Below are positions 1 to 64,000 of a stretch of DNA of 64,000 nt, in pieces. The notes beneath the pieces are model-generated. The model worked only from the letters and a program-made list of their open reading frames with translations. It did not search any database and was not told the origin of the DNA. The DNA is from Variovorax paradoxus. GTDB taxonomy: Bacteria > Pseudomonadota > Gammaproteobacteria > Burkholderiales > Burkholderiaceae_C. How positions within the stretch are numbered: position 1 is the stretch's first letter; every line of letters begins with the position of its first letter. The stretch is taken from the NCBI RefSeq assembly GCF_030811855.1, contig NZ_JAUSRN010000009.1:1-64000 (forward strand), read 5' to 3'. Made by a program: the position numbers and the translations under genes.

Positions 1-151
1 CCGTCGATGGGGTGCCTTGCGCAGCGAAATAAAGGAGGAGGCCGCAGGCCGGGGGACATTCGCGGAGAAAGGTACCCCGTCGGCGGGAGCGCACCACGAA
101 CAGCAGCGTTCAAAACTATCAACGCGAGGGATGACAAAGCAAGCCTTCATT

Positions 152-1531
152 TCAACGCTCGATAGCCATGTCAGAAGTCCAGCCGCGCGTCTTGCCCGGG
201 TTCATCAACCCCATCGGATCGCTGCGCTTCTTGAATTCGATCTGCTGCGTGTCGATGGTCTTCATGCCGCCGTCCTCGATGGTGACGACATGCGGGTTGA
301 AGATCTTGCAGCCGCCCTGCGACTCGATCTCGCGGATCACGTCGTACTGGTGGGCCTCGCCTTTCCAGCGCACCAGCAGGATGCCGAAGGTGCCGCATTC
401 GCCGCCGGCGCGAGCGAAGTCCTGGTGCTGCAGCACGTCGTCGCCGAAGATTTTCAGGTGCCGTTCCACCACGGCAGGATCGAAGGGCTGCGCGTAGGCG
501 ACCTGCAGATAGGTCCAGCCGCGGTCTGCCTTCAGCGCCTGCAGCGTCGTGTGGTTGAACGCGCATTCATACGCGGGCGGCAGGCCTTCGGCGAGCAGCT
601 CGGCCTCGGTGCCCGCGACGGAAATGGTGCCGCCGTGTGCGGCGGCGAGCGCGCGAAAGTCGGCCATCGAATCGGGCGCGACCATGCTGAACACCGCGTG
701 CCGGTCGGGCGGAAAGCGGTCGCGCATCGCCGTGTAGTAGGGCGAGAAGCGCGCCTCGACCGTCGAGAGCAAAAAGATGTCGAGCGTGGGCGCCTGTGCT
801 GCGACGGCGAAGGCCAGCGCGCCGCGGTACGTCTCGAACAGCACCGTGCAGTGCACCCATTCGACGGCCGGGCTCAGGGCGACTTCCACGTCCAGGATCA
901 CGCCGTTGGTGCCGTAAGCATGGTGCACCTGCTGGATCTCGTCGCCTTGCAGCTCGATGACGCGCGGCTTCCGCTCCACGGTCATCACGCGCGCGCGCAG
1001 CAGGTTGCCGGGGTCGCGCAGGATGCCGTGGCGGAACGAGCCGATGCCGCCGAAGCCGCCCGCGATGAAGCCGCCGATGCTGGCCACATGCCAGGTCGAG
1101 GGCCACATGCGCAGCGCCTGGCCCGTCTCGCGCGCGGCAAGGTCGATGTCGTGCATGCGCGCGCCGGCCTCCACGCGAATTCGGCCTGACTGGATGTCGA
1201 GCACGCGGCACATCTGCGTCACGTCGAGCACGATGCCGCCTTCGAGCGGCACGCACTGGCCGTAGTTGCCGGTACCGCCCGCGCGCACGGTGAGCGGCAG
1301 CTTCCACTTCGCGGCCGTGGCCCCGACCTGGCGCACGTCGTCTTCGGTGCTGACCTTGACGACGAGGTCGGCCACGCAGCCCCAGAGCTGCGCAGTGAGG
1401 ATGGGGCTGTACCAGTAGAAGTCTTTGGAGAGCTGCTTGCGGTGGCTCGGCGCGGTGATCACATTGAGGCCGCGCAGGTCTTGGCGCACGGCATCCCAAT
1501 CGACAGCAGGCGCGATGGTCCTAGCGTTCAC
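152..1531 (-). CDS. FAD-binding (PCMH-type) oxidoreductase
   Basis: This 459-residue protein looks like an FAD-linked oxidase of the GlcD/vanillyl-alcohol-oxidase superfamily. The FAD-binding half covers about residues 50-215, with a pyrophosphate-binding stretch RAGGTGNYGQ near 83-92 and a glycine-rich segment SIGGFIAGGFGGIGS near 151-165. The C-terminal half would be the substrate cap. The start is GTG and overlaps the end of the upstream permease gene by 11 bases, so translation is probably coupled. It is the last gene visible of a minus-strand operon with a creatininase-family hydrolase and an SsuBC/TauBC-like importer, which suggests oxidation of an imported organic or heterocyclic compound. 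The substrate is unknown. The fold assignment is secure; the role is inferred from context. Confidence 0.85.
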   Translation of the reverse strand: MNARTIAPAVDWDAVRQDLRGLNVITAPSHRKQLSKDFYWYSPILTAQLWGCVADLVVKVSTEDDVRQVGATAAKWKLPLTVRAGGTGNYGQCVPLEGGIVLDVTQMCRVLDIQSGRIRVEAGARMHDIDLAARETGQALRMWPSTWHVASIGGFIAGGFGGIGSFRHGILRDPGNLLRARVMTVERKPRVIELQGDEIQQVHHAYGTNGVILDVEVALSPAVEWVHCTVLFETYRGALAFAVAAQAPTLDIFLLSTVEARFSPYYTAMRDRFPPDRHAVFSMVAPDSMADFRALAAAHGGTISVAGTEAELLAEGLPPAYECAFNHTTLQALKADRGWTYLQVAYAQPFDPAVVERHLKIFGDDVLQHQDFARAGGECGTFGILLVRWKGEAHQYDVIREIESQGGCKIFNPHVVTIEDGGMKTIDTQQIEFKKRSDPMGLMNPGKTRGWTSDMAIER

Positions 1532-2411
1532 GGCGCATCTCGCTCTCGTGCCAGTGGCCGAGCACCAACCGCGACAACGCGGCGAACACGATGAAGATCA
1601 CGATACCGAGCAGGGACACCAGCAGCAGCGCCGCGAACATCATCGGGATCTCGGTGCGAAAGCTCGATTCGAGAATGCGCGAGGCCAGCCCGGTCTCCTT
1701 GCCGGCGGTGCCGGCCGTGAACTCGGCCACCACCGCGCCGATCAGGCTCAGCCCGCCCGCGATCTTCAGGCCGGCCATGAAGTACGGCAGCGCGCTGGGT
1801 GCGAGCAGGTAGCGGAAGGTCTGCCACGGCGAGGCCTTGTAGAGCTGGAACAGGTCACGCAGATTGCTGTCAGCGCTTTTCAGTCCGATGACAGTGTTCG
1901 ACAGGATCGGGAAGAAGGCCACGATCCAGGCGCACAGCAGCAACGCCGCGGTGGTGCTCGATACGTAGATCAATATCAGCGGCGCGATCGCGATGATCGG
2001 CGTCACCTGCAGGATCACTGCGATCGGGAACAAGCCGATCTCCACCCACTTGAAGAGCGCGAACGCAATCGCCAGCAGCACGCCGCCCACGATGGCCGCG
2101 CCGAGTGCGAGCAGCGTGAGCTTGACGGTGAACCACAGCGCGCTAGAGAGCGAGCCCCAGTTGTCGAACAGGGTGCGCAGGATGAGCGAGGGTGCGGGCA
2201 GGATGTAGTGCGGAATGCCGTTGGCGCGAACCATCCATTCCCACGCCAGCAGTAGCACGATGACGATGCCGGCCGGCACCGCGATGCGCAGCATCGATTC
2301 GCGCCGGCGCAGCTTGTCTTCGTGCGCGCGCAGCATCGCTTCGGAGGGCGCGGCATCCGCGGCATCCATCGGGACGTCGGCCGGCACCGCAGGCTCAGTG
2401 ATCGATGTCAT
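1521..2411 (-). CDS. ABC transporter permease, SsuC/TauC/nitrate type
   Basis: This 296-residue inner-membrane permease has a hydrophilic N-terminal tail, then about six membrane segments. A cytoplasmic EAA-type loop (LYKASPWQTFRYLLAPSAL) would contact the ATPase. It belongs to the binding-protein-dependent permeases of the sulfonate/taurine/nitrate/pyrimidine-precursor group. I chose the ATG at 2411 because GGAG lies six bases before it. An in-frame ATG twelve bases upstream has no ribosome-binding site. The gene overlaps both the ATPase gene upstream and the FAD oxidase downstream. No periplasmic binding protein is in view; it may lie beyond the left edge. Confidence 0.88.
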   Translation of the reverse strand: MTSITEPAVPADVPMDAADAAPSEAMLRAHEDKLRRRESMLRIAVPAGIVIVLLLAWEWMVRANGIPHYILPAPSLILRTLFDNWGSLSSALWFTVKLTLLALGAAIVGGVLLAIAFALFKWVEIGLFPIAVILQVTPIIAIAPLILIYVSSTTAALLLCAWIVAFFPILSNTVIGLKSADSNLRDLFQLYKASPWQTFRYLLAPSALPYFMAGLKIAGGLSLIGAVVAEFTAGTAGKETGLASRILESSFRTEIPMMFAALLLVSLLGIVIFIVFAALSRLVLGHWHESEMRRER

Positions 2412-3183
2412 GCAGCGCTCCATGCAGGGACCGCGACACCGCCGTGCAGTGCGCGTTGTAGCGGCTCGAAGTGCGAAAGTCCTCGCCGCGCGGATAGGGT
2501 TCGTCGATGCGGATCTCGTCGATCACGCGGCCGGGGCGCGCCGCCATCACGACGATGCGGTTCGAGAGATACACCGACTCGTACACGCTGTGCGTGACGA
2601 ACACGACCGAGAAGCGATGCTCGCGCCAGATGGCCAGCAGGTCGTTGTTGAGCTTGATGCGCGTCATCTCGTCGAGCGCGGCAAAGGGCTCGTCCATCAG
2701 CAGGAGGCGCGGGTGCGTGACCAGCGCGCGCGCAATCGACACGCGCATCTTCATGCCGCCGGAGAGCTCGCGCGGATACACGTCGGCGAAGCGCGAGAGG
2801 CCCACCATCTCCAGCACCTGCCGCACCACGGGCGCGGCCGCGTCGCGGCTTTGGCCCGCGAGCTTGAGCGGCAGCCACACGTTGTCGAACACCTTGGCCC
2901 AGGGCATGAGCGTGGGCTCCTGAAACACGAAGCCCAGGTCGCGGTCGCTCTGTGTCTTGCCCGTGTTGGCCCCTGACCACTGCATTTCGCCCGAACTGAG
3001 CCGAGTAAGCCCAGCGATCAATCGCAGCGCGGTGCTCTTGCCACAGCCGGAGGGCCCGAGAAAACTGATGAAATCGTGCTCGCCGATGTCGAGCGTCATG
3101 CCCTGCAGTGCGAGCGTGCCGTTGGCAAAGCGCTTGCTGACGTGGCGCAGGCTGACCAGCGGTGGCGTGAGTTCGGATGTCAT
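2395..3183 (-). CDS. ABC transporter ATP-binding protein, SsuB/TauB type
   Basis: The 262-residue ATPase energises the adjacent permease. The Walker A motif GPSGCGKST is at residues 43-51, the Q-loop is in FVFQEPTLMPW near 86-95, the signature LSGGMKMR is near 140-147, and Walker B LLLMDEPFAALDE is near 160-172. The switch histidine follows in VFVTHSVYES. The ATG overlaps the stop of the creatininase-family gene in an ATGA arrangement, and the end overlaps the permease start, showing one tightly coupled operon. The family imports sulfonates, taurine, nitrate, thiamine or pyrimidine precursors, or ring compounds. The partner enzymes here point to a nitrogenous or cyclic amide substrate, which is inference. 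Confidence 0.9.
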   Translation of the reverse strand: MTSELTPPLVSLRHVSKRFANGTLALQGMTLDIGEHDFISFLGPSGCGKSTALRLIAGLTRLSSGEMQWSGANTGKTQSDRDLGFVFQEPTLMPWAKVFDNVWLPLKLAGQSRDAAAPVVRQVLEMVGLSRFADVYPRELSGGMKMRVSIARALVTHPRLLLMDEPFAALDEMTRIKLNNDLLAIWREHRFSVVFVTHSVYESVYLSNRIVVMAARPGRVIDEIRIDEPYPRGEDFRTSSRYNAHCTAVSRSLHGALHDIDH

Positions 3184-4004
3184 TTCCAGGCCGGCTCGTT
3201 GGCAAGGCGCGAGAGCGGAAAGCGGTCGACCTCGTGCAGCAGTTCGACGAAGCGCCGGCCCACGTGGTCGAGCACCGCGGCACCCTTTTCGGCCGTGGCG
3301 CGCGTGGCGTCGCCGGCCGCGCCCGAAGGGTTGATGTCGTGCATCTGCCAGCCGAGCTTGCCGCTCGGCGTGATCGAGAGAAACTTGTTCTCGGCGGCCA
3401 GCTGCTCGGTCATCGAGCTGAAGTTCTGGAACTGGTCCTTGCGCACGAAGTCCGGCGTGAGGTGCAGCATCACCGAGCTTTCGAGGTCGCCTGCGTGGAT
3501 GCCGTGCTTGCCTTCATGCGCGGTGAAGAGCCCTTCCGGCAAACCCAGCGTGTACCAGTTGGCGGCGACGACCATCATGCCGTGCTCCTCGCGCAGGTCG
3601 CGCGCCACGATGTCCATCACGCTCATCTGGCCGCCGTGGCTGTTGTAGAGCACCAGTTTGCGCACGCCGGCCTTCGCCACGCAGGCGCCGATGTCCTTCC
3701 ACAGCGAGATCAGCGTGGTGGCCGAGACTGTGAGCGTGCCCGGGTAGCGGGAATGCTCGTTGCTCTTGCCGTAGGGCACGGTCGGCAAAAAAAGCACCGG
3801 CAGGTCGTCGGGCAGGTGCGGGAGCGTGGCGCGCACCATGCCGTCGATGGTGGCCGTGTCGGTCGACATCGGCAGATGGGGGCCGTGCTGCTCGGTAGCG
3901 CCCACCGGCAGCACGGCGATGAGCCGTTCGCGGTCGAGGCGGGAGAACTCTTCGCTGGTCAGGTCGGACCAGAAGCGGCTGCGCAAGGGGACCGGGTTCA
4001 TCAT
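3180..4004 (-). CDS. creatininase-family amidohydrolase
   Basis: This 274-residue enzyme belongs to the creatininase/creatinine amidohydrolase family, which uses two metal ions to open cyclic amides. Related members act in riboflavin, F420 and mycofactocin pathways. The family motif EQHGPHLPMSTDT is at residues 38-50, giving candidate metal ligands E38, H40 and D49. The later NSHGGQ and HAGDLESS segments supply the remaining His and Glu positions. It is the first gene of the minus-strand operon and overlaps the ATPase start by four bases. Together with the importer and FAD oxidase it suggests uptake and hydrolysis of a cyclic amide; the compound is not identifiable. Confidence 0.85.
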   Translation of the reverse strand: MMNPVPLRSRFWSDLTSEEFSRLDRERLIAVLPVGATEQHGPHLPMSTDTATIDGMVRATLPHLPDDLPVLFLPTVPYGKSNEHSRYPGTLTVSATTLISLWKDIGACVAKAGVRKLVLYNSHGGQMSVMDIVARDLREEHGMMVVAANWYTLGLPEGLFTAHEGKHGIHAGDLESSVMLHLTPDFVRKDQFQNFSSMTEQLAAENKFLSITPSGKLGWQMHDINPSGAAGDATRATAEKGAAVLDHVGRRFVELLHEVDRFPLSRLANEPAWK

Positions 4005-4054
4005 CGTGGCGTACCTCGTGGTGACGGGCAGTAAGGGCGCGATGATGATCTAAA

Positions 4055-4070
4055 TTATCCGTTCGGTCAA
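4055..4070. promoter_or_regulatory. imperfect palindrome upstream of the creatininase operon
   Basis: The 16-base element TTATCCGTTCGGTCAA has a CCG-TT-CGG core and resembles operators of TetR-family repressors. It lies about 50 bases upstream of the first gene of the minus-strand operon and 132 bases upstream of the plus-strand gene at 4202, in a divergent region. No TetR gene is adjacent, so this is a weak candidate. Confidence 0.3.
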
Positions 4071-4201
4071 AAAAAGGTGGGCGTGTAGGTACCTCCAATC
4101 GCCTTCGCTTGAAGTGCCGCACCTACTTGATGGCCGCTCGGCTTGGGCATATAAGTCGTTTCATGGTTCCTTGACTCGTCGCAAGACGAAAGGGGGATGC
4201 T

Positions 4202-4717
4202 GTGAAAAGACGCATCTACTGGTTGATGCCCGACCTGGCGAGTGCCAGAAGGGCAATGGACGATCTGGTCCGGGCGCGCGTCGACGTGGCGCGCATTCAT
4301 TTCGCCGGACCGGAAGGCATGGACATGGCCGGGCTTCATGCGGCCAACGTGTGGCAAACCTCCGACCTCGTTCACGCAGCCAAGACCGGCTGGGTGGTCG
4401 GCAGTGCCTGCGGAATCGTCCTTGGCCTCGTGGCCGCGCTGATGTTTCCGATCGTCGGCGACGACCCCGAATGGGAGGTGGCCGTGTTGGTGGCCATCCT
4501 GGGCGGCGTGGTCGGCGCCTGGTCGGCCAGCATGGTCGGCATTTCCATCCCGAGCCCCAGGCTGCAGCGTTTCGAAGGCGCCATTGCGGAGGGTCAGATC
4601 CTGCTGATGGTGGACCTGCCGCGCTCGCGCGTGCGGGACATCGAGGCGCTGCTGCAGTCCGCGCATCCCGAAGCCCGGTTCGAGGGTGAAGAGCCCCGCG
4701 TCCCGGCGCTCCTCTGA
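4202..4717 (+). CDS. DUF1269-like membrane protein
   Basis: The 171-residue protein has a soluble N-terminal region, two hydrophobic glycine-rich segments at about residues 62-82 and 94-114, and a soluble C-terminal tail. This resembles DUF1269/glycine-zipper membrane proteins of unknown function. The start is GTG, with a purine-rich ribosome-binding region (GAAAGGGGG) before it. It sits 45 bases upstream of the cytochrome oxidase operon on the same strand and may be cotranscribed with it, though no function in oxidase assembly is established. The membrane topology is visible; the family name is a moderate-confidence call. Confidence 0.65.
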   Translation: MKRRIYWLMPDLASARRAMDDLVRARVDVARIHFAGPEGMDMAGLHAANVWQTSDLVHAAKTGWVVGSACGIVLGLVAALMFPIVGDDPEWEVAVLVAILGGVVGAWSASMVGISIPSPRLQRFEGAIAEGQILLMVDLPRSRVRDIEALLQSAHPEARFEGEEPRVPALL

Positions 4718-4762
4718 AGCGCGGATGAGCCCCTGAGCCTATGCCGAGCCAAGGGAACGCAC

Positions 4763-5923
4763 ATGACCATGGCCGTTGCCCTGTTGCTCATCGTGGCCGG
4801 CTCGGTGCTGTTTCACGTTTTCAATCCATGGTGGACGACGCCCCTGGCTTCGAATTGGAAGCTGATGGACGACACCCTGGGCATCACGCTGGCGATCACG
4901 GGCATCTTCTTCATCGTGATCAACGCGTTCGTCGCCTACATGCTGGTGCGCTTTCGTCATCGCGAGGGCCGGCGCGCGGCGCATGAGCCGGAGAACAGGA
5001 AGCTGGAACGCTGGCTGATCGGCGGCACCACGGTCGGCATCATGGCCCTGTTGGCGCCGGGCCTGCTGGTGTACGCGAATTACGTCAGCGAGCCCCGCGA
5101 CGCGCTCGTGGTGGAGGTGCTGGCCCAGCAATGGCAATGGCGCTTCCGCTTCCCGGGCGAGGACGGCAAGCTGGGCGCGACCGATGCGCGCTTCTTCAGC
5201 GCCACCAATCCCTTCGGGATCGACCCCGCCGACAAGGCGGGGCAGGACGACCTGCTGATCGCCGGCGCCGAGGTGCATCTGCCGCTCGGCAAACCGGTGC
5301 TGGTGCTGATGCGTTCGCACGACGTGCTGCACGACTTCTTCGTGCCGAACTTTCGTGCCCGGATGAACACGGTGCCGGGGCAGGTTAGCCGCTTCTGGTT
5401 CACGTCGACCGTCGCGGGCCGCTACGAGGCGCTTTGCGCGCAGCTGTGCGGCGTAGGCCATCCCAACATGCGTGGCTACGTGGTGGTGGAAGATCCGGCG
5501 GCCTACCAGGCCTGGCATGCAGCGCTGCCGACATTCGCCAAGACGCAGGTCAAGGCGCCCGAGCCCCCCGCTGGCGCCGTCGCGGCGGGCGGTGGCGCAC
5601 GCGTTGAACAGGGCCGCGCGCTGGCGGATGCCAAGGGCTGCGTGGCCTGCCACACGATCGATGGCAGTGCGCGGGTGGGACCGACCTGGAAGGGCCTGTA
5701 CGGCAAGACCGAAAGCATGGCGGACGGCTCCAGCGCGCTGGTCGACGAAGCCTATCTGCGCAGCTTCATCCGCGATCCGCAGGCTCGCCACGTGAAGGGC
5801 TTTCCGCCGGTCATGCCCAAGATCGATTTGAGCGATGAAGAACTGGCCGCGCTGGTGGCCTATATCCAGAGTCTGGGCAGCCCGCCGGCGCAGGCTGCCG
5901 CCGAACAGAAGGCTCCGCGATGA
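4763..5923 (+). CDS. coxM: cytochrome c oxidase subunit II fused to cytochrome c (CoxM-like)
   Basis: This 386-residue protein is subunit II of a heme-copper oxidase carrying its own cytochrome c domain. Hydrophobic segments lie near residues 3-20, 38-63 and 84-108, followed by the CuA cupredoxin domain. CuA ligands are visible as a His in RSHDVLHDFF (186-190 region), C225, C229, H233 and M236 in CAQLCGVGHPNM. A covalent heme site CVACH is at 293-297, with a likely axial Met near 348. The residue between the two CuA cysteines that is normally Glu (bovine E198, an Mg ligand) is Gln227 here. The stop overlaps the subunit I start (ATGA). It accepts electrons from cytochrome c for the caa3-type complex. 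Confidence 0.93.
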   Translation: MTMAVALLLIVAGSVLFHVFNPWWTTPLASNWKLMDDTLGITLAITGIFFIVINAFVAYMLVRFRHREGRRAAHEPENRKLERWLIGGTTVGIMALLAPGLLVYANYVSEPRDALVVEVLAQQWQWRFRFPGEDGKLGATDARFFSATNPFGIDPADKAGQDDLLIAGAEVHLPLGKPVLVLMRSHDVLHDFFVPNFRARMNTVPGQVSRFWFTSTVAGRYEALCAQLCGVGHPNMRGYVVVEDPAAYQAWHAALPTFAKTQVKAPEPPAGAVAAGGGARVEQGRALADAKGCVACHTIDGSARVGPTWKGLYGKTESMADGSSALVDEAYLRSFIRDPQARHVKGFPPVMPKIDLSDEELAALVAYIQSLGSPPAQAAAEQKAPR

Positions 5924-7716
5924 ACGCTCCTTTGTCCCCCGGGCACGCCGTGCCGCACGCCGACGACGCCGGGCACCCGGCGCCCCAGAGTTTCCTGACC
6001 CGCTACGTCTGGAGCCAGGACCACAAGGTGATCGCCGTCCAATATGCCTGCACCGCCATCGCGGTGGGTGTGGTGGGCGTGGTGCTGTCCAACCTGATGC
6101 GGCTGCAGCTCGGCTTTCCGGGCCAGTTCGAGTTCATCAACGCAGAGCGCTACTACCAGTTCGTGACCATGCACGGGATGATCATGGTGATCTACCTGCT
6201 CACGGCGCTGTTCCTCGGCGGTTTCGGCAACTACCTGATCCCGCTGATGGTGGGGGCGAGGGACATGGTCTTTCCCTACCTCAACATGCTGAGCTTCTGG
6301 GTCTACCTGCTGTCGGTGGTGGTCCTGATGGCGAGCTTCTTCGTCGCGGGCGGGCCCACTGGCGCGGGCTGGACGCTGTATCCACCGCAGTCGATTTTGC
6401 CGGGCACGCCGGGCCATGCGGGCGGCATCGTGCTGATGCTGGTGTCGCTGGTGATCTTCATCGTGGCGACCACGATGGGCGGCCTCAACTACGTGACCAC
6501 CGTGCTGCAGGCGCGCTGCGAAGGCATGACGCTGCTGCGCATGCCGCTCACGGTGTGGGGCATCTTCGTGGCCACCATCCTCGCGCTGCTCGGCTTCCCG
6601 GCGCTGTTCGTCAGCGGCGTGATGCTGCTGCTCGACCGGACGCTGGGCACCAGCTTCTTCATGCCGGCGCTGGTGTCGATGGGCCAGGTGACGGGCTACA
6701 AGGGTGGCAGCCCGCTGCTGTTCCAGCACCTGTTCTGGTTCTTCGGCCATCCCGAGGTCTACATCGTGGCGCTGCCGGCCTTCGGCATCGTCTCCGACCT
6801 GATCAGCGTGCACGCGCGCAAGTGCATCTTCGGCTATCGCATGATGGTGTGGGCCATCGTGGCCATCGGCGCGCTCAGCGTGGTGGTCTGGGCGCACCAC
6901 ATGTTCGTGAGCGGCATGAACCCGTACTTCGGTTTCTTTTTCGCGACCACCACGCTGATCATCGCGGTGCCCACCGCGATCAAGGTCTACAACTGGATCC
7001 TGACGCTTTGGCGCGGAGACATCCACCTGACGGTGCCGATGCTGTTCGCGCTGGCCTTCCTGTGCACCTTCCTCATCGGCGGGCTGACCGGTCTGTTCCT
7101 GGGCAACGTGAGCGTGGACATCCCGCTGTCCGGAACGTACTTCGTGGTGGCGCACTTCCACATGGTGATGGGCGTGGCGCCGCTGCTTGTTGTGTTCGGC
7201 GGCATCTATCACTGGTTCCCCAAGGTCACCGGGCGCATGCTGGACGACCGGCTCGGCCAGCTGCATTTCTGGATCACCTTCCTCGGCACCTACGCGATCT
7301 ACTTTCCGATGCACTACCTCGGCGTGCTGGGCATGCCGCGGCGCTACTACAACTTCGACGGCTACAAGTTCATTCCGCCGTCGGCGTTCACCATGAATGA
7401 AATCATCACTGTGGTTGCGCTGATCGTCGGCGTGGGGCAGTTGCTGTTCATCTTCAACCTGGCCTGGAGCGCCTGGCGCGGCCGGCCGGCCGCCGCCAAT
7501 CCATGGCGTGCCGCCTCGCTCGAATGGCAGACGCCTGCCACGCCGCCGGGTCACGGCAACTGGGGTCCGCGGCTGCCGGTGGTCTACCGGTGGGCCTATG
7601 CCTATGGGGAGCCGGGCGCGGCGGAAGATTTCATCCCGCAGAACGCGCCGCCGGAACCCGGGGCCGGGGAGCCCGAGCCGGAGGGCCAGAGCGAGGTCCG
7701 GGGAGCACCGGCATGA
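5920..7716 (+). CDS. coxN: cytochrome c oxidase subunit I (CoxN-like)
   Basis: The 598-residue catalytic subunit reduces O2 at a heme a3-CuB centre and pumps protons. Heme a ligands are H85 (TMHGMIM) and H414. The heme a3 ligand is H412 (VVAHFHMV). CuB ligands are H277, H326 and H327, with the cross-linked tyrosine Y281 in GHPEVY. D-channel Asp115, gate E279 and K-channel K355 (TAIKVYNW) are present, so it should pump as an A-type enzyme. The segment before the heme ligands reads LSGTYFVVAHFH instead of the usual LHDTY, removing both Mg ligands. This signature and the neighbouring two subunit III genes match the alternative CoxMNOP oxidase described in Bradyrhizobium. Confidence 0.93.
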   Translation: MNAPLSPGHAVPHADDAGHPAPQSFLTRYVWSQDHKVIAVQYACTAIAVGVVGVVLSNLMRLQLGFPGQFEFINAERYYQFVTMHGMIMVIYLLTALFLGGFGNYLIPLMVGARDMVFPYLNMLSFWVYLLSVVVLMASFFVAGGPTGAGWTLYPPQSILPGTPGHAGGIVLMLVSLVIFIVATTMGGLNYVTTVLQARCEGMTLLRMPLTVWGIFVATILALLGFPALFVSGVMLLLDRTLGTSFFMPALVSMGQVTGYKGGSPLLFQHLFWFFGHPEVYIVALPAFGIVSDLISVHARKCIFGYRMMVWAIVAIGALSVVVWAHHMFVSGMNPYFGFFFATTTLIIAVPTAIKVYNWILTLWRGDIHLTVPMLFALAFLCTFLIGGLTGLFLGNVSVDIPLSGTYFVVAHFHMVMGVAPLLVVFGGIYHWFPKVTGRMLDDRLGQLHFWITFLGTYAIYFPMHYLGVLGMPRRYYNFDGYKFIPPSAFTMNEIITVVALIVGVGQLLFIFNLAWSAWRGRPAAANPWRAASLEWQTPATPPGHGNWGPRLPVVYRWAYAYGEPGAAEDFIPQNAPPEPGAGEPEPEGQSEVRGAPA

Positions 7717-8351
7717 GCACAGCGCTGGGCCGCTCCCTGGCAGGCGCGTTCCGCGGTGCGGAGCGCGGCCGCCGCCCTCCCGATGCACACGCGAGCGCGG
7801 CCAGCATCGGCCTGTGGGTCTTCATGGGCGTGGCCACCGCGTTGTTCTCCCTCTTCATCGTGGCCTACGTGATGCGCATGAGCGGCGAGGACGCGATCAC
7901 GATCGCGCTGCCGTGGCAGCTCTGGCTCAGCACGGCGCTGCTCGTCGCGGGCAGCGTGGCGCTGCAATGGGCCGTTGGCGCGTCGCGTGGTCGCGATCCG
8001 ACGCGGGCCCGCCGCCTGCTGGTGGCGGGTGGCCTCTGCGCGGTGGGCTTCCTGTGCGCGCAGCTGTGGGCCTGGCAGTCGCTGCTGGGCGCGCAGGTCA
8101 TGCCAGCCGGCAATCCGGCGGGCAGCTTCTTCTACCTTCTGACCGCCATGCACGGGCTCCACCTGACTGGTGGGCTGGCCGCGTGGACGTGGACCGCGCA
8201 CGACGCATGGCCCGAGCCCGGCAAGGCCGCATGGCGCATCGCGCTGTGTGCGCGCTACTGGCACTTCATGCTGGCGGTATGGCTGGTGCTGTTCGGACTG
8301 CTGGGCTGGGTGACGCCGGAGGTGGCGCGCTTCATCTGCGGCACATCCTGA
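7713..8351 (+). CDS. coxO: cytochrome c oxidase subunit III, first copy (CoxO-like)
   Basis: This 212-residue membrane protein has about five hydrophobic segments and a subunit III-like C-terminal region (AMHGLHLTGGLAAWTW, then RYWHFMLAVWLVLFG) with the family's His and aromatic positions. The ATG overlaps the subunit I stop in an ATGA arrangement, so it is the third gene of the operon. Subunit III stabilises the core and proton uptake into the D-channel. It is more divergent from classical subunit III than the next gene. A long arginine-rich cytoplasmic N-terminus precedes the first membrane segment. Confidence 0.85.
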   Translation: MSTALGRSLAGAFRGAERGRRPPDAHASAASIGLWVFMGVATALFSLFIVAYVMRMSGEDAITIALPWQLWLSTALLVAGSVALQWAVGASRGRDPTRARRLLVAGGLCAVGFLCAQLWAWQSLLGAQVMPAGNPAGSFFYLLTAMHGLHLTGGLAAWTWTAHDAWPEPGKAAWRIALCARYWHFMLAVWLVLFGLLGWVTPEVARFICGTS

Positions 8352-8362
8352 GGAGGCGTTTC

Positions 8363-9064
8363 ATGGACAACACCGCAACCATCGCGGCAACGCCGTTGAC
8401 TCCCGAGATCGCCGCAAGCGGCTGGCGCGGGCTGATTGCCGACTGGTCTTCCGACCGCCAGGCGTTCCACGTCTCGTGGGGCAAGGCAATGATGTGGATC
8501 TTCCTGCTCAGCGACACCTTCGTCTTCAGCTGCTTCTTGACCGGCTACATGACGGTGCGCGTCTCGACCACCGCGTCGTGGCCCAACCCCAGCGAGGTGT
8601 TTGCGCTCCACGTGGGTGGCGCCGACATACCGTTGCTGCTGATCGCGATCATGACTTTCGTGCTCATCACCAGCAGCGGCACGATGGCAATGGCCGTCAA
8701 CTTCGCCTACCGCGGCGACCGGGTGAACGCCGCCACGCTGATGCTCGTGACCGCGACCTTCGGCGAACTCTTCGTCGGCATGCAGGCCTTCGAGTGGTCC
8801 AAGCTGATCCTCGAAGAGGGCGTGCGGCCCTGGGGCAACCCGATGGGTGCGGCGCAGTTCGGATCGGCCTTCTTCATGATCACAGGCTTTCACGGGCTGC
8901 ACGTCTCGGCCGGCGTGGTCTTCCTGTTCGTCGTGGCCTTCAAGCTGATGCGTGGCGACTACGACAGGAGGGGCAACTACCAGATCGTCGAGATCACCGG
9001 CCTGTACTGGCACTTCGTGGATCTGGTTTGGGTCTTCATTTTTGCGCTGTTCTATCTTTGGTGA
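8363..9064 (+). CDS. coxP: cytochrome c oxidase subunit III, second copy (CoxP-like)
   Basis: This 233-residue protein is a more typical subunit III. Membrane segments lie near residues 42-64, 88-110, 124-145, 165-188 and 208-232. Signature segments are FGELFVGMQAFEWSKLI, TGFHGLHVSAGVVFLF and GLYWHFVDLVWVFIFALFYLW at the C-terminus. A strong AGGAGG lies ten bases before the ATG. Two consecutive subunit III genes are a hallmark of CoxMNOP-type operons. Both probably join the same complex, but whether they are simultaneous or alternative subunits cannot be told from sequence. Confidence 0.9.
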   Translation: MDNTATIAATPLTPEIAASGWRGLIADWSSDRQAFHVSWGKAMMWIFLLSDTFVFSCFLTGYMTVRVSTTASWPNPSEVFALHVGGADIPLLLIAIMTFVLITSSGTMAMAVNFAYRGDRVNAATLMLVTATFGELFVGMQAFEWSKLILEEGVRPWGNPMGAAQFGSAFFMITGFHGLHVSAGVVFLFVVAFKLMRGDYDRRGNYQIVEITGLYWHFVDLVWVFIFALFYLW

Positions 9065-9072
9065 GGACGACC

Positions 9073-9387
9073 ATGGACCACGTCTCAGGCCAACAACATC
9101 CGATCAGCCTCTATCTCAAGATCTGGGGGCTGCTGTTCGTGCTCAGCACGATGTCGTACCTCGTCGACTACTTCCATTTCCAGGGCTATCTGCGCTGGAC
9201 CCTGATCATCGTCTTCATGCTGCTGAAGGCCGGGCTGATCGTCGCGGTCTTCATGCATATGGCATGGGAACGGCTGTCGCTGGTCTATGCCATTCTGGTG
9301 CCGCCGCTGTGCCTGCTGGTCCTGGTCTGGCTGATGGCGGAGGAGGCCGGCCACACCTTCATCACGCGGCTGCTGTTCTTCCACTGA
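9073..9387 (+). CDS. cytochrome c oxidase subunit IV (prokaryotic type)
   Basis: The 104-residue protein has three hydrophobic segments (about residues 13-31, 41-63 and 70-90) with the family pattern MLLKAGLIVAVFMHM in the second. This matches the prokaryotic cytochrome C oxidase subunit IV family (COX4_pro, CyoD-like). It starts eight bases after the second subunit III gene and ends the operon. The subunit is an accessory that helps assemble or stabilise the core. It converges on the MFS gene with only 15 bases between the two stops. Confidence 0.85.
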   Translation: MDHVSGQQHPISLYLKIWGLLFVLSTMSYLVDYFHFQGYLRWTLIIVFMLLKAGLIVAVFMHMAWERLSLVYAILVPPLCLLVLVWLMAEEAGHTFITRLLFFH

Positions 9388-9402
9388 CGGCGTGGCCGCC
9401 GC

Positions 9403-11052
9403 TCAGCGCCGCACGATGTAGCGCGTGACCACCGGAGATGCTTCGCCGATGTGAAATGCGATCCGGCGCTCCCGCAGCGCCATGTCGCTGGCCGTGGCGC
9501 GGTTGAAGCGGCGCAGGTGGTCTGTCCACGAATCGTCGACGATCTGCTCCACATAGCGGCTGGGCTGCCCGATGTCGTGCAGCAGCTCCCAGCCGATGGC
9601 GCCCTGGCTCAGGCGCGCACGGCGGGTCTGCTGCATCACAAGGTGGAAGGCCGCGGCGCGCGCCGGCTCGATGAGGTATTCGACCGTGATCACCACGCGG
9701 CCGTCTTCCTGCGGCGCCTCGGTCGGCGGACCGGCGGCCCAGCCGGCTTCGGCGGGGCGGGTGTCGTCTTCGCCGACGCCGTCGGTCACCCAGCGCAGGG
9801 CCACCAGCATCAGCAGCGTGCCGCTGACGGCGGCGATGGCAAGGCTCAGGTTCAGCGCCGTGACCGTGGCCACCTGGCCCCAGAGCGCCGCGCCGATCGC
9901 GCTCGCGCCCATGATCGCCATCTGGTAGGTCGACATGCCGCGTGCGCGCACCCAGTCGGGCAGCGCGAGCTGCGCCGAAACCGAAAGCGAATTGGCCACC
10001 GTGATCCAGGCCATGCCGCCGAAGAACATGGCTGGCACCGCGACCCATGCGTTGGGCGCAAAGGCCATCACCGCCGTGGCGAGAGACTGCAGCACCGTGC
10101 CGCGCAGCACGAGCTGGTCGCGCCCTAGCGCCTGGCGCAGCCGCGGAAGGAACAGCACCGCGATGATCGCGCCCGAACCCATGGCAGCCAGTAGCAGCGT
10201 GAAGGTGCCGGCGCCGCCGCCCTTGAGATTGCGCGCCAGGAGCGGCAACAGCGCAAGCAGGGCCGTCGAGTGGAAGAAGAAGATCGTGATGCGCGAGAGC
10301 ACCGCCCGCATGCGCTGCGACTGCCAGACGAACTGCACGCCCACGCGCATGGCGCTGATGAGCTTCTCGCGGCCCAGTGGATTGGGCTTGTGTTCGCGCC
10401 GCCAGCGCAGCACCACGAAGCCCGAGGCCACCGAGAGGACGGCGTTGAGCGCAAACACCCAGACGCTGCCTGCGCTGGCAATCAGCATGCCGGCCGTGAG
10501 CGGGCCGATGATGCGCGAGGCGTTCATCGCGATGCCATTGAGGCCGAGCGCCGCCGGCAGCTGCGGCCGCGGCACCAGCTCGGGCACGATGGCCGAGAAC
10601 ACCGGCCAGCGCAGCGCCAGGCCGATGCCGTTGGCGAAGGTGAGCCCGAGCAGGAGCGGCGCCGTCATCATGTCCAGCGCAATGGCCGCGCACAGCACGA
10701 TGGCCGTGCCCGCCAGCCAGAACTGCGTGGCCACCAGCCAGCGCCGGCGGTCGAGGATGTCGGCCAGTGCGCCGCTGGGCAGGCCCAGCAGGAACACCGG
10801 CAAGGTGGAGGCCGACTGCACCAGTGCCACCCAGATGGGCGAAGTGGTCAGCGAGGTCATCATCCACGCCGCCGCCACGTCGTTCATCCACATGCAGATG
10901 TTGGCGATGAGCCAGGTGCTCCACAACATGCGGAACACGGGCAGCTTGAGCGGCACGAGCGCCGCGAACTTCGGTGGCTGCGGCCGGGCGGGGGAAATGG
11001 GTGTCTCGTCGGGGGATATCGGTGGCATGTGGCCCGATTGTGCCGATGCCAC
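9403..11052 (-). CDS. MFS exporter (MFS_3/EntS-like) with C-terminal ABM-like domain
   Basis: This 549-residue protein has about twelve membrane segments across residues 35-420. The loop after segment two reads GALADILDRRRW, the conserved MFS motif region. The closest general type is the enterobactin exporter/MFS_3 family. A soluble tail of about 110 residues follows (from EDGRVVITVEYLIEPARAAAF to the end), resembling an antibiotic-biosynthesis-monooxygenase (ABM)-like ferredoxin fold. This fusion is recurrent in proteobacterial MFS_3 proteins. Substrate unknown. The gene stands alone on the minus strand, 39 bases downstream of the amino acid permease gene, and could be its distal partner. 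Confidence 0.8.
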   Translation of the reverse strand: MASAQSGHMPPISPDETPISPARPQPPKFAALVPLKLPVFRMLWSTWLIANICMWMNDVAAAWMMTSLTTSPIWVALVQSASTLPVFLLGLPSGALADILDRRRWLVATQFWLAGTAIVLCAAIALDMMTAPLLLGLTFANGIGLALRWPVFSAIVPELVPRPQLPAALGLNGIAMNASRIIGPLTAGMLIASAGSVWVFALNAVLSVASGFVVLRWRREHKPNPLGREKLISAMRVGVQFVWQSQRMRAVLSRITIFFFHSTALLALLPLLARNLKGGGAGTFTLLLAAMGSGAIIAVLFLPRLRQALGRDQLVLRGTVLQSLATAVMAFAPNAWVAVPAMFFGGMAWITVANSLSVSAQLALPDWVRARGMSTYQMAIMGASAIGAALWGQVATVTALNLSLAIAAVSGTLLMLVALRWVTDGVGEDDTRPAEAGWAAGPPTEAPQEDGRVVITVEYLIEPARAAAFHLVMQQTRRARLSQGAIGWELLHDIGQPSRYVEQIVDDSWTDHLRRFNRATASDMALRERRIAFHIGEASPVVTRYIVRR

Positions 11053-11091
11053 CGAGACCGGTCGAAAAACCCGGCAATCCCCGGGGAGCGC

Positions 11092-11862
11092 CTATCCCCT
11101 GTCGCTGCGTGCCAGGCGGTGCTCCAGGCGCCGCAGCATCGTGGTGAGCACGAGCGTCATCACCCAGTACACCACCGAGATCGCGAGGTACGGCTCCCAG
11201 TAGCGCGCATAGGCGCCCGCCACCGTGCGGGCCGCGTAGGCCAGTTCGGCCAGCCCGATGGCCGACACCAGAGATGTGTCCTTCAGGAGCGCGATCGCGT
11301 TGTTGCCCAGCGGCGGCAGCATGCGGCGGAAGGCCTGCGGCAGCACCACGTAGCGCATCACCTGCAGGGGCGTGAAGCCGATCGACCGGCCGGCATCGAA
11401 TTGTCCGCGCGAGATCGACTGGATGCCGGCGCGAAACACCTCGGAGATGTAGGCCGCCGAGTTGAGCGTGAGCGCCACCACGCCGGAAATCAGCGCGCCG
11501 TGTTCCTGCTTGAGCTCGCGTGCCAGATCGCCACTGATCAACAGGCCGGTCGCCGGATGAATGAACACCGGCATCACCGCGAAGTGGATCAGCAGGATCT
11601 GCACGAAAAGCGGCGTGCCGCGGAAGAAGCTCACGTACACCGTGGCGGGCCAGCGCAGGAAGAAGCGCGCGATCCAGGTCCACGGCGCATGGCGCGGATG
11701 CGCCAGCCGCGCGAGCGCCAGGCAAAGGCCCCAGCTGGAGCCCAGCAGCACGCACACCACCGTCATGCGCAGCGTCATCCAGGCACCCTGCCAGAACAGA
11801 TCCTTGTACTCGACCAGGATGTCCCAGCGGAACCATCCGAACAAAAGGACGGGTTGTTCCAT
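11092..11862 (-). CDS. polar amino acid ABC transporter permease (HisM/GlnP type)
   Basis: The 256-residue permease belongs to the His/Glu/Gln/Arg/opine family. It has about five membrane segments and an EAA loop in AGRSIGFTPLQVMRYVVLPQAF. The segment FFRGTPLFVQILLIHF is typical of this family. It follows its binding-protein gene by 32 bases and probably forms a homodimer or pairs with a distant permease. No ATP-binding gene is found beside it, so the ATPase must be supplied from elsewhere. Confidence 0.9.
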   Translation of the reverse strand: MEQPVLLFGWFRWDILVEYKDLFWQGAWMTLRMTVVCVLLGSSWGLCLALARLAHPRHAPWTWIARFFLRWPATVYVSFFRGTPLFVQILLIHFAVMPVFIHPATGLLISGDLARELKQEHGALISGVVALTLNSAAYISEVFRAGIQSISRGQFDAGRSIGFTPLQVMRYVVLPQAFRRMLPPLGNNAIALLKDTSLVSAIGLAELAYAARTVAGAYARYWEPYLAISVVYWVMTLVLTTMLRRLEHRLARSDRG

Positions 11863-11894
11863 CTAGCGCTCGCTCTTGCTCGGGGCGGCCGTGC

Positions 11895-12653
11895 TCATCG
11901 GGCGTTCGGGTCCTTGTTGAACCACTTCTTGTAGATGCTGGCGTAGCTGCCGTCGGCGCGAATCGCGGCCAGGCCGGCCGTGAGCTTGTCGAGCAACGCC
12001 TTGTCGCCCTTCTTCACGACGATGCCGAAGCCTTCTTCGGGAAAGGACTTGTCGTCGAGCGTCTTGAGGTCGGGGTTCTGCGCCACGCGGTAGGCGATCA
12101 CGCCGTTGTCGCCCATGGCGGCATCGACGCCGCCGCCGGCCAGCTCGGAAATGATGAGCGGCGTGCTCTCGAAGCGGCGGATGTTGGGGTTGGTCTTGCC
12201 GAATTCGCGCGAGGCGATGTCGTCGGCGGTGGAGGCGCTCACCACGGCGATCTTCTTGCCGGCGAGGTCCTTCAGCGAGCCGACCGTGCTGCTCTTCGGC
12301 AGCGCGATCAGCTGGCGCGCCGCGAAGTAGGGCGGCGTGAAGTCGTAGCTCTGCTTGCGCTTCTCGTTGATGGTGACGCCCGAGATCACGAGGTCGACGT
12401 CGCCGTTGTTGAGCGCGCCGAAGATGCCGGTGAAGGGCGTGTTCACGACCTTGATCTTCAGGCCCTGCTGCTTGGCGATGGCGTTGATGATGTCGATGTC
12501 GAAGCCGACGATCTGCTTGTCCTTGTTCTCGAAGGCGAAGGGCGCGTAGGTGGCGCTCGAGGCCACGGTGAGTTCGCGGTTCTGGGCCTGGGCGCCGAAG
12601 GCGAGCGTGGCGGCGGCAAGGCCGAGCGCCAGGGCGCGGCGAATGGTGTTCAT
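11895..12653 (-). CDS. periplasmic amino acid-binding protein (SBP family 3)
   Basis: This 252-residue protein has a Sec signal peptide with cleavage near AFGAQAQ (about residue 23). A type II periplasmic-binding fold follows, characteristic of family 3 solute-binding proteins, including the segments VGFDIDIINAIAKQQGLK and DLVISGVTINEKRKQSYDFTPPYF. It captures a polar amino acid for the permease encoded immediately downstream. It could bind glutamine, arginine, cystine or a related ligand; no residue here settles that. An Lrp-type regulator gene lies upstream on the same strand and is a plausible controller. Confidence 0.9.
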   Translation of the reverse strand: MNTIRRALALGLAAATLAFGAQAQNRELTVASSATYAPFAFENKDKQIVGFDIDIINAIAKQQGLKIKVVNTPFTGIFGALNNGDVDLVISGVTINEKRKQSYDFTPPYFAARQLIALPKSSTVGSLKDLAGKKIAVVSASTADDIASREFGKTNPNIRRFESTPLIISELAGGGVDAAMGDNGVIAYRVAQNPDLKTLDDKSFPEEGFGIVVKKGDKALLDKLTAGLAAIRADGSYASIYKKWFNKDPNAR

Positions 12654-12723
12654 GGGGCTTCTTCCTCTTGTTGCGCCGGCTCGGCGGTATGTATATGTAG
12701 TGGGCGGGAATTCTAGGTTGCAG

Positions 12724-13200
12724 CTAGCGTGCCAGGTGCCCCAGCGGCAAGGCGCTGCTGGCCTTCACCTCGCCCAGCGAGAAGCTGGTGTGCAGGTCCT
12801 TCACGTTCGGCAGGTTCATCAGCTGCTGGCGCGCGAAGGCCGAGAAGCCGTTCAGGTCCTGTGCCACGACCTGCAGCTCGAAGGTGCCGGTGCCGCTGAT
12901 GTAGTGGCAGGCCACCACCTCGGGCATCTTGCGGATTGCCTCCTCCAGCTTGCGGGTGGCTTCGTTGGTGACGCGCTCGGTGTCCACCCGCACGAAAGCG
13001 AGCACGCCAAGCCCGATCTTGTGGCGGTCGATTTCGGCGTGGTAGCCCTTGATGAAGCCGGCTTCTTCCAGCGCGCGCACCCGGCGCCAGCAGGGCGCGG
13101 CCGAGAGCCCCACGCGCTGCGCAAGCTCGGCGTTGGTCAGGCGGCCGTCGGCCTGCAGTTCTTGCAGGATTGCAAGGTCGAACTTGTCAATGCTTTCCAT
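12724..13200 (-). CDS. Lrp/AsnC-family transcriptional regulator
   Basis: The 158-residue protein has an N-terminal helix-turn-helix (residues 5-50, LTNAELAQRVGLSAAPCWRRV) and a C-terminal ligand-binding RAM domain containing VVACHYISGTGTFELQVVA. Lrp-family proteins sense amino acids. The ATG at 13200 matches the usual family start; upstream in-frame sequence is not family-like. It is divergent from the indolepyruvate oxidoreductase gene and upstream of the amino acid transport genes, so either set could be its target. Autoregulation is common in the family. Confidence 0.9.
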   Translation of the reverse strand: MESIDKFDLAILQELQADGRLTNAELAQRVGLSAAPCWRRVRALEEAGFIKGYHAEIDRHKIGLGVLAFVRVDTERVTNEATRKLEEAIRKMPEVVACHYISGTGTFELQVVAQDLNGFSAFARQQLMNLPNVKDLHTSFSLGEVKASSALPLGHLAR

Positions 13201-13376
13201 ATGCGACCATCTTAAGCAAGATTCTTTCTGAAAGGCGGTTTTTAGAGGCGAAGAACGCAAACACCTGTCGCGTACCCCGGCATACACTTTGCGTGATCAT
13301 GGGCTCGCGCCCTACCGGGCACAGACCCATAGCCAACAGCCAGGCCCACCAGGCCCTGCCAAACGGAGACAGACAC
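13201..13376. promoter_or_regulatory. divergent regulatory region between lrp-type gene and iorAB
   Basis: This 176-base divergent region should hold promoters for both genes. A short palindrome CTTTCTGAAAG lies at 13224-13234, close to the regulator's start, and is a possible Lrp-family operator. I see no convincing -35/-10 pair. The oxidoreductase start is preceded by AAACGGAGAC, which supplies the ribosome-binding site. Confidence 0.3.
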
Positions 13377-16300
13377 ATGAACGCACCGCTGCCCGAGCAC
13401 ATTCGCAAGGCGCTGGAAACCGTCACGCTCGACGACAAATACAGCCTCGACTACGGCCGTGCCTTCATGAGCGGCGTCCAGGCGCTCGTCAAGCTACCGA
13501 TGCTGCAGCGACTGCGCGACAAGCAGGCCGGCAAGAACACGGCCGGCTTCATCAGCGGCTACCGGGGCTCTCCGCTCGGCGGCTACGACCAGGCTCTGTG
13601 GAAGGCCAGCAAGTTCCTGAAGGAACAGAACATCGTCTTCCAGCCAGGCGTGAACGAAGAGCTCGCCGCCACGGCGCTATGGGGCACCCAGCAGCTGGGC
13701 TTCTCGCCCGCGGGCACCAACAAGTTCGACGGCGTCTTCGGCATCTGGTACGGCAAGGGCCCGGGCGTGGACCGCTGCTCCGACGTCTTCAAGCACGCCA
13801 ACATGGCGGGTACCACCGAATGGGGCGGCGTGATCGCGGTGGCGGGCGACGACCACATTTCCAAGAGCAGCACGGCCGCGCACCAGAGCGACCATATCTT
13901 CAAGGCCTGCGGCACGCCGGTGTTCTTTCCGACCAACGTGCAGGAAATACTGGACCTGGGCATCCACGCCTTTGCCTTGAGCCGCTTCTCGGGCGTCTGG
14001 TCGGGCATGAAGACGATCCAGGAAATCGTCGAGTCGAGCGCCACGGCCATGATCGACCCGGACCGCGTCGAGATCGTCATCCCCACGGATTTCCAGATGC
14101 CGACCGGCGGCCTGCACATCCGCTGGCCCGACCATGCGCTGGAGCAGGAAGCGCGCCTGATGCACTACAAGTGGTATGCCGCGCTGGCCTACATCCGCGC
14201 CAACCGGCTGAACCACAACGTGATCGAAGGCCCGAACGATCGCTTCGGCATCATGGCCAGCGGCAAGGCCTACAACGACACCCGCCAGGCCCTGATCGAC
14301 CTGGGCCTGGACGACGCCACCTGCCGCCAGCTGGGCATCCGGCTGCACAAGGTGGGCGTGGTGTGGCCGCTCGAGGCGCAGCTCACGCGCGACTTTGCCA
14401 CCGGCCTGCAAGAAATTCTGGTGGTGGAAGAAAAGCGCCAGGTCATCGAATACCAGTTGAAGGAAGAGCTCTACAACTGGCGCGCCGACGTGCGACCCAC
14501 CGTGCTCGGCAAGTTCAACGAGCTCGACGGCGATTTCTCCGGCGGCGAATGGGCCATGCCCAACCCGACGGCCAACACGCTGCTGCGTGCGAATGCCGAC
14601 CTGAACCCGGCGCTGATCGCCAAAGCGATTGCGCAGCGCCTGCGCAAGCTCGGCATCCTGGACCAGGCCGGCGCCGACATGCATGCGCGCATCGATGCGC
14701 AGATCGCCATCCTCGAAGCCAAGGAGCGCTCGATGGAAGTGCTCAAGGTGGGCGGCGTGCAGGGCGCCGACCGCCAGCCCTGGTTCTGCTCGGGCTGTCC
14801 GCACAACACCAGCACCGTGGTGCCCGAAGGCTCGCGCGCCATGGGCGGCATCGGCTGCCACTTCATGGCCACCTGGATGGACCGTTCCACCATCGGCTTC
14901 ACGCAGATGGGCGGCGAGGGCGTGCCATGGGTGGGTCAGCAGCCATTCACCACCGACCAGCACATCTTCGCGAACCTGGGCGACGGCACGTACTTTCACA
15001 GCGGCCTGCTCGCCATCCGCCAGAGCATTGCTGCGGGTGTGAACATCACCTACAAGATTCTCTACAACGACGCCGTGGCCATGACCGGCGGCCAGCAGGT
15101 CGGCGAGCGGCCCGAAGGCCATTCGGTGCTGCAGATTGCCGAAAGCCTCCATGCCGAAGGCGCCAAGAAGGTCGTCATCGTGACCGACGAGCCCGAGAAG
15201 TACGAGGGCGTGAACATCCCCGGCGACCACGTGGCGGTGAAGCACCGCGACCTGCTCGACGAGATCCAACGCGAGTTCCGCGAGATCGCCGGCACCACCG
15301 CCATCATCTACGACCAGACCTGCGCCACCGAGAAGCGCCGCCGCCGCAAGCGGGGCACGGCCGTCGATCCGGCCAAGCGCGTGGTCATCAACGACCTGGT
15401 CTGCGAAGGCTGCGGCGACTGCAGCGTGAAGAGCAACTGCCTGTCGGTCGAGCCGCTCGAAACCGAGTTTGGCCGCAAGCGCACCATCAATCAGAGCAGC
15501 TGCAACAAGGACATGAGCTGCCTCAAGGGCTTCTGCCCCAGCTTCGTCACGGTCGAAGGCGGGCAACTCAAGAAAAAGTCCAGGAACAAGGCCGATTCGC
15601 CGCTCGAACTCGGTCCGCTGCCGGAACCGGCCGTGCCGGCGCTGGCGCAAGACCAGGTGTGGGGCATCGTGGTCGCCGGTGTCGGTGGCACGGGCGTCAT
15701 CACCATCGGCCAGCTGCTGGGCATGGCGGCGCACATCGAGGGCAAGGGCATCGTCACGCAAGACGCGGCCGGCCTGGCGCAAAAGGGCGGCGCCACCTGG
15801 AGCCATGCGCTCATCGGCGCATCGCAGGACGCGATCCGCACCACGCGCGTGGGCACCGCTGCGGCCGACCTGATCCTGGCCGCCGATCCGCTGGTGGCCG
15901 TGAACGCGGAAACCCTGGCCCGCATGCGTGAGGGCCGCACGCACGTGGCGCTCAACACGCACAGCACGCCGACGGCCGCCTTCGTGCGCAATGCCAACTG
16001 GGTGAATCCGCAGGACGACTGCGCGAACCAGATCGCGCGCGTCGTGGGCGCCGGGGCGCTCGGCACCTTCGACGCCGATGCCGCCGCCACCACTTTGATG
16101 GGCGACAGCCTCTACGCCAATCCGATGCTGCTGGGCTTTGCCTGGCAAAAGGGCTGGATCCCGCTGGCGCTCGAGTCGCTGATGCGCGCCATCGAACTCA
16201 ACGCCGTGGCCATCGACAACAACAAGGCCGCTTTCGCATGGGGCCGCCAGGCGGCCGCGAACCCTGCCGCGCTGCAAAAGCGCGTGCGCCCGGGCCAGGT

Positions 16301-16985
16301 GGTCGAGTTCAAGAAGCGCGAAACCGTCGACAGCCTGGTGGCGCGCCGCGTCGAATTCCTCACGGGCTACCAGAACGCAGCCTACGCCGACGAGTACCGT
16401 CAGTTCGTGGGCAAGGTCCGGCAAGCCGAATCGGTGCTGGGCAAGACCGCGCTCGCCGAAACCGTGGCCCGCTACCTGTTCAAGCTCATGGCCTACAAGG
16501 ACGAGTACGAGGTCGCGCGCCTGCACACCGACCGGGCCTTCCTCGACCGGGTCGAAGGCATGTTCGAAGGCCAGATGGGCAAGGACTTCAAGCTCAACTA
16601 CCACCTGGCGCCGCCCATCATCGCCAAGAAGAACGCCAAGGGCGAACTGCAAAAGCAGAAGTTCGGCCCCTGGATGCTCACCGGCTTCAGGCTGTTGGCC
16701 CGGCTCAAGGGCCTGCGCGGCACGGCCTTGGACATCTTCGGGCGCACCGAAGAGCGCAAGACCGAGCGCGCCCTGATCAGCGAATACCGCGCGGCCATCG
16801 ACGAGGTGATTGCCGGGCTCAATGCCGAGAACCACGCGCTGGCGCTGGAGATTGCAAGCCTGCCCGAGCAGATCCGCGGCTACGGCCACGTGAAGGACCG
16901 CAACCTGGCGGCCGCCCGCACCCGCTGGAACGACCTGCTCGCCAAGTGGCGCAACCCGCAATCGGCCCAGCGCTCGGCCGCCTGA
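13377..16985 (+). CDS. indolepyruvate ferredoxin oxidoreductase, fused alpha-beta
   Basis: This 1202-residue protein fuses both subunits of an indolepyruvate/2-oxoacid:ferredoxin oxidoreductase, which decarboxylates arylpyruvates to aryl-acetyl-CoA. The N-terminal half holds the pyruvate-oxidoreductase and thiamine-diphosphate domains, including GVNEELAATALWGTQQ and the FCSGCPHNTS region near residue 470. A cysteine-rich iron-sulfur segment follows near 680-730 (CEGCGDCSVKSNC, then CNKDMSCLKGFCPSF). The C-terminal gamma domain starts at GIVVAGVGGTGVITIGQLLG. The size fits the single-chain proteobacterial form that works in aerobic amino acid catabolism. The ATG at 13377 is preceded by GGAG and begins the conserved sequence. 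Confidence 0.93.
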   Translation: MNAPLPEHIRKALETVTLDDKYSLDYGRAFMSGVQALVKLPMLQRLRDKQAGKNTAGFISGYRGSPLGGYDQALWKASKFLKEQNIVFQPGVNEELAATALWGTQQLGFSPAGTNKFDGVFGIWYGKGPGVDRCSDVFKHANMAGTTEWGGVIAVAGDDHISKSSTAAHQSDHIFKACGTPVFFPTNVQEILDLGIHAFALSRFSGVWSGMKTIQEIVESSATAMIDPDRVEIVIPTDFQMPTGGLHIRWPDHALEQEARLMHYKWYAALAYIRANRLNHNVIEGPNDRFGIMASGKAYNDTRQALIDLGLDDATCRQLGIRLHKVGVVWPLEAQLTRDFATGLQEILVVEEKRQVIEYQLKEELYNWRADVRPTVLGKFNELDGDFSGGEWAMPNPTANTLLRANADLNPALIAKAIAQRLRKLGILDQAGADMHARIDAQIAILEAKERSMEVLKVGGVQGADRQPWFCSGCPHNTSTVVPEGSRAMGGIGCHFMATWMDRSTIGFTQMGGEGVPWVGQQPFTTDQHIFANLGDGTYFHSGLLAIRQSIAAGVNITYKILYNDAVAMTGGQQVGERPEGHSVLQIAESLHAEGAKKVVIVTDEPEKYEGVNIPGDHVAVKHRDLLDEIQREFREIAGTTAIIYDQTCATEKRRRRKRGTAVDPAKRVVINDLVCEGCGDCSVKSNCLSVEPLETEFGRKRTINQSSCNKDMSCLKGFCPSFVTVEGGQLKKKSRNKADSPLELGPLPEPAVPALAQDQVWGIVVAGVGGTGVITIGQLLGMAAHIEGKGIVTQDAAGLAQKGGATWSHALIGASQDAIRTTRVGTAAADLILAADPLVAVNAETLARMREGRTHVALNTHSTPTAAFVRNANWVNPQDDCANQIARVVGAGALGTFDADAAATTLMGDSLYANPMLLGFAWQKGWIPLALESLMRAIELNAVAIDNNKAAFAWGRQAAANPAALQKRVRPGQVVEFKKRETVDSLVARRVEFLTGYQNAAYADEYRQFVGKVRQAESVLGKTALAETVARYLFKLMAYKDEYEVARLHTDRAFLDRVEGMFEGQMGKDFKLNYHLAPPIIAKKNAKGELQKQKFGPWMLTGFRLLARLKGLRGTALDIFGRTEERKTERALISEYRAAIDEVIAGLNAENHALALEIASLPEQIRGYGHVKDRNLAAARTRWNDLLAKWRNPQSAQRSAA

Positions 16986-17256
16986 GTTCCTGAAAGAGCG
17001 CCCGTCAAGCGGCCAGCCCGCTTGCGCGGCCGCTATTCAAAGAAGAGCAGCCGAGGCGCGGCTGGCGCCCCTGGAAAGCCCTGCCCCCCGCGCCGGATAA
17101 GCGCGGAGCGCGGGGCGTTGCCACGAATACAATGCCCGGTGCTGTTCGCGGCTGATGCCGCTTCAAGCGCTGGTTCGCGGCCTTTTTCGCAGGGCCGCGG
17201 AACCGCGGGCCCGGCTCGCGCTTCTGACATTCCTCTTCTCTCTGCTGGAGACTCTC
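16986..17256. promoter_or_regulatory. intergenic region before yajC
   Basis: This 271-base gap has no convincing gene. An inverted repeat AGCGGCC/GGCCGCT (17008-17014 and 17028-17034) just after the oxidoreductase could be an attenuating hairpin, but it has no T tract. A -10-like TACAAT lies around 17128 and a GC-rich hairpin around 17193-17213. The promoter for yajC-secD-secF is expected here. Confidence 0.35.
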
Positions 17257-17592
17257 TTGTTCATTTCCTCTGCTTTCGCCCAAACCGCGCCCGCTGCTTC
17301 CGGTGGTGGCGACATGTTGTCCTCGCTCGGCAGCATGCTGCCCCTGGTGCTGATGTTCGTGGTGCTGTATTTCGTCATGATCCGCCCGCAAATGAAGCGC
17401 CAGAAAGAGGCTCGCGCCATGATCGAAGCCCTCGCCAAGGGCGATGAGGTGGCCACGGCTGGCGGCGTGCTCGGCAAGATCACCTCCATCGGCGACCAGT
17501 ACCTCGGCCTCGAAATCGCCAATGGCGTGGAAATCAAGATCCAGCGCAGCGCTGTGGTCCAGGTCCTGCCCAAGGGCGCCGTCAAGCAGTAA
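17257..17592 (+). CDS. yajC: Sec translocon accessory protein YajC
   Basis: YajC is a small inner-membrane protein that associates with SecDF. The 111-residue product has an N-terminal region MFISSAFAQTAPAA, one membrane segment around residues 24-44 (MLPLVLMFVVLYFVMIRPQMKRQKE region) and a small soluble domain ending in VVQVLPKGAVKQ. I chose the TTG at 17257 because GGAG lies seven bases upstream and the length then matches the family. No ATG gives a full-length product. It is the first gene of yajC-secD-secF. The usual upstream queA/tgt genes are absent here. Confidence 0.92.
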   Translation: MFISSAFAQTAPAASGGGDMLSSLGSMLPLVLMFVVLYFVMIRPQMKRQKEARAMIEALAKGDEVATAGGVLGKITSIGDQYLGLEIANGVEIKIQRSAVVQVLPKGAVKQ

Positions 17593-17679
17593 TCAAAATC
17601 AAAGCGCGACCTCGGCCTTGCGCTTCCTGGTGCAAGGCCTCAAGTCACGCCGTGTCTCGTTTCTGAAAAGCGCTTTCTC

Positions 17680-19563
17680 ATGAACCGTTATCCGGTCTGG
17701 AAGTACGCGATCATCGTGATCGTGCTGCTTGTGGGGTTGATCTATTCCCTGCCCAATTTCTTCGGCGAAGCACCTGCGGTGCAGGTGTCCGCGGCCAAGT
17801 CGACCGTCAAGGTCGAAGCGGCCACCCAGGGCCGGGTCGAGGAGGCGCTGAAGACGGCCGGGGTCAAGCCCGACCTGTTCACGCTCGAGGGCGGCTCGCT
17901 TCGCGCGCGCTTTGCCACCGCCGACGAGCAGATCAAGGCGCGCGATGCGGTACAGCGCGCGCTGGTGCCCGATCCGGCCGATCCTTCCTATGTGGTGGCG
18001 CTGAACCTGGTTTCCCGTTCGCCGGCCTGGCTCACGGCGCTGCATGCGTTCCCGATGTACCTCGGCCTCGACCTGCGCGGCGGTGTCGACTTCCTGCTGC
18101 AGGTCGACATGAAGGGCGCCATCGACAAGAAGGCCGAATCCTTCGCGGGCGACCTGCGCACCACCTTCCGCGACAAGGGCATCCGCGGCACGTCGGTCAA
18201 CCGCAACGGCCAGACGATCGAGGTTTCGTTCCGCGACGCGGCCGCACTGCAAACGGCCAAGCAGCTGATCCAGGACCAGTTCCAGGACCTCACGACCACC
18301 GACAGCCAGGACGGCAACCTCTGGCGCCTCACGGCCACCATCAAGCCTGAAGCCGCGCGCCGGCTGCAGGACGCGGCCCTGAAGCAGAACATCACCACCC
18401 TGCACAACCGCATCAACGAACTCGGCGTGGCCGAGCCGGTGATCCAGCAGCAGGGCCTCGACCGCATCGTGGTGCAGCTGCCGGGCGTGCAGGACACGGC
18501 CAAGGCCAAGGACATCCTGGGCCGCACCGCCACGCTCGAAATGCGCCTGGTCGACGAGAGCGCCGAAGGCCGCGCAGCCGAACTGAGCGGCGGGCCAGTG
18601 CCCTTCGGCTCCGAGAAATTCTTCGAGCGCAACGGCCGCGCGGTGATCGTGAAGAAGCAGGTGCTCGTCACCGGCGAAAACCTGACCGACGCTCAGCCTG
18701 GCTTCGACCAGCAGAGCAACCAGCCCAAGGTCGACCTGACCATGGACGCCAAGGGCGGCCGCATCATGCGCGACGTGAGCCGCGAGAACTTCAAGAAGCG
18801 CATGGCCATGCTGATTTTCGAGAAGGGCAAGGGCGAAGTGCTCACGGCCCCGTCGATCAACGGCGAGCTCGGCAACCGCTTCCAGATTTCGGGTTCGATG
18901 AACGTGGTCGAAGCTAACGACCTCGCGCTGCTGCTGCGCGCCGGCTCGCTGGCTGCGCCGATGGAAATCATCCAGGAACGCACCATCGGCCCGAGCCTGG
19001 GCGCCGACAACATCGAGAAGGGCTTCAAGAGCGTGATGTATGGCTTCCTGGCCATCATGGTGTTCATGTGCGCCTACTACGCACTGTTCGGCCTGTTCTC
19101 GTCGATCGCCCTGGCCGTCAACCTGATGCTACTGGTGGCGATTCTCTCGATGCTGCAGGCCACGCTCACGCTGCCCGGCATTGCGGCCATGGCGCTGGCC
19201 ATCGGCGTGGCCATCGACTCCAACGTGCTCATCAACGAGCGCGTGCGCGAAGAACTGCGCAACGGCGCCTCGCCGCAGGCGGCCATCCATGCCGGCTACG
19301 ACCGCGCCTGGGGCACCATTCTGGACTCCAACGTGACCACGCTGATTGCCGGCATCGCCTTGCTGGCCTTCGGCTCCGGGCCGATTCGCGGCTTTGCGGT
19401 GGTGCACTGCATCGGCATCGTCACCTCGATGTTCTCCGCCGTGTTCTTCTCGCGCGGCCTCGTCAACTTCTGGTACGGCCAGAAGAAAAAGCTCAAGACG
19501 GTGTCCATCGGCACTGTGTGGCGGCCCAAGACCGACGGCACCGCCGTGGCCGAAGGCAAGTAA
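17680..19563 (+). CDS. secD: protein translocase subunit SecD
   Basis: SecD (627 residues) is the larger half of the RND-like SecDF complex, which uses the proton gradient to pull preproteins across the membrane. It has an N-terminal membrane anchor (about 8-28), a long periplasmic P1 domain starting near YLGLDLRGGVDFLLQVD, and five membrane segments after about residue 445. The conserved signatures GPSLGADNIEKGFKS and MALAIGVAIDSNVLI are both seen. The usual order yajC-secD-secF is kept, with 18 bases to secF. Confidence 0.96.
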   Translation: MNRYPVWKYAIIVIVLLVGLIYSLPNFFGEAPAVQVSAAKSTVKVEAATQGRVEEALKTAGVKPDLFTLEGGSLRARFATADEQIKARDAVQRALVPDPADPSYVVALNLVSRSPAWLTALHAFPMYLGLDLRGGVDFLLQVDMKGAIDKKAESFAGDLRTTFRDKGIRGTSVNRNGQTIEVSFRDAAALQTAKQLIQDQFQDLTTTDSQDGNLWRLTATIKPEAARRLQDAALKQNITTLHNRINELGVAEPVIQQQGLDRIVVQLPGVQDTAKAKDILGRTATLEMRLVDESAEGRAAELSGGPVPFGSEKFFERNGRAVIVKKQVLVTGENLTDAQPGFDQQSNQPKVDLTMDAKGGRIMRDVSRENFKKRMAMLIFEKGKGEVLTAPSINGELGNRFQISGSMNVVEANDLALLLRAGSLAAPMEIIQERTIGPSLGADNIEKGFKSVMYGFLAIMVFMCAYYALFGLFSSIALAVNLMLLVAILSMLQATLTLPGIAAMALAIGVAIDSNVLINERVREELRNGASPQAAIHAGYDRAWGTILDSNVTTLIAGIALLAFGSGPIRGFAVVHCIGIVTSMFSAVFFSRGLVNFWYGQKKKLKTVSIGTVWRPKTDGTAVAEGK

Positions 19564-19581
19564 AGGTCAAGGACAAGCGCC

Positions 19582-20535
19582 ATGGAATTCTTCCGCATCC
19601 ACAAGACCATCCCGTTCATGCGCCACGCCCTGGTGCTGAACATCATCTCCTTCGTCACCTTCGCGCTGGCGGTGTTCTTCCTGCTGCACCGCGGGCTTCA
19701 CCTGTCGGTGGAGTTCACGGGCGGCACCGTGATGGAAGTGGCCTACCAGCAGTCCGCGGACATCGGCAAGGTGCGCGAGGCTGTCGGCAAGCTCGGCTAT
19801 CCGGACGTGCAAGTGCAGAGCTACGGCACTTCGCGCGACGTGCAGATCCGTCTTCCGGCGCAAAAGGGCATGAACTCCGACCAGCAGAGCGCGCAGGTGA
19901 TGCAGGCTCTCAAGGCGGTCGACCCGTCGGCCACGCAGCGCGGCATCGAAGTCGTCGGCCCGCAGGTGGGCGACGAACTCACCACCAACGGCCTCAAGGC
20001 GCTGGGCATGGTGGTAGTCGGCATCATGATCTACCTGGCGTTCCGCTTCGAATGGAAGTTCGCCGTGGCCACCGTGCTGGCCAACCTGCATGACGTGGTG
20101 ATCATCCTGGGGTTCTTTGCCTTCTTCCAGTGGGAGTTTTCGCTCGCGGTGCTGGCGGCGGTGCTGGCGGTGCTGGGCTACTCGGTCAACGAGTCGGTCG
20201 TGATTTTCGACCGGGTGCGCGAGAACTTCCGCCGCTACCGCAAGATGAACACCGTCGAGATCATCGACAACGCAATCACCTCCACCATCAGCCGGACCAT
20301 CATCACGCACGGTTCGACGCAGCTGGTGGTGCTCTCGATGTTCTTCTTCGGCGGCCCGACGCTTCACTACTTTGCGCTGGCGCTGACCATCGGCATCCTG
20401 TTCGGTATCTATTCGTCGGCCTTCGTGGCCGCGGCGATTGCCATGTGGCTCGGCGTCAAGCGCGAAGATCTCGTCAAGGGCCCGGTCAAGCGCGACGGCG
20501 GCCCGGACGATCCGAACGCCGGCGCGGTGGTCTGA
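19582..20535 (+). CDS. secF: protein translocase subunit SecF
   Basis: SecF (317 residues) completes the SecDF complex. The N-terminal membrane segment is followed by the signature LSVEFTGGTVMEV near residues 37-49, a small periplasmic domain, then five membrane segments from about residue 135. The conserved NESVVIFDRVREN segment lies in the membrane region and TISRTIITHGSTQL further on. The gene ends the operon. Confidence 0.96.
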   Translation: MEFFRIHKTIPFMRHALVLNIISFVTFALAVFFLLHRGLHLSVEFTGGTVMEVAYQQSADIGKVREAVGKLGYPDVQVQSYGTSRDVQIRLPAQKGMNSDQQSAQVMQALKAVDPSATQRGIEVVGPQVGDELTTNGLKALGMVVVGIMIYLAFRFEWKFAVATVLANLHDVVIILGFFAFFQWEFSLAVLAAVLAVLGYSVNESVVIFDRVRENFRRYRKMNTVEIIDNAITSTISRTIITHGSTQLVVLSMFFFGGPTLHYFALALTIGILFGIYSSAFVAAAIAMWLGVKREDLVKGPVKRDGGPDDPNAGAVV

Positions 20536-20677
20536 CCCCCGCTGAATTCGAGAGGAACGGGCCGCGGAAGTCAGCCAAAATGCTGCAGCTGATGCACACT
20601 TGTGTGGTTGCTTCTCCCGAAGCAAGCTCCCGGTTGTCGCCAACCCACAGAGCCCCACTGGCCTTCCCGATCCTTCA

Positions 20678-23074
20678 ATGAGCATTGCGCGGTCCGTCTC
20701 TTCCCTGCAGCTCGCGCGCGAAACGCGCGAGCGCTTCGTTCTGGCGACCGGGGGCGTCATCGCCCCGGTGGCGCAAGCCATCAGGGACCGCCTGACGCAA
20801 CAGGCTTCGGAGGTGGGCAATGCGCGCTCCATGCAGGAGAGCCGCGATGACTTCGTGGCCTTCCAGGGCCAGGCTTCGCACTGGGTGGCGCTCGCGCAGT
20901 CGGGCTGGCGCAAGTCGGTCGATGCCTCCGGTGCGGCGCCCGGCGTGTCATCGAATGCAAAGCTCCGGCTCGAACTCATCGATGACGATGCGATGGAGAG
21001 CAGCATTCTTTCATCGCGCCTGGCGCAGGTGATCCACGACAAGGCCAGCTTCGAACTCAGCGATCTTCGGCTGCGCATCCAGCACCTGGAAGGGTCCAGC
21101 GAACTCGACGCCCACGACGTACTCCGGCCCGAATCGCTGGCCAAGCTGCTGGTCGACCAGTGGCTGGCCGCCGGCCTGAGCCGCGCGTTGTGGGCGCGGG
21201 TGCAAGACACGGTGCAGCAGCACCTCGTCGGCGTGGTGGTCAAGGCCTATGAAGACGCCAACGCGTTCCTGATTTCGAAGGGCGTGATGCCCGAGATCGA
21301 TCTCAAGAGCTTCGTCCGGCGCACGGGCGCTTCCGGCGGCGGTGCGGGCGGCGGCGGGCCGTCGACGGTGCCCGGGTCTCCTTACGCCACGCAGGCCGCA
21401 GGCGCACCGCAGCCCGTTGGCGCCGTGCAGCGGCAGGGCTTCGACGCGTCATCGCAGGCGCGGGGTTTCACGCCTTCCGTGCCGGCCATGACGACGGGCG
21501 GATCGCCTCTGATGGTTGCGCGCCAGCGCGCGCAGACGGCGCTGCTGAGCCTCAAGCGCTTCGTGGCCGCGCGCATCGGCGCGGATGTGCCCAATGCCTC
21601 CTCCTCCCCGACGACCACGGGAATGGACGGACGCGCGCCAGGTGCCGGACCGGCCGGCGACGGTTCTTCGCGCGCTGCTTCCAAGACCTTCGCAGGGCTC
21701 ATCGCAGAAGCCGAAGCCGCCTACCGGATGGCCGCCACGCAGTACATGGATGGTTCCGGGGAGCAGGCCACCGTCATCCAGCAGGCTTCGGTCGACCTGC
21801 GGCGGCGCAGCGCGGAGCTCAAGAAGCGCGCGCCCACCACCGCCGACAAGGCAACGGTCGAGATCGTGGCGCTCATGTTCCAGGCCATCCTCGCGGAAGA
21901 GCGCATTCCTTTTTCGGCGCGTGTCTGGTTTGCGCGGCTGCAGATGCCCGTGCTGCGCGTGGCCATTGCGGAGCCCGAATTCTTCGGCACGCTGCAGCAC
22001 CCGGCGCGCATGCTGATCGACCGCATGGGCTCCTGCGTGATGGGGTTCGACGCCGCCGCCATCTCGGGCAGCGCGCTCGAGGGCGAGATTCGGCGCGTGG
22101 TGCAGGTCATCGAGCAATACCCGGAAACCGGCCAGCGCGTGTTCAAGCTGGTGTTCGACGAGTTCGTCGCCTTCCTGAACCGCTATCTCACGCAGAGCGA
22201 CGCCACCCAGCGCGTCATGAGCGTGGCGCAGCAGGTCGAGCAGAAGGAAACGATGGCGATCCAGTACACCATCGAACTGCGCAAGATGCTCAACGACATG
22301 CCGGTGCGCGAAGAGATACGCGAGTTCCTCTTCAAGGTCTGGGCCGAGGTGCTGGCGATTGCCGCCTTGCGCTATGGCGCACAGGGCGAGCAGACCGTGA
22401 TGCTCAAGCGCGTGGCCTCCGAACTGGTGTGGGCCGCAAGCGCCAAGCCCAACCGCGCCGACCGCGCCCGCGTGATCCAGGACCTGCCGCAGCTGCTGCA
22501 GCGCCTGCGCTTGGGCATGACCCTGCTCGGCATCATCGACGAGCCGCAAGAAGTGCACATCAAGGCCATCGGTGCGACCTTGTCCGATGCCTTCCTGTCC
22601 AAGACCGAAGCCATTCCCGCGGCCAAGATCGAAGCCATGGCCGATCGCCTGGCGCACCTTGAAGATTTCGTCAGCGACGACGGCAGTGCCTCCAACCTGC
22701 CGCTCGACGCGAACAGCATCGAATTGCTGCTGGGCATGGATGCGGCTTCCATCGAAGTCGTGGCCGACATCGCGGGCGGATCGCCGGCCGAAGACATGCT
22801 GGCGTGGGCCCATGAGCTGGAAGTAGGCAACTGGTTCATGCTCGACCACAACGACCGCGTGAGCCAGGTGCAGTTCGTGTGGCGAAGCGACCGCAAGCAA
22901 CTGCACCTGTTTGCCACGGCCGACGGCCGCAGCTTCCTGATCCAGGTCGGGCGGCTGGCCAACTATCTGCAGGCCGGACTGCTTGTGCCCGCCGAGGAAG
23001 AAACGCTCACGGTGCGCGCCACACGCGAGGCGCTGGCCAAGCTGGATGCCAATCCGGAACGGCTGCTGAACTAG
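20678..23074 (+). CDS. DUF1631 family protein
   Basis: This 798-residue protein matches the DUF1631 family, large cytoplasmic proteins found mainly in beta- and gammaproteobacteria and of unknown function. It is sometimes misnamed thymidine phosphorylase. A helical N-terminal part (1-235) is joined by a glycine-rich linker (GASGGGAGGGG region) to a long helical region. The C-terminal segment VSQVQFVWRSDRKQLHLFATADG looks PilZ-like and might bind a nucleotide, which is speculative. No signal peptide or membrane segment is seen. It converges on smg with five bases between stops. Confidence 0.8.
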   Translation: MSIARSVSSLQLARETRERFVLATGGVIAPVAQAIRDRLTQQASEVGNARSMQESRDDFVAFQGQASHWVALAQSGWRKSVDASGAAPGVSSNAKLRLELIDDDAMESSILSSRLAQVIHDKASFELSDLRLRIQHLEGSSELDAHDVLRPESLAKLLVDQWLAAGLSRALWARVQDTVQQHLVGVVVKAYEDANAFLISKGVMPEIDLKSFVRRTGASGGGAGGGGPSTVPGSPYATQAAGAPQPVGAVQRQGFDASSQARGFTPSVPAMTTGGSPLMVARQRAQTALLSLKRFVAARIGADVPNASSSPTTTGMDGRAPGAGPAGDGSSRAASKTFAGLIAEAEAAYRMAATQYMDGSGEQATVIQQASVDLRRRSAELKKRAPTTADKATVEIVALMFQAILAEERIPFSARVWFARLQMPVLRVAIAEPEFFGTLQHPARMLIDRMGSCVMGFDAAAISGSALEGEIRRVVQVIEQYPETGQRVFKLVFDEFVAFLNRYLTQSDATQRVMSVAQQVEQKETMAIQYTIELRKMLNDMPVREEIREFLFKVWAEVLAIAALRYGAQGEQTVMLKRVASELVWAASAKPNRADRARVIQDLPQLLQRLRLGMTLLGIIDEPQEVHIKAIGATLSDAFLSKTEAIPAAKIEAMADRLAHLEDFVSDDGSASNLPLDANSIELLLGMDAASIEVVADIAGGSPAEDMLAWAHELEVGNWFMLDHNDRVSQVQFVWRSDRKQLHLFATADGRSFLIQVGRLANYLQAGLLVPAEEETLTVRATREALAKLDANPERLLN

Positions 23075-23079
23075 CGCAA

Positions 23080-23598
23080 CTAGTGGGCGATTCGGCCTTC
23101 GCGGCTTTCGCAGAGTTCATCGAGCACGAGCGCGTCAGGCTCGATGCCCGTGCTCCAGTGCACCATCAGCACGATGATCTTGAGTTCGTCGAGCGCGACC
23201 GGATCGCCCGGCGCGGCCATGGCGCGTTCGACGACGATCTCACGCAAGCCGCAGGACAGCACGTTCGACGACTCGAGAAAGCGGATGAAGCCGAGGCAAT
23301 CGGCGCCCAGGTGCTCCTGCTCGGCCTGCGAATAGACCCGCATGGCGTTGTCCGACTGCGGCAAGGCCGGCTCCGGGGAGCCGCGCAGCGTGACCGTGGC
23401 GACCGCCTCGTCGATGGCGCTTCGCTCGAACTGCAAGCCCTGCGTTGCAAGGCTCAGGCCGTCGAGCCATTGCAGCGCATCGCGGATTTCTTCTGCCTCG
23501 AAGCCGTGCGCGCTGAGCTTGCGGCCCAGTTGTCCGGGTTCGGGGCAGGCATCGCCGCGCCAATAGTTTTCGTAGACAAACACGAGCACTTCGAACAT
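23080..23598 (-). CDS. smg: Smg family protein (DUF494)
   Basis: This 172-residue acidic protein matches Smg/DUF494, starting MFEVLVFVYENYW with the family's AHGFEAEEIRDALQWLDGL segment. The family is usually found next to dprA and topA in proteobacteria and its molecular role is not established. Here it lies 68 bases downstream of dprA on the same strand, but topA is not next; a DUF1631 gene occupies that place on the other strand. Confidence 0.9.
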   Translation of the reverse strand: MFEVLVFVYENYWRGDACPEPGQLGRKLSAHGFEAEEIRDALQWLDGLSLATQGLQFERSAIDEAVATVTLRGSPEPALPQSDNAMRVYSQAEQEHLGADCLGFIRFLESSNVLSCGLREIVVERAMAAPGDPVALDELKIIVLMVHWSTGIEPDALVLDELCESREGRIAH

Positions 23599-23666
23599 GG
23601 GCCCAATATAGCCGAAGCCGGTCGCTCGCCCGCAAGCTTTGCGTGCCGGGCTCGGCAGACAAGGGG

Positions 23667-24830
23667 CTATGCCGCCGCAGCTCTTTGAAACAGGCCGCCG
23701 GGCAGCCGCGCGACGTGGCCGTCGAGCTCGAGTTCGAGCATCTTGGCCTGCAGTGCGGCGGCGCTCCAGCCTGTGCGCGCGCTCAATGCGTCGAGGCTCA
23801 CGGGGTCGAAGCCGAGCGCTTCGAGAAGCGGATGCTCCTTCCCGTTCGAGGCGGCCGGATCGCCCGCGCTCGCATTCTCGAAAAGACCCGGAGCCGCGCC
23901 GCCGGCTGCTCGCAGCGCAGGCAGTTCTTCGAGGATGTCGTTCACCGATTCGACCAGCTTCGCGCCCTGGCGGATCAGCGCATGGCAGCCGCGCGATTGC
24001 GGCGAGTGGATCGATCCCGGAATGGCGAACACTTCCTTGCCTTGTTCCGAGGTGAGCCGGGCGGTGATCAGCGAGCCCGATTGCAGCGCGGCCTCCACCA
24101 CCAGCGTGCCGCGCGCGAGGCCGGCGATCAGGCGGTTGCGTTTCGGAAAATTCTGCGTGAGCGGCGGCGTGCCGAGCGGCAGCTCGCTCACGATCAATCC
24201 GTTCGCCATGATGCGGTGCGCCAGGTCGCGGTGCCGGGCGGGATAGACGCGGTCGAGGCCGGTTCCCACCACGGCCACCGTGGCAAGCCGCGGCGCGTCG
24301 CCGGCGGCATCGAGCGCGCCCTGGTGCGCGGCCCCGTCGACGCCGAGCGCCAGCCCGGAAATCACGGGCAGGCCCGCTTCGCCCAGTGCCCGCCCAAAGG
24401 CGCGAGCGTTCGCCGCGCCCTGCGGTGTCGGGTTGCGGCTGCCCACCACTGCAATGCTGTTGTCCAGCTGCGTCAGGTCGAATGCCGCGGCGCCGAGCAC
24501 ATAGAGCATCAGTGGCGGGTCGGCCATTTCGAGCAGCGACGCGGGGTAGCCCGCATCGCCCAGCGTCACGAGGCGCCGCGTGGTGGCGCCTTCATCGGCA
24601 GTAGGTTGGAGCCATTGCCAGGTCTGGTCGATCTGGGCCTGCAGGCCCTGGGGCGCCTGCTGCAAGGCATCAGCTTGTGCCGCCGATACGACCTGCCGAA
24701 GCACAGCGCCGCTCTCTGCAAAAATTTTCTCTGGCAGGCCGAAAGCGGCGAGCAGCCGGCGCGCGGCCCCGTCGCCGATGCCGGGCGTCAGTGAAAGCCG
24801 CAGCCAGCCTGCGAGTTCTGCGCGTTCCAA
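23667..24830 (-). CDS. dprA: DNA-processing protein DprA
   Basis: DprA (387 residues) protects incoming single-stranded DNA and loads RecA during natural transformation. The Rossmann-like domain covers about residues 80-300, with VVGSRNPTPQGAANARAFG, SGLALGVDGAAHQGALDA and the signature NFPKRNRLIAGLARG. A C-terminal winged-helix DML1-like domain follows. The start is TTG at 24830: an in-frame TGA (the stop of the upstream lysM gene) lies seven codons before it and there is no ATG. No clear Shine-Dalgarno precedes it, so translation is probably coupled to the upstream gene. Confidence 0.93.
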   Translation of the reverse strand: MERAELAGWLRLSLTPGIGDGAARRLLAAFGLPEKIFAESGAVLRQVVSAAQADALQQAPQGLQAQIDQTWQWLQPTADEGATTRRLVTLGDAGYPASLLEMADPPLMLYVLGAAAFDLTQLDNSIAVVGSRNPTPQGAANARAFGRALGEAGLPVISGLALGVDGAAHQGALDAAGDAPRLATVAVVGTGLDRVYPARHRDLAHRIMANGLIVSELPLGTPPLTQNFPKRNRLIAGLARGTLVVEAALQSGSLITARLTSEQGKEVFAIPGSIHSPQSRGCHALIRQGAKLVESVNDILEELPALRAAGGAAPGLFENASAGDPAASNGKEHPLLEALGFDPVSLDALSARTGWSAAALQAKMLELELDGHVARLPGGLFQRAAAA

Positions 24831-24851
24831 ATGAAAGCGAAAGAGAAAGGG

Positions 24852-26066
24852 TCAGGGATTGACGAGGAAGTCGCCGGCACGCGGAGTGTCGGTAATTTCG
24901 AGCACGAGAGCGTACGACACTTTCTCGAAGGGCCGGAACACCATCAGGAGGCCGATGCGTTCGTTCGGAAGCTTGATCGTTTCCTTGCGCTCGCCGGTCC
25001 GGTCGAGAATGGTTTCGCCGTTCTTCAGGATGGCCAGCACGTGGCCGCTGTCGATGCCGTCGCGGGTACCCTTGTTGATGGCCACCACCTGGTTCTGGGC
25101 CGCGAACTGCACCGCGTTGCCATAGACCGAGATGATGCGGCCTTCGACTTGTGTGGAGGGCGCGCGCGGCACGTAGCTCAGCAGTTGGCGCGGCGGTTCC
25201 GGCAGCAGGCGGTCGCCGGCGCGGATTTCTTCGCGCGCCGCGATGATGTCGATGCTGGCCGGCACCACGGTGATGACGTCCTTGTCCTTGTCGGTTTCGA
25301 CCGTGGTCGATTCGCCGCGCTTGAGCTGGGCCTTGCCCAGGTACTGCGCCTCGTAGCCGAGGATTTCGCCGGTTCCCGGGTCCTTAAGCGGCGTGGCGCT
25401 GCGGAACACGCGGAAGTTCTTCAGCGGCCCCGGGGCTTCGAGCAGCGGCGTCTCGGCATTGCCGCGCGCATACGCACGGTCGCCGCGCGACAGCAGCACG
25501 CGGCTGTCGTTGCCGGCCACGATGCGCGGCGCGCTTTGCAGCGTGTCGGAATCCACCACGATCGGCTCGCTCAGGAACGGCTCGATGATGCTCGGATTGA
25601 GCGTGGGCAGCGCCATGCCGGCCAGCGAGTCGAAGCGGGTGCGCGGCGACAGCTTGATGGTGCCGCCGTCGGCGCTGCCGCCCGCGCCGCGGCGCATGGT
25701 CAGCCGTGCGCGGCCGCCGGTCTTGTCCAGGTACAGCACCTGGCCTGGGTAGATGCGGTGCGGATTGGCAATCTCACTGATGTTCATGCCCCACAGCTCC
25801 GGCCAGCGCCAGGGGCGCAGCAGATAGAGGCGCGAAATGGCCCACAGCGTGTCGCCGGGCTTCACCGTGTATTCGTCGGGCGCACTGGCCGCGAGTTCGC
25901 TCAGCGGAACGCCGTTCTGGGCGGTTTGCTGGGCGGTGGCGCGCTGCTGCGGGGTGACAGGATAGTTTTGCGCCCACGCCGTCGTGCCGCTGCTGATCAC
26001 TGCAAGGGCTGCCAACGTGGCGAAAAGGTGCGTGCGCTGGCGGACAGGGGTTCGGAGCTTTTTCAT
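24852..26066 (-). CDS. exported LysM-domain protein
   Basis: The 404-residue protein has a signal peptide (MKKLRTPVRQRTH then a hydrophobic stretch, cleavage near TAWAQ). A LysM peptidoglycan-binding domain follows near residues 55-105 (YTVKPGDTLWAISRLYLLRPWRWPELWGMN). The remaining region is the conserved part found in betaproteobacterial proteins beside dprA. It probably binds the cell wall in the periplasm. The ATG at 26066 starts a clean signal sequence; an earlier in-frame start would hide it. It is divergent from def. Confidence 0.88.
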   Translation of the reverse strand: MKKLRTPVRQRTHLFATLAALAVISSGTTAWAQNYPVTPQQRATAQQTAQNGVPLSELAASAPDEYTVKPGDTLWAISRLYLLRPWRWPELWGMNISEIANPHRIYPGQVLYLDKTGGRARLTMRRGAGGSADGGTIKLSPRTRFDSLAGMALPTLNPSIIEPFLSEPIVVDSDTLQSAPRIVAGNDSRVLLSRGDRAYARGNAETPLLEAPGPLKNFRVFRSATPLKDPGTGEILGYEAQYLGKAQLKRGESTTVETDKDKDVITVVPASIDIIAAREEIRAGDRLLPEPPRQLLSYVPRAPSTQVEGRIISVYGNAVQFAAQNQVVAINKGTRDGIDSGHVLAILKNGETILDRTGERKETIKLPNERIGLLMVFRPFEKVSYALVLEITDTPRAGDFLVNP

Positions 26067-26226
26067 GTCTGGATGGGTGAGCGCACCGAGTATCGGTGCA
26101 CATACGAATCTCACAATTTGCTACGAATTCTGCGCCCGAAGCCCTTGGGAGGGCAACGTTTTCAGGCGATCCCGGCTCATGGCGTCGCGGAATTGGCGAA
26201 AATAGCCACAACTTTTCCCCTTTTTC
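26067..26226. promoter_or_regulatory. divergent region between lysM and def
   Basis: This 160-base region separates two divergent operons and must contain promoters for both. I find no convincing paired -35 and -10 boxes, and no ribosomal-leader structure. The sequence before def is locally AT-rich (ATAGCCACAACTTTTCCCC). Confidence 0.3.
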
Positions 26227-26748
26227 ATGGCCAAACGAATCATTCTGAGTTACCCGGACAAGCGCCTGCACACGGTGGCCAAGCCGGTGCAGGGCGTGGA
26301 TGCGCGCATCAAGGCGCTGGTTGCCGACATGCTGGAGACCATGTACGACGCCAGCGGCATCGGGCTGGCCGCGACCCAGGTCGACGTGCACGAACGGCTG
26401 GTGGTCATCGACGTTTCCGAAGAGCGCAACGAGCCGATCGTTCTCATCAACCCCGAGATTATCTGGGCCAGCGACGAAAAAGTGCTGAATGAAGAGGGCT
26501 GCCTGTCGGTGCCCGGCATCTACGACGGCGTGATGCGCTCCACGTCCGTCAAGGTTCAGGCGCTGGACGAGAACGGCGAAATGCGCACCATCGAGGCCGA
26601 TGGGCTGTTGGCGGTCTGCGTCCAGCACGAGCTCGACCACCTCCTGGGCAAGGTGTTCGTCGAATACCTGTCGCCGCTCAAGCGCAACCGCATCAAGAGC
26701 AAGCTGCTCAAGCAGCAGCGGGAAGAGGCCAAAGAGGGCCGGGCGTGA
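26227..26748 (+). CDS. def: peptide deformylase
   Basis: Def (173 residues) removes the N-formyl group from nascent proteins. All three motifs are present: GIGLAATQ (motif I, near residue 46), EEGCLSVPG (motif II, near 91, with the metal-binding Cys) and QHELDHLLG (motif III, near 135). The stop overlaps the GTG of the next gene. It is in an operon with fmt, the enzyme that adds the formyl group, which is the classical pairing. Confidence 0.96.
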
Positions 26749-26750
26749 CC

Positions 26751-27248
26751 ATGCCTTGCCTGCGGCGCTGGGCGACCGTTCTGGCCGCAGGGCTTGTCGT
26801 CCTGGCCGGCTGCGCCAGCGAACCGACGCGCATTGTTCCGGGTACCACGGCGGCCGAAACGCTGCAGCGCCTGGGTGCGCCCACGGGCCGCTATCCGCTC
26901 AACGGCGGTGGAGAGCGGCTCCAGTATTCGCGCATGCCTGCGGGTTTCGAAGTCACCGATATCGACGTCGATGCCTCGGGCAAGGTGGTTTCCGTCACCC
27001 AGGTGCTCAACGAGGCACGCTTCGGCCACGACATCAAGGTCGACCAATGGCGCCAGAACGACGTGCTCGCCTTCTATGGCCGGCCTTATGAAACCAGCCG
27101 CGTCAGCTCCTTCGACGGCACCGTCTGGACCTGGCGCTACAAGGCAGTGAACGAGCGCCGCATGCTCTATATCTACATCGATCCGACGGGCGTGGTTCGC
27201 CGCTATCACACGGGGGACGATCTCGAACTCGATCGGATCCGCGATTGA
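26751..27248 (+). CDS. small BamE/SmpA-like lipoprotein
   Basis: The protein of about 165 residues has a lipoprotein signal ending LVVLAGC, then a mature part with [20 protein letters not shown]. This resembles the SmpA/OmlA/BamE-type fold found in many outer-membrane lipoproteins. Two starts are possible: GTG at 26745, overlapping the def stop, or ATG at 26751, which is preferred. It lies between def and fmt, a position seen in other Comamonadaceae. Its function is unknown; a repeated hairpin fold is only inferred. Confidence 0.75.
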
Positions 27249-28198
27249 CCCCGCTGAAAGTCGTTTTCGCGGGCACGCCCGAGTTCGCGCGCGTCGCGCT
27301 CGAAGCCATTGCCGACGCCGGCCATGAAATCGTCGGAGTGCTGAGCCAGCCCGACCGGCCCGCGGGACGCGGCATGAAGCTGCAGGCTTCGCCCGTCAAG
27401 CAATGCGCCGTGGCCCACAACTGGCCGGTGGCGCAGCCGCGCAGCCTGCGGCTGGACGGCAAGTACCCGGAAGATGCCGCAGCCGCGCGCGAGGCCCTTT
27501 TGGCGGCGCAACCCGATGTGATGGTGGTCGCCGCCTACGGGCTCATCCTGCCGCAGTGGGTGCTCGACCTGCCGAAGTTCGGCTGCCTCAACATCCACGC
27601 CAGCCTGTTGCCGCGCTGGCGCGGCGCAGCGCCGATCCACCGCGCCATTGAAGCCGGAGATGCCCAGACCGGCATCACCATCATGCAGATGGACGCCGGC
27701 CTGGACACGGGCGACATGCTGCTGCGCGAAACGGTCGACATCGGCGGCGACAACACCGCCCGTCTGCACGACCGCCTGGCCGAGCTGGGCGGCCGCATGA
27801 TCGTCCAGGCGCTGGCCACCATCGGCAGCCTGCAGCGCACGCCACAGCCGGCCGAAGGCGTCACTTATGCCAACAAGGTCGAGAAGCACGAAGCACAGAT
27901 CGACTGGAACCAGCCCGCCGAGGCCATCGTGCGGCGCATTCGCGCGTTCGATCCCTTTCCGGGCGCCAACAGCCCGCTCGACGGCGAGACCATCAAGCTC
28001 TGGTCCGCGCACGCGGTACCGGCCGAAGTGTCGGCCGCGCCGGGCACCCTCCTGGCCGTGACCGACGCCGGCGTTGCGGTGGCGGCGAGCGACTCCATCG
28101 TGATGGCGACCGAACTCCAGCGCCCCGGCGGCAAGCGCCTGGCCGTGGCCGATTTCCTGCGCGGCTTCGACCTGAAGCCCGGGCAGCGCTTCGGCTGA
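27245..28198 (+). CDS. fmt: methionyl-tRNA formyltransferase
   Basis: Fmt (317 residues) formylates initiator Met-tRNA using 10-formyl-tetrahydrofolate. The formyltransferase core shows [14 protein letters not shown] at the N-terminus and the catalytic segments [16 protein letters not shown] (Asn, His) and [11 protein letters not shown] (Asp). The C-terminal tRNA-binding domain starts near residue 210. The only plausible start near the conserved N-terminus is TTG at 27245, overlapping the preceding stop as TTGA. CTG at 27254 would give the family's usual MKVVFAGTP and cannot be excluded. Confidence 0.94.
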
Positions 28199-28938
28199 TG
28201 TTCCTGTCCGCCGCCATCCGCCGCCGGCCGGAGTTTCGCGCGGGCATGCGCGACATGTCGTCGGCCGCACTGGGCATCGGCGCTTGGGGCCTGATGACCG
28301 GCGTGGCCATGGTCAAGTCGAACATGAGCGTGCTCGAGTCGGTGGCCATGACGCTGCTGGTCTATGCCGGCAGCTCCCAGCTTGCGGCCATTCCGCTGCT
28401 GTTTGCGGGCGCGCCGGCCTGGGTGATCCTGGCCACGGGCTTTTGCGTCAACCTGCGCTTCGTGGTGTTCAGCCTGCACCTGCGGCCCTACCTGATGCAC
28501 ATGCCGCGCTGGCGCCGCATGACGCACGGCTATCTCACGGCCGACCTCAGCTACGCCCTCTTCACAAGAAAATACCCCCATCCGCCGCTCGTCGGTGATG
28601 AGCAGAAGGCCCAGGAGGCCTACCTCACCGGCAACTACTTTGTGACGTGGTGCTCCTGGATGGGCATGAGCCTCTTGGGCATCGCACTGGCCAATTTCAT
28701 TCCGCAGAACTGGGGACTCGGCTTTGCCGGCGTGCTGAGCCTGGTGGCCATCGTCTGTTCGATGGCCACCACGCGGCTGCGCGTGCTGGCCGCGCTGATT
28801 GCCAGTGTCACCGCCGTGGCGGCCTACGCCTTGCCGCTCAAGCTCAACATCGTGGTGGCCATCGGCGTGGCGGTGCTGCTGTGTTTCTGGCTAGAGAAGC
28901 AGTTCGGGCTCGACCCCGACGCGGAGGACGACAAGTGA
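28198..28938 (+). CDS. azlC: AzlC-family branched-chain amino acid exporter, large subunit
   Basis: The 246-residue membrane protein matches AzlC, which with AzlD exports branched-chain amino acids (the BrnFE type). The family segment SVAMTLLVYAGSSQLAAIPL lies near residues 43-62 and NLRFVVFSLHLRPYL near 84-98. About seven membrane segments are seen. Its ATG overlaps the fmt stop (TGATG), so it is in the def-fmt operon. It is followed by azlD with a four-base overlap. Confidence 0.9.
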   Translation: MFLSAAIRRRPEFRAGMRDMSSAALGIGAWGLMTGVAMVKSNMSVLESVAMTLLVYAGSSQLAAIPLLFAGAPAWVILATGFCVNLRFVVFSLHLRPYLMHMPRWRRMTHGYLTADLSYALFTRKYPHPPLVGDEQKAQEAYLTGNYFVTWCSWMGMSLLGIALANFIPQNWGLGFAGVLSLVAIVCSMATTRLRVLAALIASVTAVAAYALPLKLNIVVAIGVAVLLCFWLEKQFGLDPDAEDDK

Positions 28939-29273
28939 GCGCGACCACCGACTGGTGGACCCTGGGCGTGATCGTCGGCCTGGCCGCGGTCACCGTGCTC
29001 ACCCGCTGCTTCTTCTTCATTCTCGACCGGCCCTGGGGCCTGCCCGAGTGGGCGCACCGCGCCCTTCACTACGCACCGGCCGCCGCGCTCGCGGGCGTGA
29101 TCGCGCCCGAGATCGTGATGACCCAGGGGCACCTCATCACCACCCTGCACGACGCCCGCTTGTACGCCGCCGTGGTCGGCGCCGCTTACTTCTACTGGCG
29201 GCGCGGCGTGTTCGGCACGATGCTGGCGGGCATGGCGGTGTACCTGCCTTTGCACCTCGGCCTGGGCTGGTAG
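28935..29273 (+). CDS. azlD: AzlD-family branched-chain amino acid exporter, small subunit
   Basis: This 112-residue partner of AzlC has about four membrane segments and the family pattern TRCFFFILDRPW, then HRALHYAPAAALAGVIAPEIV. The start is GTG at 28935, overlapping the azlC stop by four bases. It is the last gene of the def-fmt-azlCD operon and converges on the TctC-type gene. Confidence 0.88.
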   Translation: MSATTDWWTLGVIVGLAAVTVLTRCFFFILDRPWGLPEWAHRALHYAPAAALAGVIAPEIVMTQGHLITTLHDARLYAAVVGAAYFYWRRGVFGTMLAGMAVYLPLHLGLGW

Positions 29274-29291
29274 CCCGACGGGCCCTTCTTT

Positions 29292-30269
29292 TCAGTCCAG
29301 CTTTACGCCGGCGGCCTGGATGATCTTGCCCCAGCGCTCGCTTTCGGCGCGCGAGAGCTTGTAGAACTCCTGCGGCGTGCCCGGAAGTGGCTCGAAGCCG
29401 AATTCCGCGAACAGTTTCGCCACCTTCGGTGCCTTCATCGCCTTGTGCAGTTCGCCGTTGATGCGCGCCACCGCGTCGGGCGGCATGCCGGCCGGGCCAA
29501 TCAGGCCGTGGAAGGCATAGGCGTTGACATCGTTGAAGCCGGCTTCCATGAAGGTCGGCACATCGGGCAGTGCGCTGGCGCGCTGCGGCAGCGCGATCGC
29601 AAGCACGCGCACCTTGCCAGCCTTGATGATCGGCAGGCCCGAGGCCAGGTCGAGCATCATCGTCGGCACCTGGCCGCCCATCACGTCGGTCATGGCGGGC
29701 GCGGCCCCCTTGTACGGCACGTGCGTGATGCTGAGCCCGGCCTTCTGCTTGAAAAGCTCCATCGCCATGTGGTGCGGCGAGCCGTTGCCCGGCGAGGCGT
29801 AGCTCACCTTCTCCGGGTTGGCCTTCACGTAGCGCACAAACTCCGCCACGTTCTTCGCGGGAAAGTCGGGGTGCACGACCAGCGCCACCGGAAAGCGGCC
29901 GATGGTGCCGATGTACGTGAAATCGCTCGCGGGCTTGTAGGGCAGCTTGGCGAACATGTGCTCGTTGAAGAGCAGCGCCGCGTTCTCGGCCTGCATGATC
30001 GTGTAGCCGTCGGGCTTGGCCTGCATCAGCACCGACACGCCGATGTTGGTGGATGCGCCCGGCCGGTTGTCGATGATCAGCGGCTGCCCGAGCGATGGCT
30101 GCATTGCCTCCGCCAGTGCGCGCGCAAGATTGTCGGTGCCGCCGCCGGCCACGTAAGGCACGATCCATTTCACAGGCTGGCTCGGGTAGGCCGCCGGCTG
30201 CTGTGCGGATGCAAAGGGGCTGGCGGTCAGCGCGAGGGCTGCGGCCAGGAGGGGAAGGAAGCGCTTCAT
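29292..30269 (-). CDS. TctC/Bug-family tripartite tricarboxylate transporter binding protein
   Basis: This 325-residue exported protein has a signal peptide (MKRFLPLLAAALALTASPFASAQ) followed by the Bug/TctC fold. Diagnostic segments are PVKWIVPYVAGGGTDNLARALAE and NNRPGA-like IIDNRPGASTNIGV near residue 75. Bug proteins, expanded in Burkholderiales, deliver carboxylates or related ligands, many of them as orphans without TctAB. It is the last gene of the catabolic operon, 41 bases after the MBL-fold gene. No TctA/TctB is nearby. It probably binds the operon's substrate. Confidence 0.9.
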   Translation of the reverse strand: MKRFLPLLAAALALTASPFASAQQPAAYPSQPVKWIVPYVAGGGTDNLARALAEAMQPSLGQPLIIDNRPGASTNIGVSVLMQAKPDGYTIMQAENAALLFNEHMFAKLPYKPASDFTYIGTIGRFPVALVVHPDFPAKNVAEFVRYVKANPEKVSYASPGNGSPHHMAMELFKQKAGLSITHVPYKGAAPAMTDVMGGQVPTMMLDLASGLPIIKAGKVRVLAIALPQRASALPDVPTFMEAGFNDVNAYAFHGLIGPAGMPPDAVARINGELHKAMKAPKVAKLFAEFGFEPLPGTPQEFYKLSRAESERWGKIIQAAGVKLD

Positions 30270-30310
30270 CGTCTTTTGTCTCCGTTGCTTGTCTTGAAAT
30301 CGTTGGCGGG

Positions 30311-31288
30311 TCAATCGCCGCGGAGCGTCTGCCAGAGCTCGCGGTCGCGCTCCGCCGTCCACACCACGGGATGCTCGATGCCGCGCAGCTCGTCATAGGC
30401 GCGCGATACGTCGAAGGGCAGCACGTGCTGGAACACGGGCCAGGTGCCGAAGCGCGGCGCCATCGCCGCCTCTGCTCGCGCAAAACAGCCCTTGAGCGTT
30501 TCGCCTGCGGCAATGCCGGCCTTCACGCTGCCCAGCAACGTCCCGAGGAACGCCTTGGTGAGCCCGATGGCCTCGGCGCAAGCGGCTTCGTCCTGCAACA
30601 CTGCGCCGCGTCCCGGCACCAGCACGCGCGGCTTCAGCGCCAGCACGGCGTCGAGCGTGCCGGCCCAGTCGCCGATGTAGGCGTCGCCCGCATACACGCC
30701 GCAGTGGTTCTCCACCACGTCGCCCGAGAACAGCACCCCGCAGTCGGGCAGCCACGCGACCGTGTCGCCGCTCGAATGGCCGCGGCCCAGCGCCATCAGC
30801 CGCAACTCGCGGCCGAGGCCCGGGCGAGGGCCGAGCCACAGGCTCATCTCGCGCTCGAAGCTCATCGTCGGGAACGTGAGGCCCGGAATCTCTTCCACGC
30901 CCGCGAACAGGCGCGGAAAGCGGCCGACCTCCGAATCGAAATCGGCCTGCCCGCGCGTGCGGATCCAGTCGAGCGTGCCGTTGCTCGCGACGATGGCCTG
31001 GACCTCGTCGAAGGCACTGGCGCCCATCACGCGCACCGCGTGGTAGTGCGTGAGCACGATGGTCTTGATGGGCTTGTCGGTCACCGTGCGGATGGCCGCG
31101 AGAAAGTCACGTGCCATGCGCGGCGTGGGACGCGTGTCGATCAGCACCACCTGCTCGTCGCCGACGACGAAGCCGCAGTTCGGATCGAAATCGCTGATGT
31201 AGCCGTACACGCCGGGCGCGAGTTCCCGGAGTCGAGGCTTCTGCTCGCGCGTGTCGGAGGCAGAGGCGAAGGAGACGTTGGCGTTCAT
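30311..31288 (-). CDS. MBL-fold protein with altered metal-binding motif
   Basis: This 325-residue protein has the metallo-beta-lactamase fold: VVLIDTRPTP strand-loop near residue 45, LTHYHAVRVMGAS near 80, ALGRGHSSGDTVAWL near 180 and VLFSGDVVENH near 197. The first metal motif, normally HxHxDH, reads HYHAVR, so the Asp and third His are missing; the later GHSSGD and FSGDVV histidine and aspartate remain. The final His-containing loop appears as PGRG. It may bind a single metal or act non-hydrolytically. It lies in the FAD hydroxylase operon; the ATG at 31288 overlaps the DUF2783 stop. Confidence 0.8.
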   Translation of the reverse strand: MNANVSFASASDTREQKPRLRELAPGVYGYISDFDPNCGFVVGDEQVVLIDTRPTPRMARDFLAAIRTVTDKPIKTIVLTHYHAVRVMGASAFDEVQAIVASNGTLDWIRTRGQADFDSEVGRFPRLFAGVEEIPGLTFPTMSFEREMSLWLGPRPGLGRELRLMALGRGHSSGDTVAWLPDCGVLFSGDVVENHCGVYAGDAYIGDWAGTLDAVLALKPRVLVPGRGAVLQDEAACAEAIGLTKAFLGTLLGSVKAGIAAGETLKGCFARAEAAMAPRFGTWPVFQHVLPFDVSRAYDELRGIEHPVVWTAERDRELWQTLRGD

Positions 31289-31488
31289 GGGGCTTTGCTT
31301 GTGGGGGAGTCTTCGGCCGCCGCACGGATGCAGGCCAGCAGCACGTCCTGGTCGCCGCACTGGTTGGCCAGCAGCAGCACAATGCGGGCGTTGAGATCGG
31401 CGCTCTGCGCGCCGTCCAGGCCTTCATGCGCGGCGAGCAGGGCCGCGTAGAAACCGTCGGGGTCGGGGATGCGGGGCTCGGTGATCAT
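31285..31488 (-). CDS. DUF2783 small protein
   Basis: The 67-residue protein matches DUF2783, small proteins of unknown function that accompany FAD hydroxylases and MBL-fold genes in aromatic catabolism loci. It is helical and acidic, with ARIVLLLANQCGDQDVLLACI in its centre. It overlaps both neighbours by four bases, so it is strongly coupled with them. A role as an accessory of the hydroxylase or MBL protein is inferred only from position. Confidence 0.8.
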   Translation of the reverse strand: MITEPRIPDPDGFYAALLAAHEGLDGAQSADLNARIVLLLANQCGDQDVLLACIRAAAEDSPTSKAP

Positions 31489-33134
31489 GGGGTGGTGTCC
31501 TGGGCAAGGGCCGTGCGCAACGCAGCCGCGATCGCATCGGGCGAGGCGTGCGCGAGCAATGCGGCGCGGTAGGCATCGGGGCGCACGAGAGCGAAGCTAC
31601 CCGCCTCGCGAAGACCCAGGTGGCTGGTGAGCCGGTCGTCGGCCTGCAGCGCCGGCAGGCCGCTGTCGCCCCCGATGGTCAGCAACTGAAAGGGAAGCGA
31701 GGCGGTCGCTGCCAATGCCGCTTCAGCTTCGGCGCGTGTCGGTGCTAGCCATAGCCCAATGCACCGCGTGCCCTCGGCCAGCAATTGCATCAGCGTCGTC
31801 TCGCGCCCATCGGCCCAGCGCAGCGGCAGGTTCTGCACGGTGCGCCCACCCTCGGGCAATTGGGGCGCGGACGGATAGTCGTTGGCGACCGACATGCGGC
31901 CGGTGTTCACCAGCGCCCGCGCGAACGGGTGGCGCGCAGCCAGCGCCACCACGGCGCGGCGCAGCGTGTGCTCGGCCGGCGAACGCGGCGCGAGGAAGCG
32001 CGCCGAGCGGCTCGTCACCTCGAGGTTCTGCCTTGCCGCGGGCTGGCGTTCGGCGTCGTAGCTGTCGAGCAGCGCATCGCCGGCTTGCCCTTGCAGGGCC
32101 AGCGCGAGCTTCCAGCCGAGGTTTGCGGCGTCCTGAATGCCGCTGTTGCCGCCGCGGGCGCCGAAGGGGCTCACCACGTGCGCGGCATCGCCGATGAAGA
32201 ACACATGGCCGTGGCGGAAGCTGTCGAGCAGATGGTCGCGGTAGCCATATGGGCCGATCCACACGAACTCGAACTCCACGTCCGGCCCGAGCTGCTGGCG
32301 CAGCCGCGCGCCCGCCACTTCGGGCTGGCTGATGGTGGCCGTGTCGCAGTCTTCGGGCATCTGGTAGTCGATGCGCCACACGCCGTCGGCCATCAGGTGC
32401 TGCCACACGCCGCGGCCTTCGTTGAAGGGGGCGTCGACCCAGGTCCATCGTTCGACCGGCAAGGGCTTCTTGAAGCGCACGTCGCTGATGCACCAGCGGT
32501 CGGTGCTGCGCGAGGAGTGCGCATCGATGCCGAGCTGCGTGCGGATCGGGCTGTTGGCGCCAGTGGCGTCGATCAGCCGGTCGGCCTCGATGGTATAGCG
32601 GCCCGCGGGCGTCTCGACGTCGATGCGCACGCCGTCGCCGAGCGGCTCCACGCGCGTCACCCGGCTCTTCCACCGCAGGTCGGTGAGCCCGAGTTCGAGA
32701 ATGCGCTCGACCAGAAACCACTCGAGGTAGAACTGCTGCAGGTTGATGAACGGCGGCTGCCTGGAGACGCTGTTCGCCTGCAGGTTGAAGTTGTACACCT
32801 CCTGTTCGCCCGAGAAGGTGCGCCCGAACGACCACGTGACGCCTTTGGCCGCAATGCGCTCGTAGATGCCCAGGCGCTCGAAGATCTCGAGGCTCTTCTG
32901 CGCATAGCAGATGCCGCGCGACGAGGCGCCGCGCACGCCGACGGTGTCGTCCTCGTCCAGCAGCACGGCACGCACGCCGCGTTGCGCCAGGTCGCAGGCC
33001 AGCGTGAGGCCCGAAGGCCCGGCACCGACGATCACGATCGGGTGGCGAACGATTCGGGGGCTGCCCAGTTCGGGAGGCGGCGTGAAGGGCCAGCTCGGAA
33101 GCTCGTAGGCCGCCGCAAATGCAAAGCTTTCCAT
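31485..33134 (-). CDS. FAD-dependent aromatic hydroxylase (MhpA/PheA/TfdB-like)
   Basis: This 549-residue flavoprotein monooxygenase belongs to the phenol/3-(3-hydroxyphenyl)propionate hydroxylase family, which adds one oxygen atom to an aromatic ring using NAD(P)H. The dinucleotide motif IVGAGPSGLTLACDLA is near residues 33-48 and the second FAD motif GDAAHVVSPFGARGGNSGIQD near 310-330. A C-terminal thioredoxin-like tail follows. The ATG at 33134 precedes the flavin motif by the usual distance. It is the core enzyme of this catabolic operon; the substrate is not deducible. Confidence 0.88.
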   Translation of the reverse strand: MESFAFAAAYELPSWPFTPPPELGSPRIVRHPIVIVGAGPSGLTLACDLAQRGVRAVLLDEDDTVGVRGASSRGICYAQKSLEIFERLGIYERIAAKGVTWSFGRTFSGEQEVYNFNLQANSVSRQPPFINLQQFYLEWFLVERILELGLTDLRWKSRVTRVEPLGDGVRIDVETPAGRYTIEADRLIDATGANSPIRTQLGIDAHSSRSTDRWCISDVRFKKPLPVERWTWVDAPFNEGRGVWQHLMADGVWRIDYQMPEDCDTATISQPEVAGARLRQQLGPDVEFEFVWIGPYGYRDHLLDSFRHGHVFFIGDAAHVVSPFGARGGNSGIQDAANLGWKLALALQGQAGDALLDSYDAERQPAARQNLEVTSRSARFLAPRSPAEHTLRRAVVALAARHPFARALVNTGRMSVANDYPSAPQLPEGGRTVQNLPLRWADGRETTLMQLLAEGTRCIGLWLAPTRAEAEAALAATASLPFQLLTIGGDSGLPALQADDRLTSHLGLREAGSFALVRPDAYRAALLAHASPDAIAAALRTALAQDTTP

Positions 33135-33141
33135 GTTTCTT

Positions 33142-34263
33142 CTACAGCGCGTGGGCGAATTCGGCGATGGCATCCGCCGCCTGAAGCACCAGTTCAGGCT
33201 GCCCCGAGAGATAGTGGTTGCCGCCCACGATGTCCACGTTGCGGATGCGCGCGCCGCCGGCGGCCAGCCACGCATCGCGCGTGCTCGGAAAGGTCGACTG
33301 GTCGCCCGTGTAGGTGAGCAGCAGCTTGGGCACCGTGGTGCGAGCAAGGTTGGTGGGGCCGTCGGCCTGCGAGCGTGACGACCATTGCGAAAGAAACGCC
33401 GTGAGCGAGGTGGTGCGCCCCATCGCGTTGGCCGAATAGTTCACCTGCCGCGCGTCTCCCCACACGCTGCCCGGCAGGCGGTCGTTGGTGTCGAGCGAAA
33501 GATCGACGCAGCGCGGATCGGCGTGAGTGCGGTAGACGATGAAGGCCTGGTCGCGCGGAGCGCCCGGCGTGTTCCGAAGCAATGCGAGGCGATCGACGCA
33601 CCACTGCTCGATGCGGTCGAGCCGTGCCTTCTGCGCCGCGCTGAAGCGCGCCAGAAAGTCGGCGTCGTAGGGCACGCGGTGGCGCGGGTCGTACATGTCG
33701 AGCTCGGGGTTGACCGACAGCGGGTCGTGCTCGTCGGTGACCGAGGGATCGATCCAGTCGCGCATCAGCCGCGTGCGGCCCAGGTGCGCGGCGCACAGCG
33801 CAATGCCATCCACCGGCGGCAGATCGATCGGGTGCAGGTGGGTCGGGTCGCCATCGGGAAAATGCGTGGCCGTGAGCTTCTCGGCCTGCGCCTGGTAGAA
33901 GCTCGCGAGCGCCGCGCCGCCCGAGTTGCCGATGAGAAACACCTTTTCGTAGCCGGCCGCGCGCAGGTCCTGCACGCCGGCGCCCAGGTCCTGGATGGCG
34001 CGCTCCATCAAGAGCACCGTGTCGTTGCCCGCGTAACGCGAGTTCAGTCCCATGCAGCAGATGCCGCGTTCGGCCAGCGGGCCGATCAGGTAGTGGCCCA
34101 TGAAATTGCTGGTCGGGTGCATCACGATGGCCGCGATCTTTTTCGGCCCCAGCGGCGCACGAAAGGCGCCGTAGATACGCGGGCGCAGCATCTGCAGGCC
34201 CGATTGGCTTTCCATGGCCGCACCAGGCTTCACTTCGATGACGGCGAGTTGCAATTCAGACAT
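33142..34263 (-). CDS. alpha/beta hydrolase
   Basis: The 373-residue protein carries an alpha/beta-hydrolase nucleophile elbow GNSGGAAL near residue 112. An oxyanion-type segment AIVMHPTSNFMGHY lies near 45-58 and a late segment GGNHYLSGQPELV carries the candidate catalytic His. It is larger than a typical C-C bond hydrolase and could be an esterase or lactonase. It sits between the VOC gene (8-base overlap) and the hydroxylase gene, suggesting hydrolysis of a pathway intermediate. Confidence 0.8.
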   Translation of the reverse strand: MSELQLAVIEVKPGAAMESQSGLQMLRPRIYGAFRAPLGPKKIAAIVMHPTSNFMGHYLIGPLAERGICCMGLNSRYAGNDTVLLMERAIQDLGAGVQDLRAAGYEKVFLIGNSGGAALASFYQAQAEKLTATHFPDGDPTHLHPIDLPPVDGIALCAAHLGRTRLMRDWIDPSVTDEHDPLSVNPELDMYDPRHRVPYDADFLARFSAAQKARLDRIEQWCVDRLALLRNTPGAPRDQAFIVYRTHADPRCVDLSLDTNDRLPGSVWGDARQVNYSANAMGRTTSLTAFLSQWSSRSQADGPTNLARTTVPKLLLTYTGDQSTFPSTRDAWLAAGGARIRNVDIVGGNHYLSGQPELVLQAADAIAEFAHAL

Positions 34264-34804
34264 TCGCACCGCCTTTCGCTGCACGAAGCTCCGCCTTGCG
34301 TGCGGTCCACGCATCGAGGTCCGCGCGGGCGCGCCGCGCATGCGCATCCATCTCGGCCTGCGGCACGGTCGGCGTGGTGAGTTCCACGCGGATTCCGTTG
34401 GGGTCGAAGAAATAGATCGACTCGATGATGTGGTGGTCGGTCACGCCCAGCACTTCGACGCCCGCGCCTTCGAGCCGCGCCTTGGCAGCCAGCAGGTCTT
34501 CGACGGAATCCACGCGCAGGGCGATGTGGTTCACCCAAGCGGGCGTATTGGGCGAAGGCAGTGCGGCAACGTCGTCGCCCAGGTCGAAGAAGGCGATGTA
34601 CGAGCCGTCGCGCATCTGAAAAAAGATGTGCACGTAGGGGCAGTACTCGCCCGTGCTCGGCACGTGGTCGCTCTTGATGACGTGGGCGAGCGGCAGGCCC
34701 AGCAGGTCCTCGTAGAAGCGGCGGGTTTCCTCGCTGTCGCGGCAGCGCCAGGCGAAATGGTGCAGCCCGCGAACTGGCGGGGCCGCGTTGGCAGTCGTCG
34801 GCAT
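34256..34804 (-). CDS. VOC-superfamily protein (extradiol dioxygenase/glyoxalase fold)
   Basis: The 182-residue protein has one pair of VOC modules. Candidate metal ligands fit the 2-His-1-carboxylate pattern: H16 (GLHHFAW), H93 (WVNHIAL) and E141 (GIRVEL). It could be a small ring-cleaving dioxygenase or an isomerase. It is the first gene of the minus-strand operon and lies opposite a LysR regulator with 85 bases between starts. In context with the FAD hydroxylase and hydrolase a ring-cleavage role is plausible but not proven. Confidence 0.78.
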   Translation of the reverse strand: MPTTANAAPPVRGLHHFAWRCRDSEETRRFYEDLLGLPLAHVIKSDHVPSTGEYCPYVHIFFQMRDGSYIAFFDLGDDVAALPSPNTPAWVNHIALRVDSVEDLLAAKARLEGAGVEVLGVTDHHIIESIYFFDPNGIRVELTTPTVPQAEMDAHARRARADLDAWTARKAELRAAKGGANV

Positions 34805-34865
34805 GGCTTGTCTCCGGTAAGCCGTGATTGGGCGATGCCGCGTCTTATGATGCAATCGAAATTAA

Positions 34866-34881
34866 TTCATCCATTGATGAA
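34866..34881. promoter_or_regulatory. candidate LysR-type operator
   Basis: The perfect inverted repeat TTCATC-CATT-GATGAA sits in the 85-base divergent region, nine bases before the lysR start and 62 bases upstream of the VOC gene. LysR-type regulators bind short inverted repeats of this kind between divergent genes, usually with autoregulation. Identity and position support the site; binding is not shown. Confidence 0.5.
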
Positions 34882-34889
34882 ATAACCAT

Positions 34890-35798
34890 ATGAATCTAAC
34901 CCTGCGCCAATTGCGCGCCTTCGCGGCCGTGGCCGAAACCGGCAGCTTCACCGCCGCGGCGCAGCAGCTGCACCTCACGCAGTCGGCGCTCAGCGTGCTG
35001 GTGCGCGAACTCGAGCGTGAAATGGGCGTCCAGCTGCTCGACCGGCACACGCGCCGCGTGCAGCTCTCGGAGGCCGGCCGCGAGTTCCTGCCTTCGGTGC
35101 ACCGCCTGCTCGGCGACCTCACGACCGCGGTGGCCGGCGTGACGGATTTGCGTGACAAGAAGAAAGGTGTGTTGCGTCTTGCAGCGCCGCAACTTATGGC
35201 CTGCACGCTGATGCCGCGCGTGATTGCGGTCTACCGCCAGGCCTATCCCGATGTCGACGTGCGCCTGGCCGACACGCTGCCGGAGCACCTGCTGGCCGGC
35301 GTGATGGCCGGCGACGTGGAGCTTGCGGTGGGGCAGGACGTGGCGGTGGATGCCGCCATCGAGCGCCGCACCCTCTTGCGCGACCGGCACTGGCTGATCT
35401 GCCCGCCCGGCCATGCCTTTGCCACGCGCCGAAAGGTGCGCTGGCACGAGCTCGAGCCCTACACCTTCATCGCGCCCACGCGCGACTTTCGCCAGCGCGT
35501 GCTGCCCGAACTGGCGCCTGCGGAGCGCGACTACATGCTGCGCCCGGCTACGCAGGAGGTGTCGTACATGACCACGGCGCTCGGCATGGTGGCCTCGGGC
35601 CTGGGGCTCACCGTGTGCCCGACCTATTCGGCGCCGCTCGTGCGCGCCCACGGCCTGCAAATGGTGCGGCTCGAGTCGCCCGACTTCCACCGCGAGGTCT
35701 GCATTTACAGCGCCGCGCGGCGCACCCTCTCACCCGCCGGCGCGAGCTTTGTCGAGGTCCTCGAGCGCTTTGCCCGGGAGCAGCAAAAAGGCGCCTGA
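34890..35798 (+). CDS. LysR-family transcriptional regulator
   Basis: This 302-residue regulator has the LysR N-terminal helix-turn-helix (MNLTLRQLRAFAAVAETGSF, then AAAQQLHLTQSALSVLVREL) and a periplasmic-binding-like effector domain (about residues 95-300). It is divergently transcribed from the catabolic operon and probably activates it when the substrate or an intermediate binds. The palindrome just upstream is its likely site. The effector cannot be predicted from sequence. Confidence 0.93.
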   Translation: MNLTLRQLRAFAAVAETGSFTAAAQQLHLTQSALSVLVRELEREMGVQLLDRHTRRVQLSEAGREFLPSVHRLLGDLTTAVAGVTDLRDKKKGVLRLAAPQLMACTLMPRVIAVYRQAYPDVDVRLADTLPEHLLAGVMAGDVELAVGQDVAVDAAIERRTLLRDRHWLICPPGHAFATRRKVRWHELEPYTFIAPTRDFRQRVLPELAPAERDYMLRPATQEVSYMTTALGMVASGLGLTVCPTYSAPLVRAHGLQMVRLESPDFHREVCIYSAARRTLSPAGASFVEVLERFAREQQKGA

Positions 35799-35888
35799 AA
35801 AGCATCGGCGTGCGGCATCACGCGGGTAGGGCCGCCGCGGGGCGAAACCTACAATGCAGGCGACTTGTCTTTCACCACTTCCAGATCC

Positions 35889-37082
35889 ATGAACGTCATT
35901 CGATTCACCGACCTCTGCGCGCAGGGCAAGGCCGCCGGCCAGCGCGTCTTCATCCGTGCCGACCTCAACGTGCCGCAGGACGACGCGGGCAACATCACCG
36001 AAGACACGCGCATCCGCGCCTCGGTGCCCTGCATCCAGCTGGCGCTCGATTCCGGCGCCGCCGTGATGGTCACCTCGCACCTGGGCCGCCCGACCGAAGG
36101 CGAATTCAAGCCCGAGGACTCGCTGGCTCCCGTGGCCAAGCGCCTGGGTGAACTGCTGGGCCGCGAGGTTCCGCTGGTGGCCAACTGGGTCGACGGCGTC
36201 GACGTGAAGCCCGGCCAGGTCGTACTGCTCGAGAACTGCCGCGTCAACAAGGGCGAGAAGAAGAACGACGAAGCGCTGGCCCGCAAGCTCGCCGCGCTCA
36301 CCGACATCTACGTGAACGACGCCTTCGGCACCGCCCACCGCGCCGAAGCCACCACCTACGGCATCGCGCAGTTCGCCAAGATTGCCGCAGCCGGTCCGCT
36401 GCTCGCGGCCGAAATCGACGCCATCTCCAAGGCGCTGGCCTTGCCCAAGCGGCCGCTAGTGGCCATCGTGGCGGGCTCCAAGGTGAGCACCAAGCTCACC
36501 ATTCTCAAGAGCCTGTCGGCCAACGTCGACCAGCTGATCGTCGGCGGCGGCATTGCCAACACCTTCATGCTCGCGGCCGGCCTCAAGATCGGCAAGTCGC
36601 TGGCGGAGCCCGACCTCATCGACCAAGCCAAGGCGGTGATCGAATCCATGCGCGCCCGCGGCGCCGACGTGCCGATTCCGGTGGACGTGGTCACGGCCAA
36701 GACCTTTGCGGCCGATGCGCCCGCCACGGTGAAGGACGCGAACGACGTGGCCGACGATGACCTGATTCTGGACATCGGCCCCAAGACCGCCGCGCAACTG
36801 GCCGCGCAACTGCGCGAAGCCGGCACCATCGTTTGGAACGGCCCGGTGGGCGTGTTCGAGTTCGATGCCTTCGCGGGCGGCACCAAGGCCATCGCGCAAG
36901 CCATCGCCGACAGCAGCGCCTTCTCGATCGCCGGCGGTGGCGACACGCTCGCGGCCATTGCCAAGTACGGCATCGAAAAGCAGGTCGGCTACATCTCGAC
37001 CGGCGGCGGCGCCTTCCTCGAAGTGCTCGAGGGCAAGACGCTCCCGGCCTTCGAGATTCTTTCCAAGCGTGCCGCGGGTTGA
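35889..37082 (+). CDS. pgk: phosphoglycerate kinase
   Basis: Pgk (397 residues) transfers a phosphate between 1,3-bisphosphoglycerate and ADP in glycolysis and gluconeogenesis. The N-terminal signature [32 protein letters not shown], the central [17 protein letters not shown] and [13 protein letters not shown], and the C-terminal [14 protein letters not shown] are all present. The ATG at 35889 gives the usual family length. A -10-like TACAAT lies about 35 bases upstream. It is followed by pyk with an 84-base gap. Confidence 0.97.
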
Positions 37083-37088
37083 TTTTTC

Positions 37089-37106
37089 ACGCGGCGCGCG
37101 CCGCGT
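37089..37106. repeat. GC-rich perfect palindrome between pgk and pyk
   Basis: The 18-base perfect palindrome ACGCGGCGCGCGCCGCGT lies just after pgk. It has no T tract after it, so it is not a clear rho-independent terminator. It may be an mRNA-stabilising or attenuating hairpin, or only a by-product of high GC. Confidence 0.35.
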
Positions 37107-37110
37107 CTAC

Positions 37111-37139
37111 TTCCTGTAGCCACACAAAGTGTATACAGT
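37111..37139 (+). promoter_or_regulatory. pyk: possible sigma-70 promoter of pyk
   Basis: TTCCTG at 37111-37116 and TACAGT at 37134-37139 are separated by 17 bases and lie 27 bases before the pyk ATG. The match is moderate. It would allow pyk to be expressed separately from pgk. Confidence 0.4.
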
Positions 37140-37166
37140 AGAGAATACAAAACGGAGACTAGTTCA

Positions 37167-38615
37167 ATGATCACGGATCGCCTTCCCCGCCACGCCACCA
37201 AGATCGTCGCCACGCTCGGCCCGGCCTCCAATACGCCCGAGCTGCTGGAACAGATGATCCTGAACAAGGTCAGCGTGGTGCGGCTCAATTTCAGCCACGG
37301 CACGGCGCAGGACCACATCGACCGCGCGGCCATGGTGCGAGAAGCCGCCCGCAAGACCGGCCGCGAAGTGGCGATCATGGCTGACCTGCAGGGCCCCAAA
37401 ATCCGCGTCGGCAAGTTCGCCCAGGGCAAGGTCTGGCTCGAGCCGGGCGCCAAGTTCGTGCTCGACGCCTCGCGCACCGAACCCGGCGACACCGACGCGG
37501 TCGGCCTCGACTACAAGGACCTGCCGCGCGACGTGCGCCCCGGAGACAAGCTGCTGCTGAACGACGGCCTCATCGTGCTCACGGTCGACGCGGTGCGCGG
37601 CGAGGCGGTGCACACCACCGTCAAGCTGGGCGGCGAGCTCTCCAACAACAAGGGCATCAACAAGCAGGGCGGCGGCCTCACGGCGCCGGCGCTCACGGCC
37701 AAGGACATGGAAGATATCAAGACCGCGATGAGCTTCCAGGCCGACTATGTGGCGGTGAGCTTTCCCAAGAACGCCACCGACATGGAAATGGCGCGCCAGC
37801 TGTGCAACGTGGCGGCGGCCGAATTCGGCCACAAGCCGGGCCTGATCGCCAAGATCGAGCGTGCCGAGGCCATTCCCAAGCTGGAAGAAATCCTGCGCGC
37901 GAGCGACGGCATCATGGTGGCGCGCGGCGATCTCGCGGTGGAGGTGGGCAATGCCGCCGTGCCCGCGCTGCAGAAAAAGATGATCCGCATGGCGCGCGAC
38001 ATGGACAAGGTGGTGATCACCGCGACCCAGATGATGGAGTCGATGATCACCAACCCCGTGCCCACGCGCGCAGAGGTGAGCGACGTGGCCAATGCCGTGC
38101 TCGACGGCACCGATGCCGTGATGCTCTCGGCCGAAACCGCCTCGGGCCGCTACCCGCTCGAAACCGTGCAGGAGATGAGCCGCATCTGCGAAGCCGCCGA
38201 ATCGGCCGAGGACAAGATGCTCGACGCCGACTTCAGCGGCAAGACCTACAGCCGCATCGACCAGTCGATTGCCATGGGCGCGCTGTTCACCGCCCATCAT
38301 CTCGGCGCCAAGGCCATCGTGGCGCTCACCGAGTCGGGCTCCACGCCGCTGTGGATGAGCCGCCACCGCGCGCACATTCCGATGTACGCGCTGACCTCGC
38401 GCCTTGCCACGCAGCGCAGGATGGCGCTCTACCGCAACGTGCGCCCGCTGTTGATGGATTCGGAAAGCGACCGCGACACCGCGCTCGAGCAGGCCGAAGC
38501 CCACCTGAAGAAGCGCGGCATCGTGCAGGCCGGCGATGTCTACGCAATCACCTGCGGTGAGCCGATGGGTGCCCCGGGCGGCACCAACATGCTCAAGATC
38601 TGCCGCGCCAGCTGA
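37167..38615 (+). CDS. pyk: pyruvate kinase
   Basis: Pyruvate kinase (482 residues) makes pyruvate and ATP from phosphoenolpyruvate. Key segments are the N-terminal RLNFSHG, the active-site LIAKIERAEAIPKLEEIL and IMVARGDLAVEVG, and ATQMMESMITNPVPTRAEVSD downstream. The C-terminal effector domain ends at GAPGGTNMLKICRAS. A GGAG lies eleven bases before the ATG. It is followed by an accessory segment instead of fba. Confidence 0.97.
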   Translation: MITDRLPRHATKIVATLGPASNTPELLEQMILNKVSVVRLNFSHGTAQDHIDRAAMVREAARKTGREVAIMADLQGPKIRVGKFAQGKVWLEPGAKFVLDASRTEPGDTDAVGLDYKDLPRDVRPGDKLLLNDGLIVLTVDAVRGEAVHTTVKLGGELSNNKGINKQGGGLTAPALTAKDMEDIKTAMSFQADYVAVSFPKNATDMEMARQLCNVAAAEFGHKPGLIAKIERAEAIPKLEEILRASDGIMVARGDLAVEVGNAAVPALQKKMIRMARDMDKVVITATQMMESMITNPVPTRAEVSDVANAVLDGTDAVMLSAETASGRYPLETVQEMSRICEAAESAEDKMLDADFSGKTYSRIDQSIAMGALFTAHHLGAKAIVALTESGSTPLWMSRHRAHIPMYALTSRLATQRRMALYRNVRPLLMDSESDRDTALEQAEAHLKKRGIVQAGDVYAITCGEPMGAPGGTNMLKICRAS

Positions 38616-38648
38616 TTGATCGAGCGGGCATCGACGATGTCTCGAGCG

Positions 38649-38889
38649 CCGGAAGGGCGGGGGACATCAAATGGGCAATTTGCTACATCCAAGGCGATGC
38701 TGCCGGCCGGCCTTGCTGACGCGCTGTCCGTTGCAGGGTGTGGCGTTCCGCCGGGTGTGTCGGATTTCAACCCTTCCAACGCATAGACGTCGATAAGTTC
38801 ACGATCGGCGGGAAAAGGCGTGTGGGTTTTGAATCGACCCCAGGAAATCCTGCGTGACACTGCGGATGTGATCGCGACATCCGGAAGGG
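38649..38889 (+). pseudogene. decayed, internally deleted copy of the downstream lipoprotein gene
   Basis: The stretch from about 38649 to 38771 aligns base by base with the 5' end of the next gene (from about 38881), sharing CCGGAAGGGC, an ACATCAA(A)TG start region, the run GTCCGTTGCAGGGTG and GGATTTCAAC/CGAATTTCAAC. From about 38811 to 38880 it aligns instead with the gene's interior at 39291-39362, sharing GGGAAAAGG, CAGGAAATC and TGCGTGACACT. The middle of the gene is missing. Frameshifts and stops leave no coding frame across the fusion. It is therefore a remnant of a tandem duplicate, seen directly in the sequence. Confidence 0.8.
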
Positions 38890-38900
38890 CAGGAACATCA

Positions 38901-39593
38901 ATGAAGCAATTGCGTGCATTCAAAGCGCTGCTGCTGGCCTTGGCGGCGGCGGTGTCCGTTGCAGGGTGCGGCGTTCTGCCGGGGGGGTCGAATTTCAACT
39001 CCTCGACGACAGCGTCATGCGCGGTCCAGAGCGCCAAAGCTCGGCCTCCGAAACACCCCATCGTCGAACTGGCATGGTGCATCGCGCGGACGGATGACCT
39101 TTCCGATCCAAACCGCTTGTTTCATGAAACGCTGAAGATCAAGAACGACCGGGACGACAGCGAGTCCAGAAACGTCCCTAGGCGAATCCCAGCGGGGGCA
39201 GAGGCGGAGGCAGAAGAGCTTCGACATTTGCCAGCGGGGGTCAGCAACTTTTACTACACGCGTGCAGATGACGACAGACCAAGATTTGGGGGGAAAAGGT
39301 ATTTCAGCTTTGCCGTCGACATCAGGAAATCATGCGTGACACTGGCGGATGTGATCGCCACCTTCGGCGATGGCTTCACCGTCTCGCCACACCGCACCGT
39401 AGCGCCTGCTGTGGCGTTGCCAGGGGTGGTGCCAACGCCGCCCTTTCAAACAGGAAAGCTCCAGGGCATCTTTTATGTCACTCCCCGCTTCTTCAAGGGG
39501 CCTAGGAACGGGCGAATTGAATTCGATTTCAGTTACTACGAATGCGTGGGAGGCATCACCGTTCAGCGCGACCTTGAATCACTGAAGAATTAG
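38901..39593 (+). CDS. putative lipoprotein, candidate immunity protein
   Basis: The 230-residue protein has a lipoprotein signal (MKQLRAFKALLLALAAAVSVAGC; lipidated Cys near residue 23). Its mature domain, with cysteines in WCIARTDD, KSCVTLADVI and YYECVGG, matches no family I recognise. It contains FYYTRADDDRP and ends TVQRDLESLKN. AGGA lies seven bases before the ATG. It precedes the zincin gene by 15 bases on the same strand and has a decayed copy upstream, a pattern common in immunity genes. Periplasmic or outer-membrane location is predicted. The immunity role is inference. Confidence 0.7.
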   Translation: MKQLRAFKALLLALAAAVSVAGCGVLPGGSNFNSSTTASCAVQSAKARPPKHPIVELAWCIARTDDLSDPNRLFHETLKIKNDRDDSESRNVPRRIPAGAEAEAEELRHLPAGVSNFYYTRADDDRPRFGGKRYFSFAVDIRKSCVTLADVIATFGDGFTVSPHRTVAPAVALPGVVPTPPFQTGKLQGIFYVTPRFFKGPRNGRIEFDFSYYECVGGITVQRDLESLKN

Positions 39594-39608
39594 AGGGGAA
39601 AGCAAGAA

Positions 39609-40643
39609 ATGAGCACGTTTACCACAGCCATCACAGCAGAGTGGTTGGCCGATAAAACGAACAAATTCAAGGCTTACAACATTTCGCCCGATGCACTCGC
39701 GATGATCAACAGGTCGGAAGCCCTCAAGGCCGACATGCGCGCTTACGCAGCCAGTGACTACACCGTCGCTGCAAGGGTCAATCCCAAGACCGATGCGGGC
39801 GAGTACAGCACGCCGATGAGCAAGGACATCCCAGGCTACCTCCACATTGCCTCCAACCGCTTCAACACCCCCGAAGGCACAGTCAGCATCCTGGCCCACG
39901 AACTCGGGCACTTCCGCGTCGAAGAACCCAATGCCGCCATCGCGACCGTGCGCGCCAACGCCCTGACAGGAAAAGACAAGGCCGCTTACGAAAGCGCCTG
40001 CCACCTGACAGAAGGCTACGCCCACTACAACGAAGTCAAAGTGCGCGATGAGATCCTGGAAACCAATCGCTTGGCCGCCGAGCTCGAGCAACGGCCCCTG
40101 ACGGAACAGGAAGTTCAACTGGAATCCCGCTGGCGCGGTGAAGGGGTGTACAGCAGCCGTGGCGAAGGCCAGGACCACCTGATCGCCAGACGCATTGCCG
40201 ATGCCGCACGGGAAGAACCCGGCCACATGACGGCCACTCAGGTCATGGAGGCGGCCGCCTTTGCGCTGGCTCAGAACAACCGGGGCAACATCACATCGAA
40301 CACCAGGCAAACCTACGGCCAATTCTGTGAGGCGGCGGCGAGCAGCATGTTGCCTGGTGCCGCGCCTGCACAAGCAACGGGCGAAGCGCAACGCATGCCG
40401 CAGACGCCATCCAAAGAGCCCTCACCCACCGAAGACCTGTCCGCATTTCTGGACCGCATGTTGAGCGCCGATGACGCCACCTTCAGAAGAATGCAGCAGA
40501 CGTTGGCGGACCTGCCGCCGGGCCGAGAGGTGATCGCAGAGGGAATTGAGGAAGTGAATCGCCAGGAGCAATGGGTTGCGCAGCAACAGGCACAAGCTCA
40601 GCAGCCTGCAATGAATGCGCCAGTGATGGTCATGCGCCATTGA
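39609..40643 (+). CDS. putative zinc metallopeptidase (HELGH), candidate effector
   Basis: This 344-residue protein has no signal peptide or membrane segment. It contains a zincin motif HELGH at residues 97-101 after EGTVSILA; a Glu in the downstream TEGYAHYNE segment (E135 or E142) could be the third ligand. The helical middle region is followed by a low-complexity tail rich in Gln (QEQWVAQQQAQAQQP) and ending in a Met/Val-rich end. The lack of signal peptide beside a lipoprotein gene suggests delivery by a secretion system into another cell. It does not match a named family I can identify. The motif is seen; activity and effector role are inference. Confidence 0.65.
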   Translation: MSTFTTAITAEWLADKTNKFKAYNISPDALAMINRSEALKADMRAYAASDYTVAARVNPKTDAGEYSTPMSKDIPGYLHIASNRFNTPEGTVSILAHELGHFRVEEPNAAIATVRANALTGKDKAAYESACHLTEGYAHYNEVKVRDEILETNRLAAELEQRPLTEQEVQLESRWRGEGVYSSRGEGQDHLIARRIADAAREEPGHMTATQVMEAAAFALAQNNRGNITSNTRQTYGQFCEAAASSMLPGAAPAQATGEAQRMPQTPSKEPSPTEDLSAFLDRMLSADDATFRRMQQTLADLPPGREVIAEGIEEVNRQEQWVAQQQAQAQQPAMNAPVMVMRH

Positions 40644-40679
40644 ACCCGTCCATGCGCGGAAGAGGCGAGGCAAATAAAA

Positions 40680-41219
40680 GTGAACGATCAAACCATGCTG
40701 GCGTTGGCCAGCAAGATGAGCGCGCTGGTCGAAAAGTTCGAGCGCCGATGCGAGCAATCCGGCTCGGAATTGCAAAAGCTTTCCCAACAGGTGCCGGCCG
40801 TGGTGCGCCAGGCCGCCAACGAACAGCTGGGCCGGCTGCCAGAGGCGGTGCTTGCAGATGTTCGCGGCGGCATCGAGCGGCCGGTTTCCGACTATGAACG
40901 GCGCCTGCGTGAAGCAGGCGAGCAAATCCATCAGGCTTCTCTTGCATTGAGCGCGCAGCTCCGACGTGCCGAGGCGTTGCACCGCCATCTGATCTGGAAG
41001 GTTGCAGGCATCACGTTGGGCAGCTTGGTGTTGATGCTGGGGGGCAGTGTTTGGTTATCGAGTCACTACTACGAAGAGATCGCAAAGAACCAAATCTCTG
41101 CCACATTGCTCAAGGCTTACAACGAGGCCGATGTCACGCTGTGCGACGGACACTTGTGCGTCAGGGCGGACAAGTCTGCCAAGCCCTCTGGAGAGTATGT
41201 GCGCGTCAAACCGCGCTGA
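40680..41219 (+). CDS. coiled-coil protein with one membrane segment, unknown function
   Basis: The 179-residue protein has a long helical, coiled-coil-like N-terminal region (residues 1-100, rich in Ala, Gln, Glu and Arg). One membrane segment (WKVAGITLGSLVLMLGGSVWL, about 105-125) follows, then a C-terminal domain with a C-x4-C pair (LCDGHLC). The start at 40680 may be GTG. It begins 36 bases after the metallopeptidase gene. I associate similar proteins, from memory, with effector loci in Xanthomonadales, which needs a search. Helix and membrane segment are visible; function is unknown. Confidence 0.6.
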   Translation: MNDQTMLALASKMSALVEKFERRCEQSGSELQKLSQQVPAVVRQAANEQLGRLPEAVLADVRGGIERPVSDYERRLREAGEQIHQASLALSAQLRRAEALHRHLIWKVAGITLGSLVLMLGGSVWLSSHYYEEIAKNQISATLLKAYNEADVTLCDGHLCVRADKSAKPSGEYVRVKPR

Positions 41220-41302
41220 CGGAGCGGCACAAATCGTCGAAAGGATAGACGGGCTCGGCGGATGCCTGCATGACGGAGGTCTGCCGCGCGAGCCGAGTTC
41301 GC

Positions 41303-42319
41303 TCAGCCGTTCCTGAACAGGAAGCTGTAGGCGTTCAGGGCGGGTACGCCGCCCAGGTGGGCATAGAGCACCTTCGAGCCCGCCGGGAATTCGCCCAGGC
41401 GCACCTTCTCGATCATTCCGTGCATCGACTTGCCCTCGTACACGGGGTCGGTCAGCATGCCTTCCAGGCGCGCGCAAAGGCGGATCGATTCCAGCGTGCC
41501 TTCGTTGGGCAGTCCGTATTCAGGGCCGCCGAAGCGGCGGTCGAGCACCACGTCCTTGTCGGTGATGTCGCGGCCCAGTTCGACCAGTTCGGCCGTGCTC
41601 CGGGCAATGCGCACGATCTGCTCGAAGGTCTGCTGCGGCTTGGCCGATGCGTCGATGCCGATCACGCGGTCGGCCCTGCCGTCGGCCGCAAAGCCCACCA
41701 CCATGCCGGCCTGCGTGCTGCCAGTGACCGAGCAGGTCACGATGTAGTCGAACTTGAAGCCGAGCTCGGCTTCCTGCTGACGCACTTCCTCGGCAAACCC
41801 GACGAAGCCGAGCCCGCCGTAGCGGTGCTCCGAGCAGCCGGCCGGAATCGGAAAGGGCTTGCCGCCGGACTTGCGCACGTCGTCCATGGCCACTTCCCAG
41901 CTCTTGCGGATGCCGATGTCGAAGCCCGCGTTGTCCAGCCGCACGTCGGCGCCCATGATGCGTGACATCTCGATGTTGCCGACGCGGTCGTACACCGCGT
42001 CCGAATAGTTGACCCAGTTCTCCTGCACCAGCACGCACTTCATGCCCAGGTGCGCGGCCACGGCGGCCACTTGACGCGTCTGGTTCGACTGGATGCCGCC
42101 GATCGACACCAGCGTGTCGTAGCCGCCCTCGATCGCCTCGGGAATCAGATATTCGAGCTTGCGGGTCTTGTTGCCGCCAAAGGCAAGGCCGCTGTTGCAG
42201 TCCTCCCGCTTGGCGTAGAGCTCGACTTCGCCGCCCAGGTGCGCGCTCAGGCGCTTGAGCGGATGGATCGGCGTGGGACCGAAGGTCAGGGTATGGCGGG
42301 GAAATTTCTTGAGGTTCAT
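41303..42319 (-). CDS. acdS: 1-aminocyclopropane-1-carboxylate (ACC) deaminase
   Basis: AcdS (338 residues) cleaves ACC, the precursor of plant ethylene, into 2-oxobutyrate and ammonia, using PLP. Residues fit the Pseudomonas UW4 numbering: PLP lysine K51 ([12 protein letters not shown]), S78 and Q80 in GIQSNQT, Y294, E295 (DPVYEGKSM) and L322 (YAHLGGVPA). E295 and L322 distinguish true ACC deaminase from D-cysteine desulfhydrase. It is divergent from acdR, the usual arrangement in rhizosphere Variovorax and Burkholderia. AcdS is cytoplasmic. Confidence 0.96.
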
Positions 42320-42390
42320 CGATGCGCTCCAGAGGATATGGAAGGGAGGAGGAATGACATCGATCGTAGAAAGAAGGCGAAGAAACGTGG

Positions 42391-42460
42391 TTGCAAACTT
42401 TGATGGAAATACGAGCAAAAAAAAGACAAGATCGCCAGATCGAATGTTTTTGGTTTGCAA
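42391..42460. promoter_or_regulatory. inverted-repeat pair in acdS-acdR intergenic region
   Basis: TTGCAAAC at 42391-42398 and its exact reverse complement GTTTGCAA at 42453-42460 lie 54 bases apart between the divergent acdS and acdR starts. AcdR is an Lrp-type regulator and Lrp proteins often bind spaced repeats and wrap DNA. The region is AT-rich compared with its surroundings. Confidence 0.5.
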
Positions 42461-42468
42461 AGGAAGAG

Positions 42469-42978
42469 ATGAGCACAACAAAGTTGCGTACCACGCCGGC
42501 GCAGGCGGCCGAAGCGGCGGTGGAGCTCGACCGCACGGATCGCGTCATCCTTCGCGCCCTGCAGCGCGACGCCTCGGTGTCGAACGTGGCATTGGCGGCC
42601 AAAGTCAATCTCAGCGCGCCGGCCTGCCTGCGCCGGGTCGAGCGGCTCAAAGCCGCGGGGCTCATCCAGGGCATCGTGGCATTGCTCGATGCCAAGGCCC
42701 TGGAGCTCGGCATGATGGTGATGATCGGCGTGGTGCTCGACCGCTCGACGCCCGACTCGTTCGCCGACTTCGAGAAGGCCGCGCAAAAGGTGTCCGGCTG
42801 CCTCGAATGCCATGTGGTCACGGGCGAGTTCGACTATTTCATGCTCGTGCGAACGCGCGACAACGACAGCTTCAACCGCCTGCACGCCGAGCAGCTGCTG
42901 TACTTGCCCGGCGTGCGGCAGATCCGGACTTTCGTGGTGCTCAAGCAGGTGATGTCGACCACGCAACTGCCAATCTAG
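42469..42978 (+). CDS. acdR: Lrp-family regulator AcdR
   Basis: This 169-residue Lrp/AsnC-family regulator has an N-terminal helix-turn-helix ([20 protein letters not shown]) and a C-terminal RAM domain ending in [14 protein letters not shown]. Divergent placement from acdS identifies it as AcdR, which in known systems activates acdS when ACC is present. GGAAGAG precedes the ATG at 42469. The upstream in-frame sequence is not family-like. Confidence 0.92.
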
Positions 42979-43113
42979 AGGCGCCCGCCGCGGCTGGCCC
43001 GATTGCCTTCGGGTACCTGTCAGTGCCGTCCCACAAGGGGTCTCGATAGAATTGCGGCAGTTTTCTCTCGTCTTTCCGCCTTCTTTTTCCCCTATTTCCG
43101 CGAGGTATTTCCC
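42979..43113. promoter_or_regulatory. intergenic region before fba
   Basis: This gap between acdR and fba contains TAGAAT around 43044, a possible -10 box. There is a pyrimidine-rich stretch from about 43055 to 43100, and GAGG before the ATG. No strong -35 or terminator is visible. Confidence 0.3.
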
Positions 43114-44178
43114 ATGGCACTCGTCTCGATGCGCGAACTGCTGGACCATGCAGCCGCCAACGGCTACGGCATTCCGGCCTTCAACGTCAACAATCTGGAG
43201 CAGGTCCAGGCCGTGATGGAGGCCGCCAAGGAAACCGGCGCGCCCGTCATCCTGCAGGCCAGCGCCGGTGCCCGCAAATACGCTGGTGAAGCCTTCATCA
43301 AGCACCTGATCCAGGCCGCCATCGAGCAGTACCCGAACATCCCGCTGGTCATGCACCAGGACCACGGCCAGAACCCCGACGTCTGCAAGGGCGCCATCGA
43401 CCTGGGCTTCAGCTCGGTGATGATGGACGGCTCGCTCGAGGCCGACGGCAAGACCATTGCCAGCTACGACTACAACGTGGACGTCACCAAGAAGGTGTCG
43501 GACATGGCCCACCGCCTCGGCGTGACGGTCGAAGGCGAGCTCGGCTGCCTCGGCTCGCTGGAAACCATGAAGGGCGACAAGGAAGACGGCCACGGCACCG
43601 ACGACACCATGACGCGCGAGCAGCTGCTGACCGATCCCGAGCAGGCCGCCGACTTCGTCAAGCGCACCCAGATCGACGCGCTGGCCATTGCCATCGGCAC
43701 CAGCCACGGCGCCTACAAGTTCACGCGCGAGCCCACCGGCGACATCCTGGCGATCGACCGCATCAAGGAAATCCACCGCCGCATTCCCAACACCCACCTG
43801 GTGATGCACGGCTCGTCGAGCGTGCCGCAAGAGCTGCTGGCCATCATTCGCCAGTACGGCGGCAACATGAAGGAAACCTACGGCGTGCCCGTGAAGGAAA
43901 TCCAGGAAGCCATCAAGCACGGCGTGCGCAAGATCAACATCGACACCGACATCCGCCTGGCCATGACCGGCGCGGTGCGCAAGTTCCTGGCCGAGAACCC
44001 CGAGAAGTTCGACGCCCGCGAATGGCTCAAGCCCGCGCGCGAAGCCGCCAAGCTGATCTGCAAGCAGCGCTACATCGAGTTCGGCTGCGAAGGCCAGGGC
44101 GCCAAGATCAAGGGCGACACGCTGCAGGTCGTCGCCGCCAAATACGCCAAGGGCGAGCTCGCGCAAGAAGTTCGCTAA
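43114..44178 (+). CDS. fba: fructose-bisphosphate aldolase, class II
   Basis: Class II (zinc) aldolase of 354 residues, the Calvin-cycle-like subtype common in Burkholderiales. Motifs are [11 protein letters not shown] (zinc His), [29 protein letters not shown] and [13 protein letters not shown] further conserved segment is [18 protein letters not shown]. The ATG follows GAGG. In related genomes fba follows pyk; here about 4.5 kb of accessory genes separate them. A strong terminator lies just after the stop. Confidence 0.97.
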
Positions 44179-44200
44179 AACTTTTTCCAGCGATTCGCAG

Positions 44201-44225
44201 GCCACCGTTCGCGGTGGCTTTTTTC
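44201..44225 (+). terminator. rho-independent terminator after fba
   Basis: A seven-base perfect stem GCCACCG/CGGTGGC with a TTCG tetraloop is followed by a run of six T residues. It lies 22 bases after the fba stop and ends that transcript before purC. Confidence 0.9.
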
Positions 44226-44280
44226 TGCGCGCACAATCCGTTTTTCCCGTCACGCCACCCGTTTTCGCACAGCACGCCCC

Positions 44281-45186
44281 ATGACCACCGTCCACACCTC
44301 CTCCATCCAGAGCCTGCCCCTGCTTGCGCGCGGCAAGGTGCGCGACAACTACGCAGTCGGCGAGGACCGCATCCTGATGGTCGCGAGCGACCGGCTCAGC
44401 GCCTTCGACGTGATCATGGGCGAGCCGATCCCTGGCAAGGGCGAGATCCTCACCAAGATGGCGCTGTGGTGGTTCGACCGCCTGGGCCAGCTGTGCCCCA
44501 ACCACCTGACAGGCGAAGCGCCCGAAAGCGTGGTCACGCCCGAAGAGGTGCCGCAGGTCACGGGCCGCTCGATGCTGGTCAAGCGGCTGACGCCGATCCC
44601 GGTCGAGGCGGTGGTGCGCGGCTACCTGGTCGGCAGCGGCTGGAAGGAATACCAGGAAAGCCGCTCGGTCTGCGGCGTGCCGCTGCCCGAAGGACTCACC
44701 AACGCCAGCAAGCTGCCGCGCCCGATCTTCACGCCCGCCGCCAAGGCCGCGGCCGGCGAGCACGACGAGAACATCAGCTATGACCGCGTGGTCGAGATCG
44801 TCGGACCCAAGCTGGCGCAGCAGATCCGCGAGACCAGCCTGGAGATCTACGAAACCGCCGCGCAGATCGCGCTGGCCAAGGGAATGATCATTGCCGACAC
44901 GAAGTTCGAGTTCGGCCTGGACGAAGCCGGCACGCTGGTGCTGATGGACGAAGTGCTCACGCCCGACAGCTCGCGCTACTGGCCGGTCGAGGGCTACCAG
45001 GCCGCGCTGGCCGCGGGCGCCAATCCGCCGAGCTACGACAAGCAGTTCGTGCGCGACTGGCTCGAGGCCACCAAGATCAATGGCAAACCCTGGGACAAGA
45101 CGCCGCCGGCGCCACGCCTGCCGGCCGAAGTGATCGAGAAGACCGCGGCCAAGTACCGCGAAGCGCTGGAACGCCTCACCGGCTGA
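44281..45186 (+). CDS. purC: SAICAR synthase
   Basis: PurC (301 residues) joins aspartate to CAIR in purine synthesis. Family segments are [75 protein letters not shown] and [13 protein letters not shown]. The length fits the larger SAICAR synthase form found in proteobacteria and yeast. It has its own upstream region after the fba terminator. The purine genes purE and purK lie a short distance downstream. Confidence 0.97.
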
Positions 45187-45226
45187 GCAAGAAAAGGAGC
45201 GCGAAGAGCGCTCCCAGCAGCAACGT

Positions 45227-45667
45227 TCAGCGCGTCGCCGCGTTCAGCGTGGCCACGGTCCGGCCGCTCGCGTCGAGCAGCGCGAGCTGCCCGGGCCCGG
45301 CGAGCCGGTAGCTCGCGGTGGTCTGCAAGGCCGACATGAACTGCGCTTCGTTAGCGCCGCGAACCGGGTCCGCGCAGGCCATGCGGGTCGATGCCAGCTG
45401 GCCGATGCGCAGCGTGATGCCGCTGCGCGTGAACGAACCCGAGACGCGGTTGCAGCCGCCAGATCCACTGACGCGGCCGCTGTCGCGGTCGAACTGGATC
45501 TGCGCATCGCCGCCGGTTGCCACCGGTTCACCGCCCAGCTGCGCGAGACGCCAGACCGGACCTTCGATCGGCTCGTCGAGGCTGATGCCGCTGCCGCAGG
45601 CGGACAGGGCGGCGGCCAGCAGTGCGGTCGCGAGGGCGGGGAGCGCGAGACGGGCGAGGGAGCGCAT
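45227..45667 (-). CDS. META-domain lipoprotein (HslJ-like)
   Basis: The 146-residue protein has a lipoprotein signal (ALLAAALSAC; lipidated Cys near residue 24). A single META domain follows, with the segments GPVWRLAQLGGEPV and SGSGGCNRVSGSFTRSG. Such proteins (HslJ in E. coli) are linked to stress and novobiocin tolerance, with no defined reaction. It is likely in the periplasm or outer membrane. It converges on purC and stands alone. Confidence 0.88.
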   Translation of the reverse strand: MRSLARLALPALATALLAAALSACGSGISLDEPIEGPVWRLAQLGGEPVATGGDAQIQFDRDSGRVSGSGGCNRVSGSFTRSGITLRIGQLASTRMACADPVRGANEAQFMSALQTTASYRLAGPGQLALLDASGRTVATLNAATR

Positions 45668-45818
45668 GGCCGATTTTTCCTTCTCAATTGCAACAAGTTG
45701 AATCGGCGCCATCGTATTCGACGCCGCCTGGGCTCGCCAAGGCGGAGCCGCCCGCCACTATGGTGTCGGACACCCTTGCGCACGCTGACTGATGTCGAAG
45801 GCGAATTGAAATCAACAA

Positions 45819-45846
45819 AAAAAAGCGACTCGGGAGTCGCTTTTCA
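45819..45846 (-). terminator. rho-independent terminator for the thioredoxin-like gene
   Basis: The stem AAAAGCGACTC/GAGTCGCTTTT at 45821-45844 is nearly perfect, with a tiny loop. Read on the minus strand it ends in a run of eight T residues followed by GTTGA, just downstream of the thioredoxin-like gene's stop. It could also work weakly in the other direction. Confidence 0.88.
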
Positions 45847-45885
45847 GGAACTGCGCATGCATCCGGAGATGCGCAAATTTGTCGA

Positions 45886-46806
45886 TCAGCTCAGCACCAC
45901 GCTGCTGAGGCGCCGCCGGTAGGTGGCCACCACCGGATCGTCCGGCGGGATCTGCCCGTCGGCTACCTTGATCTTCGGCGGCTCGATCAGATCGAGGATC
46001 GCGATGTAGGTCTTGCGCGCGAGTTCTTCGTTCCAGCTCTTGTCGCGCATGAGGATCTCGAGCAGCTCGTCCATGGCGTCGGTCCAGCGCTGCGCATCCA
46101 TCAAGAGGCGCGTACGGCCGAAGCGAGCGTCGAAGTCGCGCTTGGTGGCGGCAATTTTGGCGTCGAAGTCGGCCAGTTCGGGCGCGGGGCCCGACGGCGG
46201 CGCCGCAAAATCAATGGCGTCCATCCAGCGCTGCAACGAATCGAAGCGGCGCACCAGCGTGGTCTTGGCAATCACCGGCGCAAAGGCCACCTTGGCCTCG
46301 TCGATGCGGCCCATCTGCAGCAGCAGCTTGACGTAGTCGAAGCGGGCATCGTCGTTGGCCGGATCGGTGGCCACGGCATGCTGCAGCCGCTCCAGCGCGC
46401 CTTCGGTATCGCCCTCGGCCAGGGCATCCTGGGCCGCCGCGCCCTCGGAAACCGCCTCGGCTTCGTCGGCGCCGGGCACGTGCTTGTCGAGGAATTCGCG
46501 GATTTTCTCGGCCGGAATGGCGCCCACGAAACCGTCGACCGGCTGGCCGTCCTTGAACATCACGCAGAACGGAATGCTGCGCACGCCGAACATTTCGGAC
46601 AGCTGCGACGAGATCTGCGGCACCTTGTCGGCGTCGAGCTTGGCCAGCGTGAAGCGGCCGGCGTACTCGGTTTCGAGCTTTTCGAGCACCGGGCCAAGCT
46701 GTTTGCACGGCCCGCACCACTCGGCCCAGATGTCGAGCAGCACTGGCGTGGCGACCGAGCCTTCGATCAGTTCGGCCTGAAAATTTTCGAGAGTGATGTC
46801 GATCAT
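45886..46806 (-). CDS. thioredoxin/TPR chaperedoxin (CnoX/YbbN family)
   Basis: The 306-residue protein has an N-terminal thioredoxin domain with an intact redox motif WCGPCK near residues 29-34, then helical tetratricopeptide-like repeats from about residue 120 to the end. This order is the CnoX/YbbN layout, a holdase that also handles oxidised proteins in E. coli, although E. coli CnoX lacks a CxxC motif. The ATG at 46806 begins MIDITLENF. It is divergent from purE with only 36 bases between starts. Confidence 0.88.
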
Positions 46807-46842
46807 CGGAACCAGCTGGGGGTGAAACGTAAAATTGAAACC

Positions 46843-47388
46843 ATGAACGAAACCATTCAGGTCGGTGTAGTGATGGGCTCGAGCTCCGATTGGGAGACGA
46901 TGCGCAACGCGGTCGAGATTCTCCAGCAATTCGGGATCCAGCACGAAGCGAAGGTGGTCTCGGCCCACCGGATGCCCGATGCGCTCTTCGCGTACGCCGA
47001 AAGCGCCGCCGGGCGCGGGCTTACTGCCATCATCGCGGGCGCGGGCGGCGCGGCCCACCTGCCGGGCATGCTGGCCTCGAAAACCACGGTGCCGGTGCTC
47101 GGCGTGCCCGTGGCCAGTCGCCACCTGCAGGGTGTCGATTCACTCTACAGCATCGTGCAGATGCCCAAGGGCGTGCCGGTGGCCACATTTGCCATCGGCA
47201 ATGCGGGGGCCGCCAACGCGGCGCTGTTCGCGGTGGCGATGCTGGCGGTGAACGACCCGGCGCTGCGCGCCCGGCTCGATGCCTTCCGCGCCGCGCAAAC
47301 GGCCGCGGCCGAAGCCATGGCGCTGCCGCCGCCGGTGGACGGCGCCGCCGTATCCCCCTTTTCGCCGCAGGGCGGAGGAGCGCTATGA
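46843..47388 (+). CDS. purE: N5-carboxyaminoimidazole ribonucleotide mutase
   Basis: PurE (181 residues) interconverts N5-CAIR and CAIR in purine synthesis. Signatures are [13 protein letters not shown] near residues 8-20, [18 protein letters not shown] and [25 protein letters not shown]. It is a little longer than usual because of a proline- and glycine-rich tail ([15 protein letters not shown]). The stop overlaps the purK ATG by four bases. PurE and PurK act together. Confidence 0.96.
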
Positions 47389-48575
47389 CCAACAACGGCC
47401 TGCCCATTCTTCCCGGCGCCACGCTCGGCGTGCTCGGCGGCGGCCAGCTGGGCCGCATGTTCGCCCATGCCGCCCAGCGCATGGGCTATTTCACGGCCGT
47501 GCTCGACCCCGATGCCGACAGCCCGGCCGGCCGGGTGAGCCATCACCACATCCACACCGACTACGCCGACGTTGACGGCCTGGCGCGGCTCGCAGGCCTC
47601 GCCGATGCGGTAACGACCGAGTTCGAGAATGTGCCGGCCCCTTCGCTGGACAAGCTCTCGGCCGCCCGGCCCGTGTCGCCCGATGCCGCCGCCATTGCCA
47701 TCGCGCAGGACCGCATCGCCGAAAAGGCCCATTTCACGCGCTGCGGCGTGGCCTGCGCCCCCTACGCTGTCATCGAGACCGCTGCCCAGCTCGCGGCCGG
47801 TGAAGACGGGCTGCTGCCCGGCATTCTGAAGACCGCACGCTTGGGCTACGACGGCAAGGGGCAGCAGCGCGTGACCACGCGGGCCGAGCTGGTCGACGCC
47901 TGGCAGGCCGCGCATTGCGTGCCCTGCGTGCTCGAGAAAATGCTGCCGCTCGAGTTCGAATGCTCGGTGATCGTGGCGCGCGGCCGCGACGGGCAGATCG
48001 TGCACTTTCCGCCCCAGCGCAACCTGCACCGCGATGGCATTCTGGCCGTGACCGAGGTGCATGCGCAGAACATGCCCAAGACCGTGGCGCAGGCGGCCGT
48101 CAATTCCGCCAAGAGCATTGCCACCGGGCTCAACTACGTCGGCGTGCTGTGCGTCGAGTTCTTCGTTCTGACCGACGGCTCGCTGGTGGTGAACGAAATG
48201 GCGCCGCGGCCGCACAACAGCGGCCACTACACCATGGAAGCCTGCGACGTGTCGCAGTTCGAGCTGCAGGTGCGCACGCTCGCGGGCCTGCCTCTGGCCC
48301 CGCCGCGCCAGCACAGCCCGGCGATCATGCTGAACCTGCTCGGCGACCTGTGGTTCACCGCGGGCGGCACCAAGCCGGCCTCGCCGCGCTGGAGCGAGGT
48401 GCTCGCGCTGCCCGGCGTGCACCTGCACCTGTACGGCAAGATCGAACCGCGCCGAGGCCGCAAGATGGGCCACCTGACGCTCACCGGCGCCACGCTCGAA
48501 AGCGTGCGCGCCGCGGCTTCCCAGGCCGCCACTCTGCTCGGCCTGCCGCCCCTTACGGCGGCCGATTTCGCATGA
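47385..48575 (+). CDS. purK: N5-carboxyaminoimidazole ribonucleotide synthetase
   Basis: PurK (396 residues) is an ATP-grasp enzyme making N5-CAIR from AIR, bicarbonate and ATP. Segments include [19 protein letters not shown] at the N-terminus, [15 protein letters not shown] (ATP loop near 145-160), [25 protein letters not shown] (metal-binding Glu) and GRKMGHLT near the C-terminus. It overlaps purE and tsaC, both by four bases, so all three are cotranslated. Confidence 0.96.
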
Positions 48576-49573
48576 TCCTCGACGGGCAGGATCCCCACGC
48601 CATTGCCGAAGCCGTGCGCGTGCTGCGCGCGGGCGGGCTGGTCGCGTTTCCGACCGAAACCGTCTATGGGCTGGGCGCCGATGCCACCAGCGACATGGCC
48701 GTGGGTGGAATCTTCAAGGCCAAGGGCCGGCCGGCCGACCATCCGCTGATCGTCCACGTGGCGGCCGGCATCAAGGGCACGGAAGCGTTGTCGCGCTTTG
48801 CGCAGCCGCTGCCGCCCTTCGCGCAGAAGCTGGTGCAGGCCTTCTGGCCCGGCCCCCTGACGCTGATCGTCACGCGCCAGCCCGGCGTGGCTGCCGCGGC
48901 GGCCGGCGGGCAGGACACCATTGGCCTGCGCTGCCCTTCGCATCCGGTCGCGCAGGCGCTGCTCGAAGCCTGCGCCGAGCAGGGCGTGCCGGGCCTTGCC
49001 GGTCCGAGCGCCAACCGCTTCGGCCGCGTCAGCCCGACCACCGCGCAGCACGTGGTCGACGAATTTGGCGACTCATTGCCGGTGATCGACGGCGGCGCCT
49101 GTCAGGTGGGCATCGAATCGACCATCGTCGACTGCAGCCGCGGCGCGCCGGTGCTGCTGCGCCCGGGCCTGATCACGCGTGCGCAAATCGAGGCCGCCCT
49201 GGGCGAGCGCCTGAGCAACCGAGAGGTGCTCGAGACGCCTGAACCGCGCGCCCCCGGCACGCTGGAAGCGCACTACGCGCCCAACGCCAAGCTGCGGTTG
49301 ATGGACGCCAAGGCGATCCAGACCGCGCTCGACGTGCTCGGCGCTGGCGCCGCCAACATCGCGGTGTGGTCGCGCGCCGCACTGCGCATTCCCTCGCAGC
49401 GCGTGCTGCAGCGGCGCATGCCTGACGATGCAGTGGCCAGTGCGCACCAGCTGTTCGCGGTATTGCGCCAGTTCGACGCGGAGGGCGTCAAGCTGATCTG
49501 GGTCGAGACGCCGCCCGATACGCCCGAATGGGAAGGCGTACGCGACCGCCTCCAGCGCGCGTCTCTGAGCTAA
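48572..49573 (+). CDS. tsaC: L-threonylcarbamoyladenylate synthase (Sua5/TsaC)
   Basis: This 333-residue protein makes threonylcarbamoyl-AMP, the donor for the t6A modification of tRNAs. The YrdC domain (residues 10-190) shows AFPTETVYGLGADA, KAKGRPADHPLIVHV and GPSANRFGRVSPTTAQHV. A C-terminal Sua5 domain follows, so it is the longer Sua5 form. The ATG overlaps the purK stop. The partner gene tsaB is also in this window, near 55.3 kb. Confidence 0.94.
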   Translation: MILDGQDPHAIAEAVRVLRAGGLVAFPTETVYGLGADATSDMAVGGIFKAKGRPADHPLIVHVAAGIKGTEALSRFAQPLPPFAQKLVQAFWPGPLTLIVTRQPGVAAAAAGGQDTIGLRCPSHPVAQALLEACAEQGVPGLAGPSANRFGRVSPTTAQHVVDEFGDSLPVIDGGACQVGIESTIVDCSRGAPVLLRPGLITRAQIEAALGERLSNREVLETPEPRAPGTLEAHYAPNAKLRLMDAKAIQTALDVLGAGAANIAVWSRAALRIPSQRVLQRRMPDDAVASAHQLFAVLRQFDAEGVKLIWVETPPDTPEWEGVRDRLQRASLS

Positions 49574-49673
49574 CCCCCAGTCTTCGCGCACTTCGTGTCG
49601 CTTCGCCAACCCCCTTGCAGGGGGCAATGCCAGTGGCCCGGCAGAGCCGGTTTCACGGCATTTCTGGAAGGGA
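49574..49673. repeat. dispersed hairpin repeat, copy A
   Basis: The roughly 100 bases between two converging genes match, in opposite orientation, the copy at 58331-58430. Both carry a CCCCC/GGGGG stem with a five-base loop and a CCGGC-NNN-GCCGG hairpin, plus the shared run CGCGCACTTCGTGTCGCTTC. Stems are conserved while loops differ, so structure seems selected. A bidirectional terminator role is possible. Confidence 0.75.
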
Positions 49674-49679
49674 GTCCCT

Positions 49680-51266
49680 TTAACCGCCCGCGGCCAGCAC
49701 GCCCTGGAAAAAGCCTCGGGCCGAGGCCAGGCAGAACGGCGGCGCGAGCGTGCCGTGGTAGGCCAGGGTGACGGCCTGCCGCTTGTCGGCGTCGCTGCCG
49801 GGGGTGTTCTGCGCGAGGATGCTCTTGGCCTGCGCGAAGCCGGCGCGCGCGGTGGAGTAGGCGTCAGTGGTGGCCGTGTCTTCCAGGTCGATCACCGTCA
49901 GCGCCGCGGCGGGCATGCCGCGGGCGCGGAAGTAGCCGGCCGTGGCGCGGGTGCTCAGAAAATTCACGGTCGGGTCGTTGGCGCCGCCGCACATCAGCAC
50001 CGGCCGGGCCGGCAGCCAGTTGCGCAGGTCGTTGGCGCGCGCCGCTTTGCGGAAGCCCACGGCCGGCCTGCAGTCCAGCGGCGAGGTGGTGCTCAGTGAG
50101 CCGACCGTGGCGGGCAGCGCATTGCCGGGGCAGGGATTTGCCAGGATGTCGCCGGCCGCCTGCGTCAGGTAGGTCTGGCGGATCAGGTTGTTGGCGCCAT
50201 AAAAGATCGACAGCTCCGGGCTCACCGGCCCCGGCGTTGCGCCAGCGGGAAACAGCGCGAGCTGCGGCAGCTTGCCGTTGGCATACAGCGTGGCGAGGGG
50301 CGTCAGGCTCGGCAGCAGGGTGTCGATGCCGGCGGCGTACTGCGCTTCGTAGATGTCGGCGGTGCTGTCGTACACATCACCGAACTGCTGCTGCCAGCTG
50401 GCGGAGAGCAGCGGCACGAAGAGCGTGCTGCCGAGCGCCGGCCACCCCAGGAAGGTGTAGTCAGCCAGCAGGCCGATGGCCGAGGGCGCCGAGAGCGCCG
50501 CCGATGCCGTCACAGCCCTGCCCGTGGCCTGCATATCGCGGTGCGCCGCCATCGCGGCGTAGCCGCCCTGCGAATAACCGGTGATGAGCAGTGAGCCGGC
50601 ATCCGCCGCGTCGATGCCCGAAAAAGTCTTGCGCGCCGCTGTGAGCGCATCGACCATGTCCTTGCCCTGCTGGTCGCCGTTGAGATACGGGTGATAGGGC
50701 AGCGTCGACTTGTCGTAGCCCGCGTAGTTGGGCGCCACCACGATGTAGCCCTGCGCCGCGAACATGGCGGCGATGGTCAGGCCTTCGCCGGCGGCCGGCT
50801 GGGTCGAATCGGTCCATTTGGCGAGGTTGTAGTTGCGCGCGGCAGTGGTGCCGTGCGCATACAGCACCACGGGACGCGCGCCGTTGCAGCCGATGTCGGC
50901 CCCTGACGGCAGCATGATCGCGGCCGTCGCATTGGTGGCTTCGCCCTTGCCGCCGACCGTGCGGTATTCGAGGTAGCGAACTTCGACCCCGCACCTGGGC
51001 GTGCCGGCCACCTGCAGCAAGGCCTTGCCCTGGTCGCTGGCCTGCAGATTGGTCCTGAACTGGTCGGCCGTCAGCTTGGCGGTTTGCTCGGGCGGGTCGG
51101 TGACGACCGATCCGCGGCCGGTGTCGCCGGCTGGCGGCGGAAGCCCCGCGTTGATGCCGATGCCGCCGCCTCCACCGCCACCGCAGGCGGCCAGCAGCAA
51201 GGTGACGCCGACGAGCGCCGAAAGCCGATGCAGCGGAGACGAAGGTGGTCGTTGGGGCTGGTTCAA
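49680..51266 (-). CDS. secreted alpha/beta-hydrolase (lipase-like) lipoprotein
   Basis: This 528-residue protein has a lipoprotein signal (ALVGVTLLLAAC) followed by a polyglycine spacer. The alpha/beta-hydrolase core contains the oxyanion region VVLYAHGTTAARNYN, the nucleophile elbow GYSQGGYAA near residue 230, an Asp in CGGANDPTVNF and a late His in LAYHGTLAPPFC. It probably acts at the outer membrane on lipids or polyesters, with the substrate unknown. Confidence 0.8.
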   Translation of the reverse strand: MNQPQRPPSSPLHRLSALVGVTLLLAACGGGGGGGIGINAGLPPPAGDTGRGSVVTDPPEQTAKLTADQFRTNLQASDQGKALLQVAGTPRCGVEVRYLEYRTVGGKGEATNATAAIMLPSGADIGCNGARPVVLYAHGTTAARNYNLAKWTDSTQPAAGEGLTIAAMFAAQGYIVVAPNYAGYDKSTLPYHPYLNGDQQGKDMVDALTAARKTFSGIDAADAGSLLITGYSQGGYAAMAAHRDMQATGRAVTASAALSAPSAIGLLADYTFLGWPALGSTLFVPLLSASWQQQFGDVYDSTADIYEAQYAAGIDTLLPSLTPLATLYANGKLPQLALFPAGATPGPVSPELSIFYGANNLIRQTYLTQAAGDILANPCPGNALPATVGSLSTTSPLDCRPAVGFRKAARANDLRNWLPARPVLMCGGANDPTVNFLSTRATAGYFRARGMPAAALTVIDLEDTATTDAYSTARAGFAQAKSILAQNTPGSDADKRQAVTLAYHGTLAPPFCLASARGFFQGVLAAGG

Positions 51267-51392
51267 GGCGTGCCTCTTGGTGTTTTGTCAGTCGAACCGA
51301 ACGGGCGTCCGATTCTGTGCAGCACCATCGACGCACGCAAGCGGCACGTATACCTAGGAGAATTTTTCAGTACACGGCCGCTAGCCGGCGGC

Positions 51393-52823
51393 TTAGTTGT
51401 CCTGCGAGGCCCAGTCGACCAGCGCGTCGAACGCAGCGCGCGCAGCCCCCGCGTTGTCGCCGTTGGCAATGGCCACCAGCACGTAGCGCCGGCCGCTCGC
51501 GCCGTGCACGTAGCCGGCCACGCCGGCCGAGTCGCGCAGAGAGCCGGTCTTCAGGTGTGCCGCGCCGCCCGAGCGCAGCGCGCGCTTCTTGAGCGTGCCG
51601 TCCACGCCCGTGGCGGGCAGCGACGACACCAGCTCCGGCATCACCGGCGAGCGCCAGGCCACCTGCAGCATCTTGCCGAGCGCGGCCGCGCTGATGCGCT
51701 CGTCGCGTGACAGGCCGGAGCCGTTGTCGAACACCGGCGGCGCCTCGCCAGTGCCGATGCGGTCGCGCCACCACTGGCCCAGTGCGCTGCGCGAGGCCTC
51801 GAAGGTGCCGCGGTTCTTCTGCGTGAGCCCGATCGTGAGGAACAGCTGCTGCGCCATCACGTTGTTGCTGTACTTGTTGATGTCGCGCACCACTTCCGCG
51901 AGCGGCGGCGATGCGAATTCGAAGGCCGGCCGGAGGCCCGCTGGCACCCGGCCTTCGCGCATCTGGCCGCCGACGCGGCCGCCCATCTCGGCCCACAGGC
52001 CACCGATGGCGCGCAGGCCGTAAGTGCGCGGGTCGGCGTACGCCACGGCCCAGCTTTTTTCGCCGCAGGCGGCAGGAAGCGCACCCGTGAATCGGATGCG
52101 GTTCGGGTCGCTGAAGTCGGGCTTGATTGCCGCGCGCCAGTCGCCGCATTCACCCGGCGCAAGTGCCACCATGGGCTGCGTCGACACGCTGGCCAGCGGC
52201 GGCTCGTAGCTCACGCGCGCCTGCTGGCCGCCGCGCTCGGGCGTGAAGATCATGTTGACCGACTTGAAGTTGACCAGCAGCGCGTCGGGCGAGGCGTTGT
52301 AGGGCCGCAGCGGCTCGCCGTCGAAGGCTCCGGGGTCGTTCTCGATCGTGTTCTCGAAGGCGCTGCGATCGAGCACGATGTCGCCGTTCACGGTGGTGAT
52401 GCCCAGGCCCTGCACGCGCCGTAGCAGCAGCCAGGCGCGTTCCAGCACCAGCTTGGGATCGCCCTGGCCCTTGATGTAGAGGCTGCCGTTGAGCACGCCG
52501 TTGCTCACCGTGCCGTCGACGTAGACCGGTGTGCTCCAGCTGTAGGCTGGGCCCAGCAGGTCGAGCGCGGCGTAGGTGGTCACCAGCTTCATGATCGATG
52601 CCGGGTTGACCTGCACCTGCGAGCGCCATGCCAGCCGCGGCGGGCGCACGCCGTCGGCATCGGCCACCAGCATCGTCACCGAATCGCGCGGCACCTTGGC
52701 GCGCGCGAGGGCAATCTCCACTTCGGTCGGGAATGCCTGCTGGGCAAAGGCACTCGAGGCGGCGCATGCGATCAAGCACAGTGCGCATGCGGTACGAAGG
52801 AAGGAGAGGCGAAGAAGAAGCAT
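51393..52823 (-). CDS. dacB: D-alanyl-D-alanine carboxypeptidase/endopeptidase (PBP4)
   Basis: The 476-residue penicillin-binding protein 4 trims and cleaves peptidoglycan cross-links in the periplasm. A signal peptide ends near ASSAFAQ. Active-site motifs are SxxK at S76-K79 (ASIMKLVTTYA), SxN in KYSNNVMAQQ and KTG in HLKTGSLRDSAG. The ATG at 52823 starts a normal signal sequence. It follows nudK on the minus strand by seven bases. Confidence 0.94.
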   Translation of the reverse strand: MLLLRLSFLRTACALCLIACAASSAFAQQAFPTEVEIALARAKVPRDSVTMLVADADGVRPPRLAWRSQVQVNPASIMKLVTTYAALDLLGPAYSWSTPVYVDGTVSNGVLNGSLYIKGQGDPKLVLERAWLLLRRVQGLGITTVNGDIVLDRSAFENTIENDPGAFDGEPLRPYNASPDALLVNFKSVNMIFTPERGGQQARVSYEPPLASVSTQPMVALAPGECGDWRAAIKPDFSDPNRIRFTGALPAACGEKSWAVAYADPRTYGLRAIGGLWAEMGGRVGGQMREGRVPAGLRPAFEFASPPLAEVVRDINKYSNNVMAQQLFLTIGLTQKNRGTFEASRSALGQWWRDRIGTGEAPPVFDNGSGLSRDERISAAALGKMLQVAWRSPVMPELVSSLPATGVDGTLKKRALRSGGAAHLKTGSLRDSAGVAGYVHGASGRRYVLVAIANGDNAGAARAAFDALVDWASQDN

Positions 52824-52830
52824 TGGCCGA

Positions 52831-53418
52831 TTATCTCGGCGCGAATACATGCAATTGCGCGTGATACAGCAGCATCACCGTCTTGGCGTCGGCAATGCGA
52901 CCGTCCGCCACCATGGCCAGCGCATCGACGATGCCGAGCTCCAGCACCTCGATGTCCTCGCCCTCGTCGGCCAGCCCGCCGCCGTCGCCAATGCGCATCG
53001 AAGGCTCGTATTCGGCAATGAAGAAGTGCAGCCTTTCGGTGACCGAGCCCGGGCTCATGAAGGCTTCGAAAATCTTCTGCACCGCGCCGAGCCGATAGCC
53101 CAGTTCTTCCTCCACCTCGGCGCGAATGCGCTCCTCAGGGGCGGCGTCGTCGAGCAGGCCGGCGGCCGCCTCGATCAGCAGGTCGTCATGCCCGTTGACG
53201 AAGGCCGGGTAGCGGAACTGCTTCGTCAGCAGCACCGTGCGCTGCGCCAGGTTGTAGGGAAGCAGCGTGGCGCCGTTGCCGCGGTCGTAGGTTTCGCGGT
53301 GCATGCGCTGCCACTGGCCGTCGCTGCGCCGCCAATCGAAGGCGGTGGTCTTCAGCGTGTACCAGTTGTCGGAAAGCAGGGTGACTTCGTGCACCCGGAC
53401 GCGGTCTTGAAGGGTCAT
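52831..53418 (-). CDS. nudK: Nudix hydrolase, NudK-like GDP-mannose pyrophosphatase
   Basis: The 195-residue Nudix protein closely follows the E. coli NudK pattern: DNWYTLKTTAFDW, ETYDRGNGATLLPYN, then the Nudix box around AAGLLDDAAPEERIRAEVEE, SPGSVTERLHFFIAEY and DEGEDIEVLEL. NudK hydrolyses GDP-mannose and similar nucleotide sugars. It is cytoplasmic. It is divergent from a DeoR-type regulator, which may control it and dacB. Confidence 0.88.
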   Translation of the reverse strand: MTLQDRVRVHEVTLLSDNWYTLKTTAFDWRRSDGQWQRMHRETYDRGNGATLLPYNLAQRTVLLTKQFRYPAFVNGHDDLLIEAAAGLLDDAAPEERIRAEVEEELGYRLGAVQKIFEAFMSPGSVTERLHFFIAEYEPSMRIGDGGGLADEGEDIEVLELGIVDALAMVADGRIADAKTVMLLYHAQLHVFAPR

Positions 53419-53436
53419 GATTTGCAGCTTATGCGT

Positions 53437-53467
53437 AAATTCGTGCAGAAACAAGAAAATTCGTGCA
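53437..53467. promoter_or_regulatory. 11-base direct repeat between nudK and deoR-type gene
   Basis: AAATTCGTGCA occurs exactly twice, at 53437-53447 and 53457-53467, with a 20-base period (two helical turns). It lies between the divergent starts of nudK and the DeoR-type regulator, 18 bases from nudK and 30 bases from the regulator. The spacing puts both sites on one face of the helix, typical of a cooperative operator. Confidence 0.6.
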
Positions 53468-53497
53468 ATCTGCGGGCGTGCCCGCTACCATCGGCCG

Positions 53498-54262
53498 ATG
53501 CTCACCCGCCAGCGCAAGCAACACATCCTCTCGGTCCTGCAGCGCGAGGGCAACGTCGTCGCAAAGTCGCTCAGTGAGGCGCTTTCGCTGTCGGAAGACA
53601 CCATCCGGCGCGACTTGCGCGAGCTGGCGGCCGAGGGCCTGCTGCAGCGCGTGCACGGCGGCGCGCTGCCGCTTGCAAGGGCGGAGGCCGACTTTGCGGG
53701 CCGCCTGCAACTCGCCACTGCCGAGAAGGTGGCCATCGGCCGCGGGGCGGCGCGGCTCGTAAGGCCCGGGCAGGTGGTGTTCATCGACGGCGGCACCACG
53801 GCCGTCCAGCTGGCGCGGCACCTGCCGAAGAGCCTGCGCGCCACCGTCGTCACGCACAGTCCGTCGGTCGCGGTCGAACTGGTGGGCCATGCCGACATCG
53901 AGGTGGTGCTGATCGGCGGGCGCCTTTTCAAACATTCGATGGTGGCGGTGGGCGCCGCGGCCATGGACGCCATCTCGCGCATCCACGCCGACACCTGCTT
54001 CCTGGGCGTGACCGGCGTGCATGCCGAGGCCGGGCTGACCACCGGCGATGCCGAGGAGGCTGCGATCAAGCGCGCCCTCATGGCGGCCGCGGCCGAGACG
54101 GTGGTGCTGGCGTCGTCCGAAAAGATCGGCGCCGCTTCGGCCTGGATGATCAATCCGGTATCAGCGGCCACCAGCCTCCTGGTGGCGCCGGAAGCGCCGG
54201 CGGCCGCGCTGGCGCCGCTGCGCGAGTCCGGGCTCGCAATCCTGCGCAGCGACGGCGGCTGA
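53498..54262 (+). CDS. DeoR-family transcriptional regulator
   Basis: This 254-residue regulator has the DeoR helix-turn-helix (LTRQRKQHILSVLQREGNVV then LSEALSLSEDTIRRDLREL and the signature LLQRVHGGALP). A C-terminal DeoRC sugar-phosphate-binding domain contains FIDGGTTAVQLARHLP and GVTGVHAEAGLTTGDAEE. DeoR regulators sense phosphorylated sugars and usually repress. It is divergent from nudK; the 11-base direct repeats upstream are its likely sites. Confidence 0.92.
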   Translation: MLTRQRKQHILSVLQREGNVVAKSLSEALSLSEDTIRRDLRELAAEGLLQRVHGGALPLARAEADFAGRLQLATAEKVAIGRGAARLVRPGQVVFIDGGTTAVQLARHLPKSLRATVVTHSPSVAVELVGHADIEVVLIGGRLFKHSMVAVGAAAMDAISRIHADTCFLGVTGVHAEAGLTTGDAEEAAIKRALMAAAAETVVLASSEKIGAASAWMINPVSAATSLLVAPEAPAAALAPLRESGLAILRSDGG

Positions 54263-54323
54263 TCGTTGCGGGCAATTCTCCCCTGGCCGGCGCGGCCCGG
54301 GGCGAGCCCTCGATAATCGGAGA

Positions 54324-55337
54324 ATGCCCGCCCCGCCCCGACTCTCGCCCCGCACGCTCGGCATCGGCGCGGCCGTGGTCACCGTGCTGGTCTGGACGGC
54401 CTTCATCGTGATCGCCCGGGCCTCGGCCGCACGCTCGCTCACCCCGTTCGACCTGGCGCTGGCGCGCATTTGCGGCGCCAGCCTAGTGCTGGTGCCCTGG
54501 GGCGCCTGGATGGTCATGAAAGACCTCCGGCAGGACGGTACCACCGCCTCCTCGCTCTTCGGCCTCTCGCCCCTGTCGCTGCGCGTGACCGCCAGCGCCG
54601 GCATCTTCGGCGGCGTGGCCTATGCCGCGCTGGCCTACAGCGGCTTCTTCTTCGCGCCTGCCGGCCATGCCTCGGTGCTGATGCCCGGCAGCCTGCCGCT
54701 GTGGACCACGCTGCTGGCGGCGCTGGTGCTGCGCGACCGCATCACGCCGGGCCGCGCTTTCGGGCTGGCGCTGATCGTGGCCGGCGATCTGGTGGTCGGC
54801 GGGCGCAGCCTGCTGCACGCCTTAGAGGGCGGCGAGGTCTGGAAGGGCGACCTGCTTTTCATGTCGGCCGCCTTCTGCTGGGCCTGCTACAGCGTAGTGG
54901 CGCGCCGCCATGGCCTGGACGCGGTGCGTGCGACCATCGCCATCACCGTCTTCGCGCTCTTGACCTATGTTCCCGTGTACAGCCTGCTGGTGGCGGGCGG
55001 TGCTGTGGCGAGCCGCATCGGTTCCGCGCCGTGGGGCGAGGTGGCGTTCCAGATGCTGTTCCAGGGCGTGGGTTCGGTCGTCATCTCGGGCATCACGTTC
55101 ACGAAGATGATCCAGTACTTCGGACCGGTGCGCAGCACCATGATCACGGCGCTCGTGCCCGGACTCTCGGCCTTCGGCGCGGTGATCTGGCTCGACGAGC
55201 CGCTGCACTGGAACCTGATGGCCGGCCTGCTGCTGGTGACCGCCGGCATCCTGTTCGGCGTGCAGAAATCGGCCGGGGCGCGCAATGCCCCGATGCCCAA
55301 GGTTCCGGCTACCGCCATGGGACGACGCGATGCCTAA
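54324..55337 (+). CDS. EamA/DMT-family transporter
   Basis: This 337-residue membrane protein has about ten hydrophobic segments in two EamA repeats, the first containing MPGSLPLWTTLLAALVLRDR and the second ALVPGLSAFGAVIWLDEPL. The drug/metabolite transporter superfamily exports or imports many small metabolites; its substrate cannot be predicted. The gene overlaps the tsaB start by eight bases, so it is in an operon with tsaB, rimI and the UDG-like gene. Confidence 0.9.
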   Translation: MPAPPRLSPRTLGIGAAVVTVLVWTAFIVIARASAARSLTPFDLALARICGASLVLVPWGAWMVMKDLRQDGTTASSLFGLSPLSLRVTASAGIFGGVAYAALAYSGFFFAPAGHASVLMPGSLPLWTTLLAALVLRDRITPGRAFGLALIVAGDLVVGGRSLLHALEGGEVWKGDLLFMSAAFCWACYSVVARRHGLDAVRATIAITVFALLTYVPVYSLLVAGGAVASRIGSAPWGEVAFQMLFQGVGSVVISGITFTKMIQYFGPVRSTMITALVPGLSAFGAVIWLDEPLHWNLMAGLLLVTAGILFGVQKSAGARNAPMPKVPATAMGRRDA

Positions 55338-56058
55338 GCTCCTGGCTTTCGACACCAGCACCGAACACCTGTCCGTGGCGGTTCGCCACGGCGAGCGCCT
55401 GTTCACGCACAGCGGGGCCGGCGGCGCGCAGGCGTCGAGCACGCTGATCCCGCTCATCCTGCAATTGCTGGCCGAGGCCGGGCTCGAACTGGCCGCGCTC
55501 GACGCCATTGCCTTCGGCCGCGGGCCGGGTTCCTTCACGGGTCTGCGCACCGCCTGCTCGGTGGCGCAAGGCCTGGCCTTCGGGTCCGGCGTGCCGCTGC
55601 TGCCGGTGGACACACTGCTGGCCGTGGCCGAGGAGGCCCGCCACACTTTCGGCGCCCGCCAGGTGGTTGCCGCGCTCGATGCCCGCATGGATCAGCTCTA
55701 TGCCGCGCGATACGACTTCGACGGTGGCGGTGCGCTGGGCGCCCTGCAAGGCGATGGCGGCGAGCCGCTGCTGCTCGCGCCCGAAGCGCTCGATGTGCCC
55801 GCCGGCTGGTGCCTTGCCGGCAACGCCTTTGCCGCCTATGGCCCGCGCCTGGCGCCCGCCGCGGCGCGCCACGAGGTGCTGCCAACCGCCACCGCCATGC
55901 TCCGCCTCGCGCCCGCGCTGCTGGCCGCCGGCCGCACGGTGGACGCGGCACATGCCTGGCCGCTCTATGTTCGCGATAAAGTGGCGCAAACGACCGATGA
56001 GCGCGCTGCCATCAAGGCGGCCGCCGTCGCGGTTTCACCTGTTGCCAGCAAGTCATGA
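55330..56058 (+). CDS. tsaB: tRNA threonylcarbamoyladenosine modification protein TsaB
   Basis: TsaB (242 residues) is the inactive paralogue and partner of TsaD in making t6A. The N-terminus LLAFDTSTEHLSVAV and the segment AIAFGRGPGSFTGLRTACSVAQGLAF are typical. The ATG at 55330 lies inside the end of the EamA gene. It is followed by rimI after a 61-base gap that contains a short repetitive-looking sequence (CCGCCCCAAGCAAGC). Confidence 0.95.
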   Translation: MPKLLAFDTSTEHLSVAVRHGERLFTHSGAGGAQASSTLIPLILQLLAEAGLELAALDAIAFGRGPGSFTGLRTACSVAQGLAFGSGVPLLPVDTLLAVAEEARHTFGARQVVAALDARMDQLYAARYDFDGGGALGALQGDGGEPLLLAPEALDVPAGWCLAGNAFAAYGPRLAPAAARHEVLPTATAMLRLAPALLAAGRTVDAAHAWPLYVRDKVAQTTDERAAIKAAAVAVSPVASKS

Positions 56059-56119
56059 GCGCCGCGCCGGGCCGCCCCAAGCAAGCTCGCTTCGCAGTGC
56101 GAAGCACGGAGGTAATCCA

Positions 56120-56662
56120 ATGAGCGCCGTTCTTCAGCCTGTCGAAGCCCGCCTCGAACCGCTCACCGTCGAGCGGCTCGACGCCGTCTGCGCGGTCGAA
56201 CAGACGGCCTATAGCCACCCATGGACGCGGGCCAACTTCATCGACTCGATGGCGGTGGGCTACCACTGCCAGTGCCTCTTGGCGCCCGTCTCGGTGCCCG
56301 AACTGGACACGCCGGTGACGATGCTCGGCGAAACGCTGATCGGCTATTTCGTCGCCATGAAGGGCGTGGACGAAGTGCATCTGCTCAACTTCACGGTGAC
56401 GCCGGCATTCCAGCGCCAGGGATGGGCGCCGCTGATGCTCGCCGCGCTGACCGGATGGTCGCGTGGCGAAGGCGCGCTATGGCTCTGGCTCGAAGTGCGC
56501 CAGAGCAACCAGCGTGCGCTCGACGTTTACCTGCGCCAGGGATTCCGCAGCGTCGGCGTTCGCAAAGGCTATTACCCGGCCCACGAAGGCAAGCGCGAAG
56601 ATGCGGTGGTCATGAGCCTCAGATTGAATGAAACAGGCTCCGCCTGGGGAGCCTTGCGATGA
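56120..56662 (+). CDS. rimI: ribosomal-protein-alanine N-acetyltransferase RimI
   Basis: RimI (180 residues) acetylates the N-terminus of ribosomal protein S18 using acetyl-CoA. The GNAT core includes EQTAYSHPWTRANFIDSM, the acetyl-CoA loop TPAFQRQGWAPLMLAAL and LEVRQSNQRALDVYLRQGFRSVGVRKGYY. A GGAGG lies eight bases before the ATG. It overlaps the UDG-like gene by four bases. The tsaB-rimI pair is common. Confidence 0.94.
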   Translation: MSAVLQPVEARLEPLTVERLDAVCAVEQTAYSHPWTRANFIDSMAVGYHCQCLLAPVSVPELDTPVTMLGETLIGYFVAMKGVDEVHLLNFTVTPAFQRQGWAPLMLAALTGWSRGEGALWLWLEVRQSNQRALDVYLRQGFRSVGVRKGYYPAHEGKREDAVVMSLRLNETGSAWGALR

Positions 56663-57468
56663 GCGCGGTACAGACATTGAAGCTCGATGCGCGCCAGCGC
56701 GCAATGCTCGACGAAATGGGCGTGAAGGTCTGGTGGCCGATGCCCGAAGCGGCGGAAGCCGCTGCCATTGCCGCTGAAGCGAAAGCGGTTGCCGTGGAGC
56801 CGTCGCCGGTTGAAGAAGCACGCGAGCGACCTGTTGCCGGCGCGCCCGCCCCGGCCGCAAGGCCCGCGGCGGCACCGGCCCCGGCGGCCCGCCCCGCGGC
56901 GGCACCGGCCCCGGCGGCCCGCCCCGCGGCCGCGCCGATCGCCCATGGCGCCGCGGTGCTCATCGAGGAACCCCGCCGCCTTTACGCCGAGGCCGGAGCG
57001 GGGCTGGCCCAGGGCGGCTGGCTCGTCGTGGCCGACATGCCGCCCGAGGCCGACGGCCGTCACGGCGAACCCTTTGCGGGCGACGCCGGCAAGCTGCTCG
57101 ACAACATGCTGCGCGCCCTCAAGCTGCACGACGGCAAGACGCCGGTGCACCTGATGCGCACGCACCGCGGCGTGGCCGCCGGTCAGCCCGGCAGCCCCCG
57201 TCCCATGGCCGAGGCCTTCGAGGAACACGCCGCCGCGCTGGCGCCGACGCTGGTGCTTGCCATGGGACCGCTGGCCGCGCAAAGCCTGATGCAAAGCGCC
57301 GAACCGCTCGGCAAGCTGCGCGGACGCGTTGTGCCGCTTGCGTCGATCCAGGGCGTATCGGTTGTGGCGACCTACCACCCGGCATATCTGCTGCGAAACC
57401 CCGCCGACAAGGCGCGCGCGTGGGCCGACTTGTGCCTGGCTGCTGAACAGCAATCGCCGTCGAATTAA
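56659..57468 (+). CDS. uracil-DNA glycosylase-like protein lacking the iron-sulfur cysteines
   Basis: This 269-residue protein has a uracil-DNA-glycosylase-like C-terminal domain with HGEPFAGDAGKLLDNML, LVLAMGPLAAQSLM and VATYHPAYLLRNP, resembling family 4. However, the only cysteine is near the C-terminus, so the 4Fe-4S ligands are absent, and the usual GEAPG motif is replaced by ADMPPEADG. An N-terminal helical part and a proline/alanine-rich linker with three ten-residue repeats precede it. Activity is doubtful. It ends the tsaB-rimI operon. Confidence 0.75.
   Translation: MSAVQTLKLDARQRAMLDEMGVKVWWPMPEAAEAAAIAAEAKAVAVEPSPVEEARERPVAGAPAPAARPAAAPAPAARPAAAPAPAARPAAAPIAHGAAVLIEEPRRLYAEAGAGLAQGGWLVVADMPPEADGRHGEPFAGDAGKLLDNMLRALKLHDGKTPVHLMRTHRGVAAGQPGSPRPMAEAFEEHAAALAPTLVLAMGPLAAQSLMQSAEPLGKLRGRVVPLASIQGVSVVATYHPAYLLRNPADKARAWADLCLAAEQQSPSN
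56842..56931 (+). repeat. three tandem 30-base coding repeats
   Basis: Three in-frame 30-base units encode the decapeptide APAPAARPAA. Units two and three are nearly identical in DNA and the first is slightly diverged. They form the flexible linker of the UDG-like protein and may vary in copy number by slippage. Confidence 0.85.
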
Positions 57469-57501
57469 GCGGCCGCGGGCGGGTCCTTAAAATCAGGCCC
57501 C

Positions 57502-58326
57502 ATGACTTTCCTCGACAAGCTGGCCACCGCACAGCAAAAAAACGGTTCGTTGCTCTGCGTGGGGCTCGATCCGGAGCCAGCCAAGTTCCCGGGGCAGCTC
57601 AAGGGCGACGCAAGCCGCATCTATGACTTCTGCGCGCGCATCGTCGACGCCACGGCCGACCTGGTCATCGCCTTCAAGCCGCAAATCGCCTATTTCGCGG
57701 CCCATCGCGCCGAAGCCCAGCTCGAACAACTGATGGAGCACATGCGCCGCAATGCGCCCCATGTGCCCGTGATCCTGGATGCCAAGCGCGGCGACATCGG
57801 CTCCACGGCCGAGCAGTACGCCATCGAGGCCTTCGAGCGCTACGGGGCCGACGCGGTGACGCTGTCGCCCTTCATGGGTTTCGATTCGGTGGCGCCCTAC
57901 CTCAAGCACGAAGGCAAGGGCGCCTTTTTGCTCTGCCGCACCAGCAACCCCGGCGGCTCCGACCTGCAGGGCCAGCGCCTCGCAGACATCGAAGGCCAGC
58001 CTTTCCTCTACGAGCACGTCGCCAAGCTTGCGCAGGGCCCGTGGAACCTCAACGGCCAGCTCGGCCTGGTGGTGGGCGCCACCTACCCGGCGGAGATCGA
58101 ACGGGTACGCGAGCTCGCGCCCACGGTGCCGCTGCTGATTCCAGGCGTCGGCGCCCAGGGCGGCGACGCAGTGGCCACGGTGCGTGCCGGCTGGCGCGCC
58201 GATGCACCGATCATCGTGAACTCGTCGCGCGCCATCATCTACGCCTCCTCGGGCGACGATTTCGCCGTTGCGGCGAAGAACGCTGCACGCACCACGCGCG
58301 ACGCGCTAGAAGACGCCAAGGCCTGA
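57502..58326 (+). CDS. pyrF: orotidine 5'-phosphate decarboxylase
   Basis: PyrF (274 residues) makes UMP from OMP. It is the longer type-2 form, with [15 protein letters not shown] at the start, the catalytic [18 protein letters not shown] near residue 95, LCRTSNPGG and [13 protein letters not shown] later. It stands alone. A dispersed hairpin repeat follows its stop. Confidence 0.95.
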
Positions 58327-58330
58327 TGGG

Positions 58331-58430
58331 CTTTTTCGAGGAACACCGCGGAACCGGCTTTGCCGGGCCGCTGGTGTTGCCCCCGGTGAGGGGGGTGGAG
58401 AAGCGACACGAAGTGCGCGAAGCCTGGGGG
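58331..58430. repeat. dispersed hairpin repeat, copy B
   Basis: The reverse complement of this segment matches copy A at 49574-49673. It again lies between two converging genes (pyrF and the HTH gene). The stems CCCCC/GGGGG and CCGGC/GCCGG are kept, with different loops. See copy A. Confidence 0.75.
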
Positions 58431-58438
58431 AGAGCCAA

Positions 58439-59173
58439 TCAAGCTCTGCGAAGCCGCGTGAAGGCTTCGAATTCCCAGTTCCGCATGCCCAGCAGCAGCG
58501 TGTAGCCCTCGCGGTCTTTCGCGGTGAGCTTCTGGTCCGTCTGGTGTTGCTGCGCGAAGTCCTGCGCCACGCGCTGCAGCCGCTCCAGGAACGCCGGCGC
58601 CAGCGAGCGGCTGATGGAGCCGTGCACCAGCAGCAGCCCTTCGGCCGGGCCGTCGAAGCCGCCCCGGTAGTAGTCGAGCACCACGTTCTCGCGAAAGAAC
58701 TCCATTACCGGGCCGTGCGGACGCCAGCGGAAGGTCTTGGCCAACTTCAGCCGGTAGCGGTTGAGCGGGCGCAGCTCGATGATGCCGATGCGGTCCAACT
58801 GCGCCAGAAAGCCGATGCATTCCGCCTCGCTGATCCGGTACGAGGACACGATCTGCTCGAGTGTCCACTGGCTCAGCACGCTGATGGCCACCAGCAGCAG
58901 CTTCTTGTCCTTGACCACTGCTTTTTCCTGCTCCTGCGTGAGCTCCTTCAAGAGCGGCTGGGCGTCGGCCACGCGGCGCGCCAGTTCGGCAAAGTCGATC
59001 TTGAGCGCGCGGCAGATCGCATCGACGCGCGACAGCGGCATGTCGCTCTTGGCTAGCATGCGCTTGACGCTGGATTCGGCCATGTCGAGCGACCGCGCCA
59101 GGTCGGCATAGGTCATCCGGGCGCTCTTGAGTTCGTTTTTGAGGGCTTGAACGAGGTCGACGGTGGTGCTCAT
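58439..59173 (-). CDS. XRE-type helix-turn-helix protein
   Basis: This 244-residue protein starts with a Cro/C1-type helix-turn-helix (residues 5-60, MTYADLARSLDMAESSVKRMLA). A C-terminal part of unknown type contains TLEQIVSSYRISEAECIGFLAQLDRIGIIEL, which looks like a second winged helix. A regulatory role is likely; the target is unknown. It is divergent from the CREST-family gene with about 140 bases between starts. Confidence 0.8.
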   Translation of the reverse strand: MSTTVDLVQALKNELKSARMTYADLARSLDMAESSVKRMLAKSDMPLSRVDAICRALKIDFAELARRVADAQPLLKELTQEQEKAVVKDKKLLLVAISVLSQWTLEQIVSSYRISEAECIGFLAQLDRIGIIELRPLNRYRLKLAKTFRWRPHGPVMEFFRENVVLDYYRGGFDGPAEGLLLVHGSISRSLAPAFLERLQRVAQDFAQQHQTDQKLTAKDREGYTLLLGMRNWEFEAFTRLRRA

Positions 59174-59312
59174 GAAGGTGGCTTGCTGGCAAGGGGGTAC
59201 TAAAAGAAGATACCGAAAGGTGTGAATTAATGCCTCGTATCGATTCTCGATGCCTGTAGAGAGGCTGGCAACTAAATTCCGCGGCTCGTACCACCCACCC
59301 ACGAGGACCGCC

Positions 59313-60167
59313 ATGCTCCCGCCCACCCTCAGCCGCCGCGAACGCGGATTGCTCTTCACCTTTGTGCTGCTCGCGCTGGTGGCCTTGTTCGGCCCCGCGC
59401 TGCCGGCGGCCGACGTGGCGATTGCGTCGGTGTTTGCCGATGGCCGCGCCTGGAACGGACTGCCCAATGCCATGGACGTGCTCAGCAACCTGCCCTTCGC
59501 GCTCGTCGGCTGCTGGGGCCTGTACCGGCTGAACCGGATCGACCGCGCCCACCAGCAGGCGCTGGCCGAATTCCCGTTGGCACCGCCGGCCAACGATCCG
59601 CCGGACAACACGCTCGACTGCGCCTGGCTTTTCTTCGCGGGGCTGATTGCCACCGCCGCCGGCTCGGCCTTCTTTCACCTGATGCCCGACGCGTCCCGGC
59701 TCGCGGCCGACCGGGCCGGCATGGCGGTAGCCTTTGCGGGCCTGATCGGCATCGCGGTCTGCGAGCGCGTGAGCCAGCGCGCCGGCTGGCCGGCCGCCTG
59801 GTTCGTGCTGGCGGCCGGCCTGCTGTCGGCCGAGGTGTTCCATGAAAGCGGCAATGTCCTGCCCTGGGCGATCGTGCAGTTCGGCGGCATGGCCGTGGTG
59901 CTGACGCTGGCCCTGGCCACGCCGATGCGCGGCGCGGTCGGACTCAAGCTCGGCTGGGTGATCTTCTTCTATGTGCTGGCCAAAGGCTTCGAGCTGGCGG
60001 ACGAACCGATCTACGAGATGACGGGGCAGCTGATCTCCGGCCACAGCCTCAAGCACCTGGCCGCATCGCTGGCCGGCCTGCCGGTGCTTGCGGCGCTCAG
60101 GAAGCTCGATATCGGATGGCGGGCCACGTTGCTGCGGCACAATCCCGACGCCGCCCTGACGACATAG
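59313..60167 (+). CDS. CREST-superfamily membrane hydrolase (ceramidase-like)
   Basis: The 284-residue membrane protein has about seven hydrophobic segments and the CREST pattern of conserved metal ligands: S118 and H122 in GSAFFHLMPD, D133 in AADRAG, and the pair HSLKH near the C-terminus. The superfamily includes alkaline ceramidases and PAQR receptors, which are zinc amide hydrolases. The substrate here is unknown. The ATG at 59313 was preferred over an upstream start because the sequence before it is not conserved-looking. Confidence 0.78.
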   Translation: MLPPTLSRRERGLLFTFVLLALVALFGPALPAADVAIASVFADGRAWNGLPNAMDVLSNLPFALVGCWGLYRLNRIDRAHQQALAEFPLAPPANDPPDNTLDCAWLFFAGLIATAAGSAFFHLMPDASRLAADRAGMAVAFAGLIGIAVCERVSQRAGWPAAWFVLAAGLLSAEVFHESGNVLPWAIVQFGGMAVVLTLALATPMRGAVGLKLGWVIFFYVLAKGFELADEPIYEMTGQLISGHSLKHLAASLAGLPVLAALRKLDIGWRATLLRHNPDAALTT

Positions 60168-60219
60168 GCTCGCTCTGCGGGGCAGCGTGCAGATAACAAG
60201 ACAAGAGGAGTTGCTTCGA

Positions 60220-62175
60220 ATGACAAACCCCGCCGCTGCCACTGCCGCCACGCCCGCTCACGAAGCGAACGCGCACGCCAACCAGTTCGCGCTTCTCGGG
60301 CAGCGGCGCTTCGCGCCTTTCTTCTGGACGCAGTTCGCGGGCGCAGCGAACGACAACCTCTTCAAGTTCGCCTTCACCGTCATGGTGACCTATCAGCTCC
60401 AACTGAGCTGGATGCCGCCGGCCATGGCGGGCCTGGCGATTGGTGCGCTGTTCATCCTGCCGTTCCTGCTGTTCTCCGCCACGGCGGGGCAGCTCACCGA
60501 CAAGTTCGACAAGACGAAAATCATCCGTTTCGTGAAGAACCTCGAGATCGCGATCATGCTGCTCGCGGCCTGGGGCTTTGTCAGGGCCGATGCGGTGGTG
60601 CTGCTGGGTTGCGTGTTCCTCATGGGCCTGCATTCGACGCTTTTCGGCCCGGTCAAGTTTGCCTACCTGCCGCAGGTGCTCGATGCACGCGAGCTCACGG
60701 GCGGCAACGGCATGGTCGAGATGGGCACCTTCGTCGCCATCCTGCTCGGGCAGGTGGCCGGCGGGCTGCTGGTGGCCCTGCCGCACATCGGCCACACCAC
60801 CGTGGCCGTGGCCTGCGTGCTGCTGGCGCTGGTCGGGCGTGGCGTGGCACAGGCCATTCCGCCAGCGCCCGCCACCGACCCGGGGCTGGTGATCAACTGG
60901 AACCCGTTCAGCGAAACCTGGCGCAACCTCAAGCTCGCGCACGGCAACATCGTGGTGTTCCGCTCGCTGCTGGGCATCTCGTGGATGTGGTTCTTCGGCG
61001 CCGTGTTCCTGAGCCAGTTCCCCAGCTTCGCCAAGGAAGTGCTGCATGGCGATGAGCAGGTGGCTTCGCTGCTGCTGGTGGTGTTCTCGGTGGGCATCGG
61101 CATCGGCTCGCTGCTGTGCGAAACGCTGAGCCGCCGGCAGGTGGAAATCGGCCTGGTGCCGCTGGGCGCCATCGGGATGAGCGTGTTTGCCATCGACCTG
61201 TACTTTGCGTCGCGCGCGCTGCCGCCGGTCGCGGTCATGGGGCTCGGTACCTTCGTGAGCCAGGCCGCACACTGGCGCGTGATGGCCGACCTGGCGCTGC
61301 TGTCGCTGTTCGCGGGCCTGTACAGCGTGCCGATGTACGCGCTGATCCAGCTGCGCAGCCAGCCGACGCATCGCGCGCGCATCATCGCAGCCAACAACAT
61401 TCTCAATGCGCTGTTCATGATCGGCAGTTCGGTCATTGCGGGCGCGCTGCTCGGCGCCGGCTTCTCGATTCCGCAGATATTCCTTTTCACCGGCATCGCC
61501 AATGCGGTGGTGGCGTTCTACATCTTCATGCTGGTGCCCGAGTACCTGCTGCGCTTCATCGCGTGGATGCTGTCGCACTTCGTCTACCGCTTCGAGATCA
61601 AGGGCGACGAGCACATTCCGACCGAAGGCGCGGCGGTGCTGGTGTGCAACCACGTGAGCTTCATCGACGCGATCCTGCTGATGGCCGCGAGCCCGCGCCC
61701 GATCCGCTTCATCATGGACCACCGGATCTTCAAGGTGCCGGTGCTGGGCTGGCTGTTCAAGCTGGCCAAGGCCATCCCCATCGCGCCACAGAAAGAAGAC
61801 CCGGCCGCCTACGAAGCCGCCTTTGCCAAGGCACTGCAAGTGCTGCGCGAAGGCGACCTGCTGGCGATCTTTCCCGAAGGCGCCATCACGCGCGACGGCA
61901 CGCTGCAGCCCTTCAAGGGCGGCGTGATGAAGATCATCGAGAGCGCGCGCGCCGAAGGCATCGAGCCACCGGTGATCCCGATGGCGCTGACCAATCTTTG
62001 GGGCTCGTACTTCAGCCGCATCGAACTGCGCGGCGGCCAGAACGTGGCCATGGCCAAGCCCTTCCGCCGCGGCTTCTACAGCCGCGTGGGGCTCAACGTC
62101 GGCCACGCGGTGCCGCCAGTGGAGGTAAGGCCCGAGGCGCTGCAGCAGCGCGTGAGCGGCTTGCTGGCCACTTAG
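60220..62175 (+). CDS. MFS transporter fused to 1-acylglycerol-phosphate acyltransferase (LplT-Aas-like)
   Basis: This 651-residue protein has an N-terminal MFS domain of about twelve membrane segments (residues 30-450) related to the lysophospholipid flippase LplT. A C-terminal PlsC-type acyltransferase follows, with NHVSFID (HX4D) near 490 and FPEGAITRDG later. The pair would import and reacylate lysophospholipids. The AMP-binding domain present in E. coli Aas is missing, so acyl-CoA or acyl-ACP would be the donor. GAGGAG precedes the ATG at 60220. Confidence 0.88.
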   Translation: MTNPAAATAATPAHEANAHANQFALLGQRRFAPFFWTQFAGAANDNLFKFAFTVMVTYQLQLSWMPPAMAGLAIGALFILPFLLFSATAGQLTDKFDKTKIIRFVKNLEIAIMLLAAWGFVRADAVVLLGCVFLMGLHSTLFGPVKFAYLPQVLDARELTGGNGMVEMGTFVAILLGQVAGGLLVALPHIGHTTVAVACVLLALVGRGVAQAIPPAPATDPGLVINWNPFSETWRNLKLAHGNIVVFRSLLGISWMWFFGAVFLSQFPSFAKEVLHGDEQVASLLLVVFSVGIGIGSLLCETLSRRQVEIGLVPLGAIGMSVFAIDLYFASRALPPVAVMGLGTFVSQAAHWRVMADLALLSLFAGLYSVPMYALIQLRSQPTHRARIIAANNILNALFMIGSSVIAGALLGAGFSIPQIFLFTGIANAVVAFYIFMLVPEYLLRFIAWMLSHFVYRFEIKGDEHIPTEGAAVLVCNHVSFIDAILLMAASPRPIRFIMDHRIFKVPVLGWLFKLAKAIPIAPQKEDPAAYEAAFAKALQVLREGDLLAIFPEGAITRDGTLQPFKGGVMKIIESARAEGIEPPVIPMALTNLWGSYFSRIELRGGQNVAMAKPFRRGFYSRVGLNVGHAVPPVEVRPEALQQRVSGLLAT

Positions 62176-62209
62176 GCCCGGCCTTACCGGCGTGCCCGGC
62201 GCCGAAAAA

Positions 62210-62226
62210 GTATCTTTCCAAGATAC
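62210..62226. promoter_or_regulatory. perfect 7-base inverted repeat before the YiaAB gene
   Basis: GTATCTT-TCC-AAGATAC is a perfect inverted repeat with a three-base spacer, 98 bases before the YiaAB-type start and 35 bases after the acyltransferase stop. It looks like a dimeric regulator site, for example of a MarR or HxlR protein. No regulator gene is next to it. Confidence 0.55.
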
Positions 62227-62323
62227 CCGAAGCGGCTCAAACCAGAACTGGTTGAAGCATTTGATCCTTGCGGTGCGGGAGCGAACCATCATTCGCTCAC
62301 CTTCACTACGCCGCGAGGCTTTC

Positions 62324-62830
62324 ATGCAACCCTTCTCATCCACCACCGTTTCGATCCAGCGCGACACGCGGGCCTGGCAGATCCAGGCCTGGGCTTCGTT
62401 CGCCGTCGCCGTGTTCCTGTGCGCCACCGGCTTGAGCTGGCTGCCGGGCGAGGCGCTGGACCGTGCGTTCATGGTGATGGGCTATGTGTTCTGCCTCAGC
62501 ACCGCTTTCATGCTGGCCAAGTTCGTGCGCGACAACCAGCACGCTGACACGAACGGTGCCGCAGGCCGCGACGTGCCGATGTGGCGCCTGGTGGTCTGGG
62601 GCAGCTTCTTCACCGCCATGGGCCTGACCGGCTGGGGCCTCGTCCGCATGGAGATCAACGACGCCTACAAGGCCTTCCTGGGCGTGAGCTGGCTCTTCCT
62701 GATCAGCTCGGCCTTCACGCTGGCCAAGACGCTGCGCGACCGCCACGAGGCCGACCTGATCGAAGCGCGCCTGCAAGGCCGCCGCGTCGCCCGCCAAGAG
62801 GCGGCTGCTTCTACCGCCTCGGCCGACTGA
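62324..62830 (+). CDS. YiaAB two-helix-domain membrane protein
   Basis: The 168-residue protein carries two copies of the YiaAB two-helix hairpin, at about residues 18-70 (QIQAWASFAVAVFLC then FMVMGYVFCLSTAFMLAK) and 85-140. The E. coli yiaA and yiaB products are of unknown function. Inner-membrane location is clear. The in-frame sequence before ATG 62324 has no family match. Confidence 0.85.
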   Translation: MQPFSSTTVSIQRDTRAWQIQAWASFAVAVFLCATGLSWLPGEALDRAFMVMGYVFCLSTAFMLAKFVRDNQHADTNGAAGRDVPMWRLVVWGSFFTAMGLTGWGLVRMEINDAYKAFLGVSWLFLISSAFTLAKTLRDRHEADLIEARLQGRRVARQEAAASTASAD

Positions 62831-62873
62831 GCGCCACTTTTCTCATCCACACATCAACCATTGAAAGACCGCC

Positions 62874-63341
62874 ATGAAAAAGTCCATTGCTTCTCTTCTG
62901 GTCGCTGCTTGCACCGTCTTCGCCAGCGCGACGCTGCCCCTTCATGCCCAGGCCCAGACCCGCGGTTCCGAGGCTTCGGCCGCACTCTCGATGCTGCCCG
63001 TGGCCTCGGTCGTGGGTGCGGCTTCAGCCGTAGGCGCGTCAGCCACGGCGGTGGTCGCGGTGCCTGCCGCGCTTTCGGTGGGCGGCTCGATGCTCACAGT
63101 GATTGCGGTCGAGGCTTCGGCCGACGGCACCGTCTACCTGCTGGAACGCGCCTCGGATGGCGCCCGCGCCAGCGTCAAGGTGATGGGCCGCGCCGCCAAC
63201 GGCGTGTCCGCGGCGGTCGGCACGGGCGTGCTGGTCAGCGTGATCGGCACCGGCATCGTGCTGTCGGCCGCGGGTGAGGTGCTGGCCTTCGTGCCGAACG
63301 CGATCGGCCGCGCGCTCTTGCACAACGAGAGGCTGTCATGA
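62874..63341 (+). CDS. small exported glycine/alanine-rich membrane protein
   Basis: This 155-residue protein has a signal peptide (MKKSIASLLVAACTVFASA; cleavage near LHAQAQ) and two hydrophobic alanine/glycine/valine-rich stretches (about residues 40-75 and 108-135). I recognise no family. It overlaps the DUF2145 gene by four bases, so the two probably function together. Confidence 0.7.
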   Translation: MKKSIASLLVAACTVFASATLPLHAQAQTRGSEASAALSMLPVASVVGAASAVGASATAVVAVPAALSVGGSMLTVIAVEASADGTVYLLERASDGARASVKVMGRAANGVSAAVGTGVLVSVIGTGIVLSAAGEVLAFVPNAIGRALLHNERLS

Positions 63342-64000
63342 AGTGCGCGCTTGTTCCCTCGCTGCTGCTTGCGCTCGCGATCGCCGTGCCATTGCAGGCA
63401 CAGGCCGGCCGCTCCTGCGAGCAGGCGAAGCCCACGGCGGAGCTGATCGTCAAGGGCATGCAGCTGGCCGAGCGCACGTCGCAGCAGCTGGATGCGAGCG
63501 GCGCCCGCGTCGTGCTCCTCGCGCGCGCCGGGCAGGATCTGAGCAAGTACGGCCTGCGCTATTCGCACCTTGGCATTGCCTACAAGACCGATGAAGGCCC
63601 GTGGCGCGTGGTGCACAAGCTCAACCAGTGCGGCACGGCGGAGGCCGCCGTGTACCGTCAGGGACTCGGCGAGTTCTTCCTCGACGACCTCTGGCGCTAC
63701 GAAGCCGCCTGGGCGGTGCCCACGCCGCAGGTGCAAACGCAGCTTCTGGCCGCGCTGCGCGAATCGCCGTCGCGCATCACCCGGCTGAACGTTGCGCCCT
63801 ACAGCATCGTGAGCTACGTGTGGGGCCAGAAGTACCAGCAGTCGAACCAGTGGGCCGTCGAGACGCTGGCTGCCGCCATGGAGCCCGCCACGATCGGCAA
63901 CCGCGCGCAGGCGCAGGCCTGGATGCAATTCAAGGGATACGAGCCGACGACGCTGCGGCTCGGACCGCTCACGCGCCTGGGCGGCCGCGTAGGCTCGGCC
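63338..64000 (+). CDS. DUF2145 protein, truncated by the window end
   Basis: The reading frame is open from ATG 63338 to the window edge (221 residues visible). It starts with a signal peptide (LLLALAIAVPLQAQAG). The mature part has SCEQAKPTAELIVKGMQLAERT, YSHLGIAYKTDEGPWRVVHKLNQC and QSNQWAVETLA, matching DUF2145, a family of exported proteins of unknown function with conserved His and Cys. The preceding small exported protein is its likely partner. Confidence 0.82.
   Translation, partial: MKCALVPSLLLALAIAVPLQAQAGRSCEQAKPTAELIVKGMQLAERTSQQLDASGARVVLLARAGQDLSKYGLRYSHLGIAYKTDEGPWRVVHKLNQCGTAEAAVYRQGLGEFFLDDLWRYEAAWAVPTPQVQTQLLAALRESPSRITRLNVAPYSIVSYVWGQKYQQSNQWAVETLAAAMEPATIGNRAQAQAWMQFKGYEPTTLRLGPLTRLGGRVGSA

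Follow-up and report, generated by a model that had tools for sequence, protein, structure and literature searches.

The Mg ion of cytochrome c oxidase sits in a water cluster that is thought to be the exit path of pumped protons, and site-directed mutants of the Mg site have been made in Rhodobacter and Paracoccus. In one model, the Mg water cluster stores pumped protons (PMC12901375). The locus described here, from Variovorax paradoxus, raises the question of whether an A-family oxidase can exist in nature without the residues that hold the ion, H368 and D369 of subunit I and E198 of subunit II in bovine numbering, and whether these residues are lost as a unit. An initial annotation of the window (the whole 64,000-nucleotide stretch of DNA that was analysed) had proposed that all three are replaced at this locus while the redox centres and proton channels are kept, and that the coordinated loss in the two genes points to a functional change in a CoxMNOP-like branch of oxidases.

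An A-family oxidase with altered Mg-ligand places

As judged from its sequence, the window holds a complete A-family cytochrome c oxidase, consisting of CoxM, CoxN, CoxO, CoxP and a subunit IV, with the following features.

4763..5923, + strand: coxM, subunit II with a CuA domain and a C-terminal cytochrome c domain (386 aa; PF00116, 3.8e-14; PF00034, 9e-12)
5366..5368, + strand: N202 of CoxM (codon AAC), at the place of the bovine subunit II second-shell acid D173 (from alignment and counts)
5435..5470, + strand: CuA loop CAQLCGVGHPNM in CoxM
5441..5443, + strand: Q227 of CoxM (in CAQLC; codon CAG), at the place of the Mg ligand E198
5639..5665, + strand: CVACHTIDG, heme c motif of the cytochrome c domain fused to CoxM
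5920..7716, + strand: coxN, subunit I (598 aa; PF00115, 7.1e-142; TIGR02891, 674.6 bits against a cut-off of 670.75)
7117..7161, + strand: DIPLSGTYFVVAHFH in CoxN, containing D400 (bovine D364), S404, G405 and the heme a3 and heme a histidines
7129..7134, + strand: S404-G405 of CoxN (codons TCCGGA), at the places of the Mg ligands H368 and D369
7713..8351, + strand: coxO, first subunit III-like gene (PF00510, 22.5 bits, slightly below the cut-off of 23.8; start inferred)
8363..9064, + strand: coxP, second subunit III gene (PF00510, 1e-20; start inferred)
9073..9387, + strand: subunit IV gene, in the place of coxQ (PF03626, 1.3e-12; start inferred)

The five genes are packed tightly on the + strand, with coxN overlapping coxM by 4 bases, and a single cytochrome c domain is fused to CoxM. 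The genes follow one another as coxM-coxN-coxO-coxP, with subunit III represented twice and coxO barely under the Pfam cut-off, so that the window shares with the CoxMNOP alternative aa3 oxidases both the order II-I-III-III-IV and the cytochrome c fused to subunit II; its subunit I is 70-88% identical to those of the best 80 of 591 candidate loci. CoxMNOP is probably the 'type a-III' COX operon of PMC4013037, a COX operon that carries a COX3 doublet. Membership of the A family is supported by the matches of subunit I, which reach 1.5e-129 for A-family chains and only 1.6e-14 for ba3 (1ehk_A). D-channel residues are present in the window, whereas the B-family ba3 enzymes are described as being without an active D channel (PMC12901375). 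The source genome contains five genes with PF00115 matches, another of which (L001) has Q-D in subunit I and E in subunit II.

In place of the Mg2+/Mn2+ ligand set H368, D369 and E198, the window has S404, G405 and Q227. The replacement could be located to the codon, and the assignment of the three places made in the initial annotation holds: DIPLSGTYFVVAHFH matched each of the five solved subunits I shown with no gap, and CAQLC aligned without gaps to CSELC in four of the five solved chains shown, namely those spanning it (1ar1_B, 1qle_B, 1m56_B and 3om3_B). Since both alignments are free of gaps, the ligands are not shifted; a shift to nearby residues was looked for in these alignments, was absent from them and was rejected as an explanation. 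Both acid positions are therefore occupied by neutral residues, G405 and Q227, as at a ba3-type interface. An additional replacement had been missed, in that D173 of subunit II, a second-shell acid listed as part of the Mg water cluster in Table 1B of PMC12901375, is N202 in CoxM.

The remaining machinery is preserved, as had been claimed. Among the 158 members of the CoxN clade (defined below), 14 positions of subunit I and five CuA-ligand positions are invariant. The histidines of heme a, heme a3 and CuB together with the cross-linked Tyr (H85, H277, Y281, H326, H327, H412 and H414), the D-/K-channel residues D115, N122, E279, T352 and K355 and the CuA ligands H190, C225, C229, H233 and M236 were each found in 158/158 proteins. 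The D-/K-channel set includes E242 in bovine numbering. Because the residues for O2 reduction and proton uptake are kept, both processes should run as usual. The window thus has its redox and proton-uptake residues in common with the bovine, Paracoccus and Rhodobacter aa3 oxidases, whereas H368, D369, E198 and D173 are all replaced.

Sampling of subunit pairs

The named loci comprised the best 80 of 591 candidates, to which we added loci from whole-genome searches in the phylum of the window and 80 regions without a locus, giving 339 sources once two copies of the window had been removed. Subunit I frames of at least 400 aa numbered 338 (two shorter ones were left out), 330 of them distinct; 320 could be paired with a nearby subunit II on the same strand, and the 10 that had none were left out of the paired rows. 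A score gap from 470 to 890 set the CoxN clade (158 proteins) apart from the remaining 172 A-family subunits I, 162 of them paired. The sampling is almost wholly from Pseudomonadota and, with the best 80 of 591 loci, is weighted to close relatives. Rows from one family and three orders in which odd pairs had already been seen were added on purpose, and the tests were repeated without them. The ranking of shared changes was limited to inter-subunit column pairs with 6-60 changes. Bovine residue labels follow in part Table 1 of PMC12901375.

D369 and E198 are usually lost together

Within the CoxN clade, 45 of the 46 proteins without D369 were also without E198, and 111 of the 112 with D369 retained E198. 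When the two places were classed by charge (subunit I/subunit II), the clade comprised 111 acid/acid, 45 neutral/neutral, one basic/acid and one acid/neutral pair, and the other A-family oxidases 81 acid/acid, 66 neutral/neutral, eight neutral/basic, three acid/basic, three acid/neutral and one neutral/acid pair. Parsimony on a tree of the 320 subunit pairs required 15 changes at the subunit I place and 16 at that of subunit II, and 13 of these fell on the same branch and in the same direction (12 under the other tie rule), corresponding, as rooted, to 10 losses and three regains. The number of shared branches expected by chance had a mean of 1.31 and a maximum of 6 in 20,000 draws. In the ranking of shared changes, D369/E198 came first among 51,614 inter-subunit column pairs (Jaccard 0.62 vs 0.30 for the next pair), and by MIp, a background-corrected mutual information, it was first among 123,235 pairs (0.65 vs 0.38 for the next), first among 121,223 outside the clade and fourth among 140,956 inside it. 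The strictest test, an independent-pairs sign test on well-supported branches, yielded eight pairs, on average 5.7 concordant and 0 discordant, with a median p of 0.031; the clade alone provided five pairs (p = 0.125).

Errors of alignment, wrong subunit partners or shared ancestry might mimic such a coupling, and many rows are indeed closely related, with one family and three orders sampled deliberately. We nevertheless regard an artefact as highly improbable, as the partners are same-strand neighbours, the motif aligns free of gaps, events were counted per branch and none of the 51,613 control inter-subunit column pairs comes close. The coupling also persists without the targeted rows, where 12 and 13 changes include 10 that are shared (chance mean 1.2, maximum 6 in 10,000 draws) and the MIp of the pair ranks first among 123,738 (0.51 vs 0.41 for the next).

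D369 and E198 are hence a coupled unit that is usually lost together and has been lost many separate times. The coupling is not absolute: the 320 pairs include one AD/Q, one SR/E, two HD/N, one HD/M, one HG/E and three HE/K as exceptions (residues at the 368 and 369 places, then at the 198 place). Our prediction that no plain D369 would stand beside K198, made in advance for a second subunit II of Polaromonas jejuensis, failed, as the corresponding subunit I has QD; D369 with K198 fits an acid-base pair in hindsight only. In the literature searched, which mostly does not extend to subscription papers, we recognised no earlier report of natural D369/E198 covariation.

H368 changed separately and clade-wide

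The residue at the 368 place of the CoxN clade is Ser in 154 of 158 proteins, Ala in two and Asn and Gly in one each, and it is never His. At the same time, 110 of the 158 members are SD/E, with both acids present and H368 gone. Positions 404 and 227 do not covary: with all rows included they rank 112,197 of 123,235, with rows outside the clade 108,853 of 121,223 and with clade rows 13,299 of 140,956. A unit of three residues (H368, D369 and E198) was rejected on these grounds. The proposed coordinated loss in two genes thus stands for D369/E198, with its 13 shared branches, and fails for H368; homologues changed at only one of the three places, which the initial annotation had named as contrary evidence, do exist, and a two-residue unit replaces the three-residue one. 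That H368 is absent throughout the clade while SD/E dominates implies that the change from His to Ser is older than, or independent of, the loss of the acids, and the changes at the three Mg-ligand places are accordingly read from the alignments as more than one event.

The actinobacterial aa3 chain 6adq_F, which we take to be from Mycobacterium (M. smegmatis), has T at the H368 place and so is without His like the window, yet it keeps the Asp, unlike the window. In Corynebacterium, Asp391 and Glu287 line a cavity that holds Mn2+ (PMC8795186). A dispensable His would be in line with both.

Distribution of the paired loss

The branch containing the window consists of 36 rows (16 SN/Q, 19 SG/Q and one SQ/Q), the named members of which are betaproteobacteria. 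It lies at the base of the clade in our tree, where the position of the root is uncertain (outgroup branch 1.69). The SG/Q rows, including the window, form one group of 19 (support 73) nested in this branch, which suggests that Asn preceded Gly at the 369 place. Five further losses of the pair were found in the clade, namely in L031 (G/Q), in L055 (A/Q), in L072, L074 and L251 (A/A, S/A), in three rows including L127 and L129 (G/G, A/G) and in L109 (Q/Q). Outside the clade, N/Q was the state of every one of the 63 paired non-CoxN rows taken from three orders, and one family contained N/R, N/L, A/F, E/K and D/N rows. Beyond the rows counted here, Cupriavidus metallidurans CH34, which has N at the D173 place, and Burkholderia pyrrocinia are SN/Q, and Skermanella rosea and Sphingobium sp. 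V4 are SD/E. The loss is consequently not a property of the CoxMNOP-like branch, as had been suggested: most sampled CoxMNOP members retain D369 and E198, whereas the betaproteobacterial branch of the window is without both, and other A-family oxidases and the published Thermus ba3 share the loss.

This distribution bears on the possibility that selection was relaxed in an accessory oxidase of little use and that the Mg site decayed for want of anything depending on it, an explanation that we consider rather unlikely. It would agree with reports that coxMNOP knockouts left the fitness of Cupriavidus necator unaffected (PMC11540253) and caused no growth defect in Rhizobium etli under the conditions tried (PMC4274787), and with a dN/dS that is somewhat higher for CoxN (0.16-0.22, 7 comparisons) than for canonical subunit I (0.056-0.184, 6 comparisons). 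However, these values are well below 1, CoxM (0.26-0.36, 7 comparisons) is similar to canonical subunit II (0.17-0.36), the catalytic residues are invariant across the clade and the replacements are mostly chemically matched. Moreover, the paired loss in 63 of 63 paired non-CoxN rows from three orders is not the decay of a spare copy.

A third acid and neighbouring polar residues

In the clade, all 112 proteins that have D369 also keep D173 of subunit II; of the 46 that lack D369, 36 have N there and the other ten D. The 36 rows with N comprise 35 of the 36 in the branch of the window and L031, a separate loss. Outside the clade, Y or T occupies the D173 place in 58 of 63 HN/Q rows, and D is kept in 103 of 162 rows overall. 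D173 changed seven times on the tree, so that these counts represent few independent events. Among the nearby residues, D400 is kept in 153/158 clade members, and two polar residues of the clade, Q157 (bovine L132) and D191 of CoxM (bovine S162), are present in 155/158 and 113/158. D191 is commoner in acid-less proteins (42/46 vs 71/112 of the rest; 35/36 in the branch of the window) and may be a compensating residue. A role of Q157 as a substitute for the lost acids was not supported, since this residue is equally common in members that keep D/E (112/112 vs 43/46).

These residues could be taken to mean that the site is still occupied by another cation (Na+, K+, or Mg2+ bound by other residues, for instance D400, the heme propionates and D191 of CoxM), for which the conservation of D400 and Q157 and the distribution of D191 would speak. 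We hold this to be unlikely, given that Q157 does not distinguish acid-less members, that the additional loss of D173 in 35/36 rows of the branch of the window means that acids were removed and not moved, and that PMC12901375 describes ba3, which carries the N/Q pair too, as metal-free. Neutral N, Q or G ligands, together with D400, D191 and the heme propionates, could still hold a cation, a point that weighs against a metal-free reading.

An interface that probably works without the ion

Taken together, the window probably encodes an A-family oxidase with a subunit I/II interface built to work without a Mg2+/Mn2+ ion, the loss of the metal and any effect on function being deduced from the ligand places. 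The sequences show a stepwise history in which His368 is replaced throughout the sampled clade, nearly always by Ser, in enzymes most of which retain Asp369 as well as Glu198, so that binding of a cation would still be possible. In the betaproteobacterial branch of the window, they further show Asn, Gly or Gln for Asp369 along with Gln for Glu198, and Asn for Asp173 of subunit II in 35/36 rows. The rest of the scheme is our proposal. A divalent ion would need both carboxylates, and two facing carboxylates would be costly without the ion, which may explain why they were neutralised together. The ion would be replaced by hydrogen-bonded waters that form a neutral network over the heme propionates, as in Thermus ba3, and what differs from other oxidases would be the exit side that lies above these propionates. 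In the weakest step of the scheme, an Arg or Lys side chain introduced by replacement might stand in for the ion elsewhere.

The enzyme of Thermus thermophilus offers the closest comparison. Like the window, ba3 has neutral residues at both acid positions, N377 and Q151, and section 3.3 of PMC12901375 describes its water cluster as having no Mg. Among solved chains, the CuA domains of ba3 score best against the CuA loop of the window, whereas CoxM as a whole is matched best by the aa3 chain 1ar1_B and not by ba3. Unlike the window, which is of the A family with a D channel, S404 and N202, ba3 belongs to the B family and retains H376 and, where D173 would be, the acid E126 (PMC12901375).

Implications for A-family oxidases

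Use of CoxM under Mg shortage was considered as a role for these enzymes and found to be unsupported, since the Collimonas pratensis gene annotated as alternative CoxM was about two-fold lower in medium free of Fe and Mg (1,150 reads vs 2,484; PMC12542777). A second CoxM-like gene of this organism had 155,400 reads without Fe/Mg vs 69,310 and is absent from the differential-gene table of the same paper (PMC12542777); either of the two genes may be the one of the acid-less branch.

More broadly, we suggest tentatively, as a possible reading of the substitution patterns, that charge at the A-family I/II interface may be settled in three interchangeable ways between which lineages switch repeatedly by paired substitutions: two acids around a metal (D/E), two neutral residues (N/Q, G/Q, A/Q, A/A, G/G, A/F and similar pairs) or a built-in cation that takes the place of the ion (N/R, E/K, D/K, R/E). 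A divalent metal would then not be required for proton release. As a supporting detail of this three-way reading, and again with few independent events, D173 of subunit II was retained in 12 of 12 built-in-cation rows, and 94 of the 111 rows with a neutral pair were without it. Natural A-family enzymes that are acid-less with their other machinery intact would make the role of the ion testable without the damage that comes with artificial mutants, and the paired pattern predicts that changing both acids together would be tolerated better than changing either alone.

Variation at the Mg ligand positions inside and outside the CoxN clade

Using the alignment of subunit I/II pairs, we counted the residues at bovine positions 368 and 369 (subunit I) and 198 (subunit II). 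Among the 162 paired rows outside the CoxN clade, 15 carry Q in place of H368 and retain both D369 and E198; these include L001, another oxidase of the genome from which the window derives, and the sampled locus L058. Q-E at 368/369 was found in five non-clade rows, all belonging to family f48. In Polaromonas jejuensis (L008, L346), a canonical oxidase operon lies a few kb downstream of the alternative coxMN operon, and its subunit II has K at the E198 position, giving the state QD/K. The heme propionate arginine, bovine R439, is replaced by His in 40 of the 162 non-clade rows and is Arg in all 158 clade rows.

Within the clade, only one of the 158 rows, L126, combines R369 with E198, and in its CuA loop CAELCS replaces CAELCG. 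The sampled Pseudomonas rows (L019, L024, L056) retain both acids, D369 and E198. According to PMC9634551, biofilms formed at 18°C by Pseudomonas sp. MOB-449 show an 8.5-fold rise in coxM and a 9-fold rise in coxN transcripts with Mn(II). Among the best 80 of 591 candidate loci, L077 encodes a CoxN 72% identical to that of the window on a 4.5 kb contig labelled Dehalococcoidia, which we would guess to be misbinned.

Gene neighbourhood of coxMNOP operons

Just upstream of coxM, the window contains one unnamed frame, for which a Pfam search found no match:

4202-4717, + strand, unnamed frame of 171 aa

A similar place in Burkholderia pyrrocinia is occupied by DUF1269 and hypothetical genes. On Skermanella rosea plasmid pSR-3 (L342), the coxMNOP operon is accompanied by ctaD approximately 1.6 kb upstream. 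Directly 3' of the B. pyrrocinia coxMNOP operon lies a gene for a high-potential iron-sulfur protein (locus L344, 6962-7276), which is a possible electron donor.
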